Shown here one piece after another: positions 1 through 37,616 of a stretch of 37,616 nucleotides of DNA. How positions within the stretch are numbered: position 1 is the first letter of the stretch; every line of letters starts with the position of its first letter. A model generated the notes under the pieces. The model saw nothing but the letters and a program-made list of their open reading frames with translations. It was not told the DNA's origin and ran no database searches. Source of the DNA: a virus; the IMG/VR virus record IMGVR_UViG_3300049043_000203, positions 1-37,616 of that record; one strand, given 5' to 3'. The position numbers were made by a program, and so were the translations under genes.

Positions 1-1124
1 CTCGATAATATTCATTCGTGGGCTCATCACTAGGCTGAGCTAACCACATAGATGTTGTATTTGTTTGATTAAAACGCAACTGGAGATCCCACATAGCCGC
101 ATAAATATGCTTACACCAACGCGGCTGATAATAAAAGACATTAGGGTCTGAATAAACAGCCTCGGTGTATTCAGGTATGTTATAAATTTCGTTCAGATAA
201 ATAAAGCCAAAGGTTCTTGCTGATCCAGGATCATCATTCGACGGAACTCGACGAACAGAAGCAGTCGGACCGGCATCATAAAAACCAGGATCTAAATTTT
301 GAACACGCGTAAATGGATACTCTTCTACGTAAGGAAGTTCTGATAACAGATTGAAACCCTCTCTAGCTAAAAAGTCAGGACAGGTGCACTGAGACCGCAT
401 CTCGGTCGTCAGATATTCGCCCACGCTGGGAGGTCCCGTAGCGGGCACAGCCATAGTCGTGGCGTCTACGACGGCCCAACTGTTTGCATCGGTGTGCGAG
501 AGAAATAATGTGTTGTATATCGGCAGATAACCAGGGAGCTGTAGGCACACCGTTTATACCTACAGCAGTAACCGTGTAGTTGTTGTACCCATATTGTTTT
601 TCAGTACCGTCTGCATTAAATCTGTTTGACAGAACTTCACCTTTAAAGAACGATATAGGAGCACCAAAAGAAGAACTTAACTGAACTGCGTAAGTATTTA
701 CGTCGTAATCAGTAACAGAAGTAATGCTGTAGCCGAAGTTTAAAAAGTTAAACGAATCCCGTGGTCGTATACCAACCATCCACATGCGCATATCTGCACG
801 CGTGGTGGGATACATAAAAGCAATCCCAGGTAAAAAAGTTCCTACACCAGGAGTGCCAGATACAAAATATTTAAAGCTATATGTGAGACCGTCATAAGCC
901 TGCTGCGAATACATCGCCAGCTCATAACCGCGACGCCAACGCGCCCAAAGCGACGCGTAATCGTAATCACTTAAAAGACTAAAATCTTTAGTCCCGGTTG
1001 CGGGACGGAAGCGGCGCTTAAACGGAAGCGGTTTTAATAGCTCGCCTTGATTGTCAGATCCTCGAATGGTTCGAGGTTGTTCAATCGAACGACTTGGCTT
1101 TAAAGTCTTTAAATCCGAAGTCAT
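1..1124 (-). CDS. Virion-like protein with SWIM-like Cys/His motif (cut by window edge, frameshifted)
   Basis: Not recognised as a named family. The gene starts at an ATG at 1124, preceded by an AAAGG ribosome site; a GTG at 1145 is in the same frame but less likely. The reading frame stays open to the left edge, so the C-terminus is missing. It is aromatic and Tyr/Asn/Gly-rich, typical of tail or fibre proteins. Near position 525 the frame changes: the first frame degenerates into Arg/His-rich sequence, while another frame carries clean protein to position 1. That downstream part contains CTCPDF (about 377-388) and, about 88 residues later, WCKHIYA (about 100-118), a CxC...CxH arrangement like a SWIM zinc finger with an unusually long insert. 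It lies last in the virion operon visible here. A structural role is inferred from context. Confidence 0.6.
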
Positions 1125-1707
1125 CGGACCCTTTCTTCTGGCCACGCATCAATAGAAGCCGCCTTGGGCCCAAATCGTAATGCCCGGAAGAACTCAGACC
1201 TACCAGATACAGAAGGTAGGACCGTTGCCAATGTAACCGGCGCAGAGAATATATCCCTTTTCTAAAATAAAGACCTTCGCCTTTACCGATTTGAATCGGA
1301 GCGATAAGGTTTGTATCTCCGACTTTGGGAACAGGAGCGTTAACAGCAAAAAGCTGAACAGGAAGCGGATAACCAAACGTGCTGCCGCTTAACCCAACTT
1401 CGAAACGACCCACCATAAGAGCCGCCGACGTAGAAGGTGCGGCTTGGTTAGGCGCGTAAACATAAAGCCCAATATCGGCAGTCCGTACGCCGCCTTTATC
1501 AGGATAATCTTCGTTACTAACAATCGTGATGTCCTCAACTAACGCAGCATCTTCAGAAGGAAGATCGCCCACGCGGACTAACTGGATCAGATCCGTCAGA
1601 TTAGGGTTAGTCGGATCGCAGGTTGAAGTGCCGCTAGTAATACGAGCGCCCCGTAAAAACGGGCGGTCAATCAAACAGGGCTGCTTGTTGGTGCTAGTAG
1701 AGGCCAT
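1081..1707 (-). CDS. Virion-like protein (tail or fibre candidate)
   Basis: Unrecognised protein of up to 208 residues with beta-rich, Gly/Val/Pro-rich composition like phage tail or decoration proteins. It starts with ATG at 1707. The last 45 residues in this frame are Arg/Leu-rich and look wrong. Removing one base from the AAAAGGG run near 1255-1262 gives a more natural ending, KGYILCAGYIGNGPTFCIW, with a stop at 1200-1202. The true gene is therefore probably 1200-1707, which would also remove the overlap with the next gene. It sits in the minus-strand virion operon. Function is inferred from position only. Confidence 0.55.
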   Translation of the reverse strand: MASTSTNKQPCLIDRPFLRGARITSGTSTCDPTNPNLTDLIQLVRVGDLPSEDAALVEDITIVSNEDYPDKGGVRTADIGLYVYAPNQAAPSTSAALMVGRFEVGLSGSTFGYPLPVQLFAVNAPVPKVGDTNLIAPIQIGKGEGLYFRKGIYSLRRLHWQRSYLLYLVGLSSSGHYDLGPRRLLLMRGQKKGSDDFGFKDFKAKSFD

Positions 1708-1722
1708 TGTGTGCGCTCAGTA

Positions 1723-2096
1723 TCAGAAGTTTAAATATTGAGTGTAATCAGATAAAGGAGGGAGCTGAGAGGCGCCCACGGAGGCACTGCCGCCAGCACT
1801 TTCAGGGCTGATCAACTTGCTCAAGAGAGAATTAATAAAGCTCTCTTGCTTTTGGTTTTGCAGGTACTCCTGTAAACGTGAGCCTGCCATCCGGGGTAGG
1901 CTGCCCCTGGATGCCACGGATTAGGTCGGAAGACGCCGCCGAACAAATCCTGAGCAGCAGCGCCGGCAGCTAACCAGTCAAAGCCCGGTTTAGCCGGACT
2001 GGTACCCATAGCAACTGAGCTTTGATCCCACTTGAGCTGAGAGGGATTATCAACCCAAGATGGTAAACCCATCGATGCGGCAGAGGGGGCAGGCAT
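1723..2096 (-). CDS. Small virion-module protein, apparently frameshifted
   Basis: Unrecognised. An ATG at 2096 follows a GGAAGAG ribosome site and opens a Pro/Ala/Trp-containing N-terminal half (VFRPNPWHPGAAYP). Near 1890, at a GGGGCAGCCTACCCC stretch, this frame turns into unlikely sequence. A second frame continues with a helical Gln/Leu/Ser-rich segment (RLQEYLQNQKQESFINSLL) to a stop at 1723. Read across the break it gives one protein of about 124 residues. The alternative is two overlapping small genes (1821-2096 and 1723-1917), but the second has no ribosome site of its own. Function unknown; genes on both sides are virion-like. Confidence 0.5.
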
Positions 2097-2138
2097 TACT
2101 CTTCCGGTGCTTACTTAAGTTTACTAGAAAAAGGGCAA

Positions 2139-3632
2139 TCAAATAAGATTGCGACCTTGAAGCGCATAAATCAACGCGGGATTCAAACTACGAATCTCGT
2201 CGTTTAATTGAGGCTCAGTAAAGTTCTTCAGATCCGAAGCACCCTGAGTACCGAGAACAGCAGCTTCCGCAGTAGCCGAAGTATTGCCGATCATGTTATT
2301 AGCGTTATTAGATCCCGCAGGAGTGGTAATAACTTTTTGAGTTTCTTGGGGAACCTGCTGGCTAGGCAGAGTATTAGAACCGGTAGCCTTACGGAGAAGC
2401 TCATAAGCTAATGCAGGATTAGCTCCAGCCCAAGCCACTAATTGAGGAGAATCTAAGACTCCGCGCTTGGCTGAGCTCAGAAATAACTTCAGCCTTGTTG
2501 GCAGGGAAGCCAGCATAAGCTTCGCGTTGTTTGTAATAGTCTTGCAGCTCACGTTGCGGCTTGGTGTACTGCTGTTTTGCTGCAGTTAAAGCCTCGTCTT
2601 CGCCACGGGTGGTGATTACAGTCTGACCCTCGGCGCCCCGATAAACCGGTTTGGGCAAAGGACCGCCCGCACCCATGCCAGCTGCGATCTCGCGGGCGGC
2701 GTTAATACGACGATTTTGCGCCGCAACAGGATCGTTGATGGGCCCGCCAGCGTCCACACTCTCAGACGTGGGCCCCATCGCGCTTTCAACAGGAGCTTCT
2801 GGTTGGGCAGCAGGTGCGGTAAAACGACCGGCAGCAAAAGCAGCAGCTAATCCAGCAGGCATCCCGACAGCAAGACCAAGTTTCGAGAGATCCATCTGGC
2901 GAACGCCTGCAGCAGCGTTAGTCAGATCGCGGACATCAACGTCGACAACATCTTCAACAGCCCCCGCAGCGCGCTTAGCACCACCTAAAAATTCAGCCAG
3001 CAAGCCGCCAGGAGAACGAGTCAGTTCACCGCCCCGTTCAACAGCAGTTACTGCACCAGGAGTAACAGGAGGACGCATGGCGCCGCCGCCACGAGTTACA
3101 GCAACGGCACCTGGGAATATTGGCTTCGAGATTACGCAGAAAATCAGTGCCACCAGGAGCAACTAAATCATCCACGCTGACGGGCTTACCGTAATAAGCA
3201 GAGGCGCGCCGAGCTAACTCATTAATGCTGCGATATGTGCCAGGATCTTGGGCATAAAGCTCTTCAGCGGTCCGGCTAATGGGACCCTGCATAGGCGTAG
3301 TTTTAAACTGAGGCTTAGGAGCAGGACCAGGCTCGAACAGGCTCAGTTGATTTGGATTTGGACGTGCGGGGAGGGTAGGTACATCCGCAGCACGAGGGCT
3401 GGGACGAAGCATTGCCCTGTAGTCAACATCCGCAGGAGAAATTTTCGGACCGTATACGGAGCGACCAGGTTGAATCCTCTGTAAATCGCCGATAAGGCTT
3501 TGTTGGAAATACTTGGAGCTCGCTCACAGCTTCGACTCCCTCTCGAACAGCCGTTTGAGCGGGTTTAAGTATCCCGCTTTTTACGAGACCCGCCCCAAAA
3601 ATCTTTAAGACTTCTTGTAATTTTTTGTCCAC
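2139..3632 (-). CDS. Large virion-like protein broken by three frameshifts
   Basis: Four consecutive open stretches on one strand (3632-3423, 3412-3038, 3162-2419, 2552-2139) read as a single protein of about 497 residues once frame changes near 3515, 3116 and 2468 are allowed. It starts GTG (VDKKLQEVLKIFGAG). The middle is Pro/Ala/Gly-rich with a hydrophobic Ala/Gly segment (GMPAGLAAAFAAGRF), and the C-terminal part carries WAGANPALAYELLRK. A closely similar motif, WAQKNPALAYRELMR, ends the gene at 27327-28122, so the two are probably paralogues. The composition suggests an internal virion or ejection protein, but no known family was recognised. Three small indels, one beside a CCC run, look more like assembly errors than decay. 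Confidence 0.55.
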
Positions 3633-3666
3633 AAACTTAACGGCAGTCCTTAACTAACTATAGCTT

Positions 3667-4287
3667 TTATCGCCAATTTGCGTAGAAGTACAAACGGTCA
3701 GCGCGTGAAGTATCTGGAGGACCGGGAATAGCCTGAATAAACTCACCTCCACTACGCTCGAACCGATAACGAGCTGCCACGGGGTCGCGATAATTCGGCA
3801 CATAAAGCATGTGCGCAAGACGATCGCACTCATATAGATAGTTTTCGCGCCAGATGCGTGCAGTCTCGCGCTTATCCTGGATGTTAATCGAGCGACTCAC
3901 GTCACCCAAAATTGTCTCTTGGCGGCTAGTTGCGCGCCCGGTGGCAAGTTCAGTCAGACGCTCAGCTTCTTCACAGCGTTCGATTTGCTGAACGATTTTG
4001 TCGTAGTAATACTCACTAGGAATAGAGTTGCACGCTTCCATTAAGCGCGCATAGTCACCTGCAGGAACAGTAGCGATATTATAACCTAAATGATACGCAA
4101 CACGACTGAAGTTAAAATCATCAAGGCGATAACCAAAAACCTGCGCAGGGTTACGCGTTAGTTGATTAATCGCAGCGTAAATTACTTCACGCTTAGTGGC
4201 GTCAGTAGTGTCAGGCTGAAAGACAACCCCTTGCCCAGCAAGATAACTTTGTATCTGCTGAAGCTCTTGAGTAGTTAACTGCGCCAC
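3667..4287 (-). CDS. Possible head-tail connector-like protein
   Basis: Intact 206-residue acidic, helical protein starting GTG. The N-terminal 60 residues look like a compact helical domain (TTQELQQIQSYLAGQ), and the C-terminal 80 residues are rich in Arg and Tyr (RIWRENYLYECDRLAHML). Size, helicity and position among virion genes would fit a head-completion or connector protein. I do not recognise a specific family and the role is inference. The downstream virion genes are frameshifted but this one is clean. The spacing to the upstream helix-hairpin-helix gene (82 nt) leaves room for a separate signal, but none is obvious. Confidence 0.55.
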   Translation of the reverse strand: MAQLTTQELQQIQSYLAGQGVVFQPDTTDATKREVIYAAINQLTRNPAQVFGYRLDDFNFSRVAYHLGYNIATVPAGDYARLMEACNSIPSEYYYDKIVQQIERCEEAERLTELATGRATSRQETILGDVSRSINIQDKRETARIWRENYLYECDRLAHMLYVPNYRDPVAARYRFERSGGEFIQAIPGPPDTSRADRLYFYANWR

Positions 4288-4368
4288 TACCTTGTTCTGC
4301 TACGTAGTTATATTCTAATTCTTTATCACAAACGGATTTAAACGCAAGTTCGACAAAACTTGCACTAA

Positions 4369-4806
4369 TTACTCGACATAAACTACATCACCCTCTAACA
4401 CGGAATCCCAATCCACGCGGGTGATTGAACGAAGCTGATCAAGCTTGGTGAAACGTTCGCCAGGCATCGACTGCTGAAGTTCTTTAATTTCCGTGGCAGT
4501 TTTAAGCCCAATCCCCTTCAGAACTTGAGTTAAAAGCTGAGGAGTAGCCGAATTAATATTGACGCGGTTGTAAGCCTGAACTTCAGGTTTTACGATTTGT
4601 CGTCCATGACGTTTTTTGGCGGCAGGCTTTTCGGCAGGCTCAGCTTCGACAGTCTCTTCGGCAATCTGATTTTTATGAGCAAAGAAAACTTTGCCGGTTG
4701 TCAGCGACCGGACCATTTTGTACTCACCCTCATCGTGCTCGCTTAAAACTTCAATTTTTACGCCGTTAGGTGTAAAAGTAAATTCCTTAACGGTCACGGC
4801 AGTCAT
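4369..4806 (-). CDS. Helix-hairpin-helix (ComEA-like) DNA-binding protein
   Basis: Intact 145-residue protein. The N-terminal 50 residues form a small beta-like domain. Residues about 55-70 are an acidic-to-basic linker (EPAEKPAAKKRHGRQ). The C-terminal 65 residues match the double helix-hairpin-helix of ComEA-type proteins: VNINSATPQLL, then LKGIGLKTATEIKEL, then an FTKLDQLRSI segment. This fold binds DNA backbone without sequence specificity. In a phage head module it might bind packaged DNA or act at the portal, but that is inference. The family call is firm; the phage role is not. It lies just downstream of the terminator at 4851-4873, so it may need its own promoter or read-through. Confidence 0.8.
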   Translation of the reverse strand: MTAVTVKEFTFTPNGVKIEVLSEHDEGEYKMVRSLTTGKVFFAHKNQIAEETVEAEPAEKPAAKKRHGRQIVKPEVQAYNRVNINSATPQLLTQVLKGIGLKTATEIKELQQSMPGERFTKLDQLRSITRVDWDSVLEGDVVYVE

Positions 4807-4850
4807 TATGTAGACAGTGATCTGCTTTTAGTTATAGCACAATCGACAAT

Positions 4851-4873
4851 AAAAAACCCCTCCGAAGAGGGGG
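4851..4873 (-). terminator. Intrinsic terminator after the capsid genes
   Basis: Read on the minus strand, CCCCTC-TTCG-GAGGGG forms a 6-bp GC stem with an especially stable C(UUCG)G tetraloop, followed at once by TTTTTT. It lies 36 nt past the stop codon of the 4909-5772 gene and ends the capsid transcript. Confidence 0.9.
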
Positions 4874-4908
4874 AAGAAGAACACTTTGAACCGTCCTTAT
4901 CAGGAATA

Positions 4909-5772
4909 TCAGGAAGGAACGGTCGAGGTGTAAACGTTGGACTCCACGAGGCCGCCGGGCTGCAGAGCCAGATCGTCGCGCTTGGGCGCTTCGTCGGGCA
5001 CAAGCCAGCACACTTCGCAGATACCCAGAGCTTTGTTCTTGCCAGACAGTTTGTTGGCTTGAGCGCGGGGATCGTACACGCCGGAACCCAGACCCAGACC
5101 GGAGCCGGGCACGGTAGCGGTGCTGTACAGACGGTACTTAGTAGCCGCCGTCACAGCGTGCATGTTGGCGTCGTTCCAGGCATTGCTGGACACGAAGGCG
5201 CCATTTTCGATCCGGCTATTGGAACCAACCAGGTTGGCGAAGAAGCCGCTGGGGCTAGGAGCAGTGGTGAGACCGGAAGACAGAGCAGGACCCACGCCGA
5301 GAGCGGGGGAAGTCTGACCACCGGCAATACCGCTGGAGATCACGTCGCCGCCGTCGAGACGCACGGACACGCGATACACATAAGCACCGGAAGGCACAGT
5401 GATGCCGTCGGTGATATCAGCGCGAACATCTTTATACGCGTCAGGAGAAGGAATAATGATGTCAGCAGCCCTGAAGGGCTGGTTGGTGCCGTTTTGACCC
5501 GAAGCATAAGGCTGGGTGTAGTAGTCCAGCTGGTTGGTGCTGGTACCGGCCTGATAAGACAGGTCGACATAACCCACAGCCTGCTGGGCAATCCAGCCGG
5601 GACGGAACACAACGCCAACAGGACCGCCAACAGGCTGATTGCTGTAGGTCTCGTTGGTGCCGTTCTCGTTCAGGAAACTAAAGCTGCTGGTGGAATGCCA
5701 GTAGCGCAGAACGTTGGTGTAGTTGCCCGGATAAATCTTGGCAACTGCAATCTGATCGGGATTAATAGCCAT
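4909..5772 (-). CDS. Strongly translated virion protein next to the capsid gene
   Basis: Intact 287-residue protein with Ser/Thr/Gly/Asn-rich, beta-type composition and no signal peptide or membrane segment. It begins MAINPDQIAVAKIYPGNYT. Its start codon is preceded by one of the best ribosome sites in the window (AGGAGGT, 8 nt spacing), which overlaps the capsid gene's stop codon, so the two are coupled. It is followed directly by a strong terminator. High expression and this position suggest a capsid decoration protein or another abundant structural protein. I recognise no named family. Both genes use more G/C-ending codons than the minor virion genes, as expected for highly expressed proteins. 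Confidence 0.75.
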   Translation of the reverse strand: MAINPDQIAVAKIYPGNYTNVLRYWHSTSSFSFLNENGTNETYSNQPVGGPVGVVFRPGWIAQQAVGYVDLSYQAGTSTNQLDYYTQPYASGQNGTNQPFRAADIIIPSPDAYKDVRADITDGITVPSGAYVYRVSVRLDGGDVISSGIAGGQTSPALGVGPALSSGLTTAPSPSGFFANLVGSNSRIENGAFVSSNAWNDANMHAVTAATKYRLYSTATVPGSGLGLGSGVYDPRAQANKLSGKNKALGICEVCWLVPDEAPKRDDLALQPGGLVESNVYTSTVPS

Positions 5773-5780
5773 CGTTAATT

Positions 5781-5787
5781 ACCTCCT
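5781..5787 (-). promoter_or_regulatory. Strong ribosome binding site
   Basis: AGGAGGT on the minus strand, 8 nt before the ATG at 5772. It overlaps the TGA stop of the capsid gene, which indicates translational coupling and high output of the downstream protein. Confidence 0.85.
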
Positions 5788-6793
5788 CAAGCGTTAAAGG
5801 AGTATGCAACGGTGGCGAAGTCAGCGTTCAGAAGTTCGAAACCTGCGTACAGGCTCCAAATCATCATGATAAAACGGCTGAAGTCGTCGTTGTTGTTTAG
5901 CAGCACCTGAGCGTTGTTGCCGCCGATGCCGACGCCAACTGCTTGGGGACCGAAGAACATGCCGATCGCGGAATCGTAAGAGGCAGAAGTACCGCCGATG
6001 GAAGCGGTCGCGCTCTGCGAAGGCATGTTGGTGGATTCGAAGAATCGCACACCTTCAAACACGAAACCGGTGGGCATAATCGGCTCACCGGCCACAAAGG
6101 TGGCTTGGCCGAAGCCCTGACCCATGTACAACGCAGCGTTGGGCTGCATTGCCGACATGAGGGGATTGATTTGACCGTTGCCGGGGTAACGAGCAACTTC
6201 ACGGAAGTCGCTGTTCTGGCGCAGGTGCATCAGGAAGGTCGGATCGCAAACGCAGCGATAGAAACCATCCTGGAAGGTAGGAACGTTACGCTTACGCAGG
6301 CTCTTCACCACGCGCAGCAGGTCGTCTTTAACGTCGAACTTAGCTTGTTCGGCGTTGGTGTAAGTCAGGCTACCAACGGCCAGGTTGCCGGGGTAGTAGT
6401 AACCACCTTGGCTATCGGAGGACTGACCTTTCGAAACAGCTTTCAGGAGTTCGTTGATGAACACCCGATCGCGCCAACGACGATAGTCGTCGAGCAGGGT
6501 CAGAGAACCAATCGACTGGTGGAAAGCAGTCAGGTTGCCGGTATCCAGCAGAAGACGCTGCGCGGTGATCAGGGTCTCGCGAGCAATCTTGAAGGTGCTG
6601 GGCTGAGTGGGATCGGTCGGGTCGGCAGGACCGGTGTACTCGCGCAGAGTCACGAGCACCTTGTCCTTCACAATGTTGCGGCTGTTGGCAGTACCAATGG
6701 TCTGCTCAGCAGTACGCTCACGTGACTCTTTGCTTCCCGGATTGCCCCAGAACCTGTAGCGGTCTAACTGAACAGTTTGACCTGGTTGCTTTG
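5787..6793 (-). CDS. Major capsid protein, exon 2 (N4-gp56 family)
   Basis: This is the main part of the HK97-fold major capsid protein, of the N4-gp56 family. Exon 2 begins inside the phrase SKQPGQTVQLDRYRFWG and continues to the TGA at 5787. Family features seen are the TVQLDRYRFW strand near the start, DGFYRCVCDPTFLMHL and the preceding VVKSLRKRNVPTFQ, and the closing receptor-like beta segment GFVFEGVRFFES. A GTG at 6671 could be taken as a start, but it would cut off the conserved N-terminal part. In-frame sequence extends upstream to the intron boundary at 6793. Joined to exon 1 (7789-7897) the protein is 371 residues, normal for the family. Confidence 0.88.
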
Positions 6794-7788
6794 CCTGTAA
6801 TGCTTAAAAAGCACCGTGAGGCTCTTTATCCTCACGTAACATCACCTTAAGGACAGTGATGAGTAGACTATATCATCACCCACAGCAGGTGGTATCCTCT
6901 GTTTGGGTGCCCCGCGCTCGTGTCACCTTATCGGCTTCTACAACAAATTTGTTGCGGTCAGCCTCGCTCCATTTTGATTTTCCTCGATTAGTTCGAGTGT
7001 CATAACGGAGGTCGAATTTGTAGGACATAGCTTTAGATCCGTAAGGCTTTAGTGCCTCTACGAGTAATCGAGCTTGTGTTCCATTGCCTCGAAGATTCCA
7101 CTTATTAGGACTCTTCGTTTTCATCGGCTCACGTGGAGTCAAAGAAGCGCCGGTTAAGCTCTCGATCCAGTCAGACACCACCAAAGCTGTGTCGTAAGGA
7201 ACGTATAAAGCTAGCTCTACAATGCGCTCCCTAATATAAGGTTCGTTCGTGCGCGGAGAATTACCACGACGACGAAGCCGAAGATTGCCGTCATCCATAT
7301 AAAGAAGAGACAATCCTTCTAATCCAATATCACGCAAAAAAGAAGGTGTTATTACCTTTTTCCTTGCGGATAAAGATCCTTATATAAAGGAAGAAGCAGC
7401 TCCTGTTGATTAGACCACCACTGACAACTAGGAAAAGATCCTGTTTGACAAGTGCTTACTCTTTCTTGAATAGGCTGCTTGATTCCAAAAATTCGATTAA
7501 GCCTCCCCACTTTCCAGCGGAGATACTCAAACTGTTTTTTAGAGTGAGCGATATAAAGACTTGGGTAAGTCGTCTGATGCTTTAAGCATCCATCGCCCAA
7601 ACAAGCTCCTTTTAAAAAAGAGCGGTCGCTTCGAGAGAGCATTCGAGCAGTGTTAGTCGTTGAACCTTCCAATCATTTCTGATTGGCTTGGCTGCTGATT
7701 GGCCTCCCCGAGGGGTCCGGCTTTCCAGCAATTCACGGGGTTGTTCGACCGAGATTTCGCCCGGAAGTTCCCAGACCTTAGCAGGTCA
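6794..7788 (-). ncRNA. Group I self-splicing intron in the major capsid gene
   Basis: A 995-nt intervening sequence. Exon 1 ends in T (GATTTCT at 7795-7789) and the intron ends in G (ATTACAGG, last base 6794), the group I rule. Removing it restores the frame exactly, giving HDF-S-KQPGQTVQL. Core pieces are visible on the minus strand. Near 7733-7684 are GAATTGCTGGAAAGCC and GCCAATCAGCAGCCAAGCC, resembling P3-P6 segments of phage group I introns. At 6881-6866 is GGTGATGATATAGTC, a typical P7 strand. GACCT and AGGTC just inside the 5' end could form part of P1. The intron also carries a homing endonuclease gene. Splicing is inferred, not shown. Confidence 0.85.
6876..7642 (-). CDS. LAGLIDADG homing endonuclease in the intron (split by frameshift)
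   Basis: Intron-encoded LAGLIDADG endonuclease, which would cut intronless capsid genes and drive intron homing. The first half (ATG at 7642) carries motif one, FLKGACLGDGCL; the second half (from about 7350) carries motif two, LSLLYMDDGNL. Both acidic catalytic residues are present, giving a single-chain enzyme of about 255 residues. The halves are in different frames. The break is at a run of five A (about 7358-7364), where one extra A would restore PQGKKVITPSF. The gene's stop codon lies within the intron's own P7 strand, so coding and catalytic RNA overlap. In this copy the enzyme is inactive unless the indel is an assembly error. Confidence 0.8.
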
Positions 7789-7897
7789 AGAAATCATGCA
7801 CAACCACAGGTTCAGCGGCCATCTCTACAACATACGCGGGGTGCGGACGGTAGAGTTCGGCGCCGAGAAGCTTCGGGAAATCATTATCGACAAACAC
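7789..7897 (-). CDS. Major capsid protein, exon 1
   Basis: A 109-nt exon encoding the capsid N-terminus. Translation begins at a GTG (7897) with GGAG nine bases upstream. The peptide VFVDNDFPKLLGAEL leads through RPHPAYVVEMAAEPVVVHDF to the splice site, after which the frame hits a stop in the intron. This segment is what an N4-gp56 capsid protein should have just before its TVQLDRYRFW strand, and exon 2 lacks it. The exon is too short to be found by ordinary gene calling, so the capsid gene would otherwise be annotated with a false internal start. Exon length (36 codons plus one base) matches the phase of exon 2. Confidence 0.82.
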
Positions 7898-7977
7898 TGT
7901 CGATATCTCCAGAAACTACAGAATTAGTTTAAACAAAATATCAGCTGAGCAACACCCTTTGTGTCGCATTTGTAGCG

Positions 7978-8730
7978 TTAAATTGATTTTTGGTTGCTCG
8001 AATTAACCGTAGGGCTAAACGTACGGACCATATTGCGCACAGACTCGCTGTTTTGTAGATACACAGAGCCGTAGTTGTAGGCATACCGCGTGGATTTACC
8101 GCGATAAACAAATCGAAGAGCGCTGGACATCAAGCCGGGTGCTCCCGAACGAACAGTTTCGGTGTACGTCCTGCAATAAACAGGACGGTTATACTCCCAC
8201 TCAGAGCGATCTGCGGTCCCCTGAGAACCAAGTGAGTTTGTTAAAAGTGTTCCCTCGTAGCTTCGGTGGGTTACGCCTCCGCCAGTTTTACCTTGAGCGG
8301 CGGTATTAGCTTCAGGAGTGTTATACGGGTTGTAATTCTGATCCGCAGGAGCGACACCCCGGTAATAAATATACGTTCCTTCGTTACGTAAGCCGTATTC
8401 AGGCCCCGTGGAAGTAACAACTTTAGCATTAGCAATAGTAGATACGCTTAATGAGCGGTATCCGTTATATGAGCTTAAAGAGCCACTAGGTAAATAATCT
8501 GAATTTTGATAATTTGTCCAATAACCTGAAACAGCTTGAGGAACTTGGCGCCATTGATCGGTTATATACCACGAGCCGCTATTGGGCGGTCCGGGAACAA
8601 TGACGCCTAAATCCGCTCCGGTATCTCGAATACCGGAGCTTAAGACGATATACCCCTCATGATTGGGACCGGATTGAATCCGATGAAAACCAGTATCGTA
8701 TTTGTAATTAGAAAGCGGTGTATAAACCAC
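7978..8730 (-). CDS. Tyr/Ser/Gly-rich virion protein
   Basis: Intact 250-residue protein, very rich in Tyr, Ser, Gly and Asn (SDYLPSGSLSSYNGYRSLS; GTYIYYRGVAPADQNYNPYN). It has no transmembrane segment and no cysteine cluster. The composition is typical of tail fibre, adhesin or decoration proteins. It starts GTG at 8730 with no clear ribosome site, so the true start could be internal. It lies immediately upstream of the capsid gene in the same operon, 80 nt before exon 1. No family recognised; a structural role is inferred from context. Confidence 0.6.
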   Translation of the reverse strand: MVYTPLSNYKYDTGFHRIQSGPNHEGYIVLSSGIRDTGADLGVIVPGPPNSGSWYITDQWRQVPQAVSGYWTNYQNSDYLPSGSLSSYNGYRSLSVSTIANAKVVTSTGPEYGLRNEGTYIYYRGVAPADQNYNPYNTPEANTAAQGKTGGGVTHRSYEGTLLTNSLGSQGTADRSEWEYNRPVYCRTYTETVRSGAPGLMSSALRFVYRGKSTRYAYNYGSVYLQNSESVRNMVRTFSPTVNSSNQKSI

Positions 8731-8765
8731 GAAAAAACTCGCCGGCTTATACCAAGTATAGGATT

Positions 8766-8957
8766 TTAACTAACAACTTCCGTATCAGCTAAAGCTGTAG
8801 GTTCTAATTTTTCGTTTAAAGAACTCATATCGGTGCTGATATTTCTCATATCCTGCACGTATGCCGAACGCAAATCTGCAAGTTCTTGCTTTAACTGTTC
8901 GACTTCTGAAGGCGCAGAAACTGCCGAAGTCCGGCGGCGACCAAGAGAATTAGGCAT
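8766..8957 (-). CDS. Small coiled-coil protein
   Basis: A 63-residue protein starting at the ATG at 8957 (MPNSLGRRRTSAVSA), chosen because AAGGATCC lies just upstream. An in-frame start at 9056 would overlap the previous gene heavily. The central part, VEQLKQELADLRSAYVQDM, has heptad-like spacing and probably forms a coiled coil. It overlaps the end of the upstream 60-residue gene by 8 nt, a sign of translational coupling. Function unknown. Confidence 0.6.
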   Translation of the reverse strand: MPNSLGRRRTSAVSAPSEVEQLKQELADLRSAYVQDMRNISTDMSSLNEKLEPTALADTEVVS

Positions 8958-9132
8958 TAGAGGATCCTTTCTTAGATTCAGTATACTTCCGAGCTTTTTT
9001 CTTAGCTTTAACTCGTTCTGGGAGATCTCCTTTAGTTTCGCGTTCGTACTCAGCAACTTTTTCCTTAGAAATCTCCCCGCGTTCAGCCATCGCGTAAAAT
9101 TTACGTCGTTGACTTTCTGATGCGAAAGGCAT
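8950..9132 (-). CDS. Small basic phage protein (MPFxSExQRRKFYAM type)
   Basis: A 60-residue, Lys/Arg/Glu-rich protein starting MPFASESQRRKFYAMAERG. Small proteins beginning this way, with an SExQRRKF N-terminus followed by a GEIS segment and a charged tail, are common in virion regions of phages from many hosts; their role is not known. The C-terminal half is very basic (RVKAKKKARKYTESKKG). The gene ends inside the start of the next gene. It is almost certainly real, but no function can be assigned. Confidence 0.7.
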   Translation of the reverse strand: MPFASESQRRKFYAMAERGEISKEKVAEYERETKGDLPERVKAKKKARKYTESKKGSSNA

Positions 9133-9134
9133 CG

Positions 9135-9809
9135 TTAAAAATACAGACCTTTACTAATATTAACAAGACCAGAACCAGAAAAATGCCCAAAGGAACTCAG
9201 ATCTAGTTTGGGAGATTGAATTAAACGCCACAAGTGTTGCATATTCCGAAAGCGAATATCGTCAATAAAAAGCCAACGAGGCTTACGCTTCAAATTAATT
9301 TGAGATAATTGACTTAAAAATAACGCTTCAAAAACATCATTTTTAGGGCCATCTAACATAATAAAATCCGCTTCTTGAAATAGTTCTGCGTATTTTTCAA
9401 AAACTTTTTTATCCCCAAGATCTTCTTTAACAAAGGTCAGTTTTTTTTCTATAAAGTCTGACTCTTTAAGAACAGTCCAGTCAAAACTGTTGTAATCTTC
9501 GATGTCAAAGGTATAAACACGAGAACTCGATTCAGAATTGTCCAGCATCACCCGCGCTGAACAACCTCGGTAAGTTCCAATGTCTACACACAGGGAAGGT
9601 TTTAAAACACTGATTAAACCGCTTAACAAGCGATAGTGCTCACCAGGGTAAATGTTGGCCCACTCGAAATCTGGTTCAATCTTATTAAACGAAGCTAAAA
9701 GTAAAGCTTCGATCACAAAAGGGTAATCCGAAAAATTCTGAGTTGCAGGATCATCATCGAGAGAAAAAAATTCGCTCGAAATAACATGCCGAGGGTTTTG
9801 GATTGACAT
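9135..9809 (-). CDS. Class I SAM-dependent methyltransferase
   Basis: Intact 224-residue protein with a class I methyltransferase core. Motif I is CVDIGTYRGCSARVML (about residues 73-88), an acidic residue ends strand two (YTFDIED), and ADFIMLDGPK forms the post-I motif. It resembles small-molecule or sugar methyltransferases of the Methyltransf_24 type. Along with the FkbM enzyme at 25870-26601 and several glycosyltransferases it may modify a glycan. The start codon comes only two or three bases after the T-tract of a strong terminator, leaving no room for a ribosome site. It may depend on read-through or a downstream start. Base composition is noticeably more AT-rich than its neighbours, suggesting recent acquisition. 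Confidence 0.75.
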   Translation of the reverse strand: MSIQNPRHVISSEFFSLDDDPATQNFSDYPFVIEALLLASFNKIEPDFEWANIYPGEHYRLLSGLISVLKPSLCVDIGTYRGCSARVMLDNSESSSRVYTFDIEDYNSFDWTVLKESDFIEKKLTFVKEDLGDKKVFEKYAELFQEADFIMLDGPKNDVFEALFLSQLSQINLKRKPRWLFIDDIRFRNMQHLWRLIQSPKLDLSSFGHFSGSGLVNISKGLYF

Positions 9810-9810
9810 A

Positions 9811-9840
9811 AGAAAAAAGACCCCGCCTAATTAGGCGGGG
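9811..9840 (-). terminator. Intrinsic terminator after the portal/scaffold region
   Basis: A perfect inverted repeat, CCCCGCCTAA then TTAGGCGGGG (9821-9840), followed on the minus strand by TCTTTTTTCTT. It ends the transcript from the 9866-10777 gene. Confidence 0.9.
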
Positions 9841-9865
9841 ATACGGATCGAATAGCGTAATTGTA

Positions 9866-10777
9866 TCAGGCGTTATCCATAAACAGGAGTTTGCCGCGGA
9901 AAGCATCAGGGCTCATTTGAGACAGATAGCGCCAAGCTTGCTCGGGGCTCTTGTTCATGGCTTCGCTGAAGCCGTTCCACTGAGTATCAGTGTCCACGCT
10001 GGGTGCACCGGCCAAAGCAGAGGCGGGCACAGCAGGAAGTTGATCGTAGCGTGGCTGATAATTCTGGGTATCAGCCTCAGTATCAACGGGATACACTTCC
10101 GTAAAGAAGCGATTGGTGTAATCAGCTAAATGATCCGGATCAGTCAGAATGTTCTGCATGGCCAGACCACGAGCAGCGATGTTTTCGAGAACTTCATGCT
10201 GCTGAATCAAGGCATCTTCCAGCACGGTGGCGTACTGGTTCAGAATGCCAGGAGCTTCCAGACCGAAGTGATTAACGACGGCGGCGGTTGCTTCGCTTAG
10301 TTGCGGGAGCTGTTGCTGCTCCGTAGAAGTCGGAGAGGAAGTCGGGGTTGTAGAGGCGCTGCTGTACGAGGTCGGCTGAGCCGTAGGGGCTTGGTACAGA
10401 TACGGTTGGGCCTGTAAACTCTGACTGTAAAGTTGAGTATCCTGCGGCGCCGTTTGATACTGCGGATACTGTGCTGTCTGGCTGGGGGACGGGGAGAGAC
10501 GGGACACCACCCGCTCCAGGCTGCCCATAGCCGCCTCCCACGGGTTGGACGGGGAGGACGTTGACGGAGACTGGCTGTACTGGCTGTTGGTAGAAGGGAC
10601 CGTAGCCAGTGTTGCCTGCGACGGCGCTTGTGGCATAGTTGCCGAAGGTGCCGCCTGGGTAGTTGCTACCCACTGGGGGTAAGCGGTAGAGCCCTGGTCC
10701 GCCGAGGGCGCCGCCTGAGGGGCTGCTACCGCCGGGGAGACCGGGCTCGGGATCGAAGCTTGGATCTGCTGGCTCAT
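9866..10777 (-). CDS. Probable scaffold-like head protein overlapping the portal gene
   Basis: Intact 303-residue protein. Residues 1-155 are low-complexity and Gln/Pro/Ser/Thr/Ala-rich. Residues 156-303 form a helical, acidic domain (EATAAVVNHFGLEAPGILN; LEDALIQQHEVLENIAARG). A disordered N-terminus with a helical C-terminus, placed just after the portal gene, is what scaffolding or assembly-chaperone proteins look like, so this is a reasonable but unproven guess. The first 506 nt are read in the +1 frame of the portal gene, which is also open and protein-like there. The start is ATG at 10777 with only a weak ribosome site (GGGCAG). Followed by a strong terminator. Confidence 0.72.
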   Translation of the reverse strand: MSQQIQASIPSPVSPAVAAPQAAPSADQGSTAYPQWVATTQAAPSATMPQAPSQATLATVPSTNSQYSQSPSTSSPSNPWEAAMGSLERVVSRLSPSPSQTAQYPQYQTAPQDTQLYSQSLQAQPYLYQAPTAQPTSYSSASTTPTSSPTSTEQQQLPQLSEATAAVVNHFGLEAPGILNQYATVLEDALIQQHEVLENIAARGLAMQNILTDPDHLADYTNRFFTEVYPVDTEADTQNYQPRYDQLPAVPASALAGAPSVDTDTQWNGFSEAMNKSPEQAWRYLSQMSPDAFRGKLLFMDNA

Positions 10778-12506
10778 AGCTGCCCGAGTAAGTCAGTTCT
10801 TGCGCAAGGTGGTCAAACGTCCTATAGAGCAAGGGCGTTATGTTTAGCCGAGGATCAGCCGCAAGCGGTTGATTCGGCGCAAGTGGATGTGGCGCTTGCA
10901 ACATCTGATTCAATAATAGTAGAAATTGTTGAAATGCGCCCTGCGTTTGTTGAATCATTCGGAAAGGGAATCCTTTCAACATGTCAGCTCTTTCCGATTC
11001 CGTTTTATCCGGGAACAGATATTTCAGAGCTTCGACACTATCGACGCCAAGTTCTTGCAAGTTCCGGACAACGATTGACTTTTGGTTGATGTCATACGCC
11101 GTGTCTTCGTAAACATCACCTTGGAAGCGATAAGTAACGTCACGATCGCCGTCAGGAGGCAAACCAAAGACCCCCCGTGGGACTTTGTTTTGCTGTAACG
11201 CAACCTGCATGGCTGCTGTAATTTCGCTTTCGTACTTAGCGACTTTTTTCTGATACCGCGCCAGCGCTTCTTCAGTTTGTTCTTTGGGTTCTGAGGGAGA
11301 CTCGAACCCCATGACCTGAATAAAACTTTCGCGGAAAACTTGCTCTTGATGATAAATAATCATCTCCAGCAAACGACAGAAGCCGTAAGTTAAAAAGCTT
11401 TTGTTCTTCCGCAAAGCCGTGGCCTGAGCACGACCCATCAAACCTTTAATTTCCGTTGCGGTAGCGCCAGCAGAAATCGAGATCTCATCAACGCCGCCGA
11501 GAGCCGTACGAATTTCTTCCCGAAGGAGAAGGGAATATCGGTTCATATCCCCATTAACCGGATCGGGCGTCATGTAGCCCACACGGTCGGACGGTTCGAC
11601 GTTCGCAATAACGCGAGGCACACGTAAGCCTCCGATCATTGCCGAAGAACCAAACGGTTCTGAGACACGGGTCGACGGAGTATCGCGACCAGCAAATCCG
11701 CTTTGACTGCTAATAGTCGGACGGAAGGTACGATCCGCATCCGAAGCTTCGACCAGATCACTACGCGGACGCGAACTAATCAGCGTGGGGTTACCAAAAA
11801 ACTCAATGTTTTTGGCAATGTTTTTGATCATGCTGTCGTGCAGCACGATCTGCTCCATAAACGGTTCAAACTCGCCTTCGCCTTCTGTGCCGCTGCTGTT
11901 GGGTTTATTTAAGACTTCAACAGCAGGAATAAAACCTAATTCGTTCGGTCGGCTGTTTTTCGGAGTTAAAACAGTACCGGGCTCCAGTTCAAAACTTAAT
12001 TCGCTATTAGATTCGAACTCACTAATTTTGTCCGCAGTGATTGATATACGGACATACCGCTTATTTTGCCCGTAGGTATCAGCAGGCAGCCCTAACGTCG
12101 AATTCCTTACTTTGTAGCTGTAAAGGATTACGACTTCCTCAATATCTCCGTTTATATCGTGATAAACGCGATACTGATTTTTGGGAAAGAAATAAATTTG
12201 ATATTTCAGTTTTGGATCTGGGCGGAAATAGAACAACCCGCACCCGTCGATCAAAAAATTACGGATAATCGCCGGAAAGCGAATATCCATGCGGTTGAGA
12301 CTAATTAAAGACTCTAAAAATTTGCTCCGAGCCTTGTAAGTATCCTGCTCGCAATAGAAAAACAGGCCCTTTTTGATCATTAGCAGCGTCATCTGCTGCA
12401 GATGACTCAGAACGACCATCGTGGCAGACTGTTTGCTGCGATCTTGCGACCGAGAGGCTTCAAGAATCTCGGTAAACCGCTGACGAACGCTCAAATTGTC
12501 TGCCAT
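10272..12506 (-). CDS. Phage portal protein
   Basis: Intact 744-residue portal protein, the ring at the capsid vertex through which DNA is packaged. It begins MADNLSVRQRFTEI. The N-terminal half has the portal wing/stem pattern (IIRNFLIDGCGLFYFRPDP; FFGNPTLISSRPRSD). The central part EEIRTALGGVDEISISAGA followed by ATEIKGLMGRAQATALRK matches the clip/stem region of SPP1-type portals. The last 170 residues are a Gly/Pro/Tyr/Gln-rich tail ending in RSNRRRR, longer than usual. That tail is encoded in the same DNA as the N-terminus of the next gene, in another frame. The gene lies between a small basic protein gene and the scaffold candidate, as in many head modules. Confidence 0.88.
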   Translation of the reverse strand: MADNLSVRQRFTEILEASRSQDRSKQSATMVVLSHLQQMTLLMIKKGLFFYCEQDTYKARSKFLESLISLNRMDIRFPAIIRNFLIDGCGLFYFRPDPKLKYQIYFFPKNQYRVYHDINGDIEEVVILYSYKVRNSTLGLPADTYGQNKRYVRISITADKISEFESNSELSFELEPGTVLTPKNSRPNELGFIPAVEVLNKPNSSGTEGEGEFEPFMEQIVLHDSMIKNIAKNIEFFGNPTLISSRPRSDLVEASDADRTFRPTISSQSGFAGRDTPSTRVSEPFGSSAMIGGLRVPRVIANVEPSDRVGYMTPDPVNGDMNRYSLLLREEIRTALGGVDEISISAGATATEIKGLMGRAQATALRKNKSFLTYGFCRLLEMIIYHQEQVFRESFIQVMGFESPSEPKEQTEEALARYQKKVAKYESEITAAMQVALQQNKVPRGVFGLPPDGDRDVTYRFQGDVYEDTAYDINQKSIVVRNLQELGVDSVEALKYLFPDKTESERADMLKGFPFRMIQQTQGAFQQFLLLLNQMLQAPHPLAPNQPLAADPRLNITPLLYRTFDHLAQELTYSGSYEPADPSFDPEPGLPGGSSPSGGALGGPGLYRLPPVGSNYPGGTFGNYATSAVAGNTGYGPFYQQPVQPVSVNVLPVQPVGGGYGQPGAGGVPSLPVPQPDSTVSAVSNGAAGYSTLQSEFTGPTVSVPSPYGSADLVQQRLYNPDFLSDFYGAATAPATKRSNRRRR

Positions 12507-12537
12507 GGCCTCTATTTACGATTTTTAAGGCCGAAAA

Positions 12538-12711
12538 TCAGCGTTTGCCGCTTTCTTTTTCGGCGTTACGCTTCATTTTGGCCTTTTGAGCCTTACGAAG
12601 TGCTTCTTTGCGGCCAGCTTTAGACTTTTCGTCACCGTGCTTACCGCCTTCACCTTGCTTTTCTTTAGCTTCGAAGTGCTCCCGAAGCGCTTCAGGCATT
12701 TTTTCAGCCAT
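12538..12711 (-). CDS. Small highly charged protein
   Basis: A 57-residue Lys/Glu/Arg-rich protein, MAEKMPEALREHFEAKEKQ, with a strongly basic tail (EALRKAQKAKMKRNAEKE). The start at 12711 is chosen over upstream in-frame starts because it overlaps the preceding gene's stop codon by only 8 nt (ATGGCTGA), as expected for coupled phage genes. It may be a DNA-binding or packaged protein by charge alone. Function unknown. Confidence 0.65.
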   Translation of the reverse strand: MAEKMPEALREHFEAKEKQGEGGKHGDEKSKAGRKEALRKAQKAKMKRNAEKESGKR

Positions 12712-13546
12712 TTGGTAAAAGATACTGCCGTACTCTATCAAGTTTAAACAATTCTGGCGGCAAAAGCTCATGCGGATACGGCTCAAGAATGTGATCCGTC
12801 CTTCCGAGTGGGTCCGTACCACCGGCTTGTGCTTTGTATGCGTCTAAATGAGCCAGCATTTCTTCGCTATTAGCGGGAGCTACTGAATTAGGGATATCAT
12901 CAAAACAATGAGAGAACGAGGTAACCTTACGCTTCATACGTGCGGGGTCACCCATCCAGGAAAAATGCCATCCGGCGTCGCAATCACCCAAAACAATATC
13001 GTTTGGATTTTGACGAATTTGGGAAGGAGTCTGCTCTAAATGGTCGTAGAGCACGACAGTCCCACAAGTCCAGTTATTGGGGGCTTTTGAGTTATCGCCG
13101 TTGGGGTCTTTAACCCGCAAGTCTGCTCGCCCATAAAACATTGGCATAGATAGCCGCACACAACGAGCGGGATCTGCCTTCGCTAATTCAACAGCCTCTA
13201 AAAGTTTCTCGGGCTTCGGAATTTCATCTACATCACTGAAGAAAAAGACCGAATCAGGCGGGCACATCCGCATCCCCACGCTGAGAGCATCACGTTGCGC
13301 ATATTCGCGTGACCAAGGAATGCTGCATTCCTCTGGAGTAGGCAGTTCTACGTGGAGGACCTGTAGTTTATCGTCCGGCAACCCAAGCTCTTTAATAGTT
13401 TCAACGCAGGTAAAAGGTTTTGGGTCGCCACGGAAGGTGCGGTTACCGTCCGTGATGATGAAACCATCGACAATATCTTTAAGAATATGGTACCGGAGCT
13501 CAAGCAGCTCTTTTTCGTCAAAATATAAAAAACAGTCGAACAGCAT
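12704..13546 (-). CDS. Glycosyltransferase family 17 protein
   Basis: Intact 280-residue enzyme of the GT17 type, the family of beta-1,4-mannosyl-glycoprotein N-acetylglucosaminyltransferases. Matching features in order: the start FDCFLYFDEKELLELRYHIL, then VDGFIITDGNRTFRG, the SREYAQRDAL block, a metal/nucleotide-sugar DxD segment FFSDVDEIPKP (about residue 100), and AGWHFSWMG near the end. It would transfer a sugar from a nucleotide-sugar donor. It lies inside the head operon between the small-gene run and the portal gene, suggesting glycosylation of virion proteins or a related glycan. The acceptor cannot be read from sequence. Confidence 0.85.
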   Translation of the reverse strand: MLFDCFLYFDEKELLELRYHILKDIVDGFIITDGNRTFRGDPKPFTCVETIKELGLPDDKLQVLHVELPTPEECSIPWSREYAQRDALSVGMRMCPPDSVFFFSDVDEIPKPEKLLEAVELAKADPARCVRLSMPMFYGRADLRVKDPNGDNSKAPNNWTCGTVVLYDHLEQTPSQIRQNPNDIVLGDCDAGWHFSWMGDPARMKRKVTSFSHCFDDIPNSVAPANSEEMLAHLDAYKAQAGGTDPLGRTDHILEPYPHELLPPELFKLDRVRQYLLPNG

Positions 13547-13571
13547 TTAGCGCTTAGAGACTGTCAGTATG

Positions 13572-13892
13572 TTACTGCTTTACTGCGGGGTTGCCACCGC
13601 CTCCGGCGCGCATAATGACGGAACCATTACTGGGGCGGCGCTCCTTGGCGATCGACAGAAGCTCGCGTTTTAAAGATTCAGTATCATACGCAGGTCCTTC
13701 ATCTTGCCCATAGGTGCCTGACTGAGGACCAACGGCTCCTCCCATATAAGCACCGTCATAATCCGCACCGTAACGTGCGTCAGCCATACCCGCACCCTGA
13801 ATCTGAGCCTGCATATCCGATGCACGCTCCATATCGTTAAATGCCGCACCAAAAAATTCGCCGGCGCGACCAAAAGGACTAGCGGTACGCAT
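13572..13892 (-). CDS. Small Gly/Ala-rich virion-module protein
   Basis: A 106-residue protein rich in Gly, Ala and Tyr in its first 65 residues (GADYDGAYMGGAVGPQSGTY), followed by a helical basic segment (ESLKRELLSIAKERRPS). Its start codon overlaps the stop of the upstream gene in a TAATG junction at 13892, so translation is coupled. No family recognised. It is part of a run of four overlapping small genes (13572-14542). Confidence 0.6.
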   Translation of the reverse strand: MRTASPFGRAGEFFGAAFNDMERASDMQAQIQGAGMADARYGADYDGAYMGGAVGPQSGTYGQDEGPAYDTESLKRELLSIAKERRPSNGSVIMRAGGGGNPAVKQ

Positions 13893-14107
13893 TAGGACTC
13901 CTTGCGTTTGATGTACTCGGAAGCTCTTCGACGAGCTTCACGAGCTTTTTCAGTGTTCGGGACGCGAGTATTTACCGGTTTATCTCCACGGGTGGCCTCT
14001 TTCTTTCGCTCATCCGTGGCGCGACGCTCTTCCGGACTCAAAGCTGCCCAAGCTGCACGGGGAAGATACCGTTCGGTGCGTCCTTTTTCGCGAGCTAGAT
14101 CAGCCAT
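13892..14107 (-). CDS. Small basic helical protein
   Basis: A 71-residue protein rich in Arg, Lys, Glu and Ala (LSPEERRATDERKKEATRG), predicted helical throughout. It overlaps the upstream gene by 8 nt and the downstream gene by a TAATG junction. The charge pattern suggests nucleic-acid binding or a packaged protein. No family recognised and no function assigned. Confidence 0.6.
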   Translation of the reverse strand: MADLAREKGRTERYLPRAAWAALSPEERRATDERKKEATRGDKPVNTRVPNTEKAREARRRASEYIKRKES

Positions 14108-14312
14108 AAAGCTTTCCCTTCATCAAGGCTTGATCAGTTAACGCTTTTTTGATCAGCTCGTCCTTAGTTATATCAATCAAACCAGCCATCAAGCTTTGCT
14201 GCGTAGGCGAAGATAGCCACGTGGCAAAATCACTGGATTCAGGCAAAGACTTTTCCCGGAAGCTTCTGCCGCCAGAAAGAGCTGCTACTAAATCAGCGGT
14301 AGAAAAACTCAT
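14100..14312 (-). CDS. Small hypothetical protein
   Basis: A 70-residue protein, MSFSTADLVAALSGGRSFR, mostly helical with a short Ser/Pro region in the middle. Its first base is shared with the end of the upstream gene and its 3' end overlaps the next gene by 8 nt, so it belongs to the coupled small-gene run. No family or function recognised. Confidence 0.6.
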   Translation of the reverse strand: MSFSTADLVAALSGGRSFREKSLPESSDFATWLSSPTQQSLMAGLIDITKDELIKKALTDQALMKGKLYG

Positions 14313-14542
14313 TAGTCTTTTTTGGATTTTTCGTACTCTTCCCGAGTCTGCCAGTCTTCTTTAGACCAGCGGGAAAGGCGATTCTCCGAAGATTTTTTGC
14401 CTTCGTAAGTTCCGCCCATTTCTTTATAATACTTTGTGGCGAGCTGCATGGCCCGAGCGCTGTGACCGCCAAGTTTTTTCCGGGCTTTTGCTTTAGCTGC
14501 AGCCCATTTAGCAGGGTCTCGTTTTTTGGCGATTTCAGCCAT
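14312..14542 (-). CDS. DUF5872-like small protein
   Basis: A 76-residue basic protein. The pattern AKKRDPAKWAAAKAKARKK, then GGHSARAMQLATKYYKEMGG, YEGKK and a SRWSKEDWQT ending matches the DUF5872-type small proteins found in aquatic phages and algal viruses. Their function is not known. It is the first of four overlapping small genes, three bases downstream of the 14545-14829 gene, so the whole run is probably one transcript. The assignment is from memory of the family pattern. Confidence 0.68.
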   Translation of the reverse strand: MAEIAKKRDPAKWAAAKAKARKKLGGHSARAMQLATKYYKEMGGTYEGKKSSENRLSRWSKEDWQTREEYEKSKKD

Positions 14543-14544
14543 GA

Positions 14545-14829
14545 TTAATAAAGCACGTAGCAGTGCTCAACCGTGGACGTGCCGCTAATCTGCGTAATAG
14601 AGATCGGCAGTAACACATCAGTGCGAATATGACTGAAGGTAATTGGATCTTTGGAATCAGCAAGCACTACTACCAAAGTTTTATCGGCATTCTTGTTGGC
14701 GCTTTCTATGTAGATTCCACGGCAGGCGGCAAAATTAGTGTTTGTGCCAGAGGCATTTACTAAAAAACCACTTGCGTAAGGCAACGAAGCCGTTTGACCG
14801 TATACGCCTCCAAAAGCTCTAACGTCCAT
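14545..14829 (-). CDS. Small beta-rich virion-like protein
   Basis: A 94-residue protein with alternating polar and hydrophobic residues (GIYIESANKNADKTLVVVL; LLPISITQISGTSTVEHCY), typical of a compact beta fold. Phages commonly encode proteins of this size as head decorations or spikes, but I recognise no specific family. It sits two bases after the DUF3310 gene's stop and three bases before the next start. Confidence 0.58.
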   Translation of the reverse strand: MDVRAFGGVYGQTASLPYASGFLVNASGTNTNFAACRGIYIESANKNADKTLVVVLADSKDPITFSHIRTDVLLPISITQISGTSTVEHCYVLY

Positions 14830-14831
14830 AT

Positions 14832-15200
14832 TCAGTCCAATGTCTCTATCAGTTTAGTCAAATATTCAGCCGCTTTTTCTAAATCCTGTTTTCCGTTTTT
14901 TTGCTCCCAGCGCCACAGGTATTTTTGAATGTTTCCCCATAAAAAACCTTTATATTTTTCAGCTCCCATACTAGCGCGAATTACATCATAACACTCTAAG
15001 CCATTACGTGAGTAGTAATTAGGTTTAACCGCATTATTAGCTATTGAGCAAGAAGAGTCCATACAAATAATATCTGGACTCGATTTTTTGAAAAAGTTGT
15101 ACTTAGTGTGCTGAGTTAAACCACCAGATGGTTCCACCGTGTTGTTCCAAAAATCGTCGAAGTCGGTAGGCGTCGCTTCGGTAAAGCGTTTTTCGTTCAT
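14832..15200 (-). CDS. DUF3310 protein
   Basis: A 122-residue protein whose C-terminal 60 residues match DUF3310: the block NGLECYDVIRASMGAEKYKG is followed by FLWGNIQKYLWRWEQKNGKQ and a closing DLEKAAEYLTKLIETL helix. DUF3310 proteins are common in phages and are sometimes annotated as nucleotide-kinase-like, but the activity is not settled. I place the start at the ATG at 15200 (MNEKRF), which has an AGG five bases upstream. An in-frame ATG at 15287 would overlap the previous gene by 26 nt and adds Cys/Trp-rich residues atypical for the family. Confidence 0.8.
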   Translation of the reverse strand: MNEKRFTEATPTDFDDFWNNTVEPSGGLTQHTKYNFFKKSSPDIICMDSSCSIANNAVKPNYYSRNGLECYDVIRASMGAEKYKGFLWGNIQKYLWRWEQKNGKQDLEKAAEYLTKLIETLD

Positions 15201-15261
15201 TTTTACCTGCGAAGTAGTAACAAATGTGAACGTATTCGGCACCTCGCGGGACCACTTTAAA

Positions 15262-16134
15262 TCACAAAACAAGCATCTCCTCAACATATATTAAATCTTT
15301 TTCCTTTTCTTTAAACTGTTTCGAGTATTTATCGTCGTCATGACGTATCAAACCAAACTCTAAAATCTCATAATGATCATTACGCTTAGCAACAGGTACA
15401 CAACGCCTGTGCTCATAGTTCTGCGGCAAATACTCAAAAGCTAAACCCATTGAACTCCGATCAGCAATGGGCCAATTTCGAATACCTGTTTTCGGGTAGC
15501 TCTTCTGAGGATCGAAACTGTCAGACCTTATATAAAGATCGCCATCCCGTTGATTCAAAATCATCCCGCAGTAATAAGGACTGCCTAACTGAATAAAGAA
15601 ATCAACCTCAAAATCGACAACCAGAATTTTGGGAACTGTAAAACCAATATTGTGCCAAACGTTAGGCGTTTCCTTACTTAAATTCCAACGTTCATAATTA
15701 CCAATTGGAATTCGTCGTCCGTCAAGATTTTCATATAGACCGAAGCCCGGCTCTAAGCCGTACCGTTCCAGCACAGGCTTCCACTTGACAAAGTAATCAA
15801 AGTTATCCTTACGGATTAAGACATCATTTTCTTGATAAATGTAGTAATCAGCCACGCGATTCAGAATCGCTAGAGCTAAGTCAGTTTTATGCGCCCAGGT
15901 CAAAAACCAACCCGAATAATCTGGAGACGCAACCTTAATTTCAGTTTTTATATTTTTAAACTGAGTTAAAACACTCTCAAGTGTTTCGACATCGTTCTGC
16001 GCTTCGTAATTGACATAGATATATACGGTTACATCGTGAGGAAATTTTTCATACTCACTTAAGACATTAATTAAAGGATTTAAACGAACAAGGGGATTGT
16101 GCGCAGTGATCGCGACCCAGAGTTTTTTAGTCAT
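15262..16134 (-). CDS. Putative GT-A type glycosyltransferase
   Basis: Intact 290-residue protein. It begins with a nucleotide-sugar-binding style strand and loop (KKLWVAITAHNPLVRLNPLI). At about residues 97-104 it has YYIYQENDVLI, which sits where GT-A enzymes carry their metal-binding acidic motif. The rest is aromatic-rich. The gene is one base past the terminase stop and is not part of any usual packaging set, so it fits the window's collection of glycan-active genes. It is more AT-rich than the terminase. The fold is inferred; no specific family was recognised. Confidence 0.5.
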   Translation of the reverse strand: MTKKLWVAITAHNPLVRLNPLINVLSEYEKFPHDVTVYIYVNYEAQNDVETLESVLTQFKNIKTEIKVASPDYSGWFLTWAHKTDLALAILNRVADYYIYQENDVLIRKDNFDYFVKWKPVLERYGLEPGFGLYENLDGRRIPIGNYERWNLSKETPNVWHNIGFTVPKILVVDFEVDFFIQLGSPYYCGMILNQRDGDLYIRSDSFDPQKSYPKTGIRNWPIADRSSMGLAFEYLPQNYEHRRCVPVAKRNDHYEILEFGLIRHDDDKYSKQFKEKEKDLIYVEEMLVL

Positions 16135-16135
16135 T

Positions 16136-16729
16136 TCAGTATTCGATGCTGAAGTTACCGCGACGCTGTAAAAACTGGATTAGCCAGGTGTAGGCGTCCA
16201 GTAGGTCATCGTGAGCCGTGGCACCGACGTTGATCAACTGATCGAACAAAGCGTCGAATTTTCGGTATTTATTGAACACGATTTTCTTGTTTTCTAGCAA
16301 ACCTAAAGTCCCCCGGAAGCGGGCAATTTTGTCTCCTCTAAAGCCCTTCACTTCGTGAATATGTAAATTACCAAGCTCTCGCTCATTAATTAACACACGT
16401 CGAAGATCAGCAGCCAAAGATGCTTGATACGCCACGGATTCCACGACCAACGTAATTGTGGAATACGTCGGCATAAACTGCCCATCGTGCTGAGTGAGGA
16501 TACCCCACTCCAGCAGCATGTCGCAGAGCAGATCTATTTTCTCCAGATTTCCAATCGACCGGCATTGATGCGCGTCAATGATGTAATACTTATCGCCAAG
16601 GCGTCCTCCTAAAACAAAAGCCGTATAGTCGCTCGTTTCGTTTTTACTGGCCGATAAGTCAATACCGACCGCAAGCGAATCAAACTCGGTGACTACTTCT
16701 CCTTTAATAAGTAAGTCAGGGTGACACAA
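16136..16729 (-). CDS. terL: Terminase large subunit, nuclease domain
   Basis: The C-terminal RNase H-like nuclease of the DNA-packaging motor, which cuts the concatemer. The first catalytic acidic strand is LAVGIDLSASKNETSDYTAF; the last is HDDLLDAYTWL. It is separated from the ATPase part by a frame change near 16,730: one extra base in GATTTGGTTGTGTCACCC stops the ATPase frame, and removing a G gives continuous SDLVCHPDLLIKGE. There is no ribosome site or proper start here, so this is not a separate gene. With the intein and its own breaks corrected it completes a normal terminase. TerL must be intact in a viable phage. Confidence 0.85.
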   Translation of the reverse strand: MCHPDLLIKGEVVTEFDSLAVGIDLSASKNETSDYTAFVLGGRLGDKYYIIDAHQCRSIGNLEKIDLLCDMLLEWGILTQHDGQFMPTYSTITLVVESVAYQASLAADLRRVLINERELGNLHIHEVKGFRGDKIARFRGTLGLLENKKIVFNKYRKFDALFDQLINVGATAHDDLLDAYTWLIQFLQRRGNFSIEY

Positions 16730-17402
16730 CCAAATCGGAAGTCATCACCGGTTGTTGCTGATACTGGAAAGCAAACGCCACAGGGTCAAGCTCTTTTTGC
16801 CCAAGCAAATACTCAGCCGACCACTGCTCAGGCCAATAACTAACGGGTTCGCCCGTATTGCCGTATGTAATTGCCTCCTGCGTTACTTGTTTCCAGCCTT
16901 TATCCGGAACAAACATAGTCTTATGAATATCCAGCGGGTGAAATCGAGTACCCAGACAAATCGATCTGCCGCCCTCAAAGACAATCGGCGCAATAACAGA
17001 TGACCAGTTGTTGTTCATCTCCTCCCGAATCGCTGGATTTTTAATGTCTGCGCTGGATTTAATGGGGTCATCCACGATCACGAGGTGCGCGCGTTTAGAA
17101 GTAATTGAGCCTCGAAGACCTGCTGCACGCAACGTAAATTCTTCGTCGCCCACGCGGGGGATGCCTGCATAATCGAAATCGATAGACCAACCAATGTCTG
17201 ACTGCATCCCAGACTTCAGCTGAACTCGCGGAAAAACTTTACGGAATTCAGGTGAGTCAATGATCTGCCGAATGATGCGGCTCTTCGGAATAGCGGTCGC
17301 GATGTTATACGAAACATAAATGATCTGCAGAGGCAGCTTCGCGGTGGTGTGCCGACCGATGATCCACGCGGTGAACATGTTCAAGCACGTGGACTTCGCC
17401 GA
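16716..17402 (-). CDS. terL: Terminase large subunit, ATPase domain (C-extein)
   Basis: The main ATPase part of the packaging motor, resuming directly after the intein with SAKSTCLNMFTAW, which completes the P-loop. Walker B is AHLVIVDDPIKS (about 17,070), with a coupling-type motif CLGTRFHPLDIH further on. The hydrophobic strand LQIIYVSYN follows the P-loop as in other TerL proteins. The part ends at a false stop near 16,716 caused by a one-base frameshift, after which the nuclease domain continues. Together with 18,590-18,846 and 16,136-16,729 it forms the full protein. Confidence 0.87.
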   Translation of the reverse strand, partial: SAKSTCLNMFTAWIIGRHTTAKLPLQIIYVSYNIATAIPKSRIIRQIIDSPEFRKVFPRVQLKSGMQSDIGWSIDFDYAGIPRVGDEEFTLRAAGLRGSITSKRAHLVIVDDPIKSSADIKNPAIREEMNNNWSSVIAPIVFEGGRSICLGTRFHPLDIHKTMFVPDKGWKQVTQEAITYGNTGEPVSYWPEQWSAEYLLGQKELDPVAFAFQYQQQPVMTSDLVVSP

Positions 17403-18589
17403 ATTACTACTAACTACATAATCTTTAATCAAAAATCTTTCTTGCGTATTTTTTACTTTTAAGCACATAACTTTTTGAGTACCCATCGGAACAATGTCTC
17501 GAATGGATCGCACAACACCGCGATTGCTTTTTCCGAAGCAGGACCTGAATAAAGCTCTGATTTACGGCTGCAATAAAACGGTTTAATGTTCTCAGGCAGA
17601 TGAACAGCGACGCGGTAAGCAAGATTTTTACTAATTATTTTTTCACCGTTTTTAAAATAATGAGGGTAATAGGGTGTGTAGTAAGATACCAAACCGCCCA
17701 ACGAACGTACTAATTCAGCAAAAGCATCAATAAGTTTTTTGCTAGAAGAACCGTAAACGAGACCTCCTTTAGCCTCTTTTTTGTTTGTAGTTCCGTCTGA
17801 ATCCATTAAACCTCTGAGTAACCATTCGCGTTGCTCAATAGAGCCGCGAAGATACATCTTTGGTATATCTTTTTCTAAAGAATTTACTCCACGTAGTCCT
17901 AAATCTGAAATCGCTTTTGAAAGCTCTTTCTTAAAACCTCCGCGACGACCATCAATAATCTTTCCTGCGTTCGGGGAATCTTTTAATTGAATTTGATAGC
18001 AGTATTTACGCGTAGCGTAAGAACGCTCGACGATTTTATGATCATCAGGCAAAACTGTACTTATAAACGCAATAATATCTTTATCGGCTGTTGTGATATT
18101 TATAGCGCTTTTATCAGTAAGACCTCCGTCACCCAATAAAATACCGAGCAAATATGGATGAATGGGAAGTTCTAAATGCGGGTAATTAACTGGGTTTGTC
18201 ACAGGAACTTGATATCTGCTATGGCCACGAGTATCAAGCCAAGGTTTTTCATCTGGTTCGGCTAGTCGAACTGTACGGGAAACTCCCGTACGCCAATTAC
18301 CTTTGACTCCTGTAGTAACAAAGGTACGAATTTCCTGAAGTGTGGTTTTGCGATATACGTTTTTGGGATCCGTCCCCATACGCCGTACATCAAAGCGATG
18401 AGAATCATCGCAAATTAAAGAGGTCCCATCAGAAAATAAAACTTTAAAAACGTCAACTTTGTCATACTCAAGGACTTCAAGAACTTCAGTTGGTTCTCCG
18501 TCGTCCCCATAAACAAAATCGCCTACCTGTATTTCCTCAAGAGGTTTCCAACCTTCAGGCGTAGCAACGGAGGTTTTCGCTGCTAACGG
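17403..18589 (-). CDS. Intein with LAGLIDADG endonuclease in terL
   Basis: A full-size intein of about 395 residues inserted in the terminase P-loop. The N-terminal splicing block is PLAAKTSVATPEGWKPLEE then VGDFVYGDDGE. Block B is around DDSHRFDVRR. The endonuclease motifs are LLGILLGDGGL and WLLRGLMDSDGT. Block F is VMCLKVKNTQERFLIKDY, and the end is VVSSN before extein Ser. The first residue is Pro, block F has Cys where most inteins have Asp, and the penultimate residue is Ser not His, all suggesting a class 3-like splicing route. The frame breaks near 17,535 at an A5 run (GAAAAAG); one extra A restores it. The protein would otherwise stop at 17,459. Confidence 0.87.
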
Positions 18590-18846
18590 CCCACGTGGAG
18601 CCAAAATATCTAAATTCGGACCAGCAATATCAAGTAAATACTTATTGGACTCACCCGTAATTAGATGTCGATGCCACTCCAGCATGTGCTTGGCCGGAGG
18701 CTTATCAAGGAGCGTACAGAACGTATGGAAGTCTTCTGCGGCCTTGCTGTAGATAGTTTCTACGCCCAGTATTAGTATCTTCCGTGGCGCGTAAGCGCAC
18801 GTAATTGCGCCGCTCGGCGATAAGCGAACGTTTCGCGGCTCGGCAT
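18590..18846 (-). CDS. terL: Terminase large subunit, N-terminal part (N-extein)
   Basis: Encodes the N-terminal segment of the packaging ATPase: SKAAEDFHTFCTLLDKPPA, then HMLEWHRHLITGESNKYLL, ending LDILAPRG at the intein. RPP/KPP-x-H-x-x-WH patterns just before the P-loop are normal for this TerL type. An in-frame ATG exists at 18,685, but clearly homologous sequence continues upstream of it without a start codon. An ATG at 18,846 (MPSRETFAYRRAAQLRALT) would fit if one base is missing near 18,775 (CACGGAAGATA). I therefore take 18,846 as the probable start, with low certainty. Divergent to the GT4 gene. Confidence 0.7.
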
Positions 18847-18900
18847 ATCACTAAGTTGACAGTATCGCTATATTACTCGTATCTGAACATTACTTCAGGA
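18847..18900 (+). promoter_or_regulatory. Divergent intergenic region with a possible promoter
   Basis: This 54-bp gap separates the terminase and the GT4 gene, which point away from each other. On the plus strand there is a perfect TTGACA (18,856-18,861) with TATCTG 18 bases later, a possible sigma-70-type promoter with a weak -10 box. Only weak matches are seen on the minus strand. Confidence 0.35.
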
Positions 18901-20073
18901 ATGGCGAAAATTCTTTGGTACGGTGACGCATGTTGTAATACAGGATTTGCTCGGGTAACACACAGTATCCTGGATCAGCTCAGTAAGGAGCATGAAATCC
19001 ATGTGCTGGGATTGAACTACTCGGGGGATCCTCATCAGTACCCGTACACGGTTTACCCCGCTGCAAACGTTCACTGCTCTGATCGCTTTGGTATTCCACG
19101 GATCCCGGAAATCCTGGAAAAAGTTAAGCCAGACGTTTTTATCTGCTTGCAGGACATCTGGATCTGCAACCAGGTTTGGGAACGGTGCCAATTCCTGAAG
19201 GAAAAGCTGAAGTTCAAATTCATCTGCTATTTCCCGATCGACAGCGAGTACTACTTCCCTGACATGCTCCGGAATATCCCCGAGTGGGATATGGCGATTA
19301 CGTTTACCATCGGATGCGCCCAACGCATCTTAAGTCACGAAATTAAGCCGGCTCGTCTGGGTGTTCTGCCCCACGGTGTGGACATCGGGAAGTTCACTCC
19401 CGGCTCACGCTCCGAAGCACGAAAAGCGTTTGGTTTACCGGAAGATAAATTTATCGTCCTTAACGCCAACCGCAATCAGCCGCGAAAACGGATCGATTTA
19501 ACGATCAAAGCTTTTGCTCAGTTCGCAGCTAACAAACCCGACACGATGCTTTACCTCCACATGGGGGCTAAGGACATGGGCTGGGACGTGATCCCTCTGT
19601 TTAAGAACGAAATGAGTCGCTTGGGAATCGACGGAACCAACCGTCTGATCCTCACGTCGCACCAAATTAATTACATGGATGCGCCGTCCGACGAGACACT
19701 TAACCAGATTTACAACTGTTGTGACGTAGGTATAAATACAGCAGATGGCGAGGGTTGGGGTCTCGTGCCCTTCGAGCACGCCAGTTGCCGGAAACCGCAA
19801 GTGGTTCCGAACCACACATCGTGCGCTGACATCTGGGCAGAAGCGGCTCAGCTCGTGGACATTGCCTCCTGGGTGATCGATAAAGATCTGGGCGTAGAAC
19901 GCGGCCTGATTGATATCGCTGATGCTGTACGCAAACTGGATGAGCTCTATTACGAAAAGAGCATTTATGACGAAGTGGCAGAGTCTTGTTTTGTCGTGAC
20001 GCAGCGTCCGGAATACCGGTGGGAGAGCGTAGCCGCTGGATTCTCTAAAGCTATCGAAGACCTGACTATCTGA
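18901..20073 (+). CDS. GT4-type (GT-B fold) glycosyltransferase
   Basis: Intact 390-residue GT-B enzyme. The N-terminal domain opens MAKILWYGDACCNTGFARV, with a glycine loop in the usual place. The C-terminal Rossmann domain starts FIVLNANRNQPRKRIDLTIK, and the donor-binding E-x7-E block is GEGWGLVPFEHASCRKPQVV. I chose the ATG at 18,901 with AGGA just upstream. A start at 18,805 would add an unlikely Arg-rich leader lying over the terminase start. It is followed two bases later by the GH130-like gene, so the two form a small divergent operon. It is GC-richer and more regular in codon use than neighbouring accessory genes. Confidence 0.88.
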   Translation: MAKILWYGDACCNTGFARVTHSILDQLSKEHEIHVLGLNYSGDPHQYPYTVYPAANVHCSDRFGIPRIPEILEKVKPDVFICLQDIWICNQVWERCQFLKEKLKFKFICYFPIDSEYYFPDMLRNIPEWDMAITFTIGCAQRILSHEIKPARLGVLPHGVDIGKFTPGSRSEARKAFGLPEDKFIVLNANRNQPRKRIDLTIKAFAQFAANKPDTMLYLHMGAKDMGWDVIPLFKNEMSRLGIDGTNRLILTSHQINYMDAPSDETLNQIYNCCDVGINTADGEGWGLVPFEHASCRKPQVVPNHTSCADIWAEAAQLVDIASWVIDKDLGVERGLIDIADAVRKLDELYYEKSIYDEVAESCFVVTQRPEYRWESVAAGFSKAIEDLTI

Positions 20074-20075
20074 TC

Positions 20076-21155
20076 ATGCAATCAACTACTCGATTTTTCC
20101 ACGCTCACAGCAGCGTTCTGTATCCGATTAAGCGACAGACTTGCGGTATACCCGACGTATATACACAAGCCGATAACTTAAACGGCAAATTTACACGTAT
20201 CAACTACGGGCTCCCTGAGGGTTCAGTCGCGAACTTCAGTCCCTCGATCCTGAAGCACAACGATAAAACGTATATTGCGTGGCGATCTCAGCCAGAACCC
20301 TTCGGCTTCCGTTGGGACAATCACTACTTTTATTTAAACGACAAGCCCACGGATATTTATCTGGGTCTGCTGCACGATGACCAGACTGTCGTAAGCGCTA
20401 AAAACCTCCGACCTAAAAGGCATCGTCTGAGCTACGAAGATCCTCGGCTGTTTATCGGTCCAGACGAAGAGCTGTATGTCCAGTTCGTCGCGTCAACTTA
20501 CGCCAGCCGACACAACAAACACGGTCGTAACTTTTTTGATAATCCGAAAGTTGTCGTGTGCTACGTAGATGAGTTAGGCGAGGCAATCTCAGCAGCGATT
20601 CCGCCCATAGGACACAATCGAGAAAAAGATAAAACCGAAAAAAATTGGTGCTTTTTCTCCCATAAAGACGAACTTAAGTGTCTGTATTCGACACGCCCCG
20701 TCGTCGTCGAATGCGAAAAAAGCCCGAAAATCGAGATTGATTCCAGCTGCTTAGACGAAGTAACGCAAGGTTCGCCGACTTTTAACTCCACACCGCCGAT
20801 CAATCTCGGGCATAGCTATTTAGTGTTTTTTCACTGGAAGCACATGACCCGCAAAGCTAGCGGTCAGCCGTATCTGCAGTATCACCTTGGCGCGTACTTA
20901 ATCGACAAAGAGTTTAAAAAGATTACTCACGTCATTAAAAAACCTGTTTTTTCAGGTTCGCTTAATGACGAATTGATTTACTGGACCGACTACGCAGGCA
21001 CTCCGCTATCCAATCAACCAGCAGTGATTTTGCCTTTCGGAGCCTACATCGAGAACACAGATCTCGTGATGTCGTTAGGCGTTAACGACGCTTTTATGGG
21101 TATTATGCGCTGCCCGTTAGAGTCGATTATGCGTCAGTTAGAAGCAGTCGCTTAG
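20076..21155 (+). CDS. GH130-like five-bladed beta-propeller protein
   Basis: Intact 359-residue protein. The pattern SYEDPRLFIGPDEELYVQF, then EKNWCFFSHKDELKCLYSTR followed by PVVVE, and later GSPTFNSTPP, resembles the mannoside phosphorylase/hydrolase fold of GH130, where an acidic residue near EDPR and a phosphate-binding Arg in STRP are typical. A five-bladed propeller is shared with beta-1,2-mannosyltransferases of the GT108 type, so it could build or break a glycan. It starts ATG two bases after the GT4 stop codon, so the two are probably co-transcribed and act on the same sugar. Family similarity is moderate. Confidence 0.65.
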   Translation: MQSTTRFFHAHSSVLYPIKRQTCGIPDVYTQADNLNGKFTRINYGLPEGSVANFSPSILKHNDKTYIAWRSQPEPFGFRWDNHYFYLNDKPTDIYLGLLHDDQTVVSAKNLRPKRHRLSYEDPRLFIGPDEELYVQFVASTYASRHNKHGRNFFDNPKVVVCYVDELGEAISAAIPPIGHNREKDKTEKNWCFFSHKDELKCLYSTRPVVVECEKSPKIEIDSSCLDEVTQGSPTFNSTPPINLGHSYLVFFHWKHMTRKASGQPYLQYHLGAYLIDKEFKKITHVIKKPVFSGSLNDELIYWTDYAGTPLSNQPAVILPFGAYIENTDLVMSLGVNDAFMGIMRCPLESIMRQLEAVA

Positions 21156-21682
21156 GACTTTTCTTCGCGCTCAATCGTAGTCCACACAAGGATCGACGAG
21201 TCATCTAAGAGAGCTTGAATCGAAGGCTGCCCATCAAAGGTTTGCATCAGCTCTCTTAGGCACCGATCTGCACCAGCAAGCAGAAGCCCACGTCGATCTA
21301 ACCCGTCCGAAATTGAACGAACGGCTTGAATGTGCGACCGAAGTTCTTTCTGTAAAGCAGAGATCTTAGTCGCTGCGGTGGCATGATCTAACATGCCCGT
21401 TATGGTCATATTCCTAACATTATCAATATCTTGTTTAATACCGTCAATTTCAATAAGAAGGATCTTACGAAGATCTTCTTTGGGGTACTTTTCTTGAACC
21501 CAGGCAGTCAAGTCAGAGATGCTGCCGGCAAAAGCGGGCTGAAGAAAACGGGCGTACAGAAAAGCCTCAATGTCGCTAGTTGCGTTTTTAGCGTAAAAAA
21601 CGAAAGCGTCTTTCTGAGATTTATCGAGGCTACCCAACCACGACGCAACCGTGGTTGAGTCTCCGATTTGTGATTTAATCAT
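21152..21682 (-). CDS. Helical protein, possible terminase small subunit
   Basis: Intact 176-residue, mainly helical protein without cysteine pairs. The first 60 residues (SWLGSLDKSQKDAFVFYAK) could form a helix-turn-helix style domain. Residues 80-135 look like a long coiled oligomerisation stretch (ALQKELRSHIQAVRSISDG). The end is beta-like (SSILVWTTIEREE). This order is that of many terminase small subunits, but the gene is about 2.5 kb from terL and lies among internal-virion-like genes, so the guess is weak. Its start overlaps the previous stop (ATGA), and its 3' end overlaps the plus-strand gene by 4 nt. Confidence 0.5.
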   Translation of the reverse strand: MIKSQIGDSTTVASWLGSLDKSQKDAFVFYAKNATSDIEAFLYARFLQPAFAGSISDLTAWVQEKYPKEDLRKILLIEIDGIKQDIDNVRNMTITGMLDHATAATKISALQKELRSHIQAVRSISDGLDRRGLLLAGADRCLRELMQTFDGQPSIQALLDDSSILVWTTIEREEKS

Positions 21683-22386
21683 GCAAAAGCACGCTGACCC
21701 GCAAGAGCCATTCCAGCACCAAAACGCTTAATCGCCAACTGCCCCTCAACTTGTCCACGCTGCAGAGCAAGCTGGTTGCGAGTTTGTTCCTGCTGACGAC
21801 GAATATCCAAGTTCGTCGAAGCGATGTCGCTAGCTAACTTATTAGAGGTGCGCTGAGCCTCGGTCGCCATGGTTGCCAAAGCAGTGGCAGCCGGAGTCAG
21901 CAGTGTGGTCTGACCCTTCAAACCCTCAGTGGCAAGTTCCTGAACACCGAGGGCATATTGCTTCGTCAGGGCAGAAGCGGTTTCGGGACCAAGCATCTGC
22001 GTGGCGATCTCGCCCTTCTTAGCTAAATCGCCTAAGCCGATAGAGCTACTTGCCAGCTGCGAAGCGATACCGGCTTGTAAACCAGATAAAGTTTGTTCTT
22101 TTTGCTTTGCAACATCAAACTGATCGTAAGCAGATTTACCTAAAGCAAGGGTCTGATACCGCTCAGCTTCCACGTAGGGAGCCATTAAGGTGGCTAGCTC
22201 TTGACCGGCAATAGTTAATGGAGTGTTTTGGCTTAAAAGCTGAGAGTACAGACCGGAGAAATCTCCACCTCCGCCACCACCTCCGCCTCCTCCTCCAAAA
22301 GCTCCGATGACGGATCCAAGACCCGATAAGGCCATTCCTCCGCCAGCTAACCAAGCGGCAGGACCAGCCAGAAGAGGAGCGACCAT
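21679..22386 (-). CDS. Internal virion-like protein with poly-Gly stretch
   Basis: A 235-residue protein. The N-terminal 30 residues are hydrophobic Ala/Gly/Leu-rich and could insert into a membrane (APLLAGPAAWLAGGGMALSG), followed by eleven consecutive glycines (about residues 31-41). The remaining 190 residues are Gln/Ala/Leu-rich helices with coiled-coil character (LDIRRQQEQTRNQLALQRG). A hydrophobic segment plus long Ala/Gln helices resembles ejection or internal core proteins of short-tailed phages. That is inference from composition. Coupled by ATGA to the next gene. Confidence 0.62.
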   Translation of the reverse strand: MVAPLLAGPAAWLAGGGMALSGLGSVIGAFGGGGGGGGGGGDFSGLYSQLLSQNTPLTIAGQELATLMAPYVEAERYQTLALGKSAYDQFDVAKQKEQTLSGLQAGIASQLASSSIGLGDLAKKGEIATQMLGPETASALTKQYALGVQELATEGLKGQTTLLTPAATALATMATEAQRTSNKLASDIASTNLDIRRQQEQTRNQLALQRGQVEGQLAIKRFGAGMALAGQRAFA

Positions 22387-22396
22387 AACTTAAACC

Positions 22397-23200
22397 TCAG
22401 GAAATGCTGGACAAGGGAGCCATAGCGGCCTGATAAGCAGCCGTCATGCCCGCCATCAGACCTTGATTCGGAAGCATCGACGCAGCAATCGTCGACTGCA
22501 GCGCGATTGCCTGGCGAGTATTTGCGTCAATACGAGCCCGCTCAAGTTCCTTCCACGCTTCAATGTTTTTTAGTTCAACTTGACGCTGCGTGTTTTCCCG
22601 CGACTGACGCATCGACAGCGCGTTAGTGAGCAAAGAACGGCGAAGAAAATTTTCTGTATCCTCTTTTGTTACACGAGCACGAAACTCAGGATCAAAGAGA
22701 ATTTTTTCAAGATACTTTTGATAAACGGCAGTCTCAGGATCAGTCGTCTGAGAAGCCCCCTTTTGCCCCTGAATTCCGGTATTTGTTTTCGTTTCTTCAG
22801 CTCGGCGGTCAGGTGCCGGAGCAGGAGGCTGCACCACAGGCGGTTTTTGAATAGGAGCAAAGTTAGCTTTCAAAACTTGCTGAACCCTACGAAACTCAGC
22901 TTGATCCGTGGGATCCGCTGAAACAGCCGCCGGATTAAGAGTCAGAGCGGTATCAAGAGTTTGATATCCAAACTTGGGACCGGTATAAACTTTGGTCCCG
23001 ATTAAACGACCAAAATCTTTTTCCGTGCCGATCGCAGCACTCTGTACGGGCGCGGCCACAGCTGCGGGCTGAGCTCTGGTCCCAGTGAGAGCATCCATCG
23101 CAGCAGAGGTCGCGGCAATAGGAGCCGTAAGCGGATTCCCCATTAAATAGGGGGCAGCAGTCTTAGCCCAATTAGCAAAATCAAAAGTAGGGTCAGCCAT
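22397..23200 (-). CDS. Internal virion-like helical protein
   Basis: A 267-residue protein beginning MADPTFDFANWAKTAAPYL. It is Ala/Pro-rich to about residue 135, including a QKPPVVQPPAPAP linker, then strongly helical and charged (FRARVTKEDTENFLRRSLL), and ends in an Ala/Met-rich hydrophobic helix (LMAGMTAAYQAAMAPLSS). The layout is similar to its two neighbours and suggests a small family of structural or ejected proteins. Start ATG with GGAGG directly upstream. No named family recognised. Confidence 0.62.
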   Translation of the reverse strand: MADPTFDFANWAKTAAPYLMGNPLTAPIAATSAAMDALTGTRAQPAAVAAPVQSAAIGTEKDFGRLIGTKVYTGPKFGYQTLDTALTLNPAAVSADPTDQAEFRRVQQVLKANFAPIQKPPVVQPPAPAPDRRAEETKTNTGIQGQKGASQTTDPETAVYQKYLEKILFDPEFRARVTKEDTENFLRRSLLTNALSMRQSRENTQRQVELKNIEAWKELERARIDANTRQAIALQSTIAASMLPNQGLMAGMTAAYQAAMAPLSSIS

Positions 23201-23208
23201 AAACCTCC

Positions 23209-23968
23209 TTAGATCGCTTTTGCTAATTCAGCCAGCGTGGCATTATTTTCGTAACGCTCACGAGCCACAACATCCTTAATTGCTTGGTTCAGCAAGTTAG
23301 AAGCAGAGGCATAACTGGATTCTACTCGTTGACGTTGAATATCGCCGAGAGATTTCTCCCGCTCAGCAGCAACTGCAGCTTGAGACGCTAACCGCTGTTT
23401 CTCAACCTCAGCTTGACGAGCAATTTCGGCAATTGCAACGTCGTAACCACGCTGGGCCTCAATCTCTTGGATTTTGCGCTGCGTGGCACCGCCAAGTTCA
23501 CGCTCTTTAACGGCTGAAGCACCAGCAATAAACTCTTGGGCGTCAAGCAAAGGCAGCGGTTCTAGACCTACCAACTGCCGCACAGAGTTGAGAGCCTGAC
23601 GGTTTACATTTTCTCGCGCGACATATTGCTGGACAGCTAACTGCTCCTGAGTGGTCGTAAGGAAACCGCGACCAGCGGGTTCTGCCGAAGCTTGAGCGTA
23701 TGACGGCGGAGCGCCGCCAAAAAGACGACTACCAATAAATTCCGAAGTTAAAGCAGTACCAAGAGTCAGTAAGTCAGCCCACCAGTTCCCGCAGCGGCAG
23801 GTGCAGCAGAAACGGCAACACCACCTCCGATTAAAGGAAGAAGCTTGGCGATATCACTAGGTTCAAAACCTTGCGCTTTGAGTTTCACTGCCTGACCAAG
23901 CAGGTCATCGACTTGCTGCACGCCGGCAGAGGCAGCCCCACGATTAAAAAACACTACCTAAACCCATT
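23209..23968 (-). CDS. Internal virion-like protein, frameshifted twice
   Basis: Read across two breaks this is one gene of about 253 residues. It starts at the ATG at 23,968 (MGLGSVF), two bases past the previous stop. The T6 run at about 23,950 has one T too many; with five Ts the frame gives NRGAASAGVQQVDDLLGQA. Near 23,780 a second shift joins AAAGTGG to WADLLTLGTALTSEFIG. The rest is a long Gln/Ala/Glu helix (RKIQEIEAQRGYDVAIAE) to the stop at 23,209. As it stands, only 23,766-23,954 and 23,209-23,583 would be called. Composition matches the neighbouring internal-virion candidates. Confidence 0.6.
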
Positions 23969-23969
23969 G

Positions 23970-24203
23970 TTAATACCCCGCCGGATTATCGAAGGAAGTG
24001 CCAGATAACGGCTTCTTGTTATAGTTTACACCTTCAGGATTAGCCTGAGGCATAACCCCCATTAACTTCTGCTCTGCTGACGGAAGAGCTGCAGTTTGGG
24101 GAAATGTAGATTTAATGTACAGCGACAAAAACCCCACAGGGTCTAATTCAGGCGCCGTACGCCGAACATCACGTTCGCGCAGTTGTTGCTCGCGAAAGTT
24201 CAT
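23970..24203 (-). CDS. Small hypothetical protein
   Basis: A 77-residue protein, MNFREQQLRERDVRRTAPE, with a charged N-terminal helix and a Pro/Asn-rich second half (SGTSFDNPAGY at the end). Its start lies inside the end of the 24,169-24,723 gene (35-nt overlap), longer than usual and perhaps caused by a misplaced stop there. It ends two bases before the next gene's ATG. No family recognised. Confidence 0.55.
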   Translation of the reverse strand: MNFREQQLRERDVRRTAPELDPVGFLSLYIKSTFPQTAALPSAEQKLMGVMPQANPEGVNYNKKPLSGTSFDNPAGY

Positions 24204-24723
24204 TGATCAACCGAGCTCCTGGAAGCGAACAGACGGTGGAATCGTGGAGCTGCTCAGGAGCATTCAAAACGGAATACTGACCGCCGTAGTTAGGCAGGTC
24301 ATATTCCAGAGGGCGCTGTTGACTGAAATACTCGCCAGCATCAACCGAATCCTCCTCCATGTTCTGAAGAAACTCCATGAACATCGCCATGACGTTCGGG
24401 TTGTTGAGGATGAGCATAATCAGCTCTTCAACTTCGGCTTCGTCAGACTCATTAACCACACCAGCTTGTAAGCGCCGACCAAGTTGAACGCGAGCTTCTG
24501 GCTGAGTATTAGCGGGGTAAGCATTTAACGAACGGGTAGGGCTGGTATTCATTCCTTCACCCTCCCGACCCGGCATTGGAGGGGCAGCCCGATAAAAATT
24601 CTTGAGAATAGCTGCGGTCATCGGAGCAGCAGCCGCACGCTCAGCCGGTGTAGTCGGGCAAGGCAGACCGACAATTCGAGCTGCTAGCTCATAATCCTGA
24701 GGAGAAAACACCGGAACACACAA
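24169..24723 (-). CDS. Hypothetical acidic protein
   Basis: A 184-residue protein. The N-terminal part, VFSPQDYELAARIVGLPCP, and the central acidic helix ESDEAEVEELIMLILNNP with VMAMFMEFLQNMEED look well folded. The last 25 residues (ARLINELSRATTART) are unlike the rest and overlap the next gene. It overlaps the end of the XRE regulator gene by 35 nt, so the two share a transcript. The acidic EELIMLILNNP segment may be a protein-binding helix. No family recognised. Confidence 0.55.
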   Translation of the reverse strand: MCVPVFSPQDYELAARIVGLPCPTTPAERAAAAPMTAAILKNFYRAAPPMPGREGEGMNTSPTRSLNAYPANTQPEARVQLGRRLQAGVVNESDEAEVEELIMLILNNPNVMAMFMEFLQNMEEDSVDAGEYFSQQRPLEYDLPNYGGQYSVLNAPEQLHDSTVCSLPGARLINELSRATTART

Positions 24724-24973
24724 CTACGTCTAAATCCAGTTTAGGGCTAATCTCTAAAATATCGCCAGGCTGAACCTCCAGACCTATACAAATACGTTCA
24801 AGAACATCAGGCGACGGGATATAACCCTGATCTGTATAAATCTTACGTGTCGTTGTAGGAGATAAATTCGCCAGTTTACTCAAGCGAAACGAAGATAAAC
24901 CACGCGCGTCTAAGAGATCCTTGAGGCGGTTAATCAAACGTCCGCAGCCGGGGTATGACGAATAAAAAGGCAT
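24689..24973 (-). CDS. XRE-family (Cro/CI-type) regulator
   Basis: A 94-residue protein with a helix-turn-helix of the Cro/CI type between residues 14 and 72. LKDLLDARGLSSFRLSKLA covers helices 1-2, NLSPTTTRKIYTDQGYIPS is the recognition helix with its wing, and VLERICIGLEVQPGDILEI is the closing helical pair. It most resembles the short HTH_26 type, common in phages and toxin-antitoxin loci. It is the first gene of the minus-strand 24,973-21,152 group and probably regulates it. A TTGTT-T-AACAA palindrome lies 45 bases upstream. The start ATG has GGAG upstream. Confidence 0.82.
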   Translation of the reverse strand: MPFYSSYPGCGRLINRLKDLLDARGLSSFRLSKLANLSPTTTRKIYTDQGYIPSPDVLERICIGLEVQPGDILEISPKLDLDVVVCSGVFSSGL

Positions 24974-25017
24974 CTCCTACACCAGCGTATTAACTTACTG
25001 CTACTGATAATAAACGT

Positions 25018-25028
25018 TTGTTAAACAA
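25018..25028. promoter_or_regulatory. Possible operator for the XRE regulator
   Basis: An 11-bp palindrome, TTGTT-T-AACAA, in the 83-bp gap upstream of the XRE gene. A TATTAT box follows it on the minus strand with an unsuitable 10-base spacing. Small palindromes at such places are usual autoregulation sites. Binding by this protein is inference. Confidence 0.35.
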
Positions 25029-25056
25029 GAGTCATCCGTCTTAAAAAGACAAAAAA

Positions 25057-25824
25057 TTAAAAACCTAAGTGCTTACTACGAACAAAGTGCAGATCGTAAG
25101 TAGTGAAATCAATAGGTAAAGTCGGGTTATTAAACGGAGTCTTGTAGACCTCGCCTTCAACATGGGCCTGCCACGCTGGGTTCCATTTGGCGTGCAGGTA
25201 TCCCTTATTCATTTCATGCGCATAGTGAATACCGAGAGCCAGCTCAGGCTCACTACGCCACGTCTGAGACCCATCCTGATAATCGCCCGAAGTCTCACCG
25301 TGGTAATAAGGCAAGCCAACAGACATACAACGCTTTAATTCGCGATGTTTAAACCGCATCCCGTAGTCCATATCCTCGCAATAAGCCGGATACAAATTCT
25401 CGTCAAATAACCCAAAATTCTGCACAACCCAATCTTTTAAAAGGAAGAAATCCCAACTGCCGTTCTCTCCATGGACGATACCTGTTTCTGCATCCTGCGC
25501 GTGCTCCACAGCTTTGGCCAAGAAGCCCGGCGTGTACATTAGGTCGTGGTTAGTCACGATCCAATACGGAGCGTTTATAAACGACTTGATGATTAGGTTC
25601 CACGCCCCCGAGCATCCGATATTGGAAGGCATGTGCGTGACAACCACGCGCTTTACATATTTGTGGGGCACTTTCGTAAGTAGGTCAAGCTCCTCAGTTA
25701 TTTGGTTACGACCGTTGTTGTTAAAGACAACAAACGTATCTACAGGGTAATCAATACTATAGAACAGCCTATACACCCAATGGGGCGCATTAACCACAGC
25801 GGTGCCAAGTACAGGTATCGTCAT
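25057..25824 (-). CDS. GT2-like (GT-A) glycosyltransferase
   Basis: Intact enzyme of 255 residues from the ATG at 25,824 (MTIPVLGTAVVNAPHW). An in-frame ATG at 25,869 abuts the divergent gene's start and is less likely. GT2-type features are TFVVFNNNGRNQITEEL (nucleotide binding), MPSNIGCSGAWNLIIKS, and YWIVTNHDLMYTPGFL, where the HD pair stands at the position of the family's DxD motif. LYPAYCEDMDYGMRFKHREL matches the ED segment that follows in rhamnosyltransferase-like enzymes. It lies beside the FkbM methyltransferase gene. The substrate is unknown. Confidence 0.8.
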   Translation of the reverse strand: MTIPVLGTAVVNAPHWVYRLFYSIDYPVDTFVVFNNNGRNQITEELDLLTKVPHKYVKRVVVTHMPSNIGCSGAWNLIIKSFINAPYWIVTNHDLMYTPGFLAKAVEHAQDAETGIVHGENGSWDFFLLKDWVVQNFGLFDENLYPAYCEDMDYGMRFKHRELKRCMSVGLPYYHGETSGDYQDGSQTWRSEPELALGIHYAHEMNKGYLHAKWNPAWQAHVEGEVYKTPFNNPTLPIDFTTYDLHFVRSKHLGF

Positions 25825-25869
25825 TTCCGATCGTGGCTGGTACCATATTAGCATTAATTCAGAGGCCAA

Positions 25870-26601
25870 ATGGCGACTTACTTCTGGGGTCCGGAGAAGC
25901 GACTTGTAGTCCCCACACCCGAGCTGGCCTTCTTAATGCACGACGATGACTCGGGTCGTTGTCAGATGCACCAAGTTGGAGTTCCTGAGCTTCCGATTAT
26001 CCAGTGGGCCGCCCAACAATTCGGAGATAAATACAAGCTTTTTATTGACTGCGGCGCGCACATGGGCGCCTACTCCATTCTGCTATCCGAGCACTTCGGT
26101 CACGTCCACGCCTTCGAAGCCCAAAGACGCACGTATTTTCAGTTATGCGGCAACATCTTTATTAACGAAAAACACAACATTACGCCGTATCACTGCGCCG
26201 TAACCAGCCCCGCCGAAGCCAATCAAACCACGACTCTTAACGTCATATCCGAAGACGGTGGCGGCTCAACGATCCGTATGCTCAGAAAAGAGCAAGTCGT
26301 CCTCAAAACAGAGCGCGTCCTGACAAACACCATTGATCACTACCACTTCAATAACGTCGGGTTGATCAAACTCGACATTGAGGGCAACGAACTTAAGGCG
26401 CTACAGGGCTCTACATACACACTCAAGCGCAACAACTACCCCGCCATCATCTTCGAAGCCAACACCGACAGCTGGTACGAAGAAGAAAAACGTGAATTAT
26501 TTAAATTCCTGGGCGAGCTGAACTACACCATCGCGGAGATTCGCCCCTACGACAATATGTTCGTGGCAATCCAGCAGGATCGCGTCACGCACAAGGAATA
26601 A
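25870..26601 (+). CDS. FkbM-family methyltransferase
   Basis: Intact 243-residue SAM-dependent methyltransferase. Motif I is KLFIDCGAHMGAYSILLSE, then VHAFEAQ, and the FkbM hallmark VGLIKLDIEGNELKALQGS stands at about residues 160-178. Such enzymes commonly O-methylate sugars in surface glycans. It starts with AGAGG five bases upstream, one base from the possible divergent start at 25,869. Paired with the GT2-like gene it suggests a methylated glycan made by the phage. Methylation target not determined. Confidence 0.87.
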   Translation: MATYFWGPEKRLVVPTPELAFLMHDDDSGRCQMHQVGVPELPIIQWAAQQFGDKYKLFIDCGAHMGAYSILLSEHFGHVHAFEAQRRTYFQLCGNIFINEKHNITPYHCAVTSPAEANQTTTLNVISEDGGGSTIRMLRKEQVVLKTERVLTNTIDHYHFNNVGLIKLDIEGNELKALQGSTYTLKRNNYPAIIFEANTDSWYEEEKRELFKFLGELNYTIAEIRPYDNMFVAIQQDRVTHKE

Positions 26602-26755
26602 ACGCCTTAGAGTTTGTCTTAATCCACGCTGCCCTCAGCTGGTTGGCCTTGGGTTCGATCAGGTGAAAACTGCTGACGACACCCTTTTGGTTACCAACCC
26701 GCACCTCGACGCAACCATCTTCGAGGCTCGTGATTTCGATCGCAGGGATGTTCAT
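26585..26755 (-). CDS. Small hypothetical protein
   Basis: A 56-residue open frame, MNIPAIEITSLEDGCVEVR, continuing VGNQKGVVSSFHLIEPKAN, with a well-balanced composition of a small beta-sheet protein. It begins at an ATG with GGAC about ten bases upstream and overlaps the end of the FkbM gene by 17 nt on the opposite strand. The opposite-strand frame here (26,663-26,878) is Thr/Lys-rich and less convincing. No family recognised. Confidence 0.5.
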   Translation of the reverse strand: MNIPAIEITSLEDGCVEVRVGNQKGVVSSFHLIEPKANQLRAAWIKTNSKAFIPCA

Positions 26756-26858
26756 CGCTCAAGTCCAACAAACAGATACAAACAGCCTAAAAATAAACAA
26801 ATTAAAACGGTGGAAACAAGAGCTGTAACGTCATCATTAGTCACGACAGCACAAAAAG

Positions 26859-27299
26859 TTAAAACTCTAATCCCATAAGGGTAAGCTCAACGCCCGCTTC
26901 TTTAAACATTTTTTGGGACATGTCAAAACTTTCTAACCAACGGTCGGGAATTGGCATATCTGGAACCACGACGCGCTTGATGCCTGACTGAATCAGCAAC
27001 GTACAGCACGTGCTGCAAGGTAAAAACGGCCAGACATACACCGTCGCTCGATCAAGCGATACCCCATTGCGCGCCGCCTGTGCAATTATGTTCGCCTCAG
27101 CGTGCACTGTGCGTAACAGTTTCTCGTTACGGTCAGCCAGGCGCCCCGGTAAATCGGCCACGCCGCGTGGAAAACCGTTGTATCCAGTAGCCAAAACCCT
27201 TCGATCACGCACCGCTACAGCACCAACCTGCGTCGAAGGATCTTTACTCCAACATGAAATATGTCGAGCTAAATCAAGAAAGCGCTGGTCCCAGGACAT
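26859..27299 (-). CDS. dCMP deaminase
   Basis: Intact 146-residue zinc deaminase that converts dCMP to dUMP, feeding thymidylate synthesis in infected cells. The zinc site is clear: THAE-type motif TVHAEANIIAQAARNG (His and catalytic Glu) and PCSTCCTLLIQSGI (two Cys). SKDPSTQVGAVAV and TGYNGFPRGV are characteristic of deoxycytidylate deaminases as opposed to cytidine deaminases. Length is close to the family norm. It is the only clear nucleotide-metabolism gene in the window. 27 bp separate it from the divergent gene at 27,327. Confidence 0.9.
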   Translation of the reverse strand: MSWDQRFLDLARHISCWSKDPSTQVGAVAVRDRRVLATGYNGFPRGVADLPGRLADRNEKLLRTVHAEANIIAQAARNGVSLDRATVYVWPFLPCSTCCTLLIQSGIKRVVVPDMPIPDRWLESFDMSQKMFKEAGVELTLMGLEF

Positions 27300-27326
27300 A
27301 AAATAAATTAAGGAGATACTGGATTC

Positions 27327-28122
27327 ATGCTTGGTTATCTGAACGCTTTATTACAAGGCGCCAGACCAGCTGTCGCACGTGCAGCGGGCCCAACCGTTTC
27401 GCGCATGGCTGGACAAGCGTGGAGCAAACTTCCTGTTCAGTTAAATCCGTTCAGGACCGCTCAGCCTACTACCAGATTAGGGCAGCTCGGCAAAGCTTTA
27501 AACCCACTAAACTCAGCCAACTTTGGTGTCCTAGCAGCTGCAGCGCTTGTTCAGATAGTATCGACGAGAAAATCTTGCCTCCTGAAGTCAAAGAACGGTT
27601 GGGATACTTCTCTATACGGCATCGACGCCAGGTATCGCTATGAACGTACTGAATGCGGGTGCAGCCGGCGCTCAAGACGAAAAGCGTCTGATTCAGGAAT
27701 CTTTAGATTATTTTGCGGCTCAAAGAGGTGTAGCTCCAGCGCCAAAAGCAGGTCCGCGTGTCGACGCGTCAACAACCCAAGCAATTCAACTGGGTGCTGC
27801 AGCGCCAAGGCAGTCGGCGCCTGTTATTCCTGTGACCCCCACGGCTCCGCCGGCGCCCGTAATTTCGCAAGCTGCGTATAACGCTGCAGTCCAAGGGTTC
27901 CAAGCTCCGACGGATATGCCTCTCAGCGAGTTTTACGCAGCACAAGAAAACATTGGACGATACGCTGAGCAAGGTGGTGAACTGCAGCGTCGCCTCAAAG
28001 AAGCTGGCGCTGGGGCTGGTATGAGCGACGAGGCCCTTATGACGTGGGCACAAAAGAACCCAGCCCTGGCCTACCGCGAGTTAATGCGCCGCGAGAAAAA
28101 AGGCGGTATCAGCGTCGACTAA
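27327..28122 (+). CDS. Virion-like protein, frameshifted twice
   Basis: One gene of about 265 residues when read through two frame changes. It starts MLGYLNALLQGARPAVARA after AAGGAG, runs to FGVLAAAALVQ, shifts near 27,555 to IDEKILPPEVKERLGYF, and shifts again near 27,605 to YTASTPGIAMNVLNAGAAG and on to the stop at 28,122. The N-terminal half is Ala/Leu-rich with a hydrophobic patch, the middle is Pro/Ala-rich, and the end has WAQKNPALAYRELMR, matching WAGANPALAYELLRK of the 2139-3632 gene. It is thus probably a shorter paralogue of that virion-like protein. Confidence 0.55.
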
Positions 28123-28412
28123 AGCTCAAAAGGATAATCTCCGAGCTCTTCCTCACCACGCCGAACGCGGTCGCACAACTCATAAAGGTGCTCCAAAAAA
28201 TCTTTGGGGTAAATATTGTCTTCACCAAGAGCGACCCAGAACCAGGCTCGGCATTCCTCAAACGGAATATCCTCTTCCAGCAGGGCATATCCCTCGTGGT
28301 TGCCACTAATTAGATCACACCAGATTCGAAAGGCTGCCCACAGCGAGTGAAAACCAGAAGAAAAATAGTGCTTTATGTAATACTCAAAGAACGAAAGTTT
28401 CCTAGAAGTCAT
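28119..28412 (-). CDS. Hypothetical acidic aromatic protein
   Basis: A 97-residue protein, MTSRKLSFFEYYIKHYFSS, rich in Phe, Tyr, Trp and Glu (EECRAWFWVALGEDNIYPK). No membrane segment long enough to be certain. It overlaps the end of the upstream 28,402-28,728 gene by 11 nt and meets the plus-strand gene end to end with a 4-nt overlap. No family recognised. It is the last gene of the accessory run. Confidence 0.58.
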   Translation of the reverse strand: MTSRKLSFFEYYIKHYFSSGFHSLWAAFRIWCDLISGNHEGYALLEEDIPFEECRAWFWVALGEDNIYPKDFLEHLYELCDRVRRGEEELGDYPFEL

Positions 28413-28728
28413 GATCTTTAAAAGCCTCTAAAACAGCGCGGGCAAACTTTGCCATAGTTCCATTCTCGACCATATCTTCAATATATAAATTCTCTGTTTC
28501 AGGTCCCCACCAATACGTAGCAAACTCGTCAAGAACGGTAGCGTCGTCGTTTTTGTCATCAGCGGCCTTTTTCGGGCGACGCGTTTGCTCTAAGTACATG
28601 GCAAGTTTTTCGCGCAAAGGTTCAGGCACCATATGGCACTGGCTTAACTGCGCGCAGCAGTACTTCAGTTCGCAATCAGAGCCCCACTGGGCGGCTCGGC
28701 TGGCAATAAAGGCGTCCCGCTGTGTCAT
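28402..28728 (-). CDS. Accessory protein with FARAVL C-terminal motif
   Basis: A 108-residue protein, MTQRDAFIASRAAQWGSDC, with a middle basic segment (EQTRRPKKAADDKNDDA) and the C-terminal block ENGTMAKFARAVLEAFKDH. The FARAVL block recurs in the two genes upstream (28,828-29,094 and 29,107-29,367), so the three form a small family. Such a terminal FARAVLARWG block is familiar from small accessory proteins of many phages; its role is unknown. Its start lies inside the end of the preceding 50-residue frame. Confidence 0.65.
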   Translation of the reverse strand: MTQRDAFIASRAAQWGSDCELKYCCAQLSQCHMVPEPLREKLAMYLEQTRRPKKAADDKNDDATVLDEFATYWWGPETENLYIEDMVENGTMAKFARAVLEAFKDHDF

Positions 28729-28828
28729 CGTCCTCAGTGATCGCGTAAATCGCTTCAGACCAAAGGTGAACCATTTCCTCCGGCGGTTCGACCGAAAGAC
28801 CGTTTTGAAAAGGAGACTGTTGTGTCAT
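28676..28828 (-). CDS. Small acidic protein
   Basis: A 50-residue frame starting ATG at 28,828 in a TAATG junction with the upstream gene's stop. The first 36 residues (MTQQSPFQNGLSVEPPEEM, then VHLWSEAIYAITEDDD) look like a genuine protein. The last 13 overlap the start of the 28,402-28,728 gene and may be wrong if a base is missing. It fills the only gap in an otherwise continuous coupled run. Function unknown. Confidence 0.5.
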   Translation of the reverse strand: MTQQSPFQNGLSVEPPEEMVHLWSEAIYAITEDDDTAGRLYCQPSRPVGL

Positions 28829-29094
28829 TATTTTAAAGTGTCACGTGAGTCGCCCCAGCGAGCGAGGACAGCACGAGCGAAATCTACTTGTTTCTGTCGG
28901 TCTCCAGACTCAGGAAAGAAACCTTCAGCAAGTTGTAAGAGTTGCCTCTGTGAGGGCGGCGCAAGCCGGGGCTCAGCCAGCAGAGAGCGGATCTTAGGCA
29001 TAAGGGCCATCACGGGCCCGTACCCGTCGCTGCCCACGACCTTGGGGTCCAAAGCAGCCGCTATCTCAACGCAAAGCAAACGGAAGTCAGCCAT
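28828..29094 (-). CDS. Accessory protein with FARAVL C-terminal motif
   Basis: An 88-residue protein, MADFRLLCVEIAAALDPKV, with Leu/Ala-rich helices (LPKI RSLLAEPRL region) and the C-terminal block QVDFARAVLARWGDSRDTL. It is part of the three-member FARAVL family in this stretch. Its stop codon overlaps the start of the next gene (TAATG), so translation is coupled. No enzyme motif is visible. Small size and accessory location suggest a host-takeover or regulatory role, but that is only inference. Confidence 0.65.
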   Translation of the reverse strand: MADFRLLCVEIAAALDPKVVGSDGYGPVMALMPKIRSLLAEPRLAPPSQRQLLQLAEGFFPESGDRQKQVDFARAVLARWGDSRDTLK

Positions 29095-29106
29095 TGAAGT
29101 GCTTGA

Positions 29107-29367
29107 TTAGTTGCCCCAACGGGCTAAAACAGCGCGGGCAAAAGTGACCATCCCATCGTCCCACTCAGGAAGAGTGTCGTACAACTCGATGATCTCCATT
29201 ACCGTTGGGGGTTTAGGTGCAGGTTGCGACAGATAAACGCGAGCTTGCGCCGTGGCAGCAATAATTCGTTCACTAGGCGCGCCGCCCTGATCCAAAAGAT
29301 CTTGGATACACCCTTCTAATTCTGCAATCAAATCCCGCTGATTGCTGATTGTTTTAGAACCAGTCAT
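29107..29367 (-). CDS. Accessory protein with FARAVL C-terminal motif
   Basis: An 86-residue protein, MTGSKTISNQRDLIAELEG, with a helical first half (CIQDLLDQGGAPSERIIAA) and a C-terminal block GMVTFARAVLARWGN. First of the three tandem FARAVL genes, 12 nt upstream of the next start. The N-terminal halves of the three differ while the ends are conserved, which suggests a shared binding surface or tag. No function is known to me. Confidence 0.65.
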   Translation of the reverse strand: MTGSKTISNQRDLIAELEGCIQDLLDQGGAPSERIIAATAQARVYLSQPAPKPPTVMEIIELYDTLPEWDDGMVTFARAVLARWGN

Positions 29368-29458
29368 AACTCAAGCCAAGATAACCTTCTGCAGATCTTG
29401 CTCATACGAGGATGAAGTGTACTCCAAAAGATGTTTCAGACAAAAAACATCCCCTTTC

Positions 29459-29746
29459 TCAATGCAAACTATGATCAGCGTTAGCGACTTCGACTTCGGG
29501 ATTTGCAAAAGAGTAAAACGTTAAGCAATCAAAGTCATAAGGTGCTGTCCAATAGTTACCCAACGAGTAAGAAAACTCTGGACAAAACATCACACGTTTT
29601 TCTGGAACAATAACCGTCAAGTCGTAGGAACCTAAACAGACGCCACTCGCGTCAGGTCCGCAAATTAAATAGGCCGAATAGGGAAGAGTTCGACCCTGTA
29701 CGAATTCGTGATATAGCGCTACTGAAGGGCGAAAAAATATATTCAT
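29459..29746 (-). CDS. Hypothetical aromatic protein, possibly frameshifted at its end
   Basis: A 95-residue protein, MNIFFRPSVALYHEFVQGR, with beta-type aromatic sequence (SYDLTVIVPEKRVMFCPEF). After its stop at 29,459 another frame continues with sensible protein (IEKGDVFCLKHLLEYTSSS) to a stop at 29,371-29,373, just before the next gene's ATG. One missing base near 29,460 would join them into about 124 residues. That is likely, given the other indels in this sequence. No family recognised. Confidence 0.55.
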   Translation of the reverse strand: MNIFFRPSVALYHEFVQGRTLPYSAYLICGPDASGVCLGSYDLTVIVPEKRVMFCPEFSYSLGNYWTAPYDFDCLTFYSFANPEVEVANADHSLH

Positions 29747-29798
29747 GACAACCTAAAAGAATTAAATACGAAAGGCAACAGGAGAAGCCGAAACATCG

Positions 29799-30002
29799 TT
29801 AAGCAAACAAGTAATACCCGGCGGCCATTCCTGCGTATGCAGCTGAACCATCTAGTTGCACTACGTAAAAGTACGTGCGCGCGCCGTTCTTGTTGGGTTT
29901 TTCAATAAAACCAATAATGGTGCCTTTGCGGTTTGGAGCCTTTAAAGAAGAACAGGGTTTTTTCTTAAAAACACGTGTGCCGACAGAAAATTTTAGATTC
30001 AT
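29799..30002 (-). CDS. Small SH3-like beta protein
   Basis: A 67-residue protein. KFSVGTRVFKKKPCSSLKA, GTIIGFIEKPNKNGARTYF and YVVQLDGSAA form the strand-turn pattern of a small SH3/KOW-like barrel (hydrophobic-G-T-R-V start, then a long loop, then GxIxGF). Such small barrels are common in phage accessory regions and often bind nucleic acid or protein. The start follows GGAC. The fold is inferred from pattern only. Confidence 0.55.
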   Translation of the reverse strand: MNLKFSVGTRVFKKKPCSSLKAPNRKGTIIGFIEKPNKNGARTYFYVVQLDGSAAYAGMAAGYYLFA

Positions 30003-30042
30003 AAGAATGTCCTAGGCGGGACCCCGCAATAATAACCTCCAG

Positions 30043-30369
30043 TCAGCAGTTAAAACAGAGAAAGGACCGGTTCTCCACAAAGTCTGCGGTTTTTTTGGAC
30101 ACAGAGGGAGGCTCTTCCGTCAAACGAGCCAGATGGACCTCGTAATCAGCGGTCTTAGTCTCGGGGTGGCTCTCAACAGCCTCTAAGAGACGGCGTTTAA
30201 GTTTCAAAGCATCGATAAAGATTTCCACGCTGCCGCTGTAGTCGTACGGGAAGGCGTCCCGCATCAGTTCATCGGCTAAATACTGCAAAACCGCGCCCAT
30301 TTTTTCGGCTGGAAGGCCCGGTTGGGCTAAATACTCTTCCACGCAGCGGTCGAGGACGGGATCACTCAC
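30043..30369 (-). CDS. Hypothetical helical acidic protein
   Basis: A 108-residue helical, Glu/Leu-rich protein. I place the start at the GTG at 30,369 (MSDPVLDRCVEEYLAQPGL), which has GGAGG eight bases upstream. A TTG at 30,384 would overlap that ribosome site. The GTG overlaps the stop of the small membrane protein upstream as GTGA. Its C-terminal segment (PSVSKKTADFVENRSFLCF) is polar. No family recognised. Confidence 0.6.
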   Translation of the reverse strand: MSDPVLDRCVEEYLAQPGLPAEKMGAVLQYLADELMRDAFPYDYSGSVEIFIDALKLKRRLLEAVESHPETKTADYEVHLARLTEEPPSVSKKTADFVENRSFLCFNC

Positions 30370-30494
30370 TTGAAGAACCTCCAAAACCGGATAAAGGTCA
30401 CGTAAGCGAGCGATCCAGCCCCAATGGACGAAATAATAAGAAAGAAAAAATAGCCAACAAGGCCATCAGAACTCGTCACGCAAGCTAACTGCAC
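30366..30494 (-). CDS. Small single-span membrane protein
   Basis: A 42-residue frame starting GTG. A polar N-terminus of ten residues is followed by a continuous hydrophobic stretch (LVGYFFFLIISSIGAGSLA), long enough to cross a membrane, and a short basic aromatic tail (IRFWRFFK). The stop overlaps the next gene's start in a GTGA junction, as in coupled phage genes. There is no clear ribosome site for it, so the evidence is the composition and the junction. Phages often encode such peptides for lysis or host interference. Confidence 0.45.
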   Translation of the reverse strand: MQLACVTSSDGLVGYFFFLIISSIGAGSLAYVTFIRFWRFFK

Positions 30495-30572
30495 CGAGAA
30501 AATGATGACCTACGTTATTAATACTAAGTTTTGGGGACGCAAGCGACCTCAATGTTCGGAATCACGGAAGAC

Positions 30573-30965
30573 TTAAACGGAATCTCGCTCGAACATTGAG
30601 CATTCTTCAGCAAATACTCCTCCCGCGTCGGGGAAATCGAATTCGCATCCAGAGGAACGCATGTAAACGCAGTCATCGCAAGTGTTAACAGAGGATTCAT
30701 GTGTCGTAGGTGTCGTCAAACTCAAGTTTAGGCTTTTTGTGAAGTTGTCAATGGCCCGCTGATTAGCGACGGCTTGTTTGTAAAAACTTTCAGACACTTC
30801 ATAAGCCGTATAGCGATGCTTGCACTCAGCGCACTCCTTTCGACGACGCCTCGTATTATCTTTATTAATGCGACTTTCTATGGTTATACAGCTTTGCTGT
30901 TTGCAAACAGGGCATTCCGACGCCTGAAGCGGAAACATTTTTCGATAACTAAATGAGGATGACAT
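30573..30965 (-). CDS. NrdR-like zinc-ribbon protein
   Basis: A 130-residue protein. Residues 18-57 match the N-terminal zinc ribbon of NrdR, the repressor of ribonucleotide reductase genes. CPVCKQQSC is followed by ESRINKDNTRRRRKECAECK and HRYTAYEV, where RRRxEC and TAYEV stand for the usual RRRECxxCxxRFTTYE. The NrdR ATP-cone is absent. A second Cys set near the end (CDDCVYMRSSGCEFDFPDA, then EECSMFE) could hold another zinc. It probably binds nucleic acid. Phages commonly carry such shortened forms. A regulatory target is not evident. Confidence 0.75.
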   Translation of the reverse strand: MSSSFSYRKMFPLQASECPVCKQQSCITIESRINKDNTRRRRKECAECKHRYTAYEVSESFYKQAVANQRAIDNFTKSLNLSLTTPTTHESSVNTCDDCVYMRSSGCEFDFPDAGGVFAEECSMFERDSV

Positions 30966-30968
30966 CCG

Positions 30969-31283
30969 TCAAAAGGAAAATCTCGCTGATTTTTCTGTTT
31001 CTGGAGTGATGCGCCGCTTAGGCTCCCTCCAAAGAATAGACTGCAAATATTCCTGAGCGTCGCGATACCCTTCACGACTGAGAAATTCCGCGACAACCTC
31101 TATTGAGCGAATAGCTTCGTCCACGTGGAGAGGCCAATCAGATTCGGTCTGCCAGTTAGAGATGGCTCGGGCGGTTTTCTCAACCAGCGGATGGGTGAAG
31201 GTTGTGTCGGACATCAAAGCAGAATCGCGAACGACGGGTTTTGATCTTTTTAAATAGTAGAGTTTGTCTATATGATCAGTCAC
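30969..31283 (-). CDS. Hypothetical helical protein
   Basis: A 104-residue protein from a GTG at 31,283 with GAGGAGGAG just upstream. An internal ATG at 31,214 (MSDTTFTHPLVEKTARAIS) is a possible alternative. Helical and charged: WPLHVDEAIRSIEVVAEFL, then REGYRDAQEYLQSILW. Its GTG overlaps the upstream stop as GTGA, and the polypurine run doubles as coding sequence for EEE in the previous gene. No family recognised. Confidence 0.6.
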   Translation of the reverse strand: MTDHIDKLYYLKRSKPVVRDSALMSDTTFTHPLVEKTARAISNWQTESDWPLHVDEAIRSIEVVAEFLSREGYRDAQEYLQSILWREPKRRITPETEKSARFSF

Positions 31284-31465
31284 CGCTCCTCCTCAGGTGC
31301 CTCAGGATAGGCACTCGAAGAGAGCTCGACATAAAATTCACATTCCTTACCAGGGTAAGGCGCAGCAAAATAACTCTGCCGAGAATGCGGCTGGATCAAA
31401 TACCTTTTACAGGTGGTACGCAAACAGCAGGTCTCGCCATTCGCGCATTTAGAAAGGTCTGCCAT
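31280..31465 (-). CDS. Small cysteine-rich protein
   Basis: A 61-residue protein, MADLSKCANGETCCLRTTC, followed by KRYLIQPHSRQSYFAAPYP and GKECEFYVEL. Five or six cysteines with the spacing C-x5-CC-x4-C and a later GKEC suggest a small zinc-binding or disulfide-poor phage protein; proteins with a C-x5-C-x5-C-x-RY opening are common in phages. It lies 15 nt before the tRNA gene and is coupled to the following gene by a GTGA overlap. Function unknown. Confidence 0.65.
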   Translation of the reverse strand: MADLSKCANGETCCLRTTCKRYLIQPHSRQSYFAAPYPGKECEFYVELSSSAYPEAPEEER

Positions 31466-31480
31466 GAGAAAAAGTTGGCA

Positions 31481-31553
31481 TACCCGAGGTGGGATTTGAA
31501 CCCACGCTGGAACGATTTTAAGTCGTTTGCCTCTTCCGCTGGGCTACTCGGGC
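31481..31553 (-). tRNA. tRNA with anticodon UAA (Leu by codon), short variable loop
   Basis: A complete 73-nt cloverleaf on the minus strand. Acceptor GCCCGAG pairs with CTCGGGT (G1-U72 wobble). The D arm is GCC...GGC with GCGG in the loop. The anticodon stem is AACGA/TCGTT around CTTAAAA. The T arm is GTGGG-TTCAAAT-CCCAC, with A73. No CCA is encoded. The anticodon UAA reads UUA (Leu), but the variable loop is only five bases (CCAGC), whereas leucine tRNAs are class II with a long variable arm. The structure is clear; the amino acid identity is not. It may supply a codon that is rare in the host. Confidence 0.88.
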
Positions 31554-31596
31554 TTAAGCGGAATCCTAGGCACAGAATTCCGCTAGGTGTCATGTG

Positions 31597-31806
31597 TTAC
31601 GCAGCGTTTCCGTTCCTTCGCAAAGTGTTCGCTTTTTGGATGTTGGCTGAGCTGGAGCACCTGTAGTTACAAAAAGGCCCCTCGGCTGCAGGATTAGTTT
31701 GCTTACGCTCTAACCATTGCCGTAGGCGACTACCTTTAATAACAAAAGACTTTTGGCATACCGGGCAAACGGCATGTAAAAACTGGTAAGACACAAAAAA
31801 GGACAA
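31597..31806 (-). CDS. Small zinc-finger-like protein
   Basis: A 69-residue protein. CPVCQKSFVIKGSRLRQWL and GPFCNYRCSSS give a CPxC...FCxxxC pattern, with a basic segment between, as in small phage zinc proteins related to HNH/ribosomal-type fingers. No nuclease His/Asn pair is obvious, so DNA binding alone is more likely. It lies 44 nt upstream of the tRNA. Confidence 0.6.
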   Translation of the reverse strand: MSFFVSYQFLHAVCPVCQKSFVIKGSRLRQWLERKQTNPAAEGPFCNYRCSSSANIQKANTLRRNGNAA

Positions 31807-31871
31807 CGCCGAAGTCAGTAAACCTCAGACAACGGCAGGGCGCAAGGTGTCTTACATACTTTGTTTGAGTC

Positions 31872-32198
31872 TCAGCGCTTGCTCTCGGACAGTGACCGGA
31901 TCTTGGCCTGGGCGTAGCACTCCCGGATAGCCAGACCCTCTTCACGACTGGTGTAGTCAGGTTTAAACGCTTTAAATTTTGAGGCGCACAAGTCGTAGTC
32001 GTCCATCATCGACCGCAGCTTGCCGTTGAAAAACGTAGTCTGAGACGCGACAAAGAGGCCGCCGAACAGGAAGATGGCCATCAAGAACAAATTAGAAGAA
32101 GCTTTCGAGAGTGCTCTGATGATCTTGGGCGACTGCCAAACAGCAGCAGCCGGGATCAAGTGCAGAGTGTTGACGTTGATTTTGGTTTGATTAGTCAT
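31872..32198 (-). CDS. Membrane protein with one predicted span
   Basis: A 108-residue protein. Residues about 37-53 (LFLMAIFLFGGLFVASQ) are a single hydrophobic span, with a polar N-terminal 35 residues and a charged cysteine-containing C-terminal half (MMDDYDLCASKFKAFKPDY). The start is the ATG at 32,198. It has the best promoter in the window directly upstream, overlapped by a long inverted repeat, so its expression is likely regulated. Phage single-span proteins of this size may be spanin-like, superinfection-exclusion or host-interference factors. None of these is supported directly. Confidence 0.65.
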   Translation of the reverse strand: MTNQTKINVNTLHLIPAAAVWQSPKIIRALSKASSNLFLMAIFLFGGLFVASQTTFFNGKLRSMMDDYDLCASKFKAFKPDYTSREEGLAIRECYAQAKIRSLSESKR

Positions 32199-32199
32199 G

Positions 32200-32225
32200 T
32201 GATGTGATCTCGACCGGTCACATCA
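32200..32225. promoter_or_regulatory. Inverted repeat operator candidate
   Basis: TGATGTGA and TCACATCA form perfect 8-bp arms around a 10-bp spacer. The repeat covers the -10 box and start point of the promoter for the 31,872-32,198 gene, where a repressor would act. The half-sites resemble CRP/FNR-type TGTGA...TCACA, but the spacing is 10, not 6. Confidence 0.55.
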
Positions 32226-32250
32226 TAGCACTCTGTCAACTGTGTGCCAA
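32222..32250 (-). promoter_or_regulatory. Sigma-70-type promoter
   Basis: On the minus strand TTGGCA and TATGAT are separated by exactly 17 bp, each one base from consensus. Transcription would start near 32,214 and run into the membrane-protein gene at 32,198 and the accessory run beyond. Confidence 0.65.
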
Positions 32251-32285
32251 AAGCTACGTTACGTCCCCATGGTGGGGCGATTGGC

Positions 32286-32402
32286 TCAGCGCTTCTTACC
32301 GCCGTTTTTTGCTTTGTTAGCAGCGGCATTACCACCGTTTTGCTTTGCGTTCTGCTTTGCAGCAGGGCCCTTGTTGGACTTCTTATTAGAAGCTTTGGCC
32401 AT
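32286..32402 (-). CDS. Small Lys/Asn-rich basic protein
   Basis: A 38-residue frame, MAKASNKKSNKGPAAKQNA, ending AAANKAKNGGKKR. It has about ten lysines and no acidic residue, so it is very basic and probably disordered, like histone-tail or DNA-condensing peptides. It starts with ATG but has no clear ribosome site. The opposite strand is also open here but gives only a Leu/Phe/Ala shadow of the same codons. Likely real because of its composition, function unknown. Confidence 0.5.
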   Translation of the reverse strand: MAKASNKKSNKGPAAKQNAKQNGGNAAANKAKNGGKKR

Positions 32403-32459
32403 TTATAAACTGCAACTATTAGTAGTCTAAGTTGCTCTTGTTAATTAGTACTCTTGCTT

Positions 32460-32681
32460 TTATACCCGCTTAAGAGTAGGTAACGAAGCGCCAGGAAGAT
32501 ACATCTCGCGAATTTGGTCCCCAAACTCAGGATTGGCTTCGATAAGACGCTGAACGTCGGTAGGGCTTAAACCTTTACGGGCACGACGGGCATCACCAGC
32601 TCCGCCTTTAATGTCAAAACTGGGTCCGCCAGCAAGAAGCTGTTCAGCAACGGCTTGCTCTAAAAACTCTTGCGGGGTCAC
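32460..32681 (-). CDS. Small hypothetical protein
   Basis: A 73-residue protein, MTPQEFLEQAVAEQLLAGG, starting GTG. The second half (SPTDVQRLIEANPEFGDQI, then REMYLPG) has the look of a short helical domain. It is divergent to the plus-strand gene at 32,730, with 48 bp between. No family recognised. Confidence 0.55.
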   Translation of the reverse strand: MTPQEFLEQAVAEQLLAGGPSFDIKGGAGDARRARKGLSPTDVQRLIEANPEFGDQIREMYLPGASLPTLKRV

Positions 32682-32729
32682 GGTTTATATTGGCGCTAAA
32701 CTTCAGTATAAGTCAGTAAGTTTATCAAC

Positions 32730-32933
32730 ATGCCTGATTCTGAGTGGTTTAAAAAAATTGAGCTTGAAGTTATAGATACGGAAGATGGCGGTATGAATTT
32801 AATTTTTACGTGGGATGAAAAAGATCCCGAACTTCAGCTATGGACGGAATTGGGCGAGAAAAAACAACAAGAGTTTGTTTTAAGCGCATTAAGACGAAGT
32901 TGTGGCTTAACGACCGAAGAAAATTTCGGATAA
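32730..32933 (+). CDS. Small acidic protein
   Basis: A 67-residue protein, MPDSEWFKKIELEVIDTED, with alternating strand residues (GGMNLIFTWDEKDPELQLW) and a closing helix (KKQQEFVLSALRRSC). Acidic small proteins with an IFTWDEKDPELQLW core are frequent in aquatic phages, but their role is unknown. TATAAG lies 22 bases upstream of the ATG as a possible -10 box. It is isolated between two minus-strand genes. Confidence 0.6.
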   Translation: MPDSEWFKKIELEVIDTEDGGMNLIFTWDEKDPELQLWTELGEKKQQEFVLSALRRSCGLTTEENFG

Positions 32934-32967
32934 ACCAAATTCACCGCGACGTGGATTAAATCGCTCT

Positions 32968-35934
32968 TTAAGTAAATCCAGACGCCGCTGAAGTTTCACT
33001 TCGATTAACTTGACGAGTTGCCTCAGCTTTTTGAGCAGTTGTTAGTGGTTTTATTTCTGCAGTAAGAGGTTGCTCGCCCACACGGGGTTGTGCCGCAATG
33101 CCAGTACGAGGCGCCGTACCAATAAACTGACGAAGTTTAGGTACGATACCTTCGCCGGTTTCTTGGCGAACAACCTCATTTAGCGCCCGTGTCCCAGCAG
33201 TACCAACAAGACCTGCACCAATCCCAGGAGCAAGCGGTGCTGCTATGGGAGTAGCCAAACCACCAGCAAAACCAGCTGCCGCAGGCAAACTTTGTATAAA
33301 CTCTTGTCCCATTTGCTTGCCCATAGCCACGGGGCCTTGAGCGTAGCCTGTGCGAATTGCTTCGGGGCTTGGAATTAAATCAGCAACACCGGGAAGAAGG
33401 GCAGAGGGAGTGCGTCGCAACGCATGACCAAACTCATGTGCTCCACCAAGACCCACTGCCACAATGGGATCGACTGAATAATATGCTTTAGCCGTAAGTG
33501 GTTCTCGTGATTGAGAAACTTCAGCACGAAGAGAAAGCGGAAGTGGGTCATTTGGACGAGGCTGAACGATATCAACACGTCCTGTTAACGAAGGAGCAGG
33601 TCGTCTCGCTTGTAAAGGAACAATGTTCCCCTCGCTGTTCATATAAAGAAGTTGTTGATTTACATCTGTTAACGGTCCAAATCCGACAGAACGATAAGCA
33701 GCTCCACGACGATTGGGTTGGTTACCAATAAACTTATCTTCCCGGCGTAGGGTAGAACTTTCAGAAAGTGACTTACCTTGCTCCTCTCGTAACCGCGAAA
33801 TATCTGATGTGCTAATAGGGGTGTTCTCCAGCAGCATACCGGGACGTAAATTACGCAATACGTTCTCTGTCATAAACTTATTCATCTGTTCAAAAACAGG
33901 AGCGGGTATTTCTTTCGCGGAATAATCAAAATCTGAAGTCGGAGTGCGCGTCTCAAAAGACACGCTTGACCGCCCGGTTACAGGATTATCGCGTAAGAAG
34001 TTTAAAACGTTCCTAGAAATTTCATTACCTTGACCTAAATCGGTACCTAAGCGGAAACGCGAAGGAGCCGAATTGGTGTTGATCCGAATACCGTAATCTC
34101 CCGCAGGGTCGGGAGTGGCCACGCCAGTTTCAGGGTCGTAGGAAAAATAAGCACTAGAGGGAACGGCCTCTAAGTTTGGGTTCTTAAGAGCAAGAGGACC
34201 AGCTGTAGATGATAACGACGCCGTAGCGGGTGTATTAGTCAGTCGTTCAAATTCGTTAGCTCGTTGGTTAATTAATGAAAAAGCGTCTCGAAGCTCCTCC
34301 CCTGTAGCGTATCCGCCGCCACCCACAACAGGCATACGACGGGAAACAGAAGAAGAAGACCCCTCTTGAAGTTCTTTTCCGTAACCTAATTGAGCAATAC
34401 GATCACGAGCTAACTTTTGTTTCTCCGTATCACCACTCGTGTAGTCCTTCTCGATCTCCGAAAGATACGAAGGTTCTACACCAATCTCCTTCATCGCGCG
34501 GTTGTAAATAATCTGACGTGCTTCGGGCTTCGATATTTCCTGCTCTAGATCTAAATAAGGCAAAAGTTTTTTGATATCCCTCTCAATCTTAGGTGTCGGG
34601 TTCTTGATAAAGCTCTGTAAATATGGACCTACCTCAGGATGTTTCTCTACAAACTTATTAAGTTCCCTGGCCTGCTCATTAACAGCCTCTTCCCTCATCG
34701 CTTCCCTCAAATCGTAAAGCTGTAATTCAAGACCGGGGAAAGCTCGCTGAACAGTATCTTGAGAGGCTAAAGGAGCAAAAAATGGATCTATGTCCGCAGG
34801 AGACATATTTAGAGTTCTAAGAGTCTGACGAGCGTCGAGCCCAATCGGAGTTTCTTGACGTAAATCTCGCTGAAGTTGATAAAGGGAATTGCGGTTAGGA
34901 TCTCTAGCTTGTTCATTAGCTCGTTCCAGAAGGTAACTACGGCGAGACTCATTAATAGAGCTAGAAGGAGCAATAGCTTCCTCAACTTGTGGCAAAACAG
35001 AAGAGCCTTCAATAGGAAAAGTATTCGGGGTCCCTTCTGTAGCTCTAGCCCGCCGCAGCTCCCGTAAAGTTTCTAATTGAGCATTCAACTCCTCAACGGT
35101 TTGCGGAAGAGTATTTCGAATAGCTTCGTATCCTTCACGAATCGCGGGGTTGGCCGCGCGGAGAGGGAGACCCGGTTGAATAGTATTTCGGTCAATTCGT
35201 GTAGTTAAAGGGTCTTGAGAAACTGCAGCACTATCCGCGTAAGACAAAAATGTATTACGCGTACCTAAACCAGCCTCAACAGGGCGTATAACTTCATCTG
35301 CTTGTTCTAAAATATCAGCAACATTCTCCAAATTTTGAGAATAATCTACATCATACCGATCTGTATAAGCTTCTAGGAGATTATCTAATGCCGCTCCTGC
35401 TTCACTCCGATAATTAGCGTCAGATAAAAACCTGGATTCGCCTGCATATCGAAGTGCTTCACGTTGCGCAGGAGTAAGAGCTCCTGTGTTTATAGCTTCC
35501 AAATACGCATTACGGGCGCTTTCCACGGTGCCTCCGGGCAAGAGGCTATTCAGATCATTATTCTGCTCAACAAATCCCCGAGCTTTAGGGTTTTCGGCAG
35601 CAAACCTGTAAGCGTTTAAAGTTTCGTTATCGGGATCAATATCAAACCCTTCAAAAGGCAGGTAATCAGGAAAGTCTTCTACCGAAGTCATCCGCAACGC
35701 ATCATCTATATCCTCGTCTGGATATAAATCCGCGATTTCACGATCCAATTCGCCTTCGTTTAAAGCACTTTCAAATAAGATCTGACGAAGAACATTTCGG
35801 TCGACGTTGTAAGTCGTCCGTAACTTGTCAGCAAACTCGGGCAGTTGTTCAAAATAGGAGGAACTCACAGCGCCCGAAACGACCCTTTCTCTATATCCTA
35901 CCAAGTACTTAAAAGAATGAGTTAAGCGAAGCAA
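32968..35934 (-). CDS. Large virion-like protein with HEXXH metallopeptidase motif
   Basis: Intact 988-residue protein, the longest in the window. Residues 1-500 are charged helical sequence (EQARELNKFVEKHPEVGPY). Residues about 520-800 are mixed Pro/Arg-rich with beta segments. At residues 833-837 is HEFGH within GGAHEFGHALRRT, the zinc-metallopeptidase HEXXH motif. It is followed by an Ala/Gly/Pro hydrophobic region (AAAGFAGGLATPIAAPLAP) and a polar tail. Size and layout suggest a structural or ejected protein carrying a peptidase, perhaps for head maturation or wall entry, but this is inference. The start is TTG at 35,934 or GTG at 35,868; neither has a strong ribosome site. Confidence 0.7.
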   Translation of the reverse strand: MLRLTHSFKYLVGYRERVVSGAVSSSYFEQLPEFADKLRTTYNVDRNVLRQILFESALNEGELDREIADLYPDEDIDDALRMTSVEDFPDYLPFEGFDIDPDNETLNAYRFAAENPKARGFVEQNNDLNSLLPGGTVESARNAYLEAINTGALTPAQREALRYAGESRFLSDANYRSEAGAALDNLLEAYTDRYDVDYSQNLENVADILEQADEVIRPVEAGLGTRNTFLSYADSAAVSQDPLTTRIDRNTIQPGLPLRAANPAIREGYEAIRNTLPQTVEELNAQLETLRELRRARATEGTPNTFPIEGSSVLPQVEEAIAPSSSINESRRSYLLERANEQARDPNRNSLYQLQRDLRQETPIGLDARQTLRTLNMSPADIDPFFAPLASQDTVQRAFPGLELQLYDLREAMREEAVNEQARELNKFVEKHPEVGPYLQSFIKNPTPKIERDIKKLLPYLDLEQEISKPEARQIIYNRAMKEIGVEPSYLSEIEKDYTSGDTEKQKLARDRIAQLGYGKELQEGSSSSVSRRMPVVGGGGYATGEELRDAFSLINQRANEFERLTNTPATASLSSTAGPLALKNPNLEAVPSSAYFSYDPETGVATPDPAGDYGIRINTNSAPSRFRLGTDLGQGNEISRNVLNFLRDNPVTGRSSVSFETRTPTSDFDYSAKEIPAPVFEQMNKFMTENVLRNLRPGMLLENTPISTSDISRLREEQGKSLSESSTLRREDKFIGNQPNRRGAAYRSVGFGPLTDVNQQLLYMNSEGNIVPLQARRPAPSLTGRVDIVQPRPNDPLPLSLRAEVSQSREPLTAKAYYSVDPIVAVGLGGAHEFGHALRRTPSALLPGVADLIPSPEAIRTGYAQGPVAMGKQMGQEFIQSLPAAAGFAGGLATPIAAPLAPGIGAGLVGTAGTRALNEVVRQETGEGIVPKLRQFIGTAPRTGIAAQPRVGEQPLTAEIKPLTTAQKAEATRQVNRSETSAASGFT

Positions 35935-35973
35935 GCAGCGTGCTACAGTGGCACTGCCTTATACCAAAAGCAC

Positions 35974-36318
35974 ATGGCTAACGCAATGCTCTGCATTGAA
36001 ATCTACAAATTTAACGGAACATGGTGTTTTACAGACGCAGAAAGGAATCTTTTACACGAACCGTTCGTTTTAGGGGTACCTGAAATCATAGATAACGCAC
36101 TAGAAGAGCAAAAATTAACAGAGGATAATAAAAACTATCGAATTTTGTTCGCCGCTCAAGAATTTCCTAGTTCCCACGGTGCGCTGAGCAGGGAAAACGA
36201 AGAATTTGGGGGGTCGTGGTACTCTTGGAACAAACAAAAAGGCTGGCTGTGTCCTGCAACACTTAAATTTTTTGATGAATTTCCGGATGCTATCTATTTT
36301 AAATTAGAAAAAATTTAA
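35974..36318 (+). CDS. DUF6717-like protein
   Basis: A 114-residue protein. MLCIEIYKFNGTWCFTDAE, then HEPFVLGVPEIIDNALEEQ, FAAQEFP and a closing GSWYSWNKQKGWLCPATLKF with a YFKLE end follow the pattern of DUF6717, a small acidic family of bacteria and phages with unknown function. The start is the second in-frame ATG-like position after TATACC. It is divergent to the 988-residue gene with 39 bp between. Family call from memory of the pattern. Confidence 0.65.
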   Translation: MANAMLCIEIYKFNGTWCFTDAERNLLHEPFVLGVPEIIDNALEEQKLTEDNKNYRILFAAQEFPSSHGALSRENEEFGGSWYSWNKQKGWLCPATLKFFDEFPDAIYFKLEKI

Positions 36319-36355
36319 AATTGCTCGTCAAAGAGCCCGCACTTACGTTGAAGGT

Positions 36356-36505
36356 CTAACTCCTTGCAACGGACGAGTTCTCCTCGGGATCCACGCCGGT
36401 CTTGAGTACAGAAAGAGCTCGTTTGTAGAAAAAACTATCGGTTTTTCCTGCTTTCTCTAACGCTTCTTTGACTAAAGCCCATTTTTTTACTTGCTCTTCG
36501 TCCAT
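36356..36505 (-). CDS. Small helical protein
   Basis: A 49-residue frame, MDEEQVKKWALVKEALEKA, then GKTDSFFYKRALSVLKTG, mostly helical and charged. It has no strong ribosome site. Another frame after about 36,410 also reads like protein (GELVRCKELDLQRKCGLFD) to a stop near 36,321, so one missing base could lengthen the gene. It is the last convincing gene before the noncoding right end. Function unknown. Confidence 0.5.
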   Translation of the reverse strand: MDEEQVKKWALVKEALEKAGKTDSFFYKRALSVLKTGVDPEENSSVARS

Positions 36506-36829
36506 TTAATACCGTCTAATACCTAAAAAATATTCTAAATCACAAAAATTGCGCAAAAAATTTTTTAATATTACTTTCAGTATATTGATACTCAAAAGTT
36601 TCACCCCAATTTACCCGCAAGATTTAGAAAACCTTCTCGCCCCCGCCGTCGATCAAGACCAGTAATTAAAAAAAAGGCAAGATTGCGGGCAGGTTGCGGG
36701 CAGGATTGCGCGGGGGTTTGTATAACTAACTGTGCGGCGCTATCCTATCATCAGGTGCGAGCTATGTATAATTGTAACAGTTTGTAAATTAGATTGACAG
36801 GCGGGCCGGTCGCGTGGTAATTCGCGCGC
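36506..36829. other. AT-rich intergenic leader with candidate promoter elements
   Basis: No convincing gene. It contains an AAAAAATTTTTT run near 36,555-36,566, a short GC-rich tandem repeat, a TATAAT box near 36,767 without a good -35, and a perfect TTGACA at 36,794-36,799 with only a weak TAATTC 18 bases later. The region could hold the promoter for the structured RNA that follows. Confidence 0.4.
36683..36715. repeat. Short tandem repeat
   Basis: TTGCGGGCAGG occurs twice in direct succession (36,683-36,693 and 36,694-36,704), followed by a partial third copy, TTGCGCGGGG. It lies 110-150 bp upstream of the structured RNA and may be a protein-binding array or a chance expansion. Confidence 0.75.
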
Positions 36830-37616
36830 GCGTGCGGTTCCTCTTAGGTAACTAGGTGAGCTCAGGGTGACTAGGTACTTGTACCTATAAGCTACGCTGA
36901 TGGAAGAATAGGTATAAATACCTATGGCTGGGTATTGACTGCCGAACCGCTTACGGGGTACCTTTGGGTCACTGAAGCAAACCGCTTCAGGTTGAACCTT
37001 GACAACCGAACTAGGGAACCGCGATGGCCGAACGGGCCCCACGCGTGCCGCCGATGGTAGGGAGAACATCCCCGAAGTGTAGGCGATGGCAGGCATGGTG
37101 TGCCCGAACGTGAGCGGCGGATCTCTTTCAGGTTTCAAGGTTGACGAACCTTGACAACAGAATAGGTGTGAGCGTAGTAGGAAGCCCGTGAGGGTTAGTA
37201 CGAAACCTGCTGCATCTATTCCCTATATAGTTTACGCAATCAGTGCGGACAATGCAGCCGAAACATAGTAGGCCATTGGATAAGCACTCTGCACTGATTG
37301 TCAGCGGGCATCTTGTCTTTAACTAAGGCAAATTAGTGACGCTAAATGTCAGCAACCCTCGTCAGGTTGCAGCTAAATACAACCAACTTGTCCGGTTGTA
37401 GTTAGTTACAGCAGCCCAGATGCTATGTCCGATGGGTTAGTTACATTCTGACCCATTGTCTTAACTACCCTGAGCCCACTAGTGCGTCTCACTTAGATGG
37501 CGCGACGGGATAAATAGTTAGGTTTATGTCATCTGTACGCTGTAACTAACTACATGCCCGGCAATTTGTTTTACTTTGCTCCGCAGAGAATTACTCTCTG
37601 AGGGGCCAGCAATACG
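36830..37616 (+). ncRNA. Candidate very large structured noncoding RNA (GOLLD/ROOL size class)
   Basis: No credible gene, but long helices all along. Examples: 36,972-36,978/36,984-36,990; a multi-part stem 37,034-37,052/37,088-37,105; 37,160-37,165/37,216-37,221 and 37,174-37,181/37,206-37,213, enclosing AGCCC-GUGA-GGGUU with a GNRA loop; 37,237-37,246/37,291-37,300 (10 perfect pairs); 37,352-37,357/37,365-37,370; 37,373-37,384/37,394-37,405; 37,430-37,437/37,451-37,458; a hairpin over 37,494-37,534; and a perfect 15-nt pairing 37,398-37,412/37,539-37,553. G-U pairs in two helices work only in plus sense. It runs off the window edge. The size resembles GOLLD (about 800 nt, phage-linked), but family membership was not tested. 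Confidence 0.72.

Follow-up and report, generated by a model that had tools for sequence, protein, structure and literature searches.

The window analysed here, the whole stretch of 37,616 nucleotides, is an entire IMG/VR record, linear and 37,616 bases long. Its genes include recognisable ones for the terminase, portal, capsid protein and dCMP deaminase. Its last 787 nt (positions 36,830 to 37,616) contain no plausible gene in the list of open reading frames, as an earlier note on this DNA had stated. The note had also taken the right edge for that of a phage genome, whereas it is that of a linear contig. The RNA described below is therefore cut at this point, and the homologues show ~200 nt of further conserved sequence ahead of the first gene. 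Over 78% of the protein, the portal shares 45.6% identity with its counterpart in Synechococcus phage S-EIV1 (KJ410740), the one match among 50,697 phage records. Judging by the portal, the window phage is a distant S-EIV1-like cyanophage whose closest isolate is S-EIV1, from a high-arctic lake, and it is solely from this relation that we derive the presumed cyanobacterial host and freshwater habitat. The large terminase subunit (17,459-18,685) is interrupted by an intein-like insert with matches to LAGLIDADG homing endonucleases, and two minus-strand ORFs (6,876-7,672) near the major head protein resemble, by eye, a broken homing-endonuclease-type gene.

All features of the RNA locus are on the plus strand. 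A conserved DNA element (TTCTCGCC...CG.CG...AAAAAAAAGG, 36,634-36,680) could be aligned in nearly all the homologues that reach this far upstream. Closer to the RNA there is a putative promoter (TTGACA, 18 nt, TAATTC, 36,794-36,823) with a weak second hexamer, of which TTGAC and the same spacing are found in most homologues; since the consensus scan, which passed no plus-strand promoter in this region of the window, missed it, this is a promoter that we infer, by inspection. Long alternating CG/TG tracts (GTGCGTGTGCGCGTG...) stand at the place of the TTGACA region in L002, L011, L012, L027, L060 and L063 (homologous contigs carry the prefix L).

The large structured noncoding RNA (36,828-37,616), supported by its folding energy, its homologues and covariation, probably has its 5' end near 36,828. 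It opens with a variable 5' domain (36,838-36,960) that is poorly conserved in the alignment, and domain boundaries within the variable part are approximate. A hairpin, CUGAAGC/GCUUCAG (36,972-36,990), is visible in the sequence and the alignment, and its counterpart in other members is an extended arm capped by a GNRA loop (GAGA, GCAA). Next comes the core domain, R1 (36,993-37,143), supported by covariation over 19 sequences and built from an outer helix (36,991-37,007/37,131-37,145) followed by four more (37,013-37,022/37,117-37,127, 37,033-37,049/37,088-37,106, 37,050-37,058/37,076-37,084 and 37,060-37,063/37,069-37,072); ACCU(U/A/C)GA with UC(A/U/G)AGGU closes it. The core is bracketed by two copies of a 17-nt junction repeat detected in a direct-repeat search (GAACCUUGACAACCGAA at 36,994-37,010 and GAACCUUGACAACAGAA at 37,146-37,162).

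Downstream of the second repeat lies an exchangeable module of the AGUA/GAA type (37,166-37,218), recognised in the sequence, in which the helix 37,174-37,181 (GUAGUAGG) with 37,206-37,213 (CCUGCUGC), containing two U-G pairs, encloses a GUGA tetraloop (37,188-37,191). The consensus fold then predicts a helix (37,236-37,249/37,288-37,301) enclosing a second one (37,250-37,259/37,271-37,278), with a bulged-G or loop-E-like GCCGAA...AGUAGGC called by inspection within 37,236-37,301, and two small hairpins between 37,313 and 37,370 (37,313-37,318/37,326-37,331 and 37,352-37,357/37,365-37,370). The 3' domain, R2 (37,398-37,554), has the closing stem GUAGUUAGUUACAG/CUGUAACUAACUAC and contains a hairpin formed by 37,430-37,437 (CGAUGGGU) and 37,451-37,458 (ACCCAUUG) with one G-U pair, a strongly covarying hairpin at 37,481-37,493 and, directly after it, an invariant GAUGGC (37,496-37,501). 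A last hairpin near the end of the window (UCCGCAGAG/CUCUGAGGG, 37,580-37,604) appears in the consensus fold and is kept in L007. Pairings over long distances between the 5' and 3' parts (for example 36,856-36,868 with 37,467-37,479, and the variable stems around GAUGGC) are tentative. Both helices with U-G or G-U pairs and the GNRA tetraloop are just as the earlier note had drawn them.

The RNA was found in 30 further IMG/VR contigs by exact-pattern scans and one protein-based scan. A few of the contigs are identical or nearly so (L012/L022, L018/L019 and L003/L004); the family has ~27 distinct and deeply diverged copies. Two covariance models, built separately and with E-values that should be read as rough, were used to describe them. 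The core model matches 28 contigs, the window included, always with one core per contig, and the 3'-domain model matches 27 of the 31, again including the window; the other four are cut by the contig end (L018 and L023), carry an insertion (L024) or have a short variant of the domain (L016). Two contigs outside both training sets, L076 and L079, were found via the 3' stem alone and have R1 (54 and 41 bits) and R2 (82 and 65 bits) in the same order, ~250-290 nt apart. Twelve other pattern matches (L031, L061, L062, L064-L066, L068, L069, L074, L075, L077 and L078) were dropped for unconvincing model support. Neither domain is present in S-EIV1, where R1 scores 13.9 bits at best, R2 has no match and BLAST gave nothing significant. 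Plain BLAST of the RNA against annotated phages and plasmids returned nothing useful, and the core pattern had no match in 84,980 bacterial and archaeal genomes. The same genome search gave a single match to the 3'-domain pattern, in Brevibacillus, which at 9.9 bits was taken as chance.

The 787 nt fold with a predicted energy of -300 kcal/mol, against -246 +/- 8 for dinucleotide shuffles (z -6.5), and the reverse complement folds more weakly (-268, z -5.5). The difference between strands is also seen in the consensus fold of the whole RNA (alignment of the window, L007, L003 and L015), with z -9.8 for the plus strand versus -8.2 for the minus, and in the R2 model, which scores 87-141 bits in the sense orientation versus 20-46 bits on the other strand at the same sites. 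All three measures agree with the plus strand being the sense strand, as had been proposed from the wobble pairs. The sole long ORF across the RNA is on the minus strand (132 aa, 36,740-37,138) and is not kept in the homologues, no frame is open throughout the alignment, and the indels are not multiples of three. A protein-coding reading was thus ruled out for want of a conserved frame; the presence of such a frame would, according to the earlier note, have overturned its proposal.

Covariation gives overwhelming evidence for a conserved structure. In the core (19 sequences and 39 pairs, aligned without reference to structure), 94.5% of the cells are paired, compared with 87.1% in shuffled alignments, and 18 of the 39 pairs show double changes, compared with 7.2 after shuffling; sliding the partner by one to three columns lowers pairing to 29-46%. 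The 3' domain behaves in the same way, with 91.3% of cells paired (77.7% shuffled), compensatory change in 19 of 36 pairs (12.8 shuffled), 84 double-changed cells (30.2 shuffled) and pairing of 26-39% with a slid partner. None of 500 shuffles attained the observed values in either domain; shuffling leaves the relatedness of the sequences in, but this relatedness is also retained when the partner is slid, and the held-out contigs are independent of it. The hairpin ahead of the invariant GAUGGC, for instance, reads CACGG/CCGUG, CCGG/CCGG, GCGG/CCGC, AGUG/CACU or UGCAC/GUGCA depending on the phage. Compensatory changes in excess of both shuffled and slid controls, together with no conserved frame, are the general mark of a structured noncoding RNA, and lack of covariation, another outcome held by the note to be fatal to the proposal, was contradicted in two separately modelled domains. 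The very large structured noncoding phage RNA proposed from the window is thereby supported by its homologues, its covariation and its folding energy.

Parts of the RNA are interchangeable. The module that follows the core in the window is replaced in other members by unrelated ones, several alternatives being found at this position, and the exchange occurs between close relatives. Measured from a TTCC motif on the 5' side to the closing stem of the 3' domain, the length ranges from 616 nt (L002) through 702 (window) and 832 (L013) to 928 nt (L010), and reaches 1,271 nt in L024, which carries extra modules and an HNH-like ORF. The latter is antisense, lies inside the 3' domain (L024:5,496-5,959) and was recognised by eye from an HNH-nuclease-like motif (EYEVDHKIPLFKGGLAH). 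The core is absent from L060, L063 and L067, which retain a single junction repeat, so that the core resembles a cassette flanked by repeats. The structure is thus under selection at the RNA level, with a near-universal 3' domain, exchangeable modules, a repeated junction and a fixed genomic place.

This place is nearly always the same. On one side of the RNA is the divergent region of F1 (a protein of ~988 aa), accompanied in most contigs by DUF6717 (F7) or F5, and on the other a same-strand array of small genes from families F6, F9, F16, F3, F8, F10, F2 and F4. The first gene of the array starts ~150-300 nt past the 3' domain, and its family varies (F6 in most contigs, F9 in L042 and L055, F46 in L040/L041). 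In the interval, at a point that would fall beyond the window end, GATC occurs three or four times with 10-11 bp spacing ~80-120 nt past the 3' domain (L003, L007, L011 and others), and almost every homologue whose sequence covers this point has conserved it; the repeats, one helical turn apart, resemble a DNA site such as a phased operator. About 125 nt past the 3' domain lies a hairpin, GATTCTCTCC...GAGGGATTC, that has a strongly covarying apical stem (L003, L005, L007 and others; at 310 nt in L002) and that overlaps a terminator-like GAGGGATTCATTCCCTC-TTTGTTG, the two forming a possible attenuator of the small-gene array. Just before the first gene, inspection revealed a CCAGC-N6-GCTGGTGAATG hairpin over a probable ribosome-binding site (L007, L011, L012 and others).

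The setting raises the main rival explanation, namely that the RNA is a giant cis-acting 5' leader controlling transcription or translation of the array by attenuation. It is on the strand of the array and a short distance ahead of its first gene, the covarying hairpin could compete with the terminator-like GAGGGA...TCCCTC-TTTGTTG, and the hairpin adjoining the first gene overlaps its probable ribosome-binding site. However, the family of the first gene differs among phages although the array is the same, and an independent promoter of the array could be what the GATC triplet and the hairpin downstream are part of. Furthermore, at 600-900 nt and with swappable modules, the RNA is far larger than any leader known to us. 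In L011 there are two terminator-like sites, one (4,569-4,585) separating the RNA from the first gene and another upstream of the RNA (3,409-3,427, a hairpin with a run of eight T), and with this upstream site the RNA looks like a unit of its own. Read-through into the genes is possible, given that no promoter passed the scan and that L071 has no terminator-like site. Altogether, we consider a leader unlikely, though it is the alternative that deserves most attention.

The earlier note had suggested a divergent member of GOLLD or ROOL, or else a new class, and the search that it proposed with both covariance models was run. At E values up to 10, the ROOL model (RF03087) had no match across the window and ~25 contigs with homologues, and it recovered its positive control, plasmid pMP118 (NC_007930), at 130.4 bits. 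For the same set and E<=10, the GOLLD model (RF02032) gave nothing meaningful, only stretches of 24 and 59 nt at 4-6 bits outside the RNA, the positive control having been run for ROOL only. The whole of Rfam at E<=5 returned for the window one meaningless miRNA match of 13 bits, and at gathering thresholds it was negative in 17 and 11 further loci. Membership of either class, which size, phage location, the conserved 3' and variable 5' parts and the tRNA genes within several kb in some contigs would favour, is hence very improbable. A tRNA-Leu lies 5 kb from the RNA in the window, and some homologues have a tRNA, or two of them, within several kb; no island was seen. We prefer the second option, a new class, considering that no Rfam family matches and that ~30 related contigs carry the RNA. 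No earlier description of it was found in the literature searched.

The same searches bear on a ribozyme, a group I- or II-like intron or a nuclease guide RNA. A large RNA with GNRA loops and loop-E-like motifs, and in L024 the HNH-like ORF that runs antisense through part of the 3' domain, would suit such a function. Nevertheless, there was no Rfam match to an intron, RNase P, HEARO or other such RNA (group-II-D1D4-1 fell below the cut-off and outside the RNA), the RNA is intergenic, with no gene interrupted in the contigs inspected, and the HNH ORF is found in only one of 31 contigs. We give this explanation scarcely any credence.

Taken together, the comparative evidence indicates that this is a real, very large, folded and noncoding RNA, an uncatalogued family that recurs with interchangeable parts in ~30 cyanophage contigs. 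The explanation that we favour, with a probability of slightly under 60%, is a stand-alone gene of S-EIV1-like freshwater cyanophages for a large noncoding RNA, GOLLD-like in organisation and unrelated to GOLLD, that, once folded, would act early in infection as a scaffold or particle. It would be transcribed on the plus strand from the promoter near 36,800 and end slightly past the contig end, and it would be made early, with or just ahead of the small-gene array. The active agent would be the folded RNA itself, working much as GOLLD and ROOL do, as a scaffold or a particle of several subunits; its size, its phage setting and the combination of a fixed 3' domain with variable 5' parts lead us to this guess. 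Assembly or binding, common to all members, would fall to the conserved 3' domain, and the swapped modules would fit the RNA to different hosts. Formation of a multimer is a more tentative element, judged less likely than not, and inspection showed no palindromic kissing loop that clearly covaries. A broader proposal, in which a new superfamily of giant RNAs swaps whole folded domains at a repeated junction and makes an RNA particle within the cyanobacterium, modules specific to the host being mounted on an unchanging 3' platform, is speculative and probably goes too far.

The exchange of modules between close relatives, at the head of a small-gene array with the appearance of early genes, is also what might be seen if the RNA were a decoy or served in counter-defence, its swapped modules imitating RNA targets of the host. 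No module resembles a known Rfam RNA, though, and the near-universal 3' domain suggests a function common to all members, which makes a decoy improbable as a separate explanation; it could, all the same, be compatible with the stand-alone folded RNA that we favour.

To our knowledge, only a handful of bacterial RNA classes are this large. What the giant RNAs of phages do is a question that this family can help to address, since it provides ~27 diverged copies, two working covariance models, natural deletions and swaps of modules, and a fixed genomic place. With them, it becomes practical to ask by structure whether the RNA assembles into a cage and by genetics which module is important in which host, and the family suggests that giant RNAs can be modular.

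Among described systems, the unclassified ~800-nt RNAs of phage ICP1 and Kayvirus phage K are likewise large phage RNAs, abundant as transcripts and without an assigned function (PMC7567579, PMC9241854); the likeness is one of description, and they are known from RNA-seq whereas the RNA reported here is known from sequence alone. ROOL too is a large phage or plasmid RNA without an ORF, but its 5' and 3' parts are intertwined and must coevolve (PMC12286853), whereas here the modules exchange. GOLLD, which forms a 14-mer cage (PMC12286853) and is reported, as cited in a passage of PMC7567579, to accumulate during lytic growth yet to be dispensable, is the closest in design. It is also phage-borne, belongs to the 0.8-kb size class and has many helices with GNRA loops, and both RNAs combine a universally conserved 3' part with a variable 5' part (PMC12286853), a similarity of organisation and not of homology. 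The RNA described here differs from GOLLD in having an optional core bracketed by junction repeats and in being carried by the S-EIV1 group of cyanophages.
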